Positions 1 through 64,000 of a stretch of 64,000 nt of DNA are shown piece by piece; the stretch's first letter is position 1; each line of letters starts with the position of its first letter. Where the stretch lies: positions 4,581,501 through 4,645,500 of the forward strand of contig JAQSEB010000010.1 in NCBI GenBank assembly GCA_030063045.1, given 5' to 3'. The notes under the pieces are model-generated. The model was not told where the DNA came from and did not search any database. It saw only the letters and a list, made by a program, of their open reading frames with translations. The translations under genes were made by a program, and so were the position numbers. Source of the DNA: Pratylenchus scribneri. Taxonomy: Eukaryota > Nematoda > Chromadorea > Rhabditida > Pratylenchidae.

Positions 1-173
1 TTTAAACCGATAGCATCAAAAACCACAAACATTTTGCACACCCAAAATTGTTCCTTCCAATTTTAATATTCGCCCAATTCCATCTATTTTTATTCACATT
101 TTCGGTTCCATATCCATTTGGAGTCCAAATATTTTGTCATGGGCCATTTCCTCTGCCGAAAATGTGTTCAATT

Positions 174-1789
174 CTAGATCATCCCCATTGGATTGTTGGC
201 GGCATGAAATCCCAATTCCGGGTCCATCCATTGATTCCCTCCAAATTGTAAATGTCCCTGGCCGTAAAATGAACCTTTGGATGGGACAATGATGAAAGGA
301 ATGTATTTTTTGGGTTTAGCTGACCGAATGATTCCATCTTTTGTGAAAACGCAACCCAAAGTCTCAATTATGGCTCTTCCCTCTCGAAGGATGCATTGCC
401 TTTGAACCCTTTGCCCATTGGCCATTTGTTGTTCATTCCTTGAAGGCAAATTTGATTTTATTTGGCCCCCAACATTCATGCCAAAATGCCAACCATTTGC
501 AGTCAATGACCCTCTCAACCCTGCCTTCAGAAACGCATCCAACCGGCTTTAAATTATGCCGTTTTGGGCGTACTTCGCATTGAATGATTGAATTGTTCAA
601 TTGAAATCGATCACCGTCGAATAAATTTCGCCTTTCAAGAGTGCAACTAATAGAAGAGTTTTAATTTTTTTGAACATAATTTACTCCAACCCAATGCAGG
701 TTTTCTCGCATTTGTTGTCCTCCTCTTTTGTTCTTTTGCAATAAAAGATGAAATTCCCTTCCTTGAATAAAGCATAAATATAATTTTGGATTCTGATGAA
801 AATCCCCTTTTCTATCAATTCGTATTACTACCAATTAAGAAAAACATTTTCCCCTTCCATTTCCTCCAATTAAACCCAAAATAATAAATGAGTGGGTGGA
901 GGAAATTAATCGGCGTTTTTTAAGGCTGATGGCCTTCAATTTTCACCCAATTAGTAATTGGGCCGTGCAAAATGTGCGTAATGAATGTGGTTTTATTTGC
1001 AAATCAACCAAATAAAGTAGTAACAATCAGCCAAACCAATTCCCCCTAAACAATCCCAAACTCGCCTTCCATTGTTGCCCAATCCGATGATGTTCTCCTT
1101 TGTCGGTTATGCATCCAATGGCCACCAATTTTATGGCCCTTTCCGCACTTTGTTGACATTGGAACATAATTTGGCCCGAATCTGTTTTCTGCCCAATTTC
1201 CATTCTAGTCCCCACCTCATCAAGGCAGCCGCCAATTCGCCGTTTCAATCTATCCCCCTCCCAGGCACATTCCCACCAAAACTGAACATCAAATTGGACC
1301 ATATAACAATTATATCCACTGTCCATTCCCATTCCAACCTTTCCTTCTTCCCACTTTTCGCCCACTCTGTATTTTGGAGAACAACCCACAGTTTTTTGAT
1401 GAACCAATTGCCCAACATTTTGACATTCCAGCAAATATCCTTTGCTTGTGAAGGTTTCATTCAAGCCAATTCGATCACTACATATTTTGGAAATCATCTT
1501 TTTTAAATTAATTTTTTTACCCATTTTCGTCCAAACAACCCGCCGGTTTCAATTTTCCCTCTTCACATTTATACCAAAATTTTCCCCTTTCCACGGTCTG
1601 CCCTTCGCCCATCCAATGTGCCTCTTGTCCATTTCCATTTGTCCAACACCGTAATCCTCCATCATTTTCACGGAAATCGCCTTTGGCACTGAACTCATCC
1701 AAGGAAGATCCTTCCATTGCCAAAAATTGGAGAAAAAAGAAAAATAAAATGGAATAAATTTGGGAAGATGGGTAAATAATTCTCGGCAT
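174..1789 (-). CDS. MIG-18-like secreted protein with divergent fibronectin type I-like modules
   Basis: Three exons (1521-1789, 1052-1477, 174-546) give 355 residues in phase. The start is chosen because residues 1-24 form a signal peptide (basic start, then a run rich in Ile, Leu and Phe). At least four cysteine modules follow, of the nematode 'abnormal cell migration protein 18-like fibronectin type I' kind: a Cys, a Gly-Asp/Gly-Glu turn, an aromatic residue before a second Cys, then hydrophobics and Gly-Cys. Examples are the GDRIGLNETF and CLDENGDRIG stretches. The family (known knowledge) is extracellular and linked to basement-membrane and cell migration roles in C. elegans; the exact role here is inference. 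The second intron is long for this window (505 nt) and its donor (GTTTAG) is weak, so that junction is the least certain. The C-terminal 60 residues have no recognised domain. Confidence 0.72.
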
Positions 1790-2093
1790 TTTTAATTTGT
1801 CAATCGGGAAAGAGAGGAAGTTGGGAATTGTGGGGAATGAATGAGGCAACTTTAAAACGGCAGCAAAGGGGAAAAGGTGTTCGGTTCGGGCCACCAAGGG
1901 ACCGGCCACCGGCTCCGTTCATTTACCCCCCCCCCCCCAATTCTACGTTCTACCACACTTGTATTCCTAATGAATGGATGAATTTATTTCAAATTGAATT
2001 GATGTTGAAAAGAAATTCAAATTTATGCATTGGACATTCCAAAATAGCCTAAACATTTTCAAATAACTATTAAATCGATCAATGTGTGAATTT
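1790..2093. other. Intergenic, with C13 tract
   Basis: Upstream of the MIG-18-like gene and downstream of SDHB. It holds an uninterrupted run of 13 C at 1926-1938. I see no gene. The 74-aa plus-strand frame here begins inside the neighbouring exon antisense and runs through the C tract, so it is not credible. Confidence 0.6.
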
Positions 2094-3226
2094 TCATTCT
2101 TTTGTCGCCATTGGAGCTGGTTTGGTGCTGAATAAAATTAATTTTACAAAATTGTTGTGAATTAAAAGTGTACTTACTTTACGCCCATCAATAATTTTTT
2201 GATTTCGCCAATTGCCTTTGCCGGATTTAAATGCTGAAATTTTTTTGGAATAATATTAAATAATAAAATGGCATTTCACCTTAGGGCATGTTTTTGTGCA
2301 ATTCAGAATTGTATGACATTTGAAGGCACTGAATGGATCGGTCAAACGGGAAAGACGTTCCTGGACTTTGTCATCCCTGGAATCGATTATCCATCTGGAG
2401 AGAATATTATTTTTTAATGGTGAATTAATTATTTTTACCTATATGATTGCAAAAGTGCCGCAGGGCCAAGGTATTTGTCCGGATTCCACCAATAAGAGGG
2501 GCAAGAAGTACTGCAGCACGCGCATAAAATGCATTCATAGAGTCCATCCTAAATAATTGAATTTTAATTATTATCATTACTAAATTTAAAACCAATTTTG
2601 TGCGTTCATCCACACTTTGGTGCAATTCTTTCTCTCCCAATTTAAGTTGTTCATTTTTCTGCAACCAAGGCTGAACTGATCGATATTGTTCGTAGAAAAG
2701 ATTCATATCTGGGACTAAATCTTTGACCACATACCTAAAATTAAAATGCAAAATTGAAAATGTTAAAAACAACATATGGGGTAATGGATAGATTTTTGTT
2801 GATTTTGAAGTATTTTTGTCAATATGACAGATGCATGCCAGTGTATTTTCCCCATTAATATTCATTGAACATGAACCGCAAATACCTAAATTACATTTAT
2901 CATTTGAATATTCTATTGGGGAATCTTTAACCTTCTCTGCAAGAACGGCGAAAAGTCAAGGTTGGATCAACTTCATTTTTGATTTTTATAAGGGCATCCA
3001 ATACCATCGGTCCACATTTATCCAAATCAATGTCATATTTCTTAAAATTTGAGGGTTATATTAGATTATAATTATAATTTAAAACCTGTAAATGGGGCTT
3101 TACATTTGGCGTTTCCGGATTGTAACGGTAAATTTCGAAGGTTTTCACATTTGGCCCATGAACTGAAGTAGTTGCAGCTCCTCTTGTTGTAATTTTCAAT
3201 AAAGGATGACGATAAATTCGTTGCAT
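2094..3226 (-). CDS. sdhb-1: Succinate dehydrogenase iron-sulfur subunit (complex II)
   Basis: Eight exons (3086-3226, 2932-3040, 2774-2885, 2593-2734, 2439-2548, 2280-2394, 2178-2233, 2094-2127) encode 272 residues. This subunit carries electrons from the flavoprotein to ubiquinone in the mitochondrial inner membrane. The N-terminus is basic and Ser/Thr-rich, fitting a mitochondrial presequence. The plant-type ferredoxin motif is intact ([12 protein letters not shown], then ACIC), as are both cysteine clusters of the [4Fe-4S]/[3Fe-4S] domain ([16 protein letters not shown] and [12 protein letters not shown]). The last exon is only 34 nt. Without it the gene would stop at an in-frame TAA at 2174, but the perfect GTAAGT donor joins to a tail ([10 protein letters not shown]) resembling the C. 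elegans C-terminus. The gene is divergent from the copper transporter. Confidence 0.96.
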
Positions 3227-3628
3227 AAATGATGGTTTTGTATCACTTTTTGGGTTTACTTTATCTGCCAAAATAGGTAATTTCAATTAATGAAATGAAC
3301 AGATTAAACGATAAATCCCAAATTCAATTTAATTTTAATTTTAGTTTTAAACTAAAATTAACATGGAAATTTACCAATCTCTATTTGTTTAAGCTCTAAA
3401 TCCAAAAACAACTAATATTCATTTTCATTTGCGTCAAGCGTAAACCCACAACCACAATATCAATTTTCCTGTTTTATCCTAATTCATCCCATCGCTTCTG
3501 CGATAATTGGTAATCGATTAGAATTTTTGCTTTGTCTCCCATTTTCCTCCATCTTCATTTTATTTTAATGCATTCAAAAAATAAAGCAATAGCTCTGAAT
3601 TCTGAACTGTTCTGAACAAATTTTTTAG
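3227..3628. other. Divergent intergenic region, SDHB / copper transporter
   Basis: About 400 bp between two divergent start codons, AT-rich, with a palindromic stretch of alternating TTAATTTTAA around 3327-3360. A pyrimidine-rich AG (3618-3628) directly precedes the copper transporter ATG and could accept a spliced leader. No other gene is visible. Confidence 0.5.
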
Positions 3629-4237
3629 ATGTCTTCAAATTCAAATGATGGCGGACAAGGACACGAACACCATCAAAATGAGCATGAAATGGAACAATCA
3701 AATATTCATTCACATTCTATGATGACAATGTATTTTCACTTTGGCACAGATGAAACAATACTTTTCAATTTTTGGAAAGTTGAATCGGCATTTGGTTCGA
3801 TTTTTACATTTAGATAGTTTAAAACTTTTAATTTCAGGAATTTTCCTTTCATGCATTGCCATTATTATCGCTTGTTTTTGCCTGGAATTTATCCGATGGT
3901 ATCGTGTTTTTCGTAAGAAACAATTTTCAACTGAAATGAGAAATACTGAGGAAATTGCGGATCAACATTCTCGAAGGTTATTTTCCTCTAATTTAAAAAA
4001 TTAAACTAATTTTATTATAGAATGAAGGCAACAATCTGTGATGCAAGTATGCACGCTGTTCAACTCGCACTCAGCTATTCATTGATGTTAATTTTTATGA
4101 CATTCAATGTTTGGTTGGGTCTGGCAATAATTGTGGGAGAAGTTTTTGCCAGAGTTGTTCTTAGTTTCTTTTTCCCACAACTTGATTTGTTTTTAACTTT
4201 CTTTGGGGCTGCATCTGCCGAACCATGCTGTGGATGA
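3629..4237 (+). CDS. High-affinity copper uptake protein, CTR/SLC31 family
   Basis: Three exons (3629-3794, 3838-3976, 4021-4237) encode 173 residues. The His/Met-rich N-terminal ectodomain (HEHHQNEHEMEQ, HSHSMM) and the MYFHFGTDETILF segment are typical of copper import channels of the plasma membrane. TM1 is SAFGIFLSCIAIIIACFC. TM2 carries the M-x3-M copper filter (MLIFM) followed by TFNVWLGLAIIVG, and TM3 ends in AEPCCG, matching the Cys-containing tail that hands copper to chaperones. The exon 1 donor is inside the FG codon; using it restores one continuous frame. This is the first of four same-strand genes spaced by 250-290 nt. Confidence 0.95.
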
Positions 4238-4485
4238 ATTCAATTTGATATTATTTCTTAATATTTTCCAGAATTTCATTTTCCTATTCTCAATAATTTT
4301 AATGCCTTTACATTCGCATTTTAAACATATCATTGTGGTTCATAATAATTTTTTGATAAATTTTTCACAATAAAATTTGAATTTTGAATTGTTTATTAAT
4401 GTTAAATGCATTAAAATATTTTATCAATCCAATTCCAATTTAAAAATATTACAATTTTTTATGAAGGTTGAAAAGTGCACAAAAA

Positions 4486-6682
<2,197 letters not shown>

Positions 6683-6970
6683 TCATTGATTGGATTGGAC
6701 TAGTTTCGAAAAGAAAGAAGGCATCCTCCCTCCCATTAAATTTGTTTAATTAATTAATTAACATTTAATAATAATACTTGTTTTATTTTAATCATTTCAT
6801 TGATATTAACTAATTAATTTTAATTATTAATTTTTGCTGGATAAATGTTAATTCTTTTTATTATTATTTATTACATAATAATTTATGTATTCATTCATAA
6901 ATTATATTTTTTATACATGTTTATTAATTTTAAATAAATTTTAATTTATATTCAACGTTAATAAAAGACG

Positions 6971-7724
6971 ATGGTGGCAGAAAATTTATTACAAGATGGG
7001 GCACAACAAACACAAGGGAACAATTCAACTGCGAATGAATTTATGTATTTTGCATACGGAAGCAATTTATTGAAGGAAAGAATTCATGTCCAAGTATAAT
7101 TAATTCATTATAAAATATTCTCAATTAAATTCAATAGATAAAAGGGGCAGTTTTCGTTTCAAATGGTTTATTGAATGACCATGAATTGGTTTTCTTTGAT
7201 AATTCCAAAAGATGGCAAGGAGCATTGGCCTCGATCGAGGAAAATGCAGGCTCCAAAGTTTGGGGTTGTATTTGGCGTGTCCCAAATTCATTCGCTGAGG
7301 AATTGGACAAGTGAGTGGTTAATGAATAAATTTATTTATCAGTAAATGATGAATTTTAGGCAAGAATCTGGCTATCATCGTCTACAAGGTAAATTAGCAC
7401 AAAAAAGAATTAATTCAAATTTGTTTAGTTAATATTTTTGTGCCCTCTCTCGATTCAAATTTGATGGTCATAAATTGCCGTACATATCAATATTCAAATG
7501 TGCATCGTGCCCTTTCCAATCCATCTCCTCATTATAAACGTGTAATCCTGTTGGGAGCAATTGAACATTGTTTGCCGTCGGATTATGTTGAATGGTTGGA
7601 CAAAATACCCACAAATGGATATCGAGGCAAAGTGGAATTGAAGTTGAAGGCAATTAAAGATTTAAACCAGCAAAATTATGGAAATGAAGACACGATTGAG
7701 GAGGGAGGATGTGAAGGCGCATAA
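6971..7724 (+). CDS. Gamma-glutamylcyclotransferase
   Basis: Four exons (6971-7093, 7138-7310, 7360-7388, 7429-7724) encode 206 residues. The enzyme releases 5-oxoproline from gamma-glutamyl amino acids in glutathione turnover, in the cytosol. The family fingerprint FAYGSNLLKERI near residue 28 is the cyclotransferase loop (YGSN). The GALASIEENAG...VWGCIWRVP block contains the expected central strands, and the C-terminal SPHYKRVILLGAIEHCLPSDYVEWL block matches GGCT. The expected catalytic Glu lies in the segment around residue 100, where exon 2 ends. The last 15 residues are acidic and unconserved. It is the third member of the same-strand cluster. Confidence 0.93.
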
Positions 7725-7984
7725 ACACGAATTATTGTGCATTTTTGATCAAATTTATATACAAAGTAAAAGTATGAAAATACAAACACAAACATAGTCA
7801 CACATATATTGTATTTAGAAATAAACTTATATTGTAAAATAATTAAAATTAAATGTTTCCCAATCAAAATCATGGTTGTTAAACCAGTCACTATTTTTAA
7901 TTTGTTTAAAACCCGTTTAAAATTCTTTTAAGATAAAAATCAATTTGGCAAAACAAAAAACAATCAAATAGAGGATTATCAATT

Positions 7985-8894
7985 ATGGAGGTTAATAAAT
8001 AATTTTATAAATTAATTTCTGTTATGAATTTTTAGGAATTTTCCTCGACAACATTTCCTCTCTACCATTATCAGTATAGAATTATCTTAATTGGAGATTC
8101 CACAGTCGGCAAAAGTTCATTATTGAGATATTTTACCGAAGGAAGGAATGCAGAAATAAGTGATCCAACCGTGGGGGTAGATTTTTATGCCAGGTTTTTG
8201 CCATTTAATAATTCAATTTGAATAAATCAGTTAATTAAAGAATGGTGGAGATAAAGCCGAATTATCGAATTAAATTGCAACTTTGGTTAATTTTAAATTA
8301 TCAATTACATTTTATAATAAAATTCAGGGATACGGCCGGTCAGGAGAAATTTCGATCTATTACCAGGTATTGTATTCATTTTTAGGGATTAATCTTTTTA
8401 TCATTCATTAATTCGCAGATCATATTACCGAAATTCGGTTGGAATTATTGTGGTCTATGATATCACAAAACGTCGAACTTTTGAACATGTTCCGGATTGG
8501 ATTGAGGAAGCAGAAGCAAACCTCGGAGGACCGGATCCATCACAACTTGTTTTTCTTCTCGTCGGACATAAAGCAGATTTAGAGGGAAAAAGAGAAGTGC
8601 TTTATGAAGAAGGAGAATATTTGGCAAAACACCGAAAAATCAAATTCGTCGAGACTTCTGCGCTCACTGGCGAAAATGTGAATGTAAGTAAATTAAATTC
8701 ATCAATTCAATAATTAATAATTATTATTTAAGGAGGCCTTTTCATTAATTGCACGAGAAATAAATGCTCGCTTTGAGACGGGAAAATTGAGAATTGGTGA
8801 AGGATGGGATGGCATCAAAAGTGGCCTTATTCGAACACAATCGATTACATTATCCGATATTCAAGATAATTCATCATCCCAATGCTATTGCTAA
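7985..8894 (+). CDS. rab-39: RAB39-type small GTPase
   Basis: Six exons (7985-7990, 8036-8193, 8241-8285, 8328-8366, 8419-8683, 8733-8894) encode 224 residues. The first coding exon is just ATG GAG. The protein shows the P-loop GDSTVGKS, the switch II WDTAGQEKFRSITRSYYRNS, the GHKADL guanine-specificity motif in the H-for-N form typical of RAB39, ETSAL, and a C-terminal CYC prenylation signal. The DPTVGVDFYAR switch I region and GWDGIKSG tail also match RAB39 rather than RAB2, RAB4 or RAB14. Members act in endolysosomal and autophagic traffic (family knowledge). It is the last gene of the plus-strand cluster and converges on WDFY2, 144 bp away. Confidence 0.95.
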
Positions 8895-9038
8895 TTTAAT
8901 TATTTTATTCATCATTCAATAACCATTCGCCTCCAAAAAATATTCAATAAAATTTTATGCTTGGATTTATTTATTTGAATGTTTTTGTCTGATGTGAATT
9001 TTTATTCGATCGAATTGGCACCATTCATTCATAAAAAG

Positions 9039-10778
9039 TCAAAGCAAATTTCGGACATCCCAAATCATAATGACACGGTCATAGCCCACGGTCACGAGTC
9101 GCTGTTTTTGTTCGTCAAAAGCCATTTCAATTATTCCTTGCCGCAAATCATTGGTGACGGCAAGCGGAGTTAAGCTGAAATTATTAAATTAAAATAAAAA
9201 GAATATTTATTGGAATTACTTGAATTGATCAGGAAAGTTTTGCATTTTGCTATGACAAGTTTTGCAAATTCTGATCGGCTTTTCAAATCCCATGGCCGGA
9301 AAAATTGTGAAATTATTGCAACAATCTAAAATAATAATAAACATTAATTTTAATTTGAAATTATTACTTGAACAAACGGATTGACCGCAAGTCCTGCAAT
9401 GATGTCTTCGAACTCCAACAATCTTAAAAACATTTAAATTTATTTTTTAAAATTAATTTAATAAAAACCTTTCTATCCCACATATCCTTCAAATTCCAAA
9501 AGAATGGTTGGTCACAAATTTCGCATTTGTCCGAATCCCTCCATGCCGGTGCTGTAATTCTTTTCGTTTCCATGTCCCAACACATTAGCCGGCCACTTTC
9601 ATCCGCAGAAAATAAACGACGTGGAGTTTGTTTCCCCAGGCCCAATTTTGTCAATTTGGAATTGTGACCGCTAAAAAATATTAATTTTTATTAAATATTT
9701 TTCAAATTTAAACTTCAATTCATAGCAATTCCCACGCCTTCCTCCAATGTCCCATACGATTATTAAAGAATCAGCACTGGCTGAATAGAGAAGTTGATTT
9801 GCAGAATCCCATGCCAAATCAGTAATTGACCCTTCAATAATTATTTTTTGCTTCAATTTGCCATTTAAATCCATCACCTGTATGGGCGCTGAGTTTGCTG
9901 ATGAGTTGTGGCTGGAATGTTCCTTCAATGAGACGCAAAACATAAACATTATTGGAATAATCTCCAATAAATATAAATGAAGTATCTTCATCAAATTCCA
10001 TTGCCGTACAAGGCGAAGAGGCGCAATAACTCCCTAAATATTATTCGATCAATAATTCGGCTAATATTCTTTTAAATACCAATTTTTTTGGTTGTTGTTG
10101 TGCAATGCCAAACAATGGTTTTGTCTTTAGAGCAGCTGACAATGTATGAATGTTTGCGTGAATATCCCAATCTAAAGAATAAATAATTTCTAATTAGTAA
10201 ACCACCACTTACCCAGTGACTGTACTGGTGTGCGAAGGCCATTGTCGTTTAAAAGAAATACTTAAATTGATTCATTAAATTAAATCAAATAATAATTTGA
10301 AAATACCTGTTCAAATCATTTTCAATGGAATACTCATAGACAAGTCCATTCACAAATCCAACAAATATCCTAAAAAAAAATTAATCATTTGAGTATATGA
10401 TTGAATTACAGATTATTGGAATTTTCGTAATATAATTTGGTCGGTATATTTGGCAAGTCTTGGACAATAGAAGGCTTAAAAACGAATTTCACATTTAATC
10501 TATCAAATTATTCATACCCAATATTGGCCGGATTCACGCTTCAGCAAAACTCGGAGAGATTTATCCTCGTTTATTGTCAATAAGCCATCATCCTGTGGGA
10601 ATATGCATATCCCAGTAATTCTTCCGCCAAGTTGACCCTCTATTTTTTGTGATAATTCTAAATAAATTAATAATTCATTATTTAATTGTAAAGAATATTT
10701 AGAATAACCTAATTTAGCATTTTCTCCAAGGCTACTTGTGGTCATTGAAGGGTGATGTTCATTAATTATAGCTGCCAT
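9039..10778 (-). CDS. wdfy-2: WD repeat and FYVE domain protein (WDFY1/2 type)
   Basis: Twelve exons give 416 residues, close to the roughly 400 of human WDFY2 (10709-10778, 10518-10657, 10410-10474, 10307-10369, 10213-10260, 10080-10171, 9878-10033, 9714-9831, 9469-9670, 9368-9422, 9220-9325, 9039-9174). Seven WD repeats form a propeller (for example [30 protein letters not shown]). The FYVE zinc finger is inserted between the sixth and seventh blades, as in the family: W-x2-D (MWDRK), [13 protein letters not shown] and CKTCH are all present. FYVE binds PI3P, so the protein should sit on early endosomes. It is divergent from FCHO, another endocytic gene, with 351 bp between the starts. Confidence 0.95.
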
Positions 10779-11129
10779 TAAATATTTATAAATTAATTAT
10801 TTGAATTTTGCATCTACAAATATTGAATGATAAAAATCAAAAAATATGAAAACTTTCTCAAAAATTAAATCCTAAAATCCGATCCATTCATTTCTTTTTG
10901 GTAAATTGAATCAAAAAAAAAAAATTATTAACATAAATCAATTCATTATTTTTATAAACCGCATCGAATTGATTCCATTCCACCATAAAATTATTATTTT
11001 TAGATTTTTGACACTTTTTATTAATTTCCGTTTGTCAACAAGATAAATTGACATAGAAATATTCACATTTTTCAACTTATATTAATTGATTCTTTTCTTC
11101 CATACTCACTCCACTTCCATTCCATTTCA
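10779..11129. promoter_or_regulatory. Shared divergent upstream region, WDFY2 / FCHO
   Basis: About 350 bp of AT-rich DNA separating two head-to-head endocytosis genes, with an A12 run near 10914-10925. It must contain both promoters; no TATA or initiator element stands out. Confidence 0.4.
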
Positions 11130-14100
11130 ATGGCGCTTGTTGATTATACGGCACATTTTTGGGTAAAAACATGAATATTAATTACAATAATGTAACTTTT
11201 TTTAAGGGCGAGAAATGCATAGGATACAATGTACTTTATGACAATATGAAGAAAGGAGAAGAAACGGTTCAAGAATTTGTGAATTTTCTTAAAGAAAGGA
11301 TTGGAATGGAGGAGGATATTCTCAAATGCCTTGGCAAAAACTTAAATAAGGTTTACATATTTTTTGATCAAAATGAATTACATAATTTAGACCAATACAT
11401 ACATATCAAATAATGGTTCCTTTGTAGATGCTTGGAAATTGACCAAAAACACATTAGAACTTTGGACAGGTAAACATAATAGATAATATTTTGAAATATT
11501 TGGAATTTAAGAAATACAAAAAACAATGCTGAAAAATTTGAATGAACTCTCAAAGGATACAATTCGATATCAAGAAGAATTAACAAAGATGCGAAAACGA
11601 TCGAAGGATGTGGACACATTGGAGGCAATAAATTTGATGCAAACCACAACAACTTGCCTTCAAAAAGTCAAAATTTATAAATTAATTAATTTTTTATTGA
11701 AATTTTAGGCGAAAGAAACGTATAATCAACGCTGCGCAGAGGTAATTCAATTGAAGAATAACAATGAATGGAATGCAACAAATACAAAAGAATATTTAAA
11801 AGTTGGTTTTATATTTAATTAATATATTTTTTAATTTGATTATTTTTAAGATTAGACACAAATTGAATAAATCGCATGAAGAATATCGAAATTATATGGA
11901 AAAATATGGCCAAATCAGGGACATTTATGAGGAGAAAATGTTGCGAGCAGCAAAGACATTCCAAGAAAATGACAAAACACATTTAATCCAAATGAAAAGT
12001 ATTTTTTTTTGCATTGATAATAATTAAATGCTGAATATTATTTAGGATTTTTTATGCAATTGACAAAATATTTGGAAGATGGGCATTGTGCCCAGGCGCA
12101 AATCAGTGCCGATCTTCGTCAAAATATGGAAAATATTGACATTGAGGAAATTATGCTGCGATTTGTAGAAGAAAAGGGCACCGGAATGGAATTGCCACGT
12201 TTGTTTTTTTATTCCTTTTTAATATTTATTTTTAGGAAAACATAATTGGACCGAGGCGGACGAATTGCCCCCAGATTTGGACATTGTTTCCGCTGGAATT
12301 CATTCACAATCTTCCTCAAATTCCTCGGCAATTGTGCATCATTCCACCGCCCAACAACCACCACCAACCGTGAATGATTTGTTGGGATTGGATGATACTT
12401 GGATTTCGGCTGGGGCGAATAGTTTTTTTGGCAGTACAAAATCATCAAATAATCAAATGGCCGGTGAGGACCGAATTGGAGGAATATTCGACAATAAATC
12501 GGGGGACAGTGATTCGGAAAGGCATTCAGAAATTGGCGGCCAAAATTCATCCGGGACGGGTCAATCCGTGGGCGGCAATTCATCAATTTCAAATATGCCT
12601 CAACAAATCTCTTCCTGGCTTGGGCGACAAAAATTGCCACATTGGCGGCTGAAAAAGCATTCAGCATCGCAATCGAGTTTGCCAAATGCATCCGAAAATA
12701 TTGAACCACAAACGGCAACGACAAATTCAGAATTTTCCAAAAGTTATGGAGAAGTAAAAGGTAAAATATTGATTTTATTTTTTTCATAATTTTGGAATAA
12801 ATTATTCCAGGGAATAATAGTTTTTTGAAGCGATACCAAAAAAGGAATATGAAAAGTTCAACTGGCGATTTGACGCAAATATCCCAACAACAGAAAACGT
12901 AAATTCAAATAAAATTAATTCATTATTTAATAATTTAGTCAAAATGAAATTAAAACATCAATTGTTCGAAATCCATTGGAAGAATTTGGCCCTCCGCCGC
13001 CGTTGCCATCCACTGAACCGCCTAATTTGCTCGAATTCAATGCAAAACCAATATCCAATCAGAATTCATTCCCGCCTCGATGGTCCACGGATAGTTCAAC
13101 TTCAGGTGGTCAATTTTAAATTAATTTTAATATTAAATTAATTAATTTATAGAGGATGAGGTCGAATTTCAACAAACTTCCAAAATTCGTCAATTGCAAA
13201 TAAAACCGTTGAATGAATCGCAACAATCAAAATTGAATGTTTCTTTGGATGAATTGAGATCGGCCATTGGCCAAATTTCATTGCAAAAAAGTTCAACATT
13301 TGAAAATGTGAATTCAAAAATATCAATTTAAAAAAAAAGAATAAATTAATTTATTTAGGATCCGTGGTCAACAACAGCAAATATTACGGCTGCTGATGGT
13401 TGTTTTTCACAAAGCCAAGGACCAATTAGACCATCATTGACTGGGGATGCTAATTTCCATCGAAAATTAATGATAAATGGTAAAATAATAATTATTAAAA
13501 TATTAAATTTAATTTTAATTAATTAAATTTAGATTTTGATCCAATCGCCCCTACGGCGGGAGGAGGAGGGTCGCATGAATCCAGTCATTCTGCGTCAATA
13601 TTCTCAACCACCGGGAGCATTGCCAGAGCCCGGCCTCGTTCCCATACTCCACTTCCGGCTTTAGCCCCAAAACAATTGTCCATCACCCCACAAATGAATG
13701 AAACATTTTCTAATTTAAACGAAAATTCATCAGTTAAAATGCGAATTCCAATTACACCGCCATCTTCTTCTTCCTCAATTATTGGTCAAATACAACAGCA
13801 AAAAGTGTCCATCGCAATGGCCATCAACGAATTTTTGCATGTTTGGTTCAAAAAAGATGATTCAATTAGGTTTTGGAAATTTGGAATTAATCATTTAAAT
13901 AATTAATTAATTAATTTAGACAAGAACGAATATTTGGAACAATTTTAATTTCTATTCCAATATCGGCGCTTCAAATTCTTTGCAATTTGTTCGAAACAAA
14001 TCCACCATTAATTTTTACCATAAAAGGGGCCCAACAAATTAAATCATTCAGTCCAAATCAAGTTGGGTTTAATTTTAAAATAAAATAATAATTATTTTAT

Positions 14101-14854
14101 TTTTTAGTCATTTTTTGGATTATTCAACCATCAAATTGACAATTCCGATGAATATAAATTTTCAATAGAACGCGAAAAAATATGCAAATTTTTAAAAGAA
14201 CAAAGAGAAAAATGGCCTCAAGCATCGTTCCATAATGTTGATGTAAGAATAATTTAAAAATGAATTAATTTTACTATAAATTAGTTGGTTCACTATGAAT
14301 TGGCCAGGGACAAATTGGATTTGACAATTCCATTGACTATGAAAAGTTATTGGACAAAATTGAAGGAACAAATTGAAATTCGAATTGAATGCGAAGTGAA
14401 TGGAATGGGAGAAGGAATAATTTTACAAAATGTTAATTTTACAACAAAATTGACAAATGAGGGAACAATTCTTCCATTTTCCATCATTCATTCTGAACCA
14501 AAAGCAAAGTTTGTTTAATTTAAAATAATTAATTAATTTAATTTAGATTGGACGGGAATGGAAATATTATTTGGGAATTTGGCGAAATTTGCAACAAAAA
14601 ATCACCAAAATTGACAATGAAATGCATTGTGAAATGCCCTGAAGATTTTAGGATGGTTCCAATAAACACTTTTGTTCAATTTCAGGTTGGAATTAATTTA
14701 CGAAAAATAAATTCTTCATATTTAAATTTAGATATTGGATTCGATAATTTCGAATGCAGAAATTAAATTCAATGAAGACAATTATTATACAATGAGCGTT
14801 TTCAAGAAGAAAATTATATCGGGGAAATATTTTTGCGAGCCAATTGAACAATGA
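11130..14854 (+). CDS. fcho-1: FCHO muniscin, early clathrin-coat adaptor
   Basis: Eighteen exons encode 986 residues; phases agree throughout (first exon 11130-11162, last 14732-14854, largest 12236-12760). Residues 1-275 are an F-BAR domain (ALVDYTAHFWGEKCIGYNVL at the start, FVEEKGTGMELPR at its end). A long disordered Ser/Gln/Pro linker follows. The C-terminal 280 residues are a mu-homology domain (AMAINEFLHVWFKK through FQILDSIISNAEIKF). FCHO proteins bend membrane and activate AP-2 at nascent clathrin pits. The linker carries ENDPWSTT and NDFDPIAP, DP[WFI]-type motifs of the kind that bind AP-2 or EPS15-family partners, and an IVRNP...FGPPPPLP stretch. Exon 3 uses the upstream acceptor at 11390; only that one keeps the frame open. 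Confidence 0.95.
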
Positions 14855-15533
14855 AAAGAGACAAATCCAAGTGCACAAATGAATGAATGAATGAATATAG
14901 GCATAATAATAATAATATTAAAATAAACAAAAGGCATAATTCACTCTCTATTCCTAATATTTTTTATTAATATATTATTGTTTTTTTTATTCACTCATAA
15001 TTAATTCAATCTGCCATATGAATGATAATGATAATGCCCTATTCCTTTATTAAATATTAATTATTATTATTTGCCCAATTTTGGAATTGCTCATCCACCC
15101 CATCCTCCACAATTGACTCGGACTCAATTTATTATGTGATCGTATAATAATTAATAAATATTAATTGAAAATATGATTAAAATAAACAATTTATTTAAAA
15201 TGAATGAAATTATATTTTTATTTATTTATTATTTTGACAAAGGGCGAAGGGGTCAAAGAACAAAGATTCTTCCCCTTTCCCATGTTTATTCTTCTTTTCC
15301 ATTTAGCCAGAAAGAATAAACAAAAACATCCAATTTTCCATTCCAAATGTCAACATGAATTTTGTTGTTTTCAGGAAAACGGGAAATTTAATCATTAAAA
15401 ATACTCCGAAATTCCTCAATTGTCATCAATTTATTCCATTAAAAAGGTATGTAAAATAATATTCAAATTAATTAAAATTCAATCAATTAATTGCAGAGCA
15501 TCCCCATTATTGATTTTGGGCAGCATCAGGAAA
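14855..15533. other. Intergenic, FCHO 3' end to SPATA20 start
   Basis: AT-rich, with a short (ATGA)n microsatellite at about 14878-14896 and several AATAAA-like signals. A candidate non-coding or alternative 5' exon of SPATA20 may end at a GTATGT donor at 15448, splicing to the AG at 15496. The 64-aa frame at 15204-15398 looks accidental. Confidence 0.45.
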
Positions 15534-18500
15534 ATGTCAGATCGGAAAATGAACAGATTGGCCCAAGAGAAATCCCCGTATTTATTGCAACATTCAACAA
15601 ATCCAGTTGATTGGTTCAAAATAATTGATTAAATTAATTTACATTTAATTTAATTCCTAGGTATCCGTGGGGAGAAGAAGCATTTCAGAAGGCAAGAGAA
15701 TTGAATCGACCAATATTCCTTTCAGGTATTCAATTTGAATTCAATTTATTGATTAATTAATTTTAAATTTTAGTTGGTTATTCCACTTGTCATTGGTGCC
15801 ATGTAATGGAGCATGAATCATTTGAGAATGAGGGAATTGCCAAAATTTTGAATGAAAATTTTGTGAGCATCAAAGTGGATCGGGAGGAAAGGCCGGATGT
15901 GGATAAATTGTATATGTCATTTGTGCAAAGTTTGACCGGGGGAGGTGGATGGCCAATGAGCGTTTTTTTGACCCCAAATTTGGAATCAATTACCGGAGGT
16001 TGGCAATTAAATTGATTTAAATTGAATTAATTTTAAATTTAAAGGAACATATTTCCCACCCGCCGATTCATATGGCCGTTTGGGATTTTCCACAGTGCTC
16101 AAAATGATTTCAGAAAAGGTTAAAATTAATTGGTGAATAAATAATAAATTTCACAAAATAGTGGAAAAATAATGGAGCCGAAATGAGGGAGCAAGGGAGG
16201 GAATTGGCGGCGGCCATCCGAGAAGGAGTTCAACAAAAATCATCAAAAAATATTCCAAATGCCGAAGAAGCAACGGAAAAATGCTTTGAATGGCTTTGCA
16301 AAAAATTCGACTCCAAAAATGGAGGATTTGGGGCCGCACCAAAATTCCCAAAGGCTGGTTGGTTTTTATTATTTAAATTCAAATAAAATTAAAAAATTTA
16401 GTCGATTTGGATTTTCTTCTTTTTTATTTTGCCAACAAAAAGGAAACAGAGGAGGCAAAAAAGGCATTGGAAATGCTTCAATTGACTTTTGGCAAAATGT
16501 TTGAAGGTGGAATTCACGACCATATTGGCAAAGGTTTTCATCGCTATTCGGTCGATTCAATTTGGCGTGTTCCACATTTTGAGGTTAATTCACAATTATT
16601 TTTAAATATAATTTGTTAATTAAATTCAGAAAATGCTCTATGACCAAGGCCAATTACTTCGTTCTTATTCAAATTTTAATAAAATTACCGGCCAATTCGG
16701 GGAAGCAATTTTGGACATTATTGAATATATTCAAACAAATTTGACACATCCTGTTGGTTTTTATTTAATATTTTTTTTAATAATTGAATTAAGCTTGGCG
16801 GATTTTATAGTGCGGAGGACGCCGATTCCCTTCCCAAAGAGGGGGCATCCAAAAAGAAAGAAGGAGCATTTTGTGTTTGGACGAAGGAAGAGGTGGAAAA
16901 TATTTTGGGTGATAGGCCAAGTCGACACAATGAAAATATTTGCCTGGATGAAATTGCCGAAGCCGTCTTCCAAATAATGCCCCAAGGCAATGTTCCATCA
17001 AATGCTGATCCACACGGTGAATTGACCAACCAAAATGTACTCCATTTGGTGGATGAAACGAAGATGGAGGAAATTGCCAAAGAAAATAAAATGACCAAAA
17101 ATGAATTGGCCGAATGCATTTTGGATGCGAAAAGATTTTTGGCAGAAGAACGGAGGAAAAGACCAAAACCACATTTGGACAATAAAATAATCACCGCATG
17201 GAATGGATTGGCTATTTCGGTAAATATTCAATTTAATCAATTATAATAATTATTTATATTTTATTAAGGGAATTTGCGCAGCGGCCCAAGCATTTCCAGA
17301 AAAAGCTGAATTTGTTCAAAGTGCCGAAAAGGCAGTGAAATTCATTCGGCAAAATTTATTCCAAAATGGAGAATTACTTCGTTCAGTTTATGTGGATGAA
17401 CAAAATGATGGGAAAATTGTTCAAATGTGAGTAAATTGCAATGGGAATTGGCTAATTTATTAATTTAGCAATTCACCAATTCGGGCATTCGCCGATGATT
17501 ATGCTTTTTTGATTGAGGCATTACTCGATTTATATTCATTGAATTTTGACGAAACTTTGCTGGAATTGGCAAATGAATTACAACAAAAAATGGATGCCAC
17601 CTTTTGGGATGAGGAAAACAATTCTGGATATTTTATGTCAAGGGCGGATGATCACTCAATAATTTCCCGAATGCAAGATGTACAAGATGGGGCAGAGGTG
17701 GGCATTAAAATGGACTCAATCTACAATTTAATTTAAGCCTTGTGCCAATTCCGTTGCAATTTCCAATTTATTGCGACTTTCTGCCATTCTCAATTCAAAA
17801 CAATTAAAAGAAAAGGCTGAATATTTAGTGAGGGGTGCCGCTCAACGAATCGAAAAATATCCATTCATTTTGCCAAAAATGCTAATTTCCTTGAATGCAT
17901 TGGCCAATCCACCCATTCAGGTAAAAAAATGATCGGTCAAAACATTTTATTAAATTTATTAGATCATTTTGGTTGGCCAAAGTAGCGATGAAAAGACGAA
18001 AGGAATGCTTCGAACAATTCAATCAAAATTCATTCCATTGGGAACTTTGATATTCATTGACAAAGACAAAAAAGGTGGATTGAATTTGGGGTGGAAATAA
18101 ATAAATCTAATCAAAAAAACATATCAATTAATTAAATCAATTACAATCCAAAACACATGTTTTGCCCCATTCTGATTTGTAATTGTGTTTTTGCCCCATT
18201 CTGATTTGTAATTGTGTTTTTGCCACATTCTGATTTGTAATTGTGTTTTTGCCCCATTCTGATTTGTAATTGTGTTTTTGCCCCATTCTGATTTGTAATT
18301 GTGTTTTTGCCCCATTCTGATTTGTAATTGTGTTTTTGCCCCATTCTGATTTGTAATTGTGTTTTGCCCCATTCTGATTTGTAATTGTGTTTTGCCCCAT
18401 TCTGATTTGTAATTGTGTTTTTGCCCCATTCTGATTTGTAATTGTGTTTTGCCCCATTCTGATTTGTAATTGTGTTTTTGCCCCATTCTGATTTGTAATT

Positions 18501-20666
18501 GTGTTATTGCCCCATTCTGATTTGTAATTGTGTTTTTGCCCCATTCTGATTTGTAATTGTGTTTTTGCCCCATTCTGATTTGTAATTGTGTTTTTGCCCC
18601 ATTCTGATTTGTAATTGTGTTTTGCCCCATTCTGATTTGTAATTGTGTTTTTGCCCCATTCTGATTTGTAATTGTGTTTTTGCCCCATTCTGATTTGTAA
18701 TTGTGTTTTTGCCCCATTCTGATTTGTAATTGTGTTTTTGCCCCATTCTGATTTGTAATTGTGTTTTTGCCCCATTCTGATTTGTAAATGTGTTTTGCCC
18801 CATTCTGATTTGTAAATGTGTTTTGCCCCATTCTGATTTGTAATTGTGTTATTGCCCCATTCTGATTTGTAATTGTGTTTTTGCCCCATTCTGATTTGTA
18901 ATTGTGTTTTTGCCCCATTCTGATTTGTAATTGTGTTTTGCCCCATTCTGATTTGTAATTGTGTTTTTGCCCCATTCTGATTTGTAATTGTGTTTTTGCC
19001 CCATTCTGATTTGTAATTGTGTTTTTGCCCCATTCTGATTTGTAATTGTGTTTTGCTCCATTCTGATTTGTAATTGTGTTTTTGCCCCATTCTGATTTGT
19101 AATTGTGTTATTGCCCCATTCTGATTTGTAATTGTGTTTTTGCCCCATTCTGATTTGTAATTGTGTTTTTGCCCCATTCTGATTTGTAATTGTGTTTTTG
19201 CCCCACTGATTTGTAATTGTGTTTTGCCCCATTCTGATTTTTAATTGTGTTTTTGCCCCATTCTGATTTGTAATTGTGTTTTGCCCCATTCTGATTTGTA
19301 AATGTGTTTTGCCCCATTCTGATTTGTAATTGTGTTTTGCCCCATTCTGATTTGTAATTGTATTTTGCCCCATTCTGATTTGTAATTGTGTTTTTGCCCC
19401 ATTCTGATTTGTAATTGTGTTTTGCCCCATTCTGATTTGTAATTGTGTTTTTGCCCCATTCTGATTTGTAATTGTGTTTGCCCCATTCTGATTTGTAATT
19501 GTGTTTTTGCCCCATTCTGATTTGTAATTGTGTTATTGCCCCATTCTGATTTGTAATTGTGTTTTTGCCCCATTCTGATTTGTAATTGTGTTTTTGCCCC
19601 ATTCTGATTTGTAATTGTGTTTTTGCCCCATTCTGATTTGTAATTGTGTTTTGCCCCATTCTGATTTGTAATTGTGTTTTTGCCCCATTCTGATTTGTAA
19701 TTGTGTTTTGCCCCATTCTGATTTGTAATTGTGTTTTTGCCCCATTCTGATTTGTAATTGTGTTTTTGCCCCATTCTGATTTGTAATTGTGTTTTTGCCC
19801 CATTCTGATTTGTAATTGTGTTTTTGCCCCATTCTGATTTGTAAATGTGTTTTGCCCCATTCTGATTTGTAAATGTGTTTTGCCCCATTCTGATTTGTAA
19901 TTGTGTTATTGCCCCATTCTGATTTGTAATTGTGTTTTTGCCCCATTCTGATTTGTAATTGTGTTTTTGCCCCATTCTGATTTGTAATTGTGTTTTTGCC
20001 CCATTCTGATTTGTAATTGTGTTTTTGCCCCATTCTGATTTGTAATTGTGTTTTTGCCCCATTCTGATTTGTAATTGTGTTTTGCCCCATTCTGATTTGT
20101 AATTGTGTTTTTGCCCCATTCTGATTTGTAATTGTGTTTTGCCCCATTCTGATTTGTAATTGTGTTTTTGCCCCATTCTGATTTGTAATTGTGTTTTTGC
20201 CCCATTCTGATTTGTAATTGTGTTTTGCCCCATTCTGATTTGTAATTGTGTTTTTGCCCCATTCTGATTTGTAATTGTGTTTTTGCCCCATTCTGATTTG
20301 TAATTGTGTTTTTGCCCCATTCTGATTTGTAATTGTGTTTTTGCCCCATTCTGATTTGTAAATGTGTTTTGCCCCATTCTGATTTGTAAATGTGTTTTGC
20401 CCCATTCTGATTTGTAAATGTGTTTTGCCCCATTCTGATTTGTAATAAAAATATTTACAATCCAAAATTAATCAAAAAAAACATTAAATTAATCAAATTA
20501 AATTTTTGATTTAGACAAATGGCTGGTTGACCAAAATGACCATTTAAAGGATTATGAAGGAGCATACAAATTGGGACGTCCTTGTGTGTTCATTTGCAGG
20601 GAAATGGCCTGCGAAATGCCAATATATTCAATAGAGGAATTGCAAAAGAAATTGGATGAAATTTAG
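15534..20666 (+). CDS. SPATA20/YyaL-type thioredoxin-domain protein
   Basis: Thirteen exons encode 734 residues (15534-15613, 15661-15725, 15774-15998, 16045-16118, 16162-16357, 16402-16583, 16630-16752, 16794-17219, 17269-17426, 17469-17697, 17738-17920, 17963-18074, 20515-20666). Near the N-terminus [14 protein letters not shown] and the thioredoxin-like motif CHWCHVME are diagnostic, followed by [13 protein letters not shown] and a (alpha/alpha) barrel with the [13 protein letters not shown] and [12 protein letters not shown] signatures. The family's biochemical role is unclear; human SPATA20 is testis-enriched. The frame remains open upstream of 15534 but has no ATG, so a presequence on an upstream exon is possible. 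Intron 12 (18075-20514, 2440 nt) is about 50 times longer than its neighbours because it contains a minisatellite array. Confidence 0.94.
18159..20446 (+). repeat. Intronic minisatellite array A, about 80 copies of a 28/29-bp unit
   Basis: Near-perfect head-to-tail repeats whose plus-strand unit is CCCCATTCTGATTTGTAATT followed by GTG, four or five T and G. The T-run length sets the 28- and 29-bp forms. Rare variants (TTATTG, TAAATG, TTTTTAATT, GTATTTTG, a CCCCACTG unit lacking two or more bases, CCACATTC, CTCCATTC) act as markers; a TAAATG-TAAATG-TTATTG combination occurs near 18785-18850 and again near 19845-19910, suggesting higher-order duplication of about 1.06 kb. It lies wholly inside intron 12 of the SPATA20-type gene, on the sense strand as the C-rich unit. 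The minus strand has no stops in the repeat, which creates long artefactual frames. Copy number is estimated from length. Confidence 0.97.
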
Positions 20667-21325
20667 ACAAAGATTTGATTGATATTCAACCTTTTTTGTG
20701 GGTCAAAAATAATAAATGATTTTTGAAAAAGAAATTTACCACATTTCGCACATTTTCTTCATACCCATTTATTTCATACATAACAACAATTGTTTCTCCC
20801 ACCAAATCCCACATTTCAACTGCTGTTCCCCAGTTCAAAACTTCCCCCATTTTGCCCAATCATTTCCATCCACATCCACACCGTCATTGGAACAGCCCCC
20901 CCCCTCCCCCCCCCCATCTTTTCTTCATGAAATCATTTTCTAGTCTCCAGATGCTCTTCCCCTCTCTTCATCCCATCCACTTCCATCTTTTCTTCAAAAT
21001 TCGCTAATGGCAGGTGCATTTGCCAATATGTATTTATTTTAAAAAAGATGATTTGTGCTAAAATTCAATAAAAAATATTATTTGGGCCATATCCATCCTC
21101 ATAAAATGGCATTGAATTATTATGCATTTAAAATGCTGATTTTCCTCTCAATGTGGTCAGCCAATTCAACATTATTCCTCCTTTCTCATTCCTTCCTTCA
21201 AATTCAGTTTGTCCTTTTTGGCAAGGGCAGTTGAATGCCGTGATTCCATTTCCAAACAACATCGAAGCAGGCAAATTAGTGAGAAAATTCCCCATTAAAA
21301 TCCATTTGAGAGAATTAATTGTAAG
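20667..21325. other. Intergenic plus unresolved 5' part of the ion-channel gene
   Basis: 20667-21130 has no convincing gene; it includes an interrupted C tract (C9-T-C10, 20896-20915) and pyrimidine-rich DNA. From 21133 an ATG opens 25 codons resembling a signal peptide (MLIFLSMWSANSTLFLLSHS) that could be the first exon of the downstream channel, but joining it needs either an 8-nt exon or an unusual intron, so I did not include it. Confidence 0.4.
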
Positions 21326-22759
21326 GAACACAAAGTCAAATTCTGGCCAACACATTTGAGCATTATGATCCAAATGTTCGGCCACCAGTCAGGGTTTTGG
21401 CTGATCACCCTTCAATTGTCGTCACAATTTCATTGATCCTTAATCGAGTTATTTGGCACAAACATTCGGCGGTGATTTTCGAGTGTTTTGACTGAGAGAG
21501 AAAATATTTACATTTTTAAAGGAGGTTGATTTGAATTTGAAGCAAGAATGGGAGGATTCTCGGCTCGCATTCCAAGTGGATCCAAGGGAGGGAATTCACG
21601 AGGGTATTCCAATCCAAATATATTTTTATTTATTATTGGAAAGTACTTTTGCCAAAAAATCTCACTGTTTGGAGACCGGACACATTCTTCGTTGGTGCCC
21701 AAGAACAGGCCCCATCATTTGGCACAAAAGCGGTAGATCGATCCCGAACCGTGATCGAGCAAACCGGATATATTCGAAGCGATGAAAGACGAACACTTCG
21801 AGTTAATTTCCAATCGGACGGAGCATTCCCGGTTCGGGACCGCCGTTCCATTAAATTCTCCATTTCCAGTGGTACCTTTATTATTTAGCCCAATCCGATT
21901 ACCCATTTATTCTATTCCATTCAGCCACTTATCCAATTGAGGATGTGGCCTACCTTTGGGCCAATTCCCCTCCCCTCATTCAACCCATCCAAATCGCTGA
22001 TCATCTTTATGAGGAGGGCGGTGCTGAATATGCATTTGAGGAAGCTGAAGCCGGTGAATGCCATACAATTGGCAATTTTACAACAAGTCAATTATAAATG
22101 TAATTGTTCTCTCAATTGTCCTTTCAGATTCATTCTCCTGCATTGAATTGGTCGTCCGTTTCGTTGGTGGTGCCTCCCATGGTTGGCTGAATGTTCTTTT
22201 GCCCACAATTTTGTTGGTCTTTTCTAATTGGCTCCATTTTTGGGTCCATCCTTCCTGGTCTGTTCCGCGAACTTTGAGTGCCGCAATTCCCTTTCTCATT
22301 TTCGTTTGCTTTTTGGTAAATTAGCAAATTTAATTGTTATGGCTATTCAATTCCTCAACAGATTCTTTTGCCAATTGGCTCTTGTGCCCTTCGAATTTGG
22401 CTGATTATTTGCACAGTTTTTACTCTATTTTCTCTCATTGAATATTTCTTGGTCATTCGTTGCTATTCAACCATCAAAGGCCCGCAACATTTGACCACAA
22501 TTCACCGTCGTCCACCAAGTGCCCAGCATAATTATGAGGATGGAAAGGAAACAACCACAACAACGGTGGTAGTCACCCAAGATGAGGTCATCAAAAATAT
22601 CATTTTCGCTTATTTCATTTTTAGCCGTTGATCGCCGCCAGCACCGACGGCCCCCATCTCCGAAAGAGGATCAACAATTTGGATTTGGTCTCGAGGATTG
22701 CCTTCCCAATCCTTTTCCTCCTAGTCATTGTCGTTTTTGTTCTTTTTTATACATTTTAG
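21326..22759 (+). CDS. Divergent pentameric ligand-gated ion channel subunit lacking the Cys-loop (5' end unresolved)
   Basis: Seven exons (21326-21471, 21522-21603, 21644-21868, 21925-22086, 22128-22315, 22362-22586, 22625-22759) give about 387 residues in one frame. The N-terminal HYDPNVRPP, the beta-strand EW-x-DSRLAF, the loop A motif WRPDTFFVGA and loop-C cysteines (GEC...FSC) mark the superfamily. Four hydrophobic segments follow: GWLNVLLPTILLVFSNWLHF (M1), VPRTLSAAIPFLIFVCF (M2), a third after ILLPIGS, and IAFPILFLLVIVVFVLF (M4, which ends the protein). Pro-Arg before M2 and Leu at 9' resemble anion-selective subunits. Odd: where the signature Cys-x13-Cys should be, the sequence runs AFPVRDRRSIKFSISTTYP with no cysteine. 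Signal peptide not placed. Ligand unknown. Confidence 0.85.
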
Positions 22760-22884
22760 ACCAAACAAATCTAAAATGCCTTAGGGTAATTCAAAAATTT
22801 ATTAGATACAAATATGAATGAATTTTTTATCAAATTTTCAACATGAAAGAATAATTTGGAAAGATCATTTTATTTATGTTAGAA

Positions 22885-25800
22885 TTAGAATTTGCATTCA
22901 CATCCGCACCCGAGTGGACATTGAGATTGAGCATTGAACCAATTGGCCAAATGCATGAAATGGCCTCCGTGGCCGCATGAATTACACATAGAAATTATTC
23001 CTATTTAAAAAATGAACAATATTTTATGCATTTTAAAAATTAATTTACCTTTGCAAGGTTGCTCGCAAATTGAACAATCTTAACATTAATAATTAATTAA
23101 ATAATTATTTCAATAATTAACGCACAAATTGCTGGGCATCGGCACACAATGCATCCACCAGTTGATGTTGTTCTGCCTTCATTCAATTGTTGGCCACAAA
23201 TTGAGCACCAATTAATTGCTTTAATTAATAAAATATATGTATTCATTTTCACAAAATTGTTTCACCTTTTATGATTCCAATTTTCGCTTCTTCTCCTTCT
23301 GTTTTACAAAATTTGAGCACTTCGGCGCATTTTTTGTGCATTCTCCATCGATACAAAATATCCGCATATTTTCTTTTGAGTTCTTCAAATCGAGTCGACG
23401 ACAAAATTGGATCAAGTAACCTGAAAATGAATAGCTGGCATTAATAGTTTTGTTTAATTGTTTTTTTTAAATTATTTTAAAAAGTGGAAAATTACGAAAA
23501 CAATTAGAAGGCTAAAAGCTTAGTAAAATATTCGTTTTGGCCCCTTTTTGATTTGCATTTTATCCCCATTATAATACTTTTTGACAATTATTTTTTTCAA
23601 TTTTACATTTCACTGTTTGCTTCTTTCTGCGGCAATGGATAATGAATATTAATTTTGGGTGAGGGACTGCAGGAAGAAAAATGTTCTGGCGCAGGTGAAA
23701 GCCTATCTATGGATTGTTTGGAACGGGAGGTGGAGCCAAAATTGTCGATGACGAATGGACGATTCACTAAAATAATTAAAATAAATATATTTATTATTAA
23801 ATATATTTACATGTTGATGATGTTTTCCTGGATGGAATATTTATTGGTGGTAAAGGAATTCGAACATCCAAAGAGGCCATTTGTGGGGGAATTGGTGCCT
23901 CATCCAAATAATTTAATTTTGATGAAATTCGATCCGAACTGATTGGCCTTTTGATGAATTGTTCATTTTGGAAATATTCCCTTTTGGCATTGTTCAGTTG
24001 GGAAAGCACACAAATGATCACAGCGGCTGATTGCAAATCAAATTTATTTGCAAAATGTTCAATTCTTTAATAATATTAATAATTTATATAATTTAAAATT
24101 AAAACTAACATTCGATTGACCAATTCCCTCCCAAATGGATGAATTGCCCATGGAATATCCATTGAGGTATATTTCCCGACTATTTGGCCCATTTTTGTTT
24201 GATCATTGATTCGAAATAATTTGGCAAAATTCTTCATTCTGGCATCCAATTTTGGCAATGGAATTGGTGACCCCGATGAAGGTGTTCGAATACATTGTTC
24301 CACTAATTTCCACATTTCCATCAAATCTTCGCGTCCTTCTACGGCAGCTTGTTCGAAATTATGTTGACAAATTTCCATTGGGGATGAACCCAACAATCTA
24401 AAATAAAATGATGGATTGAATATTTAATTTGGTTTCTTTTTTACTTGTATGTTAATTACAATCCATCAAAAACACGTTAACAAATCAAAATGGGGCAAAA
24501 ACACAATTACAAATCAGAATGGGGCAAAAACACAATTACAAATCAGAATGGGGCAAAAACACAATTACAAATCAGAATGGGGCAAAAACACAATTACAAA
24601 TCAGAATGGGGCAAAAACACAATTACAAATCAGAATGGGGCAAAAACACAATTACAAATCAGAATGGGGCAAAAACACAATTACAAATCAGAATGGGGCA
24701 AAAACACTATTACAAATCAGAATGGGGCAAAAACACAATTACAAATCAGAATGGGGCAAAAACACAATTACAAATCAAAATGGGGCAAAAACACAATTAC
24801 AAATCAGAATGGGGCAAAAACACAATTACAAATCAAAATGGGGCAAAAACACAATTACAAATCAGAATGGGGCAAAAACACAATTACAAATCAGAATGGG
24901 GCAAAACACAATTACAAATCAGAATGGGGCAAAACACAATTACAAATCAGAATGGGGCAAAAACACTATTACAAATCAGAATGGGGCAAAAACACAATTA
25001 CAAATCAGAATGGGGCAAAAACACAATTACAAATCAGAATGGGGCAAAAACACAATTACAAATCAGAATGGGGCAAAAACACAATTAAAAATCAGAATGG
25101 GGCAAAACACAATTACAAATCAGAATGGGGCAAAACACAATTACAAATCAGAATGGGGCAAAACACAATTACAAATCAGAATGGGGCAAAAACACTATTA
25201 CAAATCAGAATGGGGCAAAAACACAATTACAAATCAGAATGGGGCAAAATACAATTACAAATCAGAATGGGGCAAAACACAATTACAAATCAGAATGGGG
25301 CAAAAACACTATTACAAATCAGAATGGGGCAAAAACACAATTACAAATCAGAATGGGGCAAAACACAATTACAAATCAGAATGGGGCAAAACACAATTAC
25401 AAATCAGAATGGGGCAAAAACACAATTACAAATCAGAATGGGGCAAAATACAATTACAAATCAGAATGGGGCAAAACACAATTACAAATCAGAATGGGGC
25501 AAAACACATTTACAAATCAGAATGGGGCAAAACACAATTACAAATCAGAATGGGGCAAAAACACAATTAAAAATCAGAATGGGGCAAAACACAATTACAA
25601 ATCAGTGGGGCAAAAATACATTTACAAATCAGAATGGGGCAAAATACAATTACAAATCAGAATGGGGCAAAACACAATTACAAATCAGAATGGGGCAAAA
25701 ACATAAACAATCGCAAAAAAATTAAAAATAAAAATGATGAATTGAATATTTAATTTGGTTCCTTTTTTACTTGTATGTTTTGGCCAAATTCTGGGACAAT

Positions 25801-28800
25801 GGCAAGAGGGCAGTCGCATCGCAGACGACCACCACCGAATTAAAACTCTAGAAATACAAAATAAATTAACAATGAATAATGAATTTATTGGGAATTAACT
25901 TGTTCGGGCATAACCGCCGCCGGCATTGATGAATTGGTGGAATATTCAATCATGGATTGTTGTTGGGCAAATGGAGGAATATTAATATTGGCTTGAGGAG
26001 ATTGTGATTTTTCTAGTTCAATTGTGTTTGGCATCGGCATTATTGATTGGGATGGTGATGGGGGAATGGCACCGGACATTGAAGTGCCTCGATGACGAAT
26101 TGAATTGGCCACATTTTGAAGGGAAAAACTGCGAATGGCCGCCGGTGAGGACGAGGAATTGGGCGAGGACTGAAATAATTATGGTGAATATTTATTCAAA
26201 TTAAATAAATATTACCCCCAATACTCTGCTAATTGATTTTTTCTGATGAGTTTGTTCAAGTAATAATGATGGAGGTGATAGACTATTATTTTGTTGTTGA
26301 TTTTGTCGATTTGAAATTGAAATTGATTCACTTTGAGGAAATTGATTTGGAGATGTTGGACGATTTGATGCATTGGCTGGACTGATGCATCGAAGTGGGG
26401 GCGATGATTGAAAAGGGAGGACACCGGAAATTGATGAAGTTTGGCGAAGATTAATTGGTGGAGCAATTGGATTCACTAAAAATTAGAATATTATATTTTA
26501 ATATATAAATTTGAATGAACCAACCAAATACGCAATATTCAGCCAATGAACGAGGGTGGATTTTGCTGGCCTCGGATGGTTGGGATCGAGTACTGCCCAA
26601 TCTTCCAAATGCACCCGCCCCCTTTCTTCCACTTTTCATTGGAGGAACAATTCGGGGAATTCCCTCTCCACCGTAAAAATCATTCATTTGTCCATCTTTT
26701 GTCCACAAAATTGTATTCATTGGCCCAAAAAGTACCAAATAACCTTAATAAATTTAATTTTATAAAATATTTTATTTAAAAATATACCAAATCGGTTGAA
26801 TCTTGCGCCACAATTTCGAGGTGATGGCACTCGATGGTCAAAAGGAGATGGCAAATAACTGCATGGAACGGCCGCAGAAATTGTTCGATTCGATGAAGTT
26901 GGAATAAAATTGGAATCACCGCCTCCAAATTGGTCAATATTGGCAGCAAAAGTGGAAGAGGACATTTGTTGGTCTTCACTGGCCGAGCCAGATTGGGAAC
27001 TGGTTTTGGATTGGCTGCTGACCATTGGAACATCAATTGATGGATTAAATACCTAAAAAAGTAATTTAATATTAAATAATTATGATTTAAATTACTTTCA
27101 TTAAATCAATAATTCTGGGAAGGCGTTGCAGAATTCGGCAAAGAATTGTTTGATTGTCTTGGATTTTTTGTTGAATATCACTTTCTTGTTGAAGCAATGT
27201 CAAAAAAAGTGAGGCCTTTTCCGGGGTGAAAGGTGATTCCTTTTGGATTACTTCCACAAAAACCAATCCATTGTCGATGAATTCTCGATGAAAACGCATT
27301 TCAAAATTTATTTTATTAAATTTGTTTAAATGCATATAGGAAAATCCAATTGCCTTTTAATTGAAAGGGAATTAATTTGAGCATTAGTTGAAAGGAAATA
27401 CCGCTCGAGTGAAGTTGACCTTTAAAAAACGAATATAATTATTTTAAATAAACATTTTGAATACTTCTGTTGTGTAAAGTCCTTCTGTTGAATGTTTTCT
27501 CAATGCTTCCAATTCGGTCAGTAAATCTCCTCCAGCCATATTCGGTGCCCTAATCCATCGTTGCCATTCGGAATACTAAAATAAAATGGAATTAAATATA
27601 ATTAATTCCCATTTCTTAAAAATACAATTGGCGATTGTGGAGTACCACCACCACTGGTGTCCATCATCATCATCATTGTTTGGGGTGCATTTTTGACTGA
27701 TCCAAAAATGGTTGATCGTCCACTGACCGAATTCCTTCCATCCGTCGTTGCCATTGATATTCTCTGTTGTTGGTCAATTCCAATTCCAACGATGCTCTCA
27801 TCCAATGAACCACTGGTCATTTGCATTAATTCTGGGTCAATTGTTTGTTCCACCAATCGATCTCTTTCTTCGTCCGTCTTCGATTGGGTTATTGGGGTGG
27901 CCATCTCATCGCGAAGTATATTCCAAAATATTTAATAATTATTTTAACAATTTAATAATATTGAATTTACCGAAAGTTCATATGCAATTGGATGCCGGCA
28001 CAATTTTTGTTTAATTGCCGATAATGTATATAAAAATTTGGTGGTTGACCTTAAATTATTTAATAATAAACAAAAAAATATTTTTAATTACTTTTGGTAT
28101 GTGATTGATTTATGCCAAGCCGCATCCATCAAAGTGTCCCTTTCAATTCCCTTTTAATATGTTTTAACATTTGCTGATTATTAATTAATACCTTGAGAAG
28201 ACGGGGATTTTCGAGTCCATAATTTGAATATAAAGCCAAAGCATTTAATGGAGGTAAACCAAGGGCGGCCAATTCTTCGCCTTCATGCTTAAAACAATAA
28301 TAAATAATTATTTAAATCAATAAAAAATAATTTTAACTGAGAACACAAGTCTCCATGCACAAAAGGGGGCCATACTGACCATTGATGGAGTCGACTTTTG
28401 ATCAGCCATATTCCACAACTTAAATAATTTTTAATTTTTTTTTTTTTTGGTTATTTTAATTATTACTTTCAATGTTGAATCATTTGCGGAAGTGAAAAAT
28501 GAATTCGGTTCACGGTGATGTCTATTTTTTTAAAATATTTTTAATTTAATTATATTTTTGAATAACTCACGGATGCCAATCCAAACAAAATATTTTCGCC
28601 TGATGTGCTTTAAATTGAACAATCGGTTGCGAAGTGTGCTTAATTAAATTTACTAGAAAATTTACTAATTTAAATATTTTAAAAATAAATTACCCGCAAA
28701 TCCCAAAGGCGAATATCAGTTCCATGAGTGGTTAACAAATAATTATTCAAATGTGGTGAAAATTTTGATTGTCCAGCGCCAAAAGTAACACCCAATCGGG

Positions 28801-29357
28801 CGGTTGGTGTCCTTAAATTTGTTCTTAAATCCCAAAAATTGACGGAATCATTCTCAGCGCAAGTTATCTTAATTTTAATATTTTTACGAATATTAATGAT
28901 ATTTTAAATAACCATAAATTGATCATCGAATGGGCACCAACAAAAATCGGATATTTTTCGTGATTGGGCAGTGAATGTTGCCAATCGTTGAATATGCGAT
29001 CCTTGACCAAGTGAATATAAATCGATAAATTGTCCAGACTATAAAATCAACAATATTAAATAAAGGAAATAATACCAACCACACTGCTAAAATAACCAGT
29101 GGAAAGAGGATTGAATTTAAGTAATCGAACCAATTGACGGTTTGAACGCAATTTTATCCATGTATTTGCGGAGGTTGAGCCAACAGTCAAAACACTCAGT
29201 GAATTTGAGCCGGCAACCACCAAATGTTCGGTGTTGGCCAAAACATCCAAAGCTGTGCCCTGAAAAATGTTTTAGGATGATCAATCAAAAATGGAAATGG
29301 GAGGAAATAACTTACTCGAACATCAATTGAAATTGGGTCATCGCCACGAAGAACCAT
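22885..29357 (-). CDS. wdr-59: WDR59, GATOR2 complex subunit
   Basis: Twenty-six exons give 1270 residues with every phase consistent (first exon 29316-29357; last four 23126-23218, 23049-23078 and 22885-23000 preceded by 23266-23420). GATOR2 relieves GATOR1 inhibition of TORC1 in amino-acid sensing at the lysosome. Residues 1-330 form WD repeats (ENDSVNFWDLR, IRLWDLR, AKIFCLDWHP, DSTLKLWNMAD). An RWD-like domain follows around 420-540, then a long Ser/Pro/Gln-rich region, then VVVVCDATALLPLSQNLA and a helical segment. The C-terminal zinc-binding region (CSICGQQL, CIVCRCP, CSICEQPC, MCNSCGHGGHFMHLANW, CPLGCGCEC) is the WDR59/WDR24/MIOS hallmark. One intron, 24398-25770, carries a minisatellite array. 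The gene lies 157 nt downstream of the CARNMT1 gene. Confidence 0.93.
24405..24453 (-). repeat. 49-bp direct repeat, copy 2, with decoy 5' splice site
   Basis: Matches 25731-25779 with two mismatches. Read on the minus strand it contains the last nine bases of the WDR59 exon, the GTAAAAAAG donor (decoy G at 24444) and the body of the intron. From this decoy to the real acceptor (24398) is 47 nt, the normal intron size here. Confidence 0.93.
24468..25706 (-). repeat. Intronic minisatellite array B, about 43 copies of the same unit
   Basis: Same 28/29-bp unit as the array at 18159-20446, but the C-rich strand is now the minus strand. Because WDR59 is transcribed from minus, both arrays present the same strand in their host pre-mRNAs. 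The segment 25385-25613 is the reverse complement of about 19200-19430, including six rare variants in the same order: an AAAATAC unit, an ACATTTAC unit, an ATTAAAAATC unit, the short ATCAGTGGGG unit and two length variants. It is framed by the 49-bp direct repeat. The last unit on the 25.7 kb side degrades into AT-rich DNA. Confidence 0.97.
25731..25779 (-). repeat. 49-bp direct repeat, copy 1, spanning a WDR59 exon-intron boundary
   Basis: This copy contains the functional boundary: 25771-25779 is exon and the donor G is at 25770. It is repeated with two mismatches on the far side of array B. Confidence 0.93.
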
Positions 29358-29514
29358 TTTTCCTTCTTTATATTAAAATTTAATATTATTAATCCACAAT
29401 TTCAATATATAAATGCATAAATAAAGCATAAATAATGAAAAAAAATTAATTAAAAAACATTTATATATAAAAAAAATGTGAATGAAGTGTTATAAAATGG
29501 AGTAAAATATTTTC

Positions 29515-30921
29515 TTATTTGTTGATTTTCCTTGCCATAAAATACCCGCAATAATAATGGTATTGAAGCATTGAATCCGGGTTGCACGTATATTGGGAAG
29601 GGGGCAATTCTCCTTTGCCTTTGACTTCTTCCAATTTGAATCCACATTTTTCGACCAAATTCAAAATTGTTTGGAATGGTAATTCCAATGAAAGAGTGTC
29701 CTGCGAATCCTCGTGATGATAAGTTAATGGACCAAAATTGAGCCAATAGCCTCCTTGTTTCAATATTCGATGGACCAGTCGAATATATTCCAATGGATTT
29801 GGGCCAGTGTCGAGGAAAAAAACGGAAACGATTGTGTCGAATTGATCATTGGAATTTGCATAAACTTGGAGAAAATCGCCGGCGCACATTGAAAAATCCG
29901 ATGAATCCTTAAATTAATAAAATTGCTATTAAATTTAAATGGACACTAAATTTACCTCTTGGCCAAGTCCGAATGCAGGATTTACATCCGGAAATTTTAC
30001 TGCCTTCAATTGGTCACGGAAACTCCATGAATTGGAGAAATCAAGAACATATGGGTAAATTGTGAATTCTTCCTCCTTTAATTGAATCGATGATTTAAAT
30101 AATTTATAAGTGAATATTTTTACCTGTTGACAAGAATTTAATATGAAATTTGAAGCAAGTAACATAAAATATGAGAATTCATTCCCAGTGACGGAAAAGC
30201 CAATTTTGCGAAGATCCCAAGCCAATCGAGCCAATCCTGCACCGGTAACCAATATTTGGGTAGAATGGCGATTTTCTTCAGATGGGAATAATTGTTTTGT
30301 CTTCTCAAAAACCAAATTGTAGCAGGAATTACGTTCAGCAGATCCTTCAAATTAATTAATTTATTTAAATTAACTTTAATAAATCCAAACCTTCTTCACT
30401 CCAATCACGGACAATTTGCTTTAATGTGCTCTTCACTTTGGTCATATAATGTTCCGTTGATGGATGCACTTTATTCATTTCGAATGCTTTTTGCACAGAA
30501 CCACCAAAAATATTTGCACCACAGTGGACAATCATTTCGAATAACCTTTTTTGAGTGATTAAAATCAAATCAATTATTCTAATTAATTTAAATTTACTTT
30601 TGGTTTTCTTCCACGCAATCCCGGACTTTGCGCATATGTTCAGTGATTGATCCAATTAATAATCTTCTATCCTCTTCTGCAAGTTCCCTTAAAAAATAAT
30701 CAGCTAATAATAAATTTTAATACTATTAAAACATACATTATTGCATCGGCTTGTCGTTTCAATTTGATCATGCAATATTTTTTATAATATCGCAAAGAAT
30801 TGATCACTTTTTCGGCAGCTTCAATTTCTTTGATTTCGTCGTCATCATCAGGAAATTCATTTGTTTCGGTATTGTCGTTGTTATTTCTAGTATTACTGCT
30901 GCTGGAAACTGCGTCCTCCAT
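29515..30921 (-). CDS. Carnosine N-methyltransferase (CARNMT1/N2227 family)
   Basis: Six exons (30737-30921, 30598-30687, 30391-30545, 30124-30344, 29956-30075, 29515-29907) encode 387 residues; human CARNMT1 has 409. It uses AdoMet to methylate the His of carnosine, giving anserine; related yeast enzymes methylate His-containing peptides. The N-terminal SLRYYKKYCMIKLKRQ helix, the AdoMet motif VTGAGLARLAWDLRKIGF followed by GNEFSYFML, SMCAGDFLQVY, TIVSVFFLDT and the GYWLNFGPLTYHHED block are all family signatures. An acidic Ser/Asn-rich stretch opens the protein. It lies 157 nt upstream of WDR59 on the same strand and is divergent from ARV1 with 153 bp between starts. Confidence 0.93.
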
Positions 30922-31074
30922 ATATTTTCTTCTTTAATTATTCAAAATTCATTTTTTAATAATACAAATCTATAAAATAAATACATGTTTCTTTAAAAAA
31001 AAAATAATGTGTTTGTTTTTTGGCTAACTAATTCCTTCATTAAATATTGGTTTTTAATTTAGATTATATTGAGG

Positions 31075-31971
31075 ATGGCAGAAAATGAATTTGTTTGCAT
31101 AAATTGCATGAAACCATCTCCTTCATTATTCACTGCTTATAACAAAAAAGGAGATGTCATCAGAATAACCGAATGTGTATGTTAAATAAAATATTCCAAA
31201 AAATCTGATTGAGTAATTTTCAGAAAAATTGTAATTCTCCCGTTGATAAATATGTGGAATATGATATTGCTTTGGTAATTATTGACTTGGTTGGTTTTTT
31301 TTTTGCCAGAAATTATGAAAAATAATTATTAAGATTTTGCAATACAAAGAAGCTTATCGACATTTGCTCATCAATTTTAAATTCAAAGTTTTTAAAATTA
31401 TTTTAAAATTAATTTAATTGTCGTTTTTCAAGTCATTCACTCGAATAATTTTCATATTCTTGCTTTGCGATGGCTATAAAGCTTGGATTCAGTGTCGGCA
31501 TGAAAATTTAAATTCTTCTGATGGTGTTGTGAGGGTTTATGATTTGGAATGGAAATTTTATGAATCACTTTTGCGAAGTACCATTGAATTTCTGGCTTAT
31601 TCACTTACACATTATCTACTTTTGAAAATTGGAAAATTCAATCTCAATGAATATCCGGTCAAATTGAAGGAGACCTTTTTCATAGAATCGGCCCTAATTG
31701 GCTTTTATGGAAATTTATTTATTGTTTTCTCAATAATTTGGGAATTACATGGAAAATTTATTTATAAATTACTGACCCAAATTTTCATTGTAATTTCACA
31801 TATTCAAGCTCAAAGAGGTTGGTTTATTCTTATTAACTTTAATTTTTATTTTTAAATTTAGCTCTTTTCATTCAATGCGATTTCAAAAATGTGATGATTG
31901 TTTTAATATCACTATTTGTACAAAATATAGCCGGAAATTGTACGGCAAATATAATCGATAAATTCAATTAA
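31075..31971 (+). CDS. arv1: ARV1-like ER lipid transporter/GPI mannosylation cofactor
   Basis: Five exons (31075-31176, 31224-31289, 31334-31387, 31433-31817, 31862-31971) encode 238 residues. The ARV1 homology domain is clear: CINCMKPSPSLF, then ITECKNCNSPVDKYVEYD, forming a four-Cys zinc site, then LQYKEAYRHLLINF. Three or four hydrophobic segments follow. ARV1 is an ER membrane protein needed for sterol distribution and GPI-anchor synthesis (family knowledge). A strong TTTTTAATTTAG acceptor 13 nt before the ATG could receive a spliced leader. It converges on the ALDH6A1 gene. Confidence 0.93.
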
Positions 31972-32117
31972 AATTTGAAATATTTATCCGAATTTTTATA
32001 TCTCATTTTGAATAAATAATATTACCTATAATATCATTGATTGGGATGGGATATTCTTTTCTTATTAAATTGGTTTATTTAATGTGGAATATTTGTTGGC
32101 ATCCATCACTGATTGAG

Positions 32118-34255
32118 CTATTTGAGTTGTGGAAAAGCCATCTGCGGTTTTGACCCGGATTCGGCATCTTCTGCTCGCCAAAGTTGAGTAACTGTTTTGA
32201 TTTGTGTGTAAAAATTGAGTCCGGCTCGTCCATAGAAATTTGAATCGCCGAGAAAACTAAATAAATATAAATAAAATGCTTTTTTTTTTTAAATTCTAAC
32301 CTTCCACGAGAACCAGTGAAGGAAAACATTGGAAGAGGCACCGGAATTGGGACATTTATGCCGACTTGGCCGACATCAATTTCCGACACAAATCTATGGG
32401 CCGCTGCTCCACTTCGAGTAAATATTGCCGTTCCATTTCCATATGGATTTCGATTCACCAAATTCATTGCGTCTTCCAATGTTTCCGCTTCCAGCACACA
32501 CAAACTCGGTCCGAAAATCTCTTCCTATTCCATTTCAATTTATTATTTTTTGAATTCAAATTCACCTTGTAGCATCGCATATTTGGTTTCACGCCGGTGA
32601 TTATTGTTGCCCCAACAAAATTTCCTTTTTCGTATCCTTTGACTTGAATTTTGCTTCCATCCAAAGGCACTTCGGCACCCTCCTCCTTCGCCGATTTGAT
32701 TAATTCAATTATTCGTGCCTTTGATTTTTCGGAAATGACTGGTCCAATGTCAGTTTTTGGGTCAGAGCCGGGTCCAACTGTCAGCTTTTTTGCCTTCTCA
32801 ATTAAATCAGGAATCCATTTGCGCGATTCACCAACAAAAACTGCAGTCGAAAGTGCCATACATCGTTGGCCGGCAGCACCAAAAGCGGCTGCGGTTATCT
32901 TAAATTGAAAGTAAAATTAAATTTAAAATAAAATATATTAAATTTACTTGATTCAAGCAATGTTCTTTATTTGCGTCAGGCAAAATTACACCTATAAATG
33001 GTAAATATTAACAGAGACAGCTGAGTTAAAAAACATTTTCAAAAATTATTTAAATGATTTTTGTGCAATTTCCATTTTATTAAATATGACCAACCGTGGT
33101 TTTTAGCACCCAAATTAGATTGCACTCGTTTGCCATATTTCGACCCTTGCTCATAAATGTATTTTCCCTGAAATTATTAAAAAGATTATACTGCCAAATT
33201 TTGAGAAGAATATTACGGCTTGATCACTTCCAACGAATGAAATTGCCTTTATGTCCGGATTTTGACAAATAAAATTGACCGCATTGTGAGTCCCATGGAT
33301 TACATTCACACAACCATCCGGGATACCAGCCTCCTAAAATAAATTAAAATATTAATATTTTTGTATTCTATTCCCATACTTTTGCTAATTCCATGAGCAT
33401 TATTGTTGCGCCAGGGTCTTGTTCTGATGGTTTCAAAATCATTGTATTGCCGGCAACCAAGCTCAATGGAAACATCCAAAGTGGAATCATTGCCGGAAAA
33501 TTGAAAGGACAAATCCCTGAAATTATTTAATGGCACTTTCAAATTGAATTAATTGATTGGCTAACCTGCAGTCACTCCGAGTGGTAATCGTAAACTATAT
33601 GTCTCCATGTCTTTGGCAATACTAAGAATTAAAATATTATATTCATTTTAATTGTTAATTTTAATTTACTTTGGCAAATGTTCTCCAAGCAAAATGCTGG
33701 ACGCATTACAGGCATATTCAACAACCTAGATTAATTTATTTTATTTTTTATTTACTTATTTATTTATTTACTTGCAATCCACGATATACATCACCTTCAG
33801 CATCTGCAATGGTTTTTCCCTGTTCCAATGTAATATTTTCAGCTAATTTCTTTTGATCCCTTCTTATCAATTCTTGCAATCTGTTTTTCAGTATAAATTG
33901 TAGATGAAAAAGCATTAATTAAAATACCTAAACATGCATTGTTGACGAGTTACAATTGATGAATTCCTCCATGTTTGGAATGCTTTTTTGCAAGAATTAA
34001 CAGCGGATTGCATTTCATCGTTGGTTGCTTCTACATTTAATCAATATATTTTAATCTTTATAATATGAATAGTGAATAACCTGGAACGCGCGATATCACT
34101 TCATTCGTTGCCGGATTCGTTAAATTAATCCATTTTTTCGATTTAGATTCTATCTTCTGTCCATCAATCCATAAAGGCACAGACGAAGATGCATTGGAAG
34201 CTAATCCACGATAGGATAGAAATTTGGCAAATTTTATTGAGCTAATCAGCAGCAT
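32118..34255 (-). CDS. alh-8: Methylmalonate-semialdehyde dehydrogenase (acylating), mitochondrial
   Basis: Twelve exons (34081-34255, 33928-34030, 33772-33880, 33670-33725, 33566-33621, 33380-33516, 33217-33333, 33095-33167, 32948-32991, 32566-32898, 32301-32524, 32118-32256) encode 521 residues. It converts (methyl)malonate semialdehyde to propionyl-CoA or acetyl-CoA in valine and pyrimidine breakdown. The first 20 residues ([20 protein letters not shown]) look like a mitochondrial presequence. Signatures: [50 protein letters not shown], the catalytic Cys in [30 protein letters not shown] and [14 protein letters not shown], which together separate ALDH6 from other ALDHs. Intron 8 is slightly longer (103 nt). 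Confidence 0.96.
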
Positions 34256-34828
34256 TTTCCTTAAAATGATTAATTGTCTGAATTAAATCCTTTAAAAAAA
34301 ATTTATAATAAGCCATTTATCGCCTAATAAAAAAATCAATACAAATATAGGTATGTAAAAAACAAAGCATTAAAAAATAATTTTATCAATCAGAGGCATT
34401 ATTATCAAATTCGTAAAATAAAAGATTTAAAATATTGTGAATGATGAATATACTGTTTTTGTTTGATTGTGAAAACGTGACGGGTATCGGTGAGCACTAG
34501 GGAAAGGAATTTAAAAGAAGAGTAAAAGTCACAATTCTTTTTTTTTGGTAATCATTAATCAATATGTTTTTATAGTTTATCCAATTGAGTAGTAAATTTT
34601 ATGGGCATATACATTATATATTTTAAAATGAGAAAATGAAATTAAAATTGTAAAAATGGATTGAAATAAGATGTAAAATAAAAAATAAAATAATTCATTA
34701 TAGCAGCAAATGAAGTCTGATGGATGGGGTGGTTGGTGGCTATTACTTTTTGAAAAAACATTGGCAAATAGGGTGGGTGGGGAGACTATTTAAATATTTC
34801 TGTTGAAATAACCATTAATATTTGTCAT
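34256..34828. other. Intergenic, ONECUT 3' end to ALDH6A1 start
   Basis: AT-rich 573 bp holding the 3' UTR of the ONECUT gene, including AATAAA-like signals near 34679 and 34689, and the upstream region of ALDH6A1. No gene seen. Confidence 0.45.
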
Positions 34829-37800
34829 TTAGAGATTATCATCATCGATTGATGCCGATGCTTCTTCATCTTCTCCTTTATCATTTTTATTATCATCTGC
34901 TGATCCCTCATTTTTATTCCCATCTTCATTTTCTGGCTCATCGCATTTTGTCGGTGTTCCAGGTGCAGTCGAGGCTTGGCCATCATTCAGTGGACTTTCT
35001 TTTGGATTTGATGCTGGTATTTCCTTTTTATTAGGCGTTTCTTCTTCTTCCAATTCCACCTCTTCTTTTATATTTTCTGATTCTCGTTCCACAGATTTAC
35101 GGTCATTTTCACTATTCAATTCCGCATTCTGTATTTTGATTTAATTTCTAATTTAAATATGAATTATTTTAGCTATACCTTTCCATCGATATCCTCCTGA
35201 ATATGATCTTCCGTAGAATCATCATTTTTATCATTATTTTCGCCATCGTCTTCCACCTTAAAATGTTGAAAAAATTTATTCCTCTGTCCCCTCTAAGTTC
35301 ACCATTTCGATAGTTTCCAAATTATCCTGTACAATTACTCCATTTTCATCAAATGGCATTTCAGTTTCATTCTGAATTTGGACTTCTTCTTCCCAAACTG
35401 GTTGTTGATTATCAATAATTGTTTGACTGATCGCCGGCGCATATTGCGATTTTCTGGCGTAAGCAATGCTCCTTCCCACGACTTCATCCACAGTTTGTTC
35501 AATATGGCTGAGATTTGAGGCGGATGTAGTTTGATGAGAAATTGAAGATGATTTGTTCCGGCGATTTGTTGGCAAATTATGTTGCGATTGTTGGTGTTCA
35601 TCCAGAATTTGATGTTGTTGGGCGGTTGGGGGTGAATCGGGTGGAGGTGTTATTGTGCGAATCTAGAAAATTAAATAATTAAATCAAAAACATTTGGACA
35701 CGAAAATTTACTTGAATTCATTATTTTTACATTCCATAATTTTCTTTTCCCTTTGAGAATTTTCTTCAAAATATTAAGTATTTTTGTTTTTCCTTTTCAC
35801 TTTTTTCTTCTATAGATTTCTGTACTGCATTTCTCCATAAAAAGACATTTCATTTGAATTTGAACTTGTACATTCTTCATCGGCTGACTGAATTTATTTT
35901 GTGGCATTTTTTATAATATTTTAAATTTATCCCAATTATAATTTTAACAAACTTGTTGGTATGGAGCCGGTTCATCACCAAGTCCATTCCCATTTCGAGA
36001 ACGTCTACGGGCATTCATAAAAAAGTTGGAAACCGTCGACATATCCAGCCTGAGATGTTCCGCAATTGTTTGCTGCATTTCGCGACTAGGCCGTTGTGTT
36101 TCTTTGAAAATGGCCTAAAATAATGATTTGGTTACATTTCGAATTTATTTTATTTGTTTATGTTACTTGTAATGTCCTTTTCTGAATATCCGTAAACACC
36201 AATCTAGGTCGTTTTTGTGCTTGCCCATCATCGCCACTCGTTCGTCTTCGATGGTGATGACGTGAATTTTGCGCCGGAGTTGGAGGTGGAATCACATTCG
36301 AAGGCATTGGTCCTGATGAAATATTTAATTAATTGCATATTATTGAATTAATTTACCCTTGAACATATCCAAAATATTCAGGCGAGTATGAAGAGGTTGC
36401 TGCAGCCAATTGTACATCCTCTTGAAGGTTTCCCGTCCTGATTTGAGGCGATTCCAAGGTTTTGGATTGCGTAATAGATCCGAAAGTGTCCCCTGACTGC
36501 GGCATAAAATTCGTTCGGCAAATATTGCTTGAGGAATCGAATGTTGCTAAAAAATAATAACAATACTCATAAAAATGGCCAAAAAAAACCTTCAATTCAT
36601 ATGCAACTCTTTTGCATAAATCCTTTGTGTCAATATAAATTTCATCATCAATTTCGACATTTAATGGATCATTTATATCATTAAGTTGTGCATAATTAGT
36701 CCCTTAAATGTAAAATTATTATCCAAACTAAAGTTTTTGCACCAATTACCTGTGTCAATTGAATTATATGCGTCAATATTAATTGCATTTTGGGAAGCTA
36801 GACGTTGTGCTTCCTGCTGATGATTTTGTTGTTTTGATTTACGGGAGCCGGATGATCGTGATCCGGATTGTGTTTGATGAATTATGTGCTGTTGCCGAGG
36901 CATTTGGTGGACAATAAAATGAGTTTGCGGACTTGATTGTTGATGTCGAATGTTTGGCGAAGGCTATAGAATATAAAAATGAAAAAAATATTATTTAAAA
37001 TTAAACCGAATCATTGGAAAGGGAAGCGAGTATTGAGGAAGTGATTTCGACGTTGCTAAGTGCCGGCGGTGTTTCAGCATTTGCCATTCGCTCTAATTCC
37101 TGTGCGGTCGGCTGTTGTATTGAATAATTCCCATCATAGTCATGTGTGGTTTGATATCCAATTTCCGACGGATTCATCTCCTCCTTCACATATGAAACAT
37201 CGTTTCGACGAATGCCACTCAACAAATCGCTTGTCCTTCCTCCATTGGGCCTACTATGATGATGAATTCCCCCAAGAATGCCAAGTGAATTTGCATCATT
37301 TCGGTTGCTTTCAAGTTGTAAGGGCGAAAGTAATCCTGCTGGTCCATTTCCAAAACTAAAACATTACTTGTCAATTAAAACAATTAAATAAACCAAAATT
37401 ACGTTGTTTTTTCCATTTGATTTGATTGAAGTTGACCATGTGATCCTAAATGCTCCATTGATTCCATTTTAAGTGTTGATATGTAATGTGATGAACTAGG
37501 CATTGGAATTAGACTTGCATATCCACTTAAAAATAATACATTTAACAATAATTTATAGGGATTTACAAAATCAACCTATTTCCATTTGTTGATCCGCCAG
37601 CCATGCTGACAGTGGTTAGCGAAGCTAGTTGAGGACTAGTTGTAGAATGGACAATTACATCATGCGAAGTTCCGCCGCCAATGTTAATTGAACTTGACAT
37701 CATCAATTGATGGGGATGTACATGTCCAGCATGTTGTTGAGGACTCATCGTTTCCAAAAAGTTTTCAGGCAATTCCTCAAAATGACGGCTATTTGTGTTG

Positions 37801-37970
37801 AAACTAATTTGGGGTTCTATTTGTAGAAATCCCACATGCGCATTATCTCGTCTGGAAGTTTAAAATTAATGCTTATTAAAAAATAACCAATACTACTTTT
37901 GAGTTTGTGGATGTTGCCCTGTGACTGAATGACTGCCAACTCCACAAGAAGTCACAGCAGGTGGCTCCAT
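34829..37970 (-). CDS. ceh-48: ONECUT-class CUT-homeodomain transcription factor
   Basis: Twelve exons give 794 residues (37897-37970, 37576-37851, 37403-37525, 37007-37355, 36750-36963, 36590-36702, 36357-36546, 36167-36312, 35953-36114, 35303-35662, 35179-35256, 34829-35128). A single CUT domain spans about residues 363-440 (YIDTKDLCKRVAYELK, IPQAIFAERILCRSQGTLSD, LLRNPKPW). It is followed by a homeodomain at about 479-537 with the ONECUT-specific recognition helix TVSNFFMNARRRSR (Phe48, Met50). The gene symbol is a guess by class: C. elegans has several ONECUT genes and ceh-48 is the neuronal pan-expressed one. The C-terminal 250 residues are very acidic (Asp/Glu/Asn/Lys). Known members regulate neuronal and hepatic identity genes. 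Confidence 0.94.
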
Positions 37971-38505
37971 TAATTTTAGGATTTTAGACTTTGATTAATC
38001 AGCTAAATAATTAATTTTATTTAGGAAAGTTTAATAGACAATGACTAGATAGTAGATACTAATATAATATAAATTTAAAAATTTACAAAGTAAGTAATAT
38101 TTAATAAGGAATTTTAAAACATCTCCATTATTAAAAAAAAAACATGGATAGCTTCACTAGGCTAGGCCATCGAGGTCAGTCAAGTCAGTGCTTTTCTTTA
38201 TTTTGAGTTTGTCGTCACCCTCAAATAATGGTCCTACTTTATTTACTGTACTGCGTATTTTTAAATATGATTTTCAAGCTCATTTTAGGCAGGATGAAAT
38301 ATACCAAAAACTAAACCCATCCATCAAGCTCTAACCGGGGCACCAAAATTAGAAATTACACAAAATTTTGAATTAGAAAAATATACGAGCTGGCGTTAAT
38401 CCACGCTTTTCAATCCAAATATTTAAAATGGAGAATTTATCAATATTTAAAGAATTGAATAAATTTCGGTATATTTTTGTTTTCTCCGAATTCAATCATT
38501 CATGT
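37971..38505. other. Upstream region of ONECUT / 3' end of chitin-binding gene
   Basis: About 535 bp with no open frame of interest. It includes a pyrimidine-poor segment with CTAGGCTAGGCC and repeated GTCAGTCAAGTCAGTG at 38150-38195. Confidence 0.4.
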
Positions 38506-41500
38506 TTATGAAGAGCACGATGGTACTTGTTGACTTGGAACGCAAGATTGGGAAGAAGCCACATATACGTGTCCCGCTGGGCAATAATAACTGATGAATA
38601 GAATTTTTATTATCATTTATCAATCTTATTTGTTCTTACTCAATTGCTGTGCCACCTCGGCAGACAAAATAATATGCATTGCAGCCATGAGGGTTATATG
38701 GACCATCGGAAAGTTGGGCACATGGATCGCTCACTAATGAAGAATTATTTTATTTTTAAATAAAAAAGGAATACTTGGTTGCATAGGATGTTGACCAGAG
38801 AATGGTTGAGGCTGTGATCCAGTGTTTGGTTGTTGTACTCCAGGTTGAATTTGTCCCGATGGTTGCTGAGGGGATGGAGGTGCAACCGGTGTTGGGGTTG
38901 TTGGTCGGGTGCCGCCGCATTCTGGCACATAGTTAGCATATTCACATTGTCCCGCTTCTTCATCGTATTTCAATCCAGAAGGACATTCAAATGCATAGGT
39001 GCTTATTCCGGTGCAACTAAAATTATAAAATATTCTGCTGTTGAAGAATCATTCAACAACCTGTAATAACGGGTATTGCAGCCTTTGCTGTAGTAGCCAA
39101 TTGCCAGTTTGGAGCAATCGAATTCGGAAGGAGGAATTGTTGCCGGAGGGGACGGATTATTATTGGATGAATTTGATGGTTGTTGATTATTTGGTTGTCC
39201 AACATCCTGCGGTGTTTCTTGTTTTTGACTTGAGAAAAAAAAGCAATTTAAAATAAATTTCCGACTTACTTTTTTTGTCCTCCACAGGCCACAATTAATT
39301 CCCTCATATCGCACTTCTGCGTTTCCTCATCAAAATATACTCCCACGGGACAATTCATCAGAGTGGTGACGCCACCCGAGCAAACATAGAAATGATTGTT
39401 ACAACCTAAAATAACATTGATTAGTGAATAAAATTGATAAATTATGGGTTAATTACCTTGGGCATACATTCCTTCCGATTTGTTTCCAACTGAGCAAAAT
39501 GAAGTATTTGTTGGCTGAACCATCGGACTTGGCTTATTTTGTTGCCGAGCAGGAAGTTGTATGCCTTGAACAACAGAAGGTTGTGGTAATTGATTAGCAG
39601 CAGTTGGGATGCTTGATTGAGGTGGTTGTGGTTGTTGATTGGCAGAATTGGTTGGCTGAATGACTTGTGGAGCAACATTGTTGGGTTGTTGTTGTTGGTT
39701 GGCCGGAATTTGAGGAGGAATTTGTTGTTGGTTGGTCGGAATTTGAGGAGGAATTTGTTGTTGGTTGGCCGGAATCTGAGGAGGAATTTGTTGTTGGTTG
39801 GCCGGAATTTGAGGAGGAATTTGTTGTTGGTTGGCCGGAGATTGAGGAGGAATTTGTTGTTGGTTGGCCGGAGATTGAGGAGGAATTTCTTGTTGATTAG
39901 CCGGAGATTGAGGAGGAATTTGTTGTTGATTAGCCGGAGATTGAGGAGGAATTTGTTGTTGATTAGCCAGAGATTGAGGAGGAATTTGTTGTTGATTAGC
40001 CAGAGATTGAGGAGGAATTTGTTGTTGGTTAGCCGGAGATTGAGTAGGAATTTGTTGTTGATTGGTTGGCTGCGTGTTTGGCACATTGATTATAGGACTG
40101 CAAATCATTCATTTGATATTAAAAATTATTTTCTTACTTATTTGGAACAGTTCCAATATTCACTTCTTGTTGGGTGGAGGTCGGTTGTGGAGGAGAATTA
40201 TTGGAATTGGTGTTGGAAGATCTGAATAAATTGAATTAAATTCAAGCCAAATATTTTAGAATGAAAATACTCTTGACATGAAGTGACATAGTCGCAGCTA
40301 TTGTTGGCCGCTGTGGAAAAGACCAATGATCCTGGGCATTTTTGTTCAAAGGTGACTCCATTGGAGCATTGAATGTATTGATTTTGGCATTCAACAATTG
40401 CATATGCCCCATCGTCTCTGTCCATGCAATAATCATTTGTTGGTGTGGATGGCGGCATAATCGTATTATTTGTAGTTGGAATTTGTTGTGGCGGTTGGCT
40501 TGGTGTTTGTTGTGGTTGAGGAAGAGAAGGTGGAGGTGGTGGCGGCGGCGGATTGGATGGAACATTACTGGATGGTGGTGCCTCATTTGGCCTATAATAA
40601 TATTGATTATTTAATTAGTTTAAATTTATTCAAAACAATTGTTGTTGGTTAGCATTGGCACAAATTGTTGGATATTGGCATGAAGCACTTTTGCCATCAA
40701 AAACCAAATTCCCCGGACATGTTAATTTAGTGGCAATTCCTCCAAGGCAAGTGTAGAAGTGTGGAGTGCATCCTTTCTTCACATAATAACCATTCCTCTT
40801 TCGTTGGCAGTCGAAGTCGGCTTGTGGTGGAGGCGGCTGTGGAGTTGGATTTTCGCTGCCTCCATTCTGACTAGGTGGACTTAAATTTCAAAATAATTAG
40901 ATAAATTTTTAAATTCATCGTTACCTAGTTTTTCCACACACTTCGGGATATTGGCAAAAAGCATTTGTTGGGTCAAAAACAAGATTGCCTGGGCAAGTCA
41001 ATTGCTGGGGATGACCGCCAACACCTAAAAATAAATAATGTTTTCTTTGAGTAAATAATAAATAAATAAATTACATGTGTAAAAGTGCGGGGTGCATGCC
41101 GTTTTGTAATAATATCCATCAATCCTTTGTCTACATTGAAAACCCCCAGCACTGCTTGGGAGGGGAGGAGGATTTGCGGGTGCAGAAATTTGTGGTTGGA
41201 AAGGTTGAGGCTGCGTTTGTTGGGATGATGATTGTCCTTCGGTTGGTTGCATTGGAGAAGATTGTTCATTGTTTCTGCATAATTTATTATAAAATAATTT
41301 AAAAATTTAATTTTCTACCCTAGTTGTTCATTTTTGCCGCATGCGCTTGGAAATTCGCATTGGGCAGTGTCCGAATCAAAAAGCAATCCATCGGGGCATT
41401 TCTGGGGCCTGGCGAATCCTCCCGAACAGACAACGTAATTTGATTGGCATTTTGTTCGAAGATAGGTGCCATCCCTTTTGCCATCACAATTGAATGAAGA

Positions 41501-44018
41501 TGGATTGCTGCCACCAGAAGATGATGATTGAGGAGATGGCTGCGATACTGGTGCAACAATTGATTGAACAGGTTGAGATGGTTGAATTGGCTGTTGATTT
41601 GTGACCGGAACTTGTTGGGATTGTCCACATTGAGATGCAGATGGTGATTGGGGTTGTTCGACACCATTTGATGAGGAAGGTGGTGAAGATTGGGGAGGAG
41701 GACTAAATAATCTTAGAAATAAATTGAATGATTAAATTCACTTTGGAATGGCATTTTCGTCTCCAGATTTTCCACAATTTGCAGGAAAATCACATTTTGC
41801 CCCATTAGGATTGAAGACAAGACCATCTGGGCATGTTTGGTTGAAAGTTTGGCCACCGGAGCAAAGCCTATAAAAATGAATGGATAAGAAGAAATGTTTT
41901 ATGGAATAATTACATCCAATTTGGTTGACATGGTTGAGTGACATAAATTCCATCTCGTCTTCGGGCACAACCGCTATTTGAAGGTTGGGTGTTCGGTGGA
42001 AGAATATTGATTTCAATAACACTTTAACAAAAGGTAATTCAATAAAATAATTTTATGGTAAACAATAATAACCTGCTTGGTTCTTGTGATTTCGGCGGAG
42101 AAGGAATTTGTGGAGCACTAAATTTTTTATATTTATCTATAATTTTGAATGCCAAAAATACTACTTTGATTTGCCGCAATTTGATGGAAATTCGCATTGC
42201 GCCTTTTCCATATCAAAAACCAAGCCAGTGGGACAAATACCCTGGGTAGAAATGCCTGAAAAATTCAATTTTTTTATATGAATTTATATTAAATTTCAAA
42301 ACCATTTGAGCAACTGACAAAATGCCGAGTGCATTGCCGTCGGACATAATAGCCGTTTCGTTTTCCAGCACAGGTGAAAGGCGAATTTGATGTTTCTGTT
42401 GGCGATGATGACGGTGATTGAGGAGGAGATGAAGACGAAGGCTGTGATGGTTGTTGACCTTCTTCTCCATTTATGGCGATTGGAATTTGCTGTGAATTAG
42501 GTGAAATTTGTTGTGGAATTGGCTGAATTTGTTGTTGATTTTGTGCATTTGGATTTGAATATGGTTGGGAATAGGCCACTTTGAATAAATGTTTTCGGCC
42601 ACTGTTGAAATAATATCCACTGGTTCCATGCTCCAAATTTGGTTTAACCGGATCATCCGCTTGAGGAGCCGGCGTCGTCCTATTCAAAATTGATGATTAA
42701 TTACAAATTCATGAATGATTTTATACTTTGGTTTTCCGCATTCATCCCGATAATCGCACATATTATTCACCGTGTCGAAAACCAATCCTCGAGAACATTG
42801 AAGGGCGGATGATGTTCCTCCATTGCAAGAATAGAAGTAAGAATTGTCACAATGCCCTTTGGAATAGAATCCATCTGCTCTGGCGGTACAATCAAATTGT
42901 GGTGCGTTGATTGGCGGCGTTGCACTGGTTGTTGTGGGTGGATCAATTGGCGTGCCTCCACAAGCAGTAACGAATTGTGGGTAGTCGCATTCTGTGAATT
43001 ATTAAATTCATATTCAATCAAAATTTCCATTAAACTTACGTCCATTTTGAGCATTATAGACGAGACCGGCTGAGCAATTGTAGGTGAATGCCTGACCATT
43101 TGCGCATTTCCAAAATTCACTTTTACATCCCGGTTCGACATAAACTCCATCAGTTTTTTCGGCACAATTATATGATGATGGTGTTTGTGGTGGATCATCC
43201 TGAATGGATGGATTTGATTGTGTTGGCTGACTATTTTGTCGTTGCTGATTGTTGTATGGTTGTGGAGATTGTGGTGCAGAGGGCAAATTTGGATTGCTGA
43301 AAGTATCCTGCATGATGGCTTGTTGAGAAGTGCTAAATCAAATTAATATAATTATTTATTTTCATAACTTCTTACAAGGAAATTTTCTTCACAATCCGTT
43401 TCTTTGGTTTCGCTTTTTTGCATTTTGATGCGTAATCGCAAACACCGGCATTTGAATTGAAGACTAATCCATTTGGGCAGGTTTGGTCAAAACGGCGACC
43501 CTGCGTGCATTGAATGTATCCAGGGGAACACGGATTTGCTTCATATAATCCATCGGTTTGCTCCGCACAATTAAACGGGTCTTTCGAGCGGTAAAGTTGT
43601 GTCGAACTATTTGGGTCTTGGCAAACGTCAATAGAGGATGGACTGTCACATTGGTTATTGTCCGGATTAAGCTAAAATGTTGATAAATATAATTACTTAG
43701 ATTTAAATAAATATATCTCACCTTCAATCCCTGATAACATTGCATTGGAAGTTCGCGTCCATTTGTGCAAATTGAGTAATAACTTGAATGGTGTAGGAAT
43801 GATGTCAACTATATAAACCCTTATTTTCATACCGACTGCATCCCCAGACATAATTGCCATCCTTTTGTTTGGCACAATTCACAGGCTGACGGAATTGAGG
43901 TTCATCTTATAAAATCATAAATTTTAATAAGTATTTAAGAAAGAAACTCACTTCCTTGAGCCTGAATTTGGATGAAAATTAGAGAGAGTAGAATGAGGGC
44001 CAATAAATGATTTTGCAT
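38506..44018 (-). CDS. Secreted protein with 13 chitin-binding peritrophin-A (CBM14) domains, CBD-1-like
   Basis: Starts with a clear signal peptide (MQNHLLALILLSLIFIQIQA). I count 13 six-cysteine CBM14 domains, each with the C-x-DG-x-Y, C-x(5)-F/Y-x-C, C-P-x-GL-x-F and C-x(5-9)-C pattern, for example FDCTARADGFYSKGHC, CSGGQTFNQTCPDGLVF and FQCRQRIDGYYYKTAC. They are separated by Pro/Gln/Ser linkers. The last exon ends YYCPAGHVYV...CSS. The organisation is close to C. elegans CBD-1 (12 domains), which ties the eggshell chitin layer to the vitelline layer; orthology is inference. There are roughly 25 exons, not all of whose junctions I fixed; I estimate about 1,450 residues from the span less introns. 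Between domains 10 and 11 sits an 11-copy 33-bp coding repeat. Confidence 0.88.
39701..40063 (-). repeat. Coding tandem repeat, 11 copies of 33 bp (NQQQIPPQSPA)
   Basis: Exactly eleven in-frame 11-residue units inside the chitin-binding protein linker: first NQQQIPTQSPA, then variants ending SLA, SPA, IPA and IPT. The order (SPA copies N-terminal, IPA copies C-terminal) shows stepwise duplication. The opposite strand also stays open (over 200 codons), which is a by-product of the repeat. Confidence 0.96.
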
Positions 44019-45334
44019 TGTTCAAGGATGGTCCTGAAAATTTAGAATTATAAATTTTTAAGACTATTCATTTTCAAATAAATTCCACCATAATGGAGAA
44101 GTGGAATAAAATGAAAGAATAGGAGGATAGAATGATATTTAAGATTAAAAATTGAATGACAATTCCCATTTTATATTACACAAATGAATTCCAATTTCCA
44201 AGATGCTTATTTTTCCGCCTTTATCGTTAATTCATTTCCTGGGAATGATCATTAATGGAGATTGGAAGGATAATATTTTCCCAGAGGAAAGCCATGGCGG
44301 GAATGGTAAAATTTCATCTTTATGTTTAATGGACTATTGGACTTTGAACACATATTATCACATTCACATTTAAAAATCTTTCTGCTGGTAGTAATAAACC
44401 ATTTTCTATAAATTTTAAATAAAAACTTTACCTGCTGTTGGAATTAGTCAAATGGAATTTGCGATTGCAATTGGCCAATAATTGCTGGCCAATTTGAGAT
44501 GGAAATCCATGCAATCGGTGCAGTGGAATTCGAATTTAATGATATTGGTATGGTGAAATTTGTGCCGGTGGCATTGTAAATTGCGACATAGGCATCCAAA
44601 TTGTTGTTGGTTGTTGCGAGGCAAATGGATTGTTTTTTGATGGAGCAAGACGGTGGATTCTTTGGCTGCTTTGTGTGGACGTTGACTTGTGCCAAAGTTT
44701 GCCGGTTGAATCTTATTCTTCAACATAAATTGATTAATTGGCGGAGTGGGCGGCTGTACTTGATTTGATTAGATAACATTTTAATTCAAATTAATTAATT
44801 CAAATTGATCAAACTCTTAAAAAGAAAAATAGTTAAATTTCCTTTTAGAAAAATGTACATCCATATATTACATACATTCTCTTTAAGTTTGCATGTTAAA
44901 TAATTCTGACTTTATTTATAATTCAGAGGGAAATTTTGTTGGAAATTCCATAATTCGGGGGGGGGGGGGGCACCATCGAGAGTTTTGTCGATCTGGGGAT
45001 GGAATGGATTCAAGAAACCTAGTCAGAATACATTATGGTTTAATTAGGCCGGCCGCGGGATAGAGACAGATTACCAAAATTTCACATTTATTCATTCTCT
45101 TTAAACATTCACATCAATCAATTTAAATATTCATTACGATGGAGTAAAACCAGCAGTATTTGATATTATTCATTTTTAAGTAAATTATTGAAAATAATAA
45201 TTCATCAATAAAATGGATAAACGAATATTTAAATAATTTAACCAAAATAAATAAATTAGGTAATGATAATGAATGAACGTTATGCGATGATGTTTAGTCA
45301 ATGCAGATTCAAAATCCATTGTTGTTTATAAAAC
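44019..45334. other. Gene-poor region with G14 tract
   Basis: Holds the upstream region of the chitin-binding gene, an orphan minus-strand frame (44444-44695, listed separately), a run of 14 G at 44957-44970, a GGCCGGCCGCGGG segment at 45048-45060 that is unusually GC-rich for the window, and the FEN1 3' UTR. Confidence 0.5.
44444..44695 (-). CDS. Orphan reading frame, possibly a gene fragment
   Basis: An 83-codon frame with amphipathic character and balanced composition (SCSIKKQSICLATTNNNLD, AYVAIYNATGTNFTIPISL). It has two cysteines and N-glycosylation-like sites but no ATG with a signal peptide; a splice AG upstream (near 44764) could add a short N-terminal exon rich in Thr/Pro. I recognise no family. 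It could be a secreted-protein fragment, a small real gene or chance. The start given is the first ATG/ATG-like codon in the frame. Confidence 0.3.
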   Translation of the reverse strand: MAQVNVHTKQPKNPPSCSIKKQSICLATTNNNLDAYVAIYNATGTNFTIPISLNSNSTAPIAWISISNWPAIIGQLQSQIPFD

Positions 45335-46959
45335 TCATTTCCCAGCTTTTCCTTTCTTCTTCTTTCCATCATTTTTGCTTGTCGTTGGCTTCTTTGCTTC
45401 TTCCAATTTTCGCTTTTTCGATGTTGGTTCAGTGCTGTTCACAACTCCAGTTGATTTGAAGAAATTATCAATGCGCCCTTGTTGGGAAACTTTTCTGCTT
45501 TTCTGGAGACGGTCAATCGCAGAACGAATTCTGTCCTCACTAAAAATTTTAATGCTATTCATTTTAATTTAGTCCCTTACTTGAATCCCTTTTGAGTGCA
45601 GAGAAATTCGATAATTTCCTTTGTATTTGGCTCATTCCAAGTGAACTATAAATATTATTCTCAATTAAATATAATTTTTCAAATAAAAACACCTCAATTT
45701 TGCTCCCATCGAGAACATCAGGATTCAAAAATAATTCTCGTGCCTCTTTGAATTTCCAATTTTCTGGCGGATGATATTTCTAATAAGAGAATAAAATTAA
45801 TATTTGATTAATTGTTTCCTCACCTTCAAATCAATATTTTCCAATATTGCTTCGATGCTTTTGTGTTGTTTGATCAATTCGAATGCTTTCTTTGGACCAA
45901 CTCCTTTGATATTTCCGCAATAATCGCATCCAAGTAAAATGCAAAAGTCAACAAATTGTTCATGCGTCATGTCCATATCCTTCAGCATTCTTTCAAGCGA
46001 GAATTCCTTAATAAAATTTGGTTAATTTGCTGAATTTTGTGGTTTATTTTACTTTGATTGGCATTTTCTTGGCTTCGCTGAATGTCATTTGTCTGACCAA
46101 TATTTGGGAACCAAATGTTAACTAAAAATTAATCAATAAAACGAAACAAGGAAAAACCAACCGCATCCATATCCTCTGTTGCAGTTGCATATACTTTCCC
46201 TTTACGAACCAATTCCGCACATTGTGCTTCTGCCTATTCGTTAAAATATTAATCAATTATGAATAAAAATGAATGTTAATTACCTCGCATGGAGCATCAA
46301 TTGTAGGAATTCCCATCAATTTGAGCAATTTTTTGCATTCTTCGCTGTGTTCTTTTGTGACCTATATACAATAAAATAAATTTATAATCACTAAAATTTA
46401 TTTATTTTAACCTTAACAAGTCTTCGTTCAAATTTTTCCATTGCAACTTTGTCACCTTTTTCCGTTGCTTCTGCCAATTGTTCTTCGGCATCAGCACGTT
46501 TCTCCATTCTTTTGTCGAGCTCGCCCGATTTGAGTTCAGGTGGTTTGCCATCGAAAATATAAATTGGCTTGATTCCATGTTCCATCATTCGAATTGTGCG
46601 ATAAAACATTCCATTTAGATGGCTAAAAATATACTCAATTAATCAAGTTTCTTTTATTTTCTTGTCTTTTTATTTCACTTTTTGCTAAATCCCAGAATTT
46701 TTGGTACATCTCTGTATTCAGAACAGAATAACTTTTTTGTCTTAATAATCCCAACTTTATGTGATATTTTAAACCTTGTTGTTTCGCCATCTGCATTTGT
46801 CAATTGGACTCCATCTTGACGAACAGCAATTAAAAATTGGTATAAACTCATCGAAGCATCAATGGCAATTATACGGCCAAAATAAGCTTTCATTTCTTTT
46901 TCCTTTATTGCATTTGGGCAATGGTCAGAAACGACCAAAGAAAGTCCTTTAATGCCCAT
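45335..46959 (-). CDS. crn-1: Flap endonuclease 1
   Basis: Nine exons (46775-46959, 46412-46622, 46284-46361, 46162-46233, 46053-46121, 45824-46006, 45693-45779, 45581-45645, 45335-45539) encode 384 residues, the usual FEN1 size. It removes 5' flaps during Okazaki fragment maturation and long-patch repair; in C. elegans CRN-1 also acts in apoptotic DNA degradation. All catalytic acids are visible: Asp in [11 protein letters not shown], Asp in YIFDGKPP, Glu-Ala-Glu in CEAEAQCA, Asp-x-Asp in TEDMDALTFG and Asp in [16 protein letters not shown]. The PCNA-binding PIP box is QGRIDNFF, followed by a basic Lys-rich tail. The gene begins 143 nt downstream of MED19 on the same strand. Confidence 0.97.
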
Positions 46960-47102
46960 ATTTTATCTGAAAAAGTATTATTTTAATAAATTAACGAATG
47001 AGTTTAAAATGATACTGTAAATGAAAAAACATAAAATATAATAAATATCATTTGTCAAATTTATTATATTTATTAAAAAAAAAGATGAGTAATAATAATA
47101 AT

Positions 47103-48094
47103 TTAAAAAAATGGGGCGATCGCTTCTTTCTTGTTGTGCATTTTCTTTTGTTCATCTTCCACGTTTTTCTTTTAAAAAAATAGTCAAATTTATTCAAAGG
47201 AATTTTAAAATTAACCTTTTCTTTTTTCTTCTTTTTATCCTTTTTCTTCTTCTTCTTTTCCTTTTCTTCTCCTTTATGCTTTTTTATTCGTTTTTCCCCA
47301 TCTGTAAATTTTGTTTTCTTCCAAAAAGAAAGTAATTTTTCGGCACCTTCCATTTCATCCAAAGATCGCTTTATCCTTTTTCCATGCTTTCCTTCCATTT
47401 CTTCATCTTTTATTGTATCTTGCCCGGATCTGGAAGCAGTGGAAATATTTATTCCAGCCAATTCCACTGGGATATCCGTAAGCTCAAAATATCTGTTCGC
47501 ATCGGAAACCGGTCCTTGGAAATAATGTTAATTAATTAAAATAAATCAATTAAAATTAACCAGGTGTAAGTTTAAAGCCAATCATTTGGCTTGTTGAAAG
47601 AGTGTTGATTTCTTTGCCCATAATCGGTGGTTTTTCAATTAGTTGACGAAGTGAACTGAATTTAAGAAAATTAATGTAAAGAAATGAGAAGGTTATACCA
47701 AGATGCATCCGCCTTTCGATTTATTTGCTTTGCTCCGCAAACGTGAGGTAAAAAAGTAGCAAGGTCTTCCTTTGGCTTTTTTGCACCACAATAACGCTAT
47801 AAAATAAGATTTGAATTATTCACAATAAAACCATATATCTCACATTATATGAACCACTGAGATCAAACATTGAAATAAGGTCTTCACTTCCAAGCAATTG
47901 ACTCGGTGCTAAAATTAATAATTATTGTTTATGAATTAAAGAATTAAATAAATACGAGGAAGTTCAGGTTTCATTCCATAAAAGGGTGAGACCATTGAAA
48001 GTTGTGATTGATTTCCTTTCAATGAAATTTTTGTGCGTAAAAATCCTGAAGAAATCCCAGCTCCTCCGGATTCAAGTATTCTTTCTTTTTCCAT
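47103..48094 (-). CDS. mdt-19: Mediator complex subunit 19
   Basis: Six exons (47956-48094, 47844-47908, 47699-47796, 47561-47655, 47216-47514, 47103-47168) encode 253 residues. Diagnostic stretches are MISMFDLSGSYN-like LISMFDLSGSYN, KEDLATFLPHVCG, and SSLRQLIEKPPIMGKEI followed by MIGFKLTPGP, the conserved Mediator head/hook-binding region. The C-terminus is a Lys/Glu-rich block typical of metazoan MED19. MED19 links Mediator to RNA polymerase II and several activators. A longer N-terminal extension is possible in the same frame (ATG at 48172), but the ATG at 48094 has homology directly downstream, so I chose it. Confidence 0.9.
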
Positions 48095-48415
48095 TTTATA
48101 TTGCCAAATGAACGAATGGTAAAATGTAAAACTATGACAAATTAAAATTACACATGTTACATTGCAATTCAATTGTAAGACATGGGTGGTAGTGTGGAAG
48201 CTAGGTTAGGTTATATTAAGTTTTAAGCTCACTCAGCTCAGAGCTTGGCTTGACTGGCTTCTTCTTAATTTAATTTTAATTGACAAATTTTTTTAAATAA
48301 CATTCATTTAGCCAAGAAAATATTAACATAACTATAACTTAAACTTCCAGTCCATTGAAATGAATCGAATTCCTCTTTTCGATTTCATTTTTTCTTTTCA
48401 CTTTACTTTAACTGC

Positions 48416-48850
48416 ATAATATAATGGATGGTATTTAATTTGCATAAAAAATTATTGAATTTGCATAAAAAATTATTGAATTTGCATAAAAGAATATTTA
48501 AAATGCATAAAAGTTTATACCGGTTTAGCGTTTAGTCTAAAATTCATAAACCATATACCATTCGATAGATCTCATCGAGACACGTCGATTGGTATATATT
48601 TTGTCATGGTTTGATCAAAAATAAAGGTTTTAAACCACTTAAACAATTTTATGAGTTTTGGTTCAAAACCAATTAAACCATGACAAAATATATACCAATC
48701 GACGCGTCTCGATGAGATCTATCGAATGGTATATGGTTTATGAATTTTAGACTAAACGCTAAACCGGTATAAACTTTTATGCATTTTAAATACTCTTTTA
48801 TGCAAATTCAATAATTTTTTATGCAAATTAAATATTTCCCATAATATAAT
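48416..48850. mobile_element. Fold-back MITE with 10-bp target duplication (Mutator-like size)
   Basis: A 415-bp element (48426-48840) flanked by a perfect 10-bp direct repeat ATAATATAAT (48416-48425 and 48841-48850). It is almost entirely an inverted repeat: left arm about 48426-48612, right arm 48675-48840, with a loop of about 62 bp. The arms differ by a few substitutions, and the left arm has one extra 21-bp TTGCATAAAAAATTATTGAA-type unit. Outer ends read GG(G/A)-x(3-4)-TATTTAATTTGCAT. It has no coding capacity, so it is non-autonomous. A 9-11 bp target duplication with long terminal inverted repeats is the pattern of Mutator-like elements; the assignment is inference. Confidence 0.93.
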
Positions 48851-49036
48851 ACTTAAACGAAAAAAAGAATAAAATATTTTTCATTTTATTAACAAATTTT
48901 ATGCAAATATATATACATTATACACAATACAATATTGGGAAAAAGAAAATACAAATACAATATACGGGAAAAAGAAAATTGGTTACAATTACAATTGTAT
49001 GTATTGAGGGGAGAGAGGGGAAAATATCGATGTGCT

Positions 49037-50295
49037 TCATTTATTCACGAAAACGTTCTGATCCAAGTTATTCCATGTTTGATAGTCTGCGCCTTGGCCT
49101 ATTCCTTCGCGTGGTGCTGCCTCCTCCATATTGCTTTGTTCCTCGGGTTGGGGTTCGGGTTGTTGCACAGCAGGAGCCTCTTGTTGCTGGCCTTGAACGA
49201 ACAAATCTTGGTCAAGGTTCACCCACTGAAAATTTGGGAAATTTAATATCAATTATTAAAAATGTTTTATTAAACTGACTGACCGTTTGATAGTCTGCGC
49301 CTTGGCCTATTCCTTCTCGTATTGGCCCGTCGTTCACTGATGGTGCGTCTCCTGGTCCTGGTCCTCCAGCTTCCGGTGGTGATTGAATCGATCCCTGATG
49401 CGCTGGTTGTTGGCCGCCTCCCGCTTGTCCCTTTGCGAAGATATCGTTCCTGAAAATTTTGGGGATAAAATTACTTTGAATATGAGAAGATTTTAAAACA
49501 TACGTGTCCAAGTTGCCAAGCGTCTGGTACTGAACTCCATCTCCAATGCCTTGCTGTCCTTGGGGCGTATCATCAATTGCATTTGGAACGGCGGCAGCAT
49601 GAGGTACTTTCGGGTGGCCAACTGAAAAAAAAAGATGAAATTAATGGTTATATTCAAAGATATGAAGAATATTACTTGGTGTTGGTTGAATGCCTTTGCC
49701 TGCAACTTGTCCTCTGGCGAAAATGTCTCTAAAAAACAAAATCATTGATGACAGAATTAATGACGATAAAAATAACTAACCTGTCCACGCCGCCGAGTGT
49801 TTGGTATTGCTCGCCTTCTCCAATGCCCTCATTGCCTCTTGGTTCATTTAGTCTCGGATTTGGTCCTGTTTGTCGCTTCTTGTCTGGTGGTGCAGCGGCG
49901 GCTTCCTTCTCTTTGCCTTTGTTGTTGTTTTTGGTCTTCTCTTTCTTCTTTTTGTTGTTCTTCTTATCGTTTTTGCCTTCTTCATTCTTTTTGGCTCCCG
50001 GTTTGTTCACCTGAAATTTATGGGGAAATTAATAAAAGCCATTAAAAAATTAATCATTTACCTCTTTTTTTGCCTTCTTTTTGCAGCAGCATTGCGCCAG
50101 GATCAGTCCGGAAGTTAGGAGAATAATCATGCCGCCCATCATCCACATCGCAATAAGTTTGGCAAGTGCTTCGACATTCATGTTGGTGGTCGTCGTTGTG
50201 TTCTGTTGTGTTTCCTCCTTCTCGGTCCTTGAGTTGGTTGTCGTTGTATTGATTGATGCACGCACTGATGTAGAAAGAATGTGTTTGTTGGCCAT
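49037..50295 (-). CDS. Single-pass membrane protein with repeated GIGxGxxYQT modules, unknown function
   Basis: Six exons (50062-50295, 49781-50010, 49676-49728, 49504-49621, 49284-49449, 49037-49225) encode 329 residues. The Thr/Asn-rich N-terminus is followed by one hydrophobic helix ([20 protein letters not shown]) and a juxtamembrane CCCKKK, likely palmitoylated. A Lys/Asn/Glu-rich stretch comes next. The rest consists of four copies of a module reading GIG-x-G-x-x-YQT, then a short gap, D, then D-x-F-(A/V)-x-GQ. Module boundaries track exons, and the introns interrupt the module at the same place. I do not recognise the family. Topology is probably N-out, C-in from the positive charges after the helix. 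Confidence 0.8.
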
Positions 50296-50506
50296 TTTTA
50301 TACCCGAAAAGTGCAAAACTATAACCAACCTAGCCACCACCCACCAGCCACCACTACACTAGCCTAATCGATAAATGGTAACCAAAATATTTTGTCATAT
50401 ATGGTATAAGAAGTACTGTGGATTTTTTTGCTATAAAAAGGCCAATGAATGCATTTTTATTTCATTCCTCACACCAAATTCCACACCAATCAAAACCCGA
50501 AAAATC
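50296..50506. promoter_or_regulatory. Divergent upstream region between two CCC-motif membrane genes
   Basis: A 211-bp head-to-head spacer. It contains TATAAAAAGG near 50433 and repeated CCACCAC blocks at 50335-50356. The two flanking genes share a membrane-helix/CCC/Lys architecture, so co-regulation is plausible but unproven. Confidence 0.4.
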
Positions 50507-51297
50507 ATGCTGCACTTTTCTCAAATTTGCTCGTCAACTGCCACTGGTTCCCTGCTGATTGCTACATTGACTTTATCCATCACTTTGCTGCTGCTCCAGT
50601 GCTGTTGTCGAGGCCAATGCCAAAAGAAGAAGAACAAGCGCGGCGTCGTCACAAAGGTTGGTTTACATTTTCCAATTCATTTCGATAACCTTCAAATTTT
50701 ATTTTTCAGGCTCCGAACACCCGCTTATCAAGCAAACCCAAAACGAGTCCGTCACATCCGTCCAGCAATCAAAATCAAGGTGGAGCGAAGAAGGGCGGAA
50801 CAAGATCAAGTGAGGACGACTTTGAACAACAGGATAATGTGCCATTGGCTGCGCCGGTCGACTCCTTGACTTGCGGGTGAGTGACGATAAAAACATTCCT
50901 TACAAAAAATACTTTATTATTTTGCAGGGTCCATATGCGACGATCTCAAGCACCGGCGGTTAAAACTGCAGTGAACAAATCGGATGATGTAAGTCTAATC
51001 GGGAATGAATTGGAATCAAATAATTTGCCCCAATATTAATTACAGCAGCAGAATTTGAGTGCCGAACCCTTGCCGAAAACCTTCACCCTCGGGAAAAAAG
51101 CGGTTTGAATATGACTGAATTTATCTCAAATAAATTTCCTATTTTTCAGAAAGACATCAAGGAGCAGAACCTAAAGAAAGACATTGCTAATGATCCGTAC
51201 CCTACAATATCGGTGAGTTTTTATGACATTTAACATTCAATCAAATAATTTTATATTTTTACAGGTGATGTTCTCGGATAGAGATAAAAGCAAATGA
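50507..51297 (+). CDS. Small single-pass membrane protein, unknown function
   Basis: Six exons (50507-50656, 50710-50876, 50928-50988, 51046-51102, 51150-51212, 51265-51297) encode 176 residues in phase. A hydrophobic segment (SLLIATLTLSITLLLL) is followed at once by QCCCRGQCQKKKNKRG, then a Ser/Lys/Gln-rich polar tail ending in DPYPTISVMFSDRDKSK. The CCC-plus-basic junction resembles the divergent neighbour at 49037-50295, suggesting a diverged paralogue, but the tails have no clear similarity. Introns have good TTTTTCAG acceptors. No known domain. Confidence 0.75.
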
Positions 51298-51872
51298 TGA
51301 TGGCAGCAATGGGATTAATTGATTGAATGAACGAAGATGAATGAATATTATGCTGCATTCCTCCTGTGATTTTCCTTCAACCCCTCTATATGTATTGTTA
51401 TTTCCCATCATATTTGTTTTTTCTACCTATTGTATTTCTCAATCATTGTTTTGTTTCAGTAAAATTGTGAATATTATGAATGAATAAAGCTTGAATAAAT
51501 TAGTAAATAAGACAATTGTATTTTTAAAAAGAAAAACAAAAATATCGGTTTACGGTTTTTATCCAGCTGAAAATAAATAAACTAAAAGAGTCATTGAACC
51601 GATCTCAGTCAGTGAAGTTTTACTACGCAACAACTCGCATTTCTCTCTCCATTTGATTATTAAAGAACATTTGCTAGAAATTTATAAAATGTTGACTCAA
51701 ATCGATCTACTAGCTAAGAAAAAAGAACAAACAAGTAGGCTCGCTAGAACAGCAGGTGTCCCACATGACTGAATTGAACGGAATTTTCAACTTTGCCCTG
51801 CTAACAAAATCAATCTCACTTTTATATTTTGGCCAAACAATATTTTCCTTTTTAAAAATTTGGATGGATATC

Positions 51873-52744
51873 AATCGTCAGCGGAAAAACTTATTTGTCT
51901 CCCAAAATCGACTTATTTTTGCACCAAATTTTTCCCTCTCCCAAAATCGACTTATTTTTGCACCAAATTTTCACCTCTCCCAAAATCGACTTGTTTTTGC
52001 ACCAAATCGGGGGAATTTGTTTTTCACGTTGTAAATAATATAAAACGATTTTGGGACATTCCTGGGGTACGCGGAAGTCAAAAAGGAGGTGCTCGGGATT
52101 ATGCCGGATATAGGGGGATTAATGTGGATATAGGGGGATTAAGGTGGATATAGGGGGATTAAGCATAGAAATGGATTGGAAATGGCTGGGAAGGCCACTA
52201 GAAAGTCGGTGAAGTATAATAGAGGCCCGGAGAGTGCGCGAGATTTAGCCGGATATAGGGGGATTTAGGTGGATATAGGGATTAAGATGGATATAGGGGA
52301 ATTAAGCCGGATAAGTCTAGTTAGGGGCTAGGGATTAGGGTTATGGTCGGCATGGGATTTAGGGGCTAGGGGCTTAGGGTTATGGTCGGCATGGGATTTA
52401 GGGGCTAGGGGCTTAGGGTTATGGTCGGCATGGGATTTAGGGGCTAGGGGCTTAGGATTAGGGGCTCGGAGCATTGGAATCTCGCGAAGCCGGAAGAAAA
52501 ACAGCCTAAGACAGGACTCGAGCCCATTTTGAGGGACAATTAAGCTTTTCCGTATTAGATTTGAGTAGAGAAAAGAGGAAGTAAATGTGAAAATTCAAAT
52601 TTCCGCCCAATTTGGTGCAAAAACAAGTCGATTTTGGGAGAGGTGAAAATTTGGTGCAAAAATAAGTCGATTTTGGGAGAGGGAAAAATTTGGTGCAAAA
52701 ATAAGTCGATTTTGGGAGACAAATAAGTGGCACGTAATCGTCAG
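51873..52744. mobile_element. Fold-back element with 9-bp target duplication and internal satellites
   Basis: An 854-bp element (51882-52735) flanked by a perfect 9-bp direct repeat AATCGTCAG (51873-51881 and 52736-52744). The arms (about 51890-52008 and 52610-52728) are inverted and each contains three tandem copies of a roughly 36-bp unit with CCCAAAATCGACTTATTTTT. The centre has GGATATAGGGGGATTAA repeats (52108-52320) and three copies of a roughly 39-bp unit with TTAGGGTTATGGTCGGCATG (52330-52460). No transposase. Long structured inverted ends with a 9-bp duplication again suggest a Mutator-like origin; it is unrelated in sequence to the element at 48.4 kb. Confidence 0.93.
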
Positions 52745-52809
52745 GTATTCAGAATGCATATTTTAAAATAATTATCAAATTAGATAAAAGACAAAGTGTA
52801 TGGTTCGAA

Positions 52810-53679
52810 ATGGCGAACAGGGGGTGCAACTGCGAACAATACATACGGCGAAATTGTTTTGGAAAGGTTCGGATGAATTAAATTTTAAACATAATTAATT
52901 AATTTCCAAACCATTCTATTTTAAAATAAAAATAATGCTAATAAATATTGCAATTATAATAATTTTTAATTTAGTTTTGAAGAGGTTAAAAAGCTTGGCC
53001 GACATGCAAGTGCCTGCCGCCTTTATGATATGTATGAACGAAATTATCATGAAGAACATTGATTGATAACTTCCATTTTAGGTATCATCCGGAAATAGGT
53101 TCTCTCCGAAAATCGAAAAGTTATTCATCACTGGCACCAACCAATGCAGTCGAATATAATGATCGTAAAGTTGATCCCGGTCTTCGACCATTTTATCCGT
53201 ATAAGCCAAAACAAAATGAATGGAAAAACCACATGGAAAAGGTAATCAATTGATTATTAAAATTCCATGTATTTACCGGTATTTCCTAAAGGTACATCAT
53301 ATGGCCCCCGCAAAGGGCATCAAATCTTCAGCCGCCGCACTTCCTCCTTTGCCACCGGTAGGAGGATCAATTTCATTTCAAAGTCCATATGATTTATTTT
53401 AGACCTATCGGCGTCAAATGCCGGTCTCCGCCGATTTAACTCGTTTTGAGAATTTTGCCATTTATTGGAATGGTCGGGCCAAAGGCTTGGATTATTCCCA
53501 ACCATTTCTTTTTGAACCACAAAGGTCAATTTTCAATATTTTTTAATATAAATTTTTGTAGGGATGATTATGACATTATGGAGGATCGACGCTATCAACG
53601 AATTTATTGGGCACCAAAGTTTATCCCACATTTTCCAACACCAAGACATTCTCGTCAAATGATGTTGACGGCTTATTAA
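52810..53679 (+). CDS. Conserved-looking 189-aa protein, unknown family
   Basis: Six exons (52810-52866, 52985-53031, 53082-53241, 53292-53357, 53403-53524, 53562-53679) give one frame. The protein is rich in Tyr, Pro, Arg and aromatic pairs: GLRPFYPYKPKQNEWKNHME, TYRRQMPVSADLTRFENF, IYWNGRAKGLDYSQPFLFEP, YQRIYWAPKFIPHFPTPRHS. There is no signal peptide or membrane helix. This composition suggests a structural or cytoskeletal partner. I do not recognise it. The second exon acceptor (after GAAGAG at 52984) is inferred only from phase; the obvious acceptor at 52974 would put a stop in frame. It converges on BRAP. Confidence 0.75.
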
Positions 53680-53819
53680 GTGAGGAAAGGAAATGGATGG
53701 AAATGAAAACAAAACCGAAGAACATTTTTCACTGATTAAAAAACATTTTAAAATTTGCAATAAATCATTTTCAATTTATCTATAGGGAAAAGAATAAAGA
53801 TGATTTAAAGAATTTATCA

Positions 53820-56028
53820 TCATTTTTTATTCCCTCTTCGTCGACTTTTCTTTGTATTTTTGCTTTCTTCTTTCATTTCGACATTGCTCTCTTCCAATTC
53901 CTATTTAATATTAAATATTTTTACTTTTCCTCCACATATTTATTAACCCACCTCTTTGCTGACCATTCCATTATCGATTTGTTCTTGTATTTTTGCCTTC
54001 GTATCGAAATGCATCATCAAATCGTGCAATTGATCCTCCAATATTGAAATTTCTTGCCGCCTTAACCGTTCCAATTCCTCCTTTTGCAAATTCAAAATGT
54101 CCTTATCCTTTCGAATCAAAGAGCACATTTGCTTCTCTTCATCTAATTCTTTTTGTAAATTCTGGGATTTTGTCTGGCTCATTTGGTATTTTTTCTCTAA
54201 TTGTTTTTTCGTTAAATTCAGAGTGGAAATTTCTTCTTTATATTCCGTACATTCTTTTCGTAAATTTTTCAATTCCAATTCAAGGGCATTCATCTGCAAA
54301 TTAATTAATTAATTAGAATTTAAAATGTACCTTTTGTTGTGTGGTTCTCCCATATTCATTGAATTTTTCGTCCGCTTCTCGCAATTTTTCTTCGTAATGG
54401 AGTCTTTGATTTTCTAATTGACTTGTTAGAAGGCAAGTGTACTCCAATTGTACTGCGCTGATTTTTTCTTTTTCTTTCTGAAATTTTAATAATTTAGAAT
54501 TAAATAATAAAACTCACTTCGAATCCATCTGCACCTCCTCCCCCTCCTCCATCGTATTCAACTGGTTTTCCTATATTAAAATTGAATAATTTTATTTCCA
54601 ATGAATAAAAAACCATCAGTAGAATTTTCGATCAATCTATGAACATAATTATCTCCGGCATAATCCCAAACCAGCTTCCCGCCAATTTGTAAAGTGAAAA
54701 TATGCGAAGTCTTCTCATAATGTCTGCAAATTTTAGAATTAATCAATTTTTAATAAATTAATATCTAACTTATATGCATGTGCTTCAGCATAACGTCCAC
54801 AGCCGATATTCCCACAAATTAAACACATCCATAAATCTGATGTTCGATCGCATTCTTAATTAAGTTGAATAATAAAAATGCATATTTGAATGTACCAAAA
54901 CATTTTTGATCTGGGACAATTTCCGGAGTTTGAGTGTATCGACAAATTGGACATCTTAAATAATAAAAATAATTTATTTGTCATTTAATTCCCATTTACG
55001 TGGTATCCGCCCATTGGCCAATGCATTCAGCATGAAATGCATGATTACTAAATGTTAAATAAATTATTATAAAGCAAAATTGTTTTAAAATACCAAAGAA
55101 TTACTAGCACATTTTTCTCCTCCATTCTTTCCAAACAAACCGAACATGTTGGTTTCTCGCCGTAAGTTGGATCGGCCACCAAACCCATTATGCCTATGGC
55201 ATCTTCCTCCTATGGAAAAAATCATTTTTAATTTCAATAAACACTCTAAAAACCGTTTCAATAGATTCCACAAAATGGAGAATGCATTTCTCTGGTTCAA
55301 TTGAATTGAATTCGATGTCATTGTATTGATTGAAAAAGGAGAGAGCCGAATTCTAAAGTTTTTTTTTATTTGTTGAAGAAAAATTTTAATAACCGAATCG
55401 ATGAATTTGATTGCAACCATATATTTGTTTGGCGTTTCTGAATTTAATTAAATATTAAATATAGTCATAGGAAAAAAATTATAAATTTTATTTTACCATC
55501 ACGAAGAATTTTCATCAAAGAAATTTTTGGAACTGCCGGGCGGACAAAATTAACCAATTCTCGGCATGTGAAGAATGCTGGAACATCAACCATAACAATC
55601 AAACATCCGGAAGAGGATTGTGATGCATTATTGTCACTTTAATTACGGATAAAAGTAATAAAACAAAAATAAAATACTCACCTTTGATGAATTTTTTTCT
55701 GTAAATGCATTATTCCCTTGTGTTTCTCTACAAATGGATTCCCATAAAAGAATTGTTTACAATCAGAATCTACAATAATTAAATTTAAAAATATACAAAA
55801 TAAATAACCTGTAATTTCATGCAGTGAATCTAAACTTCGGATCAATGGAATTGAAATAGTTTCATTGGTCTTCTCATTTTTCAAAACATTCTTCACATTC
55901 TTAGGCAATCTTTTAGTCTCGACAGAAGTTGAATAGCGCTTCTTGATTTGTGCATTGTTGGCGCTATCTATTTGTTCTTCCGATTTTTTCTCAATAGAAT
56001 CTTTCGTATTTAAATTTAAGGCGTCCAT
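53820..56028 (-). CDS. brap-2: BRCA1-associated protein (BRAP), RING E3 ligase of Ras signalling
   Basis: Fourteen exons give 543 residues (55809-56028, 55682-55769, 55497-55636, 55394-55437, 55254-55352, 55094-55209, 55000-55047, 54896-54954, 54770-54854, 54614-54723, 54518-54570, 54331-54477, 53952-54293, 53820-53900). Order: an RRM-like BRAP2 domain ([20 protein letters not shown]), a RING finger with CSVCLERM...[10 protein letters not shown]...CPICRY at about 219-256, a UBP-type zinc finger ([20 protein letters not shown]), and a long coiled coil to the C-terminus ending in Lys/Arg. BRAP restrains KSR-dependent MAPK signalling and binds nuclear localisation signals. The RING is intact only if exon 6 ends with TG before GTATTT, restoring a key Cys. 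Confidence 0.95.
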
Positions 56029-56606
56029 AATCTAGTTTCTGTCTGAAAATAAAATCGGGTCAGATTATATATATATATATAATATTTTCTGTTTATCGTT
56101 ATTTTTTCAAAAATACGGCTTTCTCTAGCCGGCCGTTTTCCGAGATCTTTTTTTTTAAATTCTATATTACAAAAATTATAGATAAAACGCCATCCTATTT
56201 TTTCATAAAATCAATCAATCAATGAGTGAGCGATCCTCAATCTCAAATCAAATTTTTCCAGAATGATGGGATTTTGTTATGAAAAATTTCTTATATAAAA
56301 ATTTCCAAAATTTGTCGAAAAATTTTTTAATGCAAATGCAATGCAATTTAATTTTATTTCGAATATGAAGTATGAAATGAACTATGAATATGAATTATGA
56401 ACTAATAAAATAAACTAAACCGAACAGATTTGCTTTAATTTATTTCTTATAATAATCGTAGCTAAGCTGAGATCTCGAACTCCGATTAATGGCCTAGACC
56501 CGAGCGAGACCTCACCTCCCCTCGTAAATAAATTTGCAATTATTTTTAGATTGATATTGATACTGAATTGAATTATTTATATTTTTAATTCGTTGGAATT
56601 GCCATA
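56029..56606. other. Divergent intergenic region, BRAP / bc1 hinge protein
   Basis: About 580 bp between two start codons. It has a TA microsatellite at 56067-56083 and repeated ATGAATATGAA-type sequence at 56360-56400. A GGCCTAGACCCGAGCGAGACC segment sits at 56490-56510. No gene seen. Confidence 0.45.
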
Positions 56607-56973
56607 ATGTCGGTAAGCTATTCTATTTATATTCTTGCTAATTTTAATTTAATAGTCAAATAATATTTAGAAAGAAGAATATCAAGAAGGAAATGATCAA
56701 TTGACATTCTTTCGTGAACAATGTGAGCCACATGCAGCGAAGCTGAAGGAATTATTGGAAACTTGTAATGAGCGTGTCAAATCCAATCCGGGTTCTGGCG
56801 AATCATGCCAAATGGTTTGTTGATTTTAATTAAAAAAATAAAAATGATCAAATTTTTTAAAAATGAATTTTCTACTTTATATAATAAATGAAATAAAATT
56901 TCAGGAGATGACTGACTACGTCCATGCCCTGGATCATTGTGCTCAACCGAAGGCTTTCAAGCATATCAAATGA
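56607..56973 (+). CDS. ucr-11: Cytochrome bc1 complex hinge subunit (UQCRH/QCR6)
   Basis: Three exons (56607-56612, 56671-56814, 56905-56973) encode 72 residues. The first coding exon is only ATG TCG. The four-cysteine twin pattern (C-x12-C in CEPHAAKLKELLETC, then SCQMEMTDYVHALDHC) is that of the acidic hinge protein, which helps cytochrome c1 dock cytochrome c on the intermembrane-space side of complex III. Two disulfides are expected. The symbol is tentative (named by family). The N-terminus is not a cleavable presequence, as usual for this import route. Confidence 0.9.
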
Positions 56974-57417
56974 TCAAAATTGATTAATTATACAATATAG
57001 GAATTTTTACTGTCATTTGTTATCAACAGAATCAGGATTATTCGATTATAAAAGTTTGAAGACATTTCAATCAAGATTACATTCATTTTATTTCGCCAAA
57101 AATAGTTTTAATCATAGTGTATTCCACGATAAATGGTCAAAATTTTCCCTCATCTGTATTCAGTTTTTTGAGATTTCTTCCACCCTACATCTAAAATCAA
57201 AATTTTGGAGTAATTACCCCACCCCACCTAAGTGAAATTCCTGGCTAGGCCCTTGGAAAATGATAACGATCTTATCGCTTATTTTCCCCATCGCCGGTAA
57301 AAACAGTCCTTACGTAATATGTTTTTATTTTTACCTCGAGGAGTGGTGGATCTGCTGATTGATTCATTCCCTCATTTTACCAATTCATTGTGTCATTCAA
57401 TTATTTTTATCCTCCGA
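56974..57417. other. Intergenic, hinge protein to small secreted protein
   Basis: 444 bp including the hinge-protein 3' UTR and the upstream region of the next gene. The 72-aa frame at 57017-57235 has no family signature and no clear splice continuation, so I treat it as chance. Confidence 0.4.
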
Positions 57418-57862
57418 ATGATGCAGAAATTTTTATTAGTAACATTGACACTTTGTTTGTTAATTTTGCCCATTTTTGGAGCAAAAAAGACAGAAAATGT
57501 GCCAGTATCGCCAACAATTGAAGAACAGCAAAATCATATTGTGCAACCACCAAAACCCCAAGTTTGTAAAATTCTATTTGAATTCATGAATTTGATTCTT
57601 ATTAGGAAGCATCCCGCCTAAAATTACATAAGCCTAAAAGCCTAAAGTCCATAACCGAATATGAACTTTGCAAACAAGAATGTAAACGGAAAAAAGATCA
57701 GGAATCAATGAGCGAGGTAAAATAATTAAATTGGGGTCATTCATTACATTTTGCCATTTTTAGTATGTACTATGGCTTAATGAGGAATTGAAATTTGCCG
57801 AAGAACAATTGCGCATTCAAAATGAGAATACACAATCTGCTGGAGACCAAAAACAGAATTGA
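57418..57862 (+). CDS. Small secreted protein, unknown
   Basis: Three exons (57418-57561, 57606-57716, 57764-57862) encode 117 residues. Residues 1-22 form a good signal peptide (MMQKFLLVTLTLCLLILPIFGA). The mature chain is polar: TIEEQQNHIVQPPKPQ, then ELCKQECKRKKDQ with a C-x3-C pair and a charged helix EELKFAEEQLRIQNEN. No family is recognised. Of two adjacent ATGs, either could start. It converges on mS38. Confidence 0.7.
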
Positions 57863-57934
57863 ATACAATTTTATACTGATTTATAATCATTTTAAAATAA
57901 ATCCAAATAAACAAAGTATCGATAAATTCATTTT

Positions 57935-58555
57935 TTATTCGTTTTTCTTGCTGATTCGTCCAATAATTTTATTTGGGTTTGTCAAATTTTCCAGCAACTT
58001 TGAAGGGTTCTCCACCACATATTTCTTTTTATATTCGTCCTGTAGTTTTTCGAGTAAAGGTCGCTCCTCCAAATTGGGTAATCCGTATCGTTTGTCAATA
58101 TGATCGTTTTTCTCAATTCCAAACAATTCTTCCAAGCTCATTAATGTGGACCAATGAGGGTATTTTTTTCGGCCAGTCGGTGCTGCGTCCAAATGCCATT
58201 CTTTTTTGGCTCTTAAATTTACTCATTAATGTAAATATTTTCCTCGAACTTACTTTGTAATAGTTTCATTGACATATTTCATTGGCTCAAAACTTTCCAA
58301 TTCGACCAACAATTCTTGCATCCTTGCCCGAAACAATGCTTCCGCCTAACATTTTTAACAATATAGAAACGAAATTATAAATTTAACCTTCAGCTTTTTC
58401 GCCATATGCAGTTTTTTGGTTTGAAACCAAAACTTGTTCACCCTTTTGTGCCACTTCATTTTCCTCATTTTGTGCTTTCTGATTTTCATTATAAATGGTT
58501 GACTCGTTATAAAACCCCTTCGCTGAATAAAAATTCGCGAAACATTTCCAAGCAT
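57935..58555 (-). CDS. Mitochondrial small-subunit ribosomal protein mS38 (AURKAIP1-like)
   Basis: Three exons (58388-58555, 58254-58345, 57935-58211) encode 178 residues. The core MKIRKHKMRKMKWHKRVNKF is the basic helix of the AURKAIP1/mS38 family, which packs against 12S rRNA. The N-terminus before it is basic with Arg-Arg and Ser, fitting a mitochondrial presequence. The C-terminal 110 residues (LFRARMQELLVELESFEP, SLEELFGIEKNDHIDKRYGL) extend beyond the short mammalian C-terminus, as in nematode mitoribosomal proteins. The frame stays open upstream without an ATG. It lies 233 nt downstream of the thiolase on the same strand. Confidence 0.75.
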
Positions 58556-58788
58556 CCTTCCTTTGGATTTGATAAATTGTAACAAATTGCCTTAAATTAT
58601 AAAATAATTTTTAAAAATTATTTTAAAATATTTCGAATAATAGTGAAAATATAATAAATATGAATTGAAAATATTTTTCAAATTTATCCGGTAAAAAACT
58701 ATTAATTAATAAATGTGAAATAAATAATCTGATCAATCATAAAATGGCACCGGAATTCCTCCTATAAATTTGTTGTTGAGCTGTATTT

Positions 58789-60335
58789 TCAAACTTTCTG
58801 AATGAGTATTGCCGTAGCACCTCCACCTCCATTGCAAATTGCTGCAACTCCATATTCTCCTTGGCTCAATTGATGAATCAAAGTGACGACAATCCTAAAA
58901 ATATTTGTTATTTTAATCATTTTTATCCATTACCTCGCTCCTGAACAGCCAATTGGATGACCTAAAGCCACAGCCCCTCCTCGGGCATTTACCCTGGATG
59001 GATCAAGTCCAAGTGATTGAGTGAATGCCATCGCCGTGACAGAAAATGCTTCGTTAACTTCCCAACGAGCGATTTGCTCTTTGCTAATTTTGTATTTTTC
59101 CAACAACTTAATTGAAGGTGGACGTGAAATTTCATTTTAATTTTCTTTTTTCTCACCAATTTTGTTGCATTTACTGGGGCAATTGTGAAATCGATAGGGG
59201 CCAATGCAGCCTCAGCAAAACCAACAATTTTTGCCATTGGTTTAAGTTTCTTTTCCGCCAAATTGTTACCAGAAACCAAAATAAGGGCTGCAGCACCGTC
59301 ATTCTATGGATTCAAAAGTACCAAAAATTATTCTAACGAAAATAAATAAAAACTAACCAATGAACTTGCATTCGCCGCTGTTATTGTTCCATCCTTTGAA
59401 AATGCTGGTTTCAATGTTGGCACTTTTTCCTTCATCAATCGTTTGAATTCTTCATCCTCTTTGACCACCAAGTCTGGGCCCCTCCGCTGTTTCACGGCAA
59501 CTTCAACAACCTCTGCTTTGAATTGGTCCGTTGACCATGCATTTGCTGCTTTCTCATATGAATTCAGCGCATATTGGTCTTGTTGTTCTCGACTGAAGCC
59601 GTAATCTTTGACTGTTTTTTCAGCACAAAGACCCATTGGTTGACTCAAAATGGCATCCGAAATTCCATCGCATTGAATTCCATCCTATTAAAAATAATTG
59701 TGTTTTTTCGTCTATCATCCAAGCATTACCACAAGTTTGATGTCTCCATAGTTGTTCTCGCCTCTTGCCAAATAGAATGGAGTTTGGCTAAACAATTAAT
59801 AATTTTATTATTGAATGAAGTTCGATAGAATTACGAACCTCATGCTCTCAACACCCACAACCAACACCACATTTTGAGTACCAATCATCAGGGATTGGGC
59901 GCCAAGAATCATCGCTTTAAGGCTGGATGAACAAACTTTATTGACAGTGTAAGCATTGCTTTGCTCGGGGATTCCTTAATCCAATCAATTAATAAATGAA
60001 ATAATTGCATGAATTAACCTGCTTTTAAAGCAATTTGGCGTGAAACATTTTGGCCAACACCCGCAGTTAAAACTGAACCAGCAATTGTTTCTTCCACCTT
60101 TTTTAATGGAAAATTAATTGAAACAACAAATTAAAAACCTCCTCAGGATTTAATCCCGCTCTTTGAATTGCATTTTTGGCAACAATGCTCCCCAAATCGA
60201 CAGAGTTTAAACTAGCAAATGAAGACCGGAATGAGGCAATTGGCGTCCGAACAGCAGAGATAATGTACACATCCTATAATTAATTTTTTAATAAAGTTAT
60301 TAAAAAAAGAATACCTGAATTCCTTGTTGAGCCAT
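58789..60335 (-). CDS. kat-1: Acetyl-CoA acetyltransferase (acetoacetyl-CoA thiolase, ACAT1 type)
   Basis: Nine exons (60315-60335, 60139-60273, 60019-60097, 59839-59974, 59730-59787, 59358-59684, 59157-59303, 58934-59106, 58789-58894) encode 393 residues. It condenses or cleaves acetoacetyl-CoA in ketone-body and isoleucine metabolism. The acyl-accepting Cys is in [10 protein letters not shown]; His is in [16 protein letters not shown], and the second Cys is in [10 protein letters not shown]. The rest ([42 protein letters not shown]) matches ACAT1 better than 3-ketoacyl-CoA thiolases. The N-terminus [18 protein letters not shown] shows no presequence, so the encoded form may be cytosolic unless an upstream exon was missed. 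The gene symbol assumes orthology. Confidence 0.92.
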
Positions 60336-63300
60336 TTTTTGAAGAAATAAAAATCAATTCGTAAAAATAATATTAATGAAGATGCGGTGATTGATTTGGT
60401 ATTTGGAATGGAGATGGCATGATTTTCCATCTAACCATTTTATTCTACTCGCTAGAAGGAGATTTTTAATATAGGTCATTGAGCAAATTGATAGGGCAGC
60501 TGCAGCAGCAGGGGCAGCAGAAATGATAAAAAAAATATTGAAGAGGAAATATAATAGTTGATATATAAAGGAAATTGTTTTTTTTTTATAAAAGTGGGTA
60601 AAAATAAAAATGCGGTTTTATAGTTTTATCCTTAACTTTTTTTTGTGTGTTTACTGATTATTTTAATTTTTTTAGATTGGGTGAACGGTGAAGGACTATT
60701 AAAAAAATTTAAAACTTATTCATGAGAGTAATATGCAAATTTGTGTTTTCGTTTTTCCTTATACCTTTTTATATAACTGTACTGCAGCTGGATGAAGAGA
60801 AACCAAAGTGACCATTTTAGCACATTGGTATGTTGATCGCCTTGGGAGGGGGAATGGTAGGAGGGTTCCCGGGTTCGAATCCCAGTGGCAGATAATGATT
60901 TTTATTTTTTTTTTCTTTTTGTTTTTATGTTTTTCTTCTTTTATTATCTAATTGCTAAATGAGGGATGACGAATGACGATTGAAGAATGTAGTAATTTAA
61001 TTAATTATTAATTTTAAATAATATGTATGTTTAAATTAAATAATTTTTACAGTTATATATATATATTAGGAATTGTACAAATTCTAGGTGTAGTTTTTTA
61101 TACAATTTTATCTATAATTTTAATTTAACCATAAGCGTAATGCATAAGTCGAATTTTAATAGACGGGGATTTATTATTAGCATGGCATCATCATTTCAAT
61201 TTTCAGAAACCTCCCATGCTCCCATCCCAAAATTCCCTATTCCCCCCCCCCCCCCCCCACACTAATCCTTTTATTTTCCGCTTGCTTTGCATCGGCACAA
61301 TTTTTGTCATCCATTTAAGCCTCGGTCTGCTGAACAAATGTGTGGCTCTTCTTTTTAAAATGGATGGAAAAATTCAAATTTTAGCAAACAATGAGGAAGA
61401 GGCAACGAACGACCCTTTTTGGTTCAAAAATTCCACCTGAGGCTGATAATAGTGAGAGGAAGGGGTCAAGGCAAATGCAGCAATCCATCTCCCCCACTTT
61501 TCCAATTTCGGAAACTTTTTCATTTTCTTGAGGTCCGTCTCATTTTGCTCCAGGCAATTTTCAGCCCCTTTTCGCATCCGGCTTCAATTCATGTATAAAT
61601 TCGGCCTTTTGTCCACAATTCACTCCTTTTGGTGTTCCTAGGCATCGGCCAAATTCCAATTTATTTTCCTCTCCCTCTTATTCTTCCTTCCCATAATGGT
61701 TTGTCCGAAAATTTGATAAAACTTCCTCGTTGCTATCCGCATCTTCCGTTCATTGAATTCTACTTGTTTAGGGCAAAATTGGTCAATATGGGACTGTAAA
61801 AATGTGTTTGGATGAGAAAATTTAACCGAATGTTGAATTGGGTTGGCCAACTCAGCCATCAGAGAGAATAGAAATTGAATTCCCACGGCTGGCAAAAGTG
61901 TTTATCGCCTCATTCCATTTCCCAATAATAATCCCAATTCCTCTTTGCCTCTTTCCTTTCCCTACAATTTTATTGAAGCCATATTCCATCTGGCGCGGTT
62001 TGGCTCAAAAATTCCAATTCGAATCGAAAATTTTTAGCACAAACTTCTTTATTTCTTTCTGAAAAGGGCAAAGGCACAAAATAGCCCATTCCATTCACCC
62101 ATCATTCATCCCATCCATCCTTTCTTCTATTGTGGCCAAATGGGCCATTGGCCACAAAAACAAATGCTAATCTTCCATCATTTGACGAACGGACCAGTCG
62201 ACCTCATTTGCCACTCACTCCCATCTTTTTCAGGACGTCTTTTGGTCGGCCAAGTCGGCAGTTAAATTCCCTGGGGACCGATTAGGAAGAAAAATGGAAA
62301 GAATGCTCGAAAAATGCTCAATTCCAGTTGAGTGCGCCTCTTTCGATGTTTCTTCTTACAAGTTTGGTCCAGTAAAACTTTGTTTATGCAGATTCCACCA
62401 TTTTTTATATCCATGAAAGCCTAAAAACTTCGACATAACAAAACAGTAAATAAGCAATTTTGAGGCATTTTCTCCCATCAAAGAATATTTTTATTTGAAG
62501 AGGCAATCTTCCTTCCGATTTTCTGGCCAAACTGGCTTCATTTGGCCACCACCCCCCCCCCCCCCCCCTCCACAACACTATGGCAATTCAGCACGGGATG
62601 GATTAGGAGGAAAGGGGAATTGCTTGCACTCCTTTCCTCTTCCCCTTTCCACCGAAATATTCCACCTCTTCTCCGTTGATTGTCTTCCAAAAAATTCACT
62701 GGTCCAACGGCTTCCGGATGGGAAATTCAATTTGGCCAATTTCAACTAATTTCATTGACCGAATTCATCATCAATTTTTGAGTTGGATATGAAAATGGGG
62801 GAGAAGGACAATGAATTGACAATTGACCTTGTCCTAGAGCTAGGATGAAGCATTATTTTGAACAATGCTCGAGGGCATTTATGCGCATCACTATTGGAGG
62901 GAAATTAATTCACAACGCACATCCCACTTTCCAATTGACCAATTCTTTTCTGTCCCTTTGGCCCATTCCCGCATCCATCCAATGCATTTGTCACCTCCAA
63001 CTTCAATCTTATCCAGCTTCCTTTCTGGCCCTAGCAGTCCCATCCCATTTTCGACCCGCTCCCCCCCCCCCCCCCCTCTCCAAAACCAATGTATAATTAA
63101 TGTGGCCACGACACCCGCGTCGGCTTTCACCCATCCTCCACCAACCAACCCATTTTCCACCCATTTTCCCAGTCTCCCATGGAGTCAAAAAGATTCTCGT
63201 GCCGTTTATGCCCCTGGAATTTGCCAATTGCTCACTCATTTCTATGGCTATGGACCCCTTTTTGTTATGGAAAAAGGGAGAACGCCGCCATCGACGTTCC

Positions 63301-63495
63301 TTTCAAAAAACCATTCGGCAATCAATCCATTCCCAGGAGCTTCCACCCACTTTCTTTATTTTTTTTCCATCCTTTAATCCCACGATTCATTGCTCCTCTT
63401 CAATCCCCTTTAAGGCTGCCAATGCCGATCTTCAATTTGCCACCGTCCAATTAGCCCATTATCATCCCATCCACCAATTCCATCCTTCTAGCCAA
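60336..63495. other. Gene-poor 3.1 kb region with long C tracts
   Basis: No phase-consistent gene could be assembled on either strand. It contains uninterrupted C runs at 61242-61258 (17), 62552-62568 (17) and 63061-63076 (16), a tRNA-like site near 60.85 kb, TA repeats at 61055-61066 and much CCATTTTCC-type pyrimidine-rich DNA. Frames at 61216-61440, 62865-63377 and 63100-63561 pass through C tracts or lack any family signature. Some of this may be introns or 5' UTR of the gene at the right edge. Confidence 0.5.
60810..60905 (+). other. tRNA-like sequence with Pol III boxes, probably degenerate
   Basis: A perfect B-box/T-loop (GGTTCGAATCC at about 60872) follows an A-box-like TAGCACATTGG by about 50 nt, and a T-run terminator comes just after at 60899-60912. 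I could not pair the 5' and 3' acceptor strands or find a clean anticodon stem, so it is more likely a tRNA pseudogene or a tRNA-derived SINE remnant than a working tRNA. Confidence 0.3.
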
Positions 63496-63861
63496 ATGTC
63501 ATTTTTCAAAGAAGTTCGAGACCGTCAACTCACTTCAGCCGATTTGGTCCCAGCATTGTAGGAATTAATATTCTCCTCAATCTTATACTCAAATATTTTC
63601 CTAATCCAGACCTGATTATTTGCCAAATTCCATCATTTACACAATATTTTATTTGGCCGCATTGCCACCCAATTTATGTAAGTTTGGCCAATCAATTCCA
63701 TCCATCCATCCATCCATTAATTCATTCCTCATTTATGCAAATTTTTAGGCCTCCTTTACATGGGAATGAGAGCCGGATTAATTACCTCCAGGGTAAAATT
63801 CCCCACGCTTGGTCTGTGTTTTCATCAAATTGAGGGAAACTTTTCATTTCCTCAGGAATGA
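63496..63861 (+). CDS. Weakly supported small membrane protein at window edge
   Basis: Four exons (63496-63557, 63610-63677, 63749-63792, 63856-63861) with good splice sites give 59 residues: MSFFKEVRDRQLTSADLVPA, then hydrophobic NSIIYTIFYLAALPPNLC and LLYMGMRAGLI, then a stop. Odd: the next stretch (63859-63937) in another frame reads as another hydrophobic segment (MTLANLFGLVGFLFLNFVYL), so the true gene may use a different junction and run on beyond the window or start farther upstream. Family not recognised. Confidence 0.35.
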
Positions 63862-64000
63862 CGTTGGCCAATTTGTTTGGCTTGGTTGGCTTTCTCTTCT
63901 TAAACTTTGTCTATCTGTGGGCCGTTTTGACTGAGGCAAGTGTTCAGAAAGGAGAATTTAGGGCTAATTAAATTGTAGAAAATAAAAATAAATGAAATGA

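What the first reader, a model, noticed from the sequence alone, without database searches (positions are those of the whole stretch)
25385..25613. Array B contains an ordered variant block identical to part of array A
25385-25613 is the exact reverse complement of about 19200-19430 across eight units, with the same rare variants in the same order (AAAATAC, ACATTTAC, ATTAAAAATC, and a shortened ATCAGTGGGG unit). Independent amplification could not reproduce this. It shows that a multi-unit segment was copied between two loci about 6 kb apart and inverted, for example through ectopic gene conversion, extrachromosomal circular DNA or rolling-circle amplification.
Basis: seen in the sequence. Interest (0 to 1): 0.88.

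Follow-up and report, generated by a model that had tools for sequence, protein, structure and literature searches.

The report
Inverted intronic minisatellites exchanging repeat blocks
Two tandem-repeat arrays that face each other in neighbouring genes of a plant-parasitic nematode carry the same string of rare repeat variants, and related copies of the region suggest that such arrays copy pieces of themselves into each other, a known kind of DNA repair copying that is seen here unusually clearly.

Summary
Unit-order shuffles never reach this run (0 of 5000). Its three-unit core has two exact matches in the 227-Mb genome, one per array. The genome matches Pratylenchus scribneri by size and contig number. 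The locus exists in four 92-95% identical copies, each with both arrays by flank distance. Edges read at other copies mostly resemble the window's; interiors differ. On a second copy (C31), A and B share a different composite with exact matches only there: 1 in A, 4 in B. On C32 a B-specific unit is absent from A; C59, read in part, shows no private A-B sharing. Best explanation: recurrent, local, non-crossover conversion or template switching between inverted intronic arrays, probably B to A. Circular DNA is less likely: no multi-unit block probed was found outside its own locus copy. This process is known for inverted repeats of Caenorhabditis (PMC1803023); it is a clear new example, not a new kind of system.

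The parts
18160..20446 (-). Array A: about 79 units of 27-29 bp, reverse orientation
   Evidence: Tandem Repeats Finder; unit decomposition
24467..25703 (+). Array B: about 42 units of 27-29 bp, forward orientation
   Evidence: Tandem Repeats Finder; unit decomposition
19195..19451 (-). Shared 257-bp block in array A
   Evidence: Maximal exact match; e-b-c core matched exactly only here and in B genome-wide
25360..25616 (+). Shared 257-bp block in array B; its end is 87 bp from the end of the array
18075..20514 (+). Inferred intron of the + strand gene that holds array A
   Evidence: Read by eye from GT/AG and open frames; no transcript data
15399..20666 (+). Gene with a DUF255/Thioredox_DsbH domain (PF03190) that hosts array A; extent approximate
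   Evidence: Pfam hit E 1.6e-39 on 15767-16012, 1 of the 4 segments of this gene tested; other exons by open frame
24398..25770 (-). Inferred intron of the minus-strand gene that holds array B
   Evidence: Splice signals read by eye on the minus strand; 0 of 4 minus-strand segments tested had a Pfam hit
24392..24453 (+). Left copy of a ~62-bp direct repeat that flanks array B and spans the inferred short original intron
   Evidence: 90% identity to 25717-25779; alignment in three homeologs
25717..25779 (+). Right copy of the direct repeat that flanks array B

Best explanation
Arrays A and B are old, intron-lodged minisatellite arrays in opposite orientation, 4 kb apart, that exchange sequence in cis. 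Shown: a 257-bp block with a unique order of rare variants is present in both arrays on the window's contig (C10), and a different composite, with exact matches nowhere else, is shared by the same two arrays on the homeologous contig C31. Inferred: a break or stalled fork in one array is repaired by invading the inverted partner on the same chromosome or its sister. Synthesis copies a tract of a few hundred bp, and the end is resolved without crossover (synthesis-dependent strand annealing or template switching). Crossover would invert the 4 kb between two introns and swap the ends of two genes, so such products should be lost; the four copies in the assembly are collinear over the parts tested. 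Direction is probably B to A, because variants e and g occur in B outside the block and not in A outside it.
For: 257-bp exact inverted match. Shuffle and Markov controls. e-b-c core: 2 of 2 matches in A10 and B10. C31 composite: 5 of 5 matches in A31 (1) and B31 (4). Four copies with both arrays by flank distance, left flank, spacer and right direct repeat in the same order and strand. Edges resemble the window's at the copies read: B at C31 and C32, A at C31 and C59, except that A59's 5' edge lacks the GGATTGTAA motif. Among six fully read arrays, 15-mer Jaccard is 0.477 for A10-B10 and 0.359 for A31-B31, against 0.143-0.243 for the other 13 pairs. Composition of the block favours B as donor, log10 ratio 1.1-2.2 depending on pseudocount.
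Against: Two of four copies do not show it. Unit p of B32 has 6 exact matches, all in B32 and none in A32. The readable parts of A32 (881 bp of ~2.3 kb) and B59 (351 bp of ~3.0 kb) give cis Jaccard 0.259 and 0.241 with no 15-mers exclusive to the pair, while the orthologous pair B32-B59 scores highest of all 28 pairs at k=15, 0.522. The C31 signal is weak at longer words: A31-B31 is 0.060 at k=40, below A31-B32 (0.132), A31-B10 and A10-A31 (0.109 each), and 0 at k=87. It is older and diverged (best three local alignments 78.6-84.4% over 276-392 bp) and rests mainly on one distinctive composite. Unit c in the block is common in A and absent elsewhere in B, which speaks against a pure B-to-A transfer. 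Single unit f of B also occurs once at C32:857323.
Confidence: 0.72

Rival explanations
1. Replication template switching (fork stalling, MMBIR-like) between the inverted arrays copied the block in one step, without classical recombinational repair. The donor is still the partner array in cis.
For: Same local, inverted geometry; the units themselves give unlimited microhomology. B lies between two copies of its inferred intron, which an old switching event could also have made.
Against: Nothing here separates it from conversion; block ends lie inside ordinary units without extra junction marks.
Confidence: 0.13
2. Extrachromosomal circular DNA or a rolling-circle product carrying the block inserted into the second array.
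For: Tandem arrays readily give circles (general knowledge). The unit family is dispersed in the genome: 1051 exact matches to a 44-mer, the listing being cut after places on C6, C8 and C10. Single units shared with C114 and C32:857323 could be read as traces of spread.
Against: Circles should reach homeologous and unlinked arrays too. Of three probes (two multi-unit blocks and unit p) none had an exact match in another locus copy. The block is a single copy in each array, not a tandem multimer.
Confidence: 0.06
3. A and B descend from one inverted duplication and the block is the surviving ancestral order.
For: Both arrays have the same unit and similar edge motifs (AATTACAATCCA).
Against: Both arrays are present in all four 92-95% identical copies by flank distance, yet the block core is in only one of them. 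Of C10's rare units, d, e, f and g are in none of the four other arrays read in full; c is also in A59. A 257-bp stretch without a change would have to outlast the divergence of the copies.
Confidence: 0.04
4. Assembly or amplification artefact: reads of one array placed in both, or PCR chimeras from the ultra-low-input library.
For: The library was PCR-amplified from sheared ~10-kb fragments, mean read 7.0 kb, pool of 500 nematodes (PMC10138993).
Against: Both arrays (2.3 and 1.2 kb) are shorter than the mean read. The block in B is 87 bp from the array's end, and in A about 1 kb from either end. Other units are array-private (d, i, k, l in A; f, h in B), so one array is not a misplaced copy of the other.
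Confidence: 0.05

Closest known systems
Inverted repeats kept alike within species of Caenorhabditis (Zhao et al. 2007, PMC1803023; abstract and passages read)
   Same: Nematode inverted repeats whose arms are more alike within a genome than orthologous arms are to each other; the authors name gene conversion as one possible mechanism, and also argue for selection on the structure.
   Different: There, gene and intergenic arms with short spacers (126 bp and 414 bp in the examples read). Here, tandem arrays in introns of two different genes, 4 kb apart, and only part of the arrays is shared.
Minisatellite variant maps and conversion-like mutation, human MSY1 (Shanks et al. 2008, PMC2599865; abstract read)
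   Different: MSY1 mutates within one array (or its sister); here the donor is a second, inverted array.
Y-chromosome palindromes (PMC3403216; start of abstract in the listing only, otherwise recalled)
   Same: Arm-to-arm intrachromosomal conversion between inverted duplicates.
   Different: Large unique-sequence arms (recalled) rather than short tandem units.

Membership tests
Ectopic gene conversion between inverted repeats | A tract identical between non-allelic copies, shared in order, beyond chance | tested here: met
   257 bp, 0 of 5000 shuffles; core with 2 exact matches genome-wide
Ectopic gene conversion between inverted repeats | Copies in one genome copy more alike than orthologous copies (concerted evolution) | tested here: inconclusive
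   Met on C10 at every word length tried and on C31 at k=15 and 25 only (for the composite); not seen on C32 or C59, which were read only in part
Ectopic gene conversion between inverted repeats | Non-crossover: flanks and spacer keep their order | tested here: met
   A's left flank, the 4-kb spacer and B's right direct repeat on the same strand and in the same order on all four copies; sequence beyond that repeat was not compared
Ectopic gene conversion between inverted repeats | Defined donor and recipient | tested here: inconclusive
   Composition favours B as donor by log10 1.1-2.2, but unit c points the other way
eccDNA / rolling-circle reinsertion | Circles carrying the unit, or tandem multimers of one block | not testable with these tools
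   No reads; the block is not multimeric in either array
Minisatellite array | Tandem units of roughly 10-100 bp with variable copy number between homologous copies | tested here: met
   Units 27-29 bp; A about 2.3, 2.0, 2.3 and 0.6 kb and B about 1.3, 0.8, 1.7 and 3.0 kb on C10, C31, C32 and C59 by flank distance

The most novel reading that the evidence does not exclude
The inverted array pair is a standing, polarised conversion system: B repeatedly donates tracts to A on each homeolog, crossovers are removed because they would swap the ends of two genes, and the pair therefore records mitotic or meiotic cis-recombination as a readable string of variants, independently on each of four chromosome copies.
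Probability: 0.25. Interest if true: 0.55.

Novelty: new member of a known kind. Interest (0 to 1): 0.4.

Why it matters
Arrays that exchange tracts with the inverted partner beside them, and not with homeologous arrays, would show that homogenisation of dispersed minisatellites is local. Variant strings make donor, tract length and order of events readable, and four copies of one locus give replicates within one genome. That makes the pair a natural reporter of non-crossover repair in a plant-parasitic nematode. The process itself is known.

Tried and rejected
DNA search with the repeat itself returned nothing, because the tool skips simple repeats; exact patterns worked. Boundary patterns meant to catch one hit per array (746 and 555 matches, about the first 100 of each listed) caught mostly internal units of a wider family of arrays with units of about 23-27 bp, and some single chance-like hits, so they did not enumerate the arrays. 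Telomere idea: considered because of the G-run and because the window ends about 19 kb before the end of its contig. Many arrays in the capped listings lie far inside their contigs, so I dropped it without a formal test. Mobile-element origin of the arrays: both lie between short direct repeats (B ~62 bp, spanning its inferred intron; A about 30 bp, imperfect, read by eye). No element sequence other than the units was noticed at the edges, so this was not pursued. Sharing of single units with unlinked arrays (deletion unit on C114, unit f on C32:857323) was judged recurrent mutation: the C114 unit is followed by a different sequence, while the sequence around C32:857323 was not read.

Full report
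What was claimed and what is there. That is correct. The maximal exact match is 257 bp, 25360-25616 (+) against 19195-19451 (-). Array A (18160-20446) has about 79 units and array B (24467-25703) about 42. In unit letters, A read in reverse contains ...aiab-aebcbgb-j... and B contains ...fabb-aebcbgb-m...; the shared run is b-a-e-b-c-b-g-b plus the first part of a unit with a 2-bp deletion. Unit counts outside the block are 70 in A and 33 in B; e and g occur 0 and 0 times in A, 2 and 1 times in B; c occurs 7 times in A and 0 times in B.

Is it more than chance? Because the units are so alike, long 98% inverted matches are the background here, so I scored runs by the rarity of their units. Observed 23.8 bits; 5000 shuffles of unit order gave at most 16.4; Markov strings at most 22.2 (block transitions included) and 12.5 (block removed), 2000 each; A against B in reversed unit order 9.8; the best repeat inside A 17.9 and inside B 10.3. 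In the whole assembly the 84-bp core e-b-c has 2 exact matches, one in each array. The deletion unit has 3 matches, the third on C114, where the following bases differ. All genome-wide probes were exact, so diverged copies would be missed.

Where we are. The window is G000:C10:4581501-4645500 of an assembly of 227,248,964 bases in 276 contigs. The published assembly of the root-lesion nematode Pratylenchus scribneri has 276 contigs and 227.24 Mb (PMC10138993: outline with abstract, passages, tables and methods read). I infer that this is the organism. The library was PCR-amplified HiFi, mean read 7.0 kb, from 500 nematodes.

Gene setting. Array A sits in what looks like the last intron of a + strand gene with a DUF255 thioredoxin-like domain in one of its early exons (PF03190, E 1.6e-39; 1 of 4 segments of the gene tested had a hit). 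Array B sits in an inferred intron of a minus-strand gene (0 of 4 segments tested had a Pfam hit). Splice sites were read by eye; there is no transcript evidence. B is flanked by a direct repeat of about 62 bp, 90% identical, which spans the end of the exon and the short original intron as I read it. The repeat is aligned in three homeologs (C10, C31, C32), and its right copy is also detected on C59. Whatever placed array B there is therefore probably older than the split of these copies.

Four copies of the locus. The 4-kb spacer has three further copies at 95% identity (C31, C32, C59), and A's left flank has the same three at 92-94%. By distance between flanks, A measures about 2.3 kb (C10), 2.0 (C31), 2.3 (C32) and 0.6 (C59), and B about 1.3, 0.8, 1.7 and 3.0 kb. 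Edges read at other copies (B on C31 and C32; A on C31 and C59) resemble those in the window, except that A59's 5' edge lacks the GGATTGTAA motif; the edges of A32 and B59 were not read. Interiors differ strongly: in the six arrays, d, e, f and g are found only on C10, o only in A31, r and s only in A59, p and AATTCAG units only in B32; a later partial read of B59 also shows an AATTCAG unit.

The second instance. On C31, A and B share a composite unit (AAATCAGAATGGGGCAAAAACACTTTAATGGGGCAAAA) with 5 exact matches genome-wide, 1 in A31 (reverse) and 4 in B31 (forward), and a further unit, t, found only in these two of the six arrays. The best three local alignments around it are 78.6-84.4% identical over 276-392 bp, so this sharing is older than that on C10. 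Among the six fully read arrays (15 pairs), the two cis pairs have the highest 15-mer Jaccard, 0.477 and 0.359, against 0.143-0.243 for the rest.

Results against. On C32, unit p has 6 matches, all in B32. With two partial arrays added (881 bp of A32, 351 bp of B59; 28 pairs), the highest 15-mer value is the orthologous pair B32-B59, 0.522; the cis pairs on C32 and C59 have 0.259 and 0.241 and no 15-mers exclusive to them. There, at k=25, A31-B31 is fifth of 28 (0.239). Among the six full arrays A31-B31 falls to 0.060 at k=40, below three other pairs with A31, and to 0 at k=87, while A10-B10 stays first throughout. Single unit f of B has 4 matches in B and 1 at C32:857323. So cis exchange is clear on C10, supported by one composite on C31, absent for one probe on C32, and not seen in the small part read of C59.

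Mechanism. Shown: two different blocks, each with exact matches only in the inverted pair on one chromosome copy. Inferred: local non-crossover repair copying. Crossover between inverted arrays would invert the spacer and exchange the ends of two genes; left flank, spacer and right direct repeat are collinear on all four copies, which fits loss of such products or rarity of crossovers. Composition makes B the likelier donor (log10 ratio 1.1-2.2), and on C31 the composite is 4 times in B and once in A, but unit c argues the other way on C10. Template switching during replication cannot be told apart from conversion here. Circles are less likely, because the three probes had no exact match in another locus copy or elsewhere.

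What is known. Caenorhabditis inverted repeats whose arms are far more alike within than between species were described in 2007, with gene conversion as one proposed cause and selection on the structure as another consideration (PMC1803023, abstract and passages read). Conversion-like changes of minisatellite variant order without an allelic partner are known from human MSY1 (PMC2599865, abstract read). The present case joins the two: inverted tandem arrays, readable by variants, in four copies. It is a new member of a known kind.

Noticed in passing
51889-52728: An 840-bp element with 123-bp inverted ends, 99% complementary, built of 39-bp tandem units and with G-rich 20- and 39-bp repeats inside; looks like a small DNA transposon or MITE.
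   Followed up: partly
Fetched loci on C1, C2, C4, C6, C8, C10, C114: A wider family of 23-30-bp minisatellites built on AATCAGAATGGGGCAAAA, with many subfamilies. Loci at C6:59 kb, C6:136 kb and C2:4.56 Mb carry it beside the same exon-like sequence, apparently in one intron of paralogous genes.
   Followed up: partly
C10, C31, C32, C59: Four copies of this region at 92-95% identity, whereas the assembly paper concludes a diploid genome; hints at an old duplication or polyploidy.
   Followed up: no
24392-24453 and 25717-25779: Array B lies between two copies of the sequence that spans its inferred host intron, as if the intron had been duplicated when the array arose.
   Followed up: partly
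C10:3995 kb to 4109 kb: Several further arrays of the same 29-bp unit in one orientation, a few kb apart (capped listing); only the first was fetched, and they could test exchange between direct arrays.
   Followed up: no
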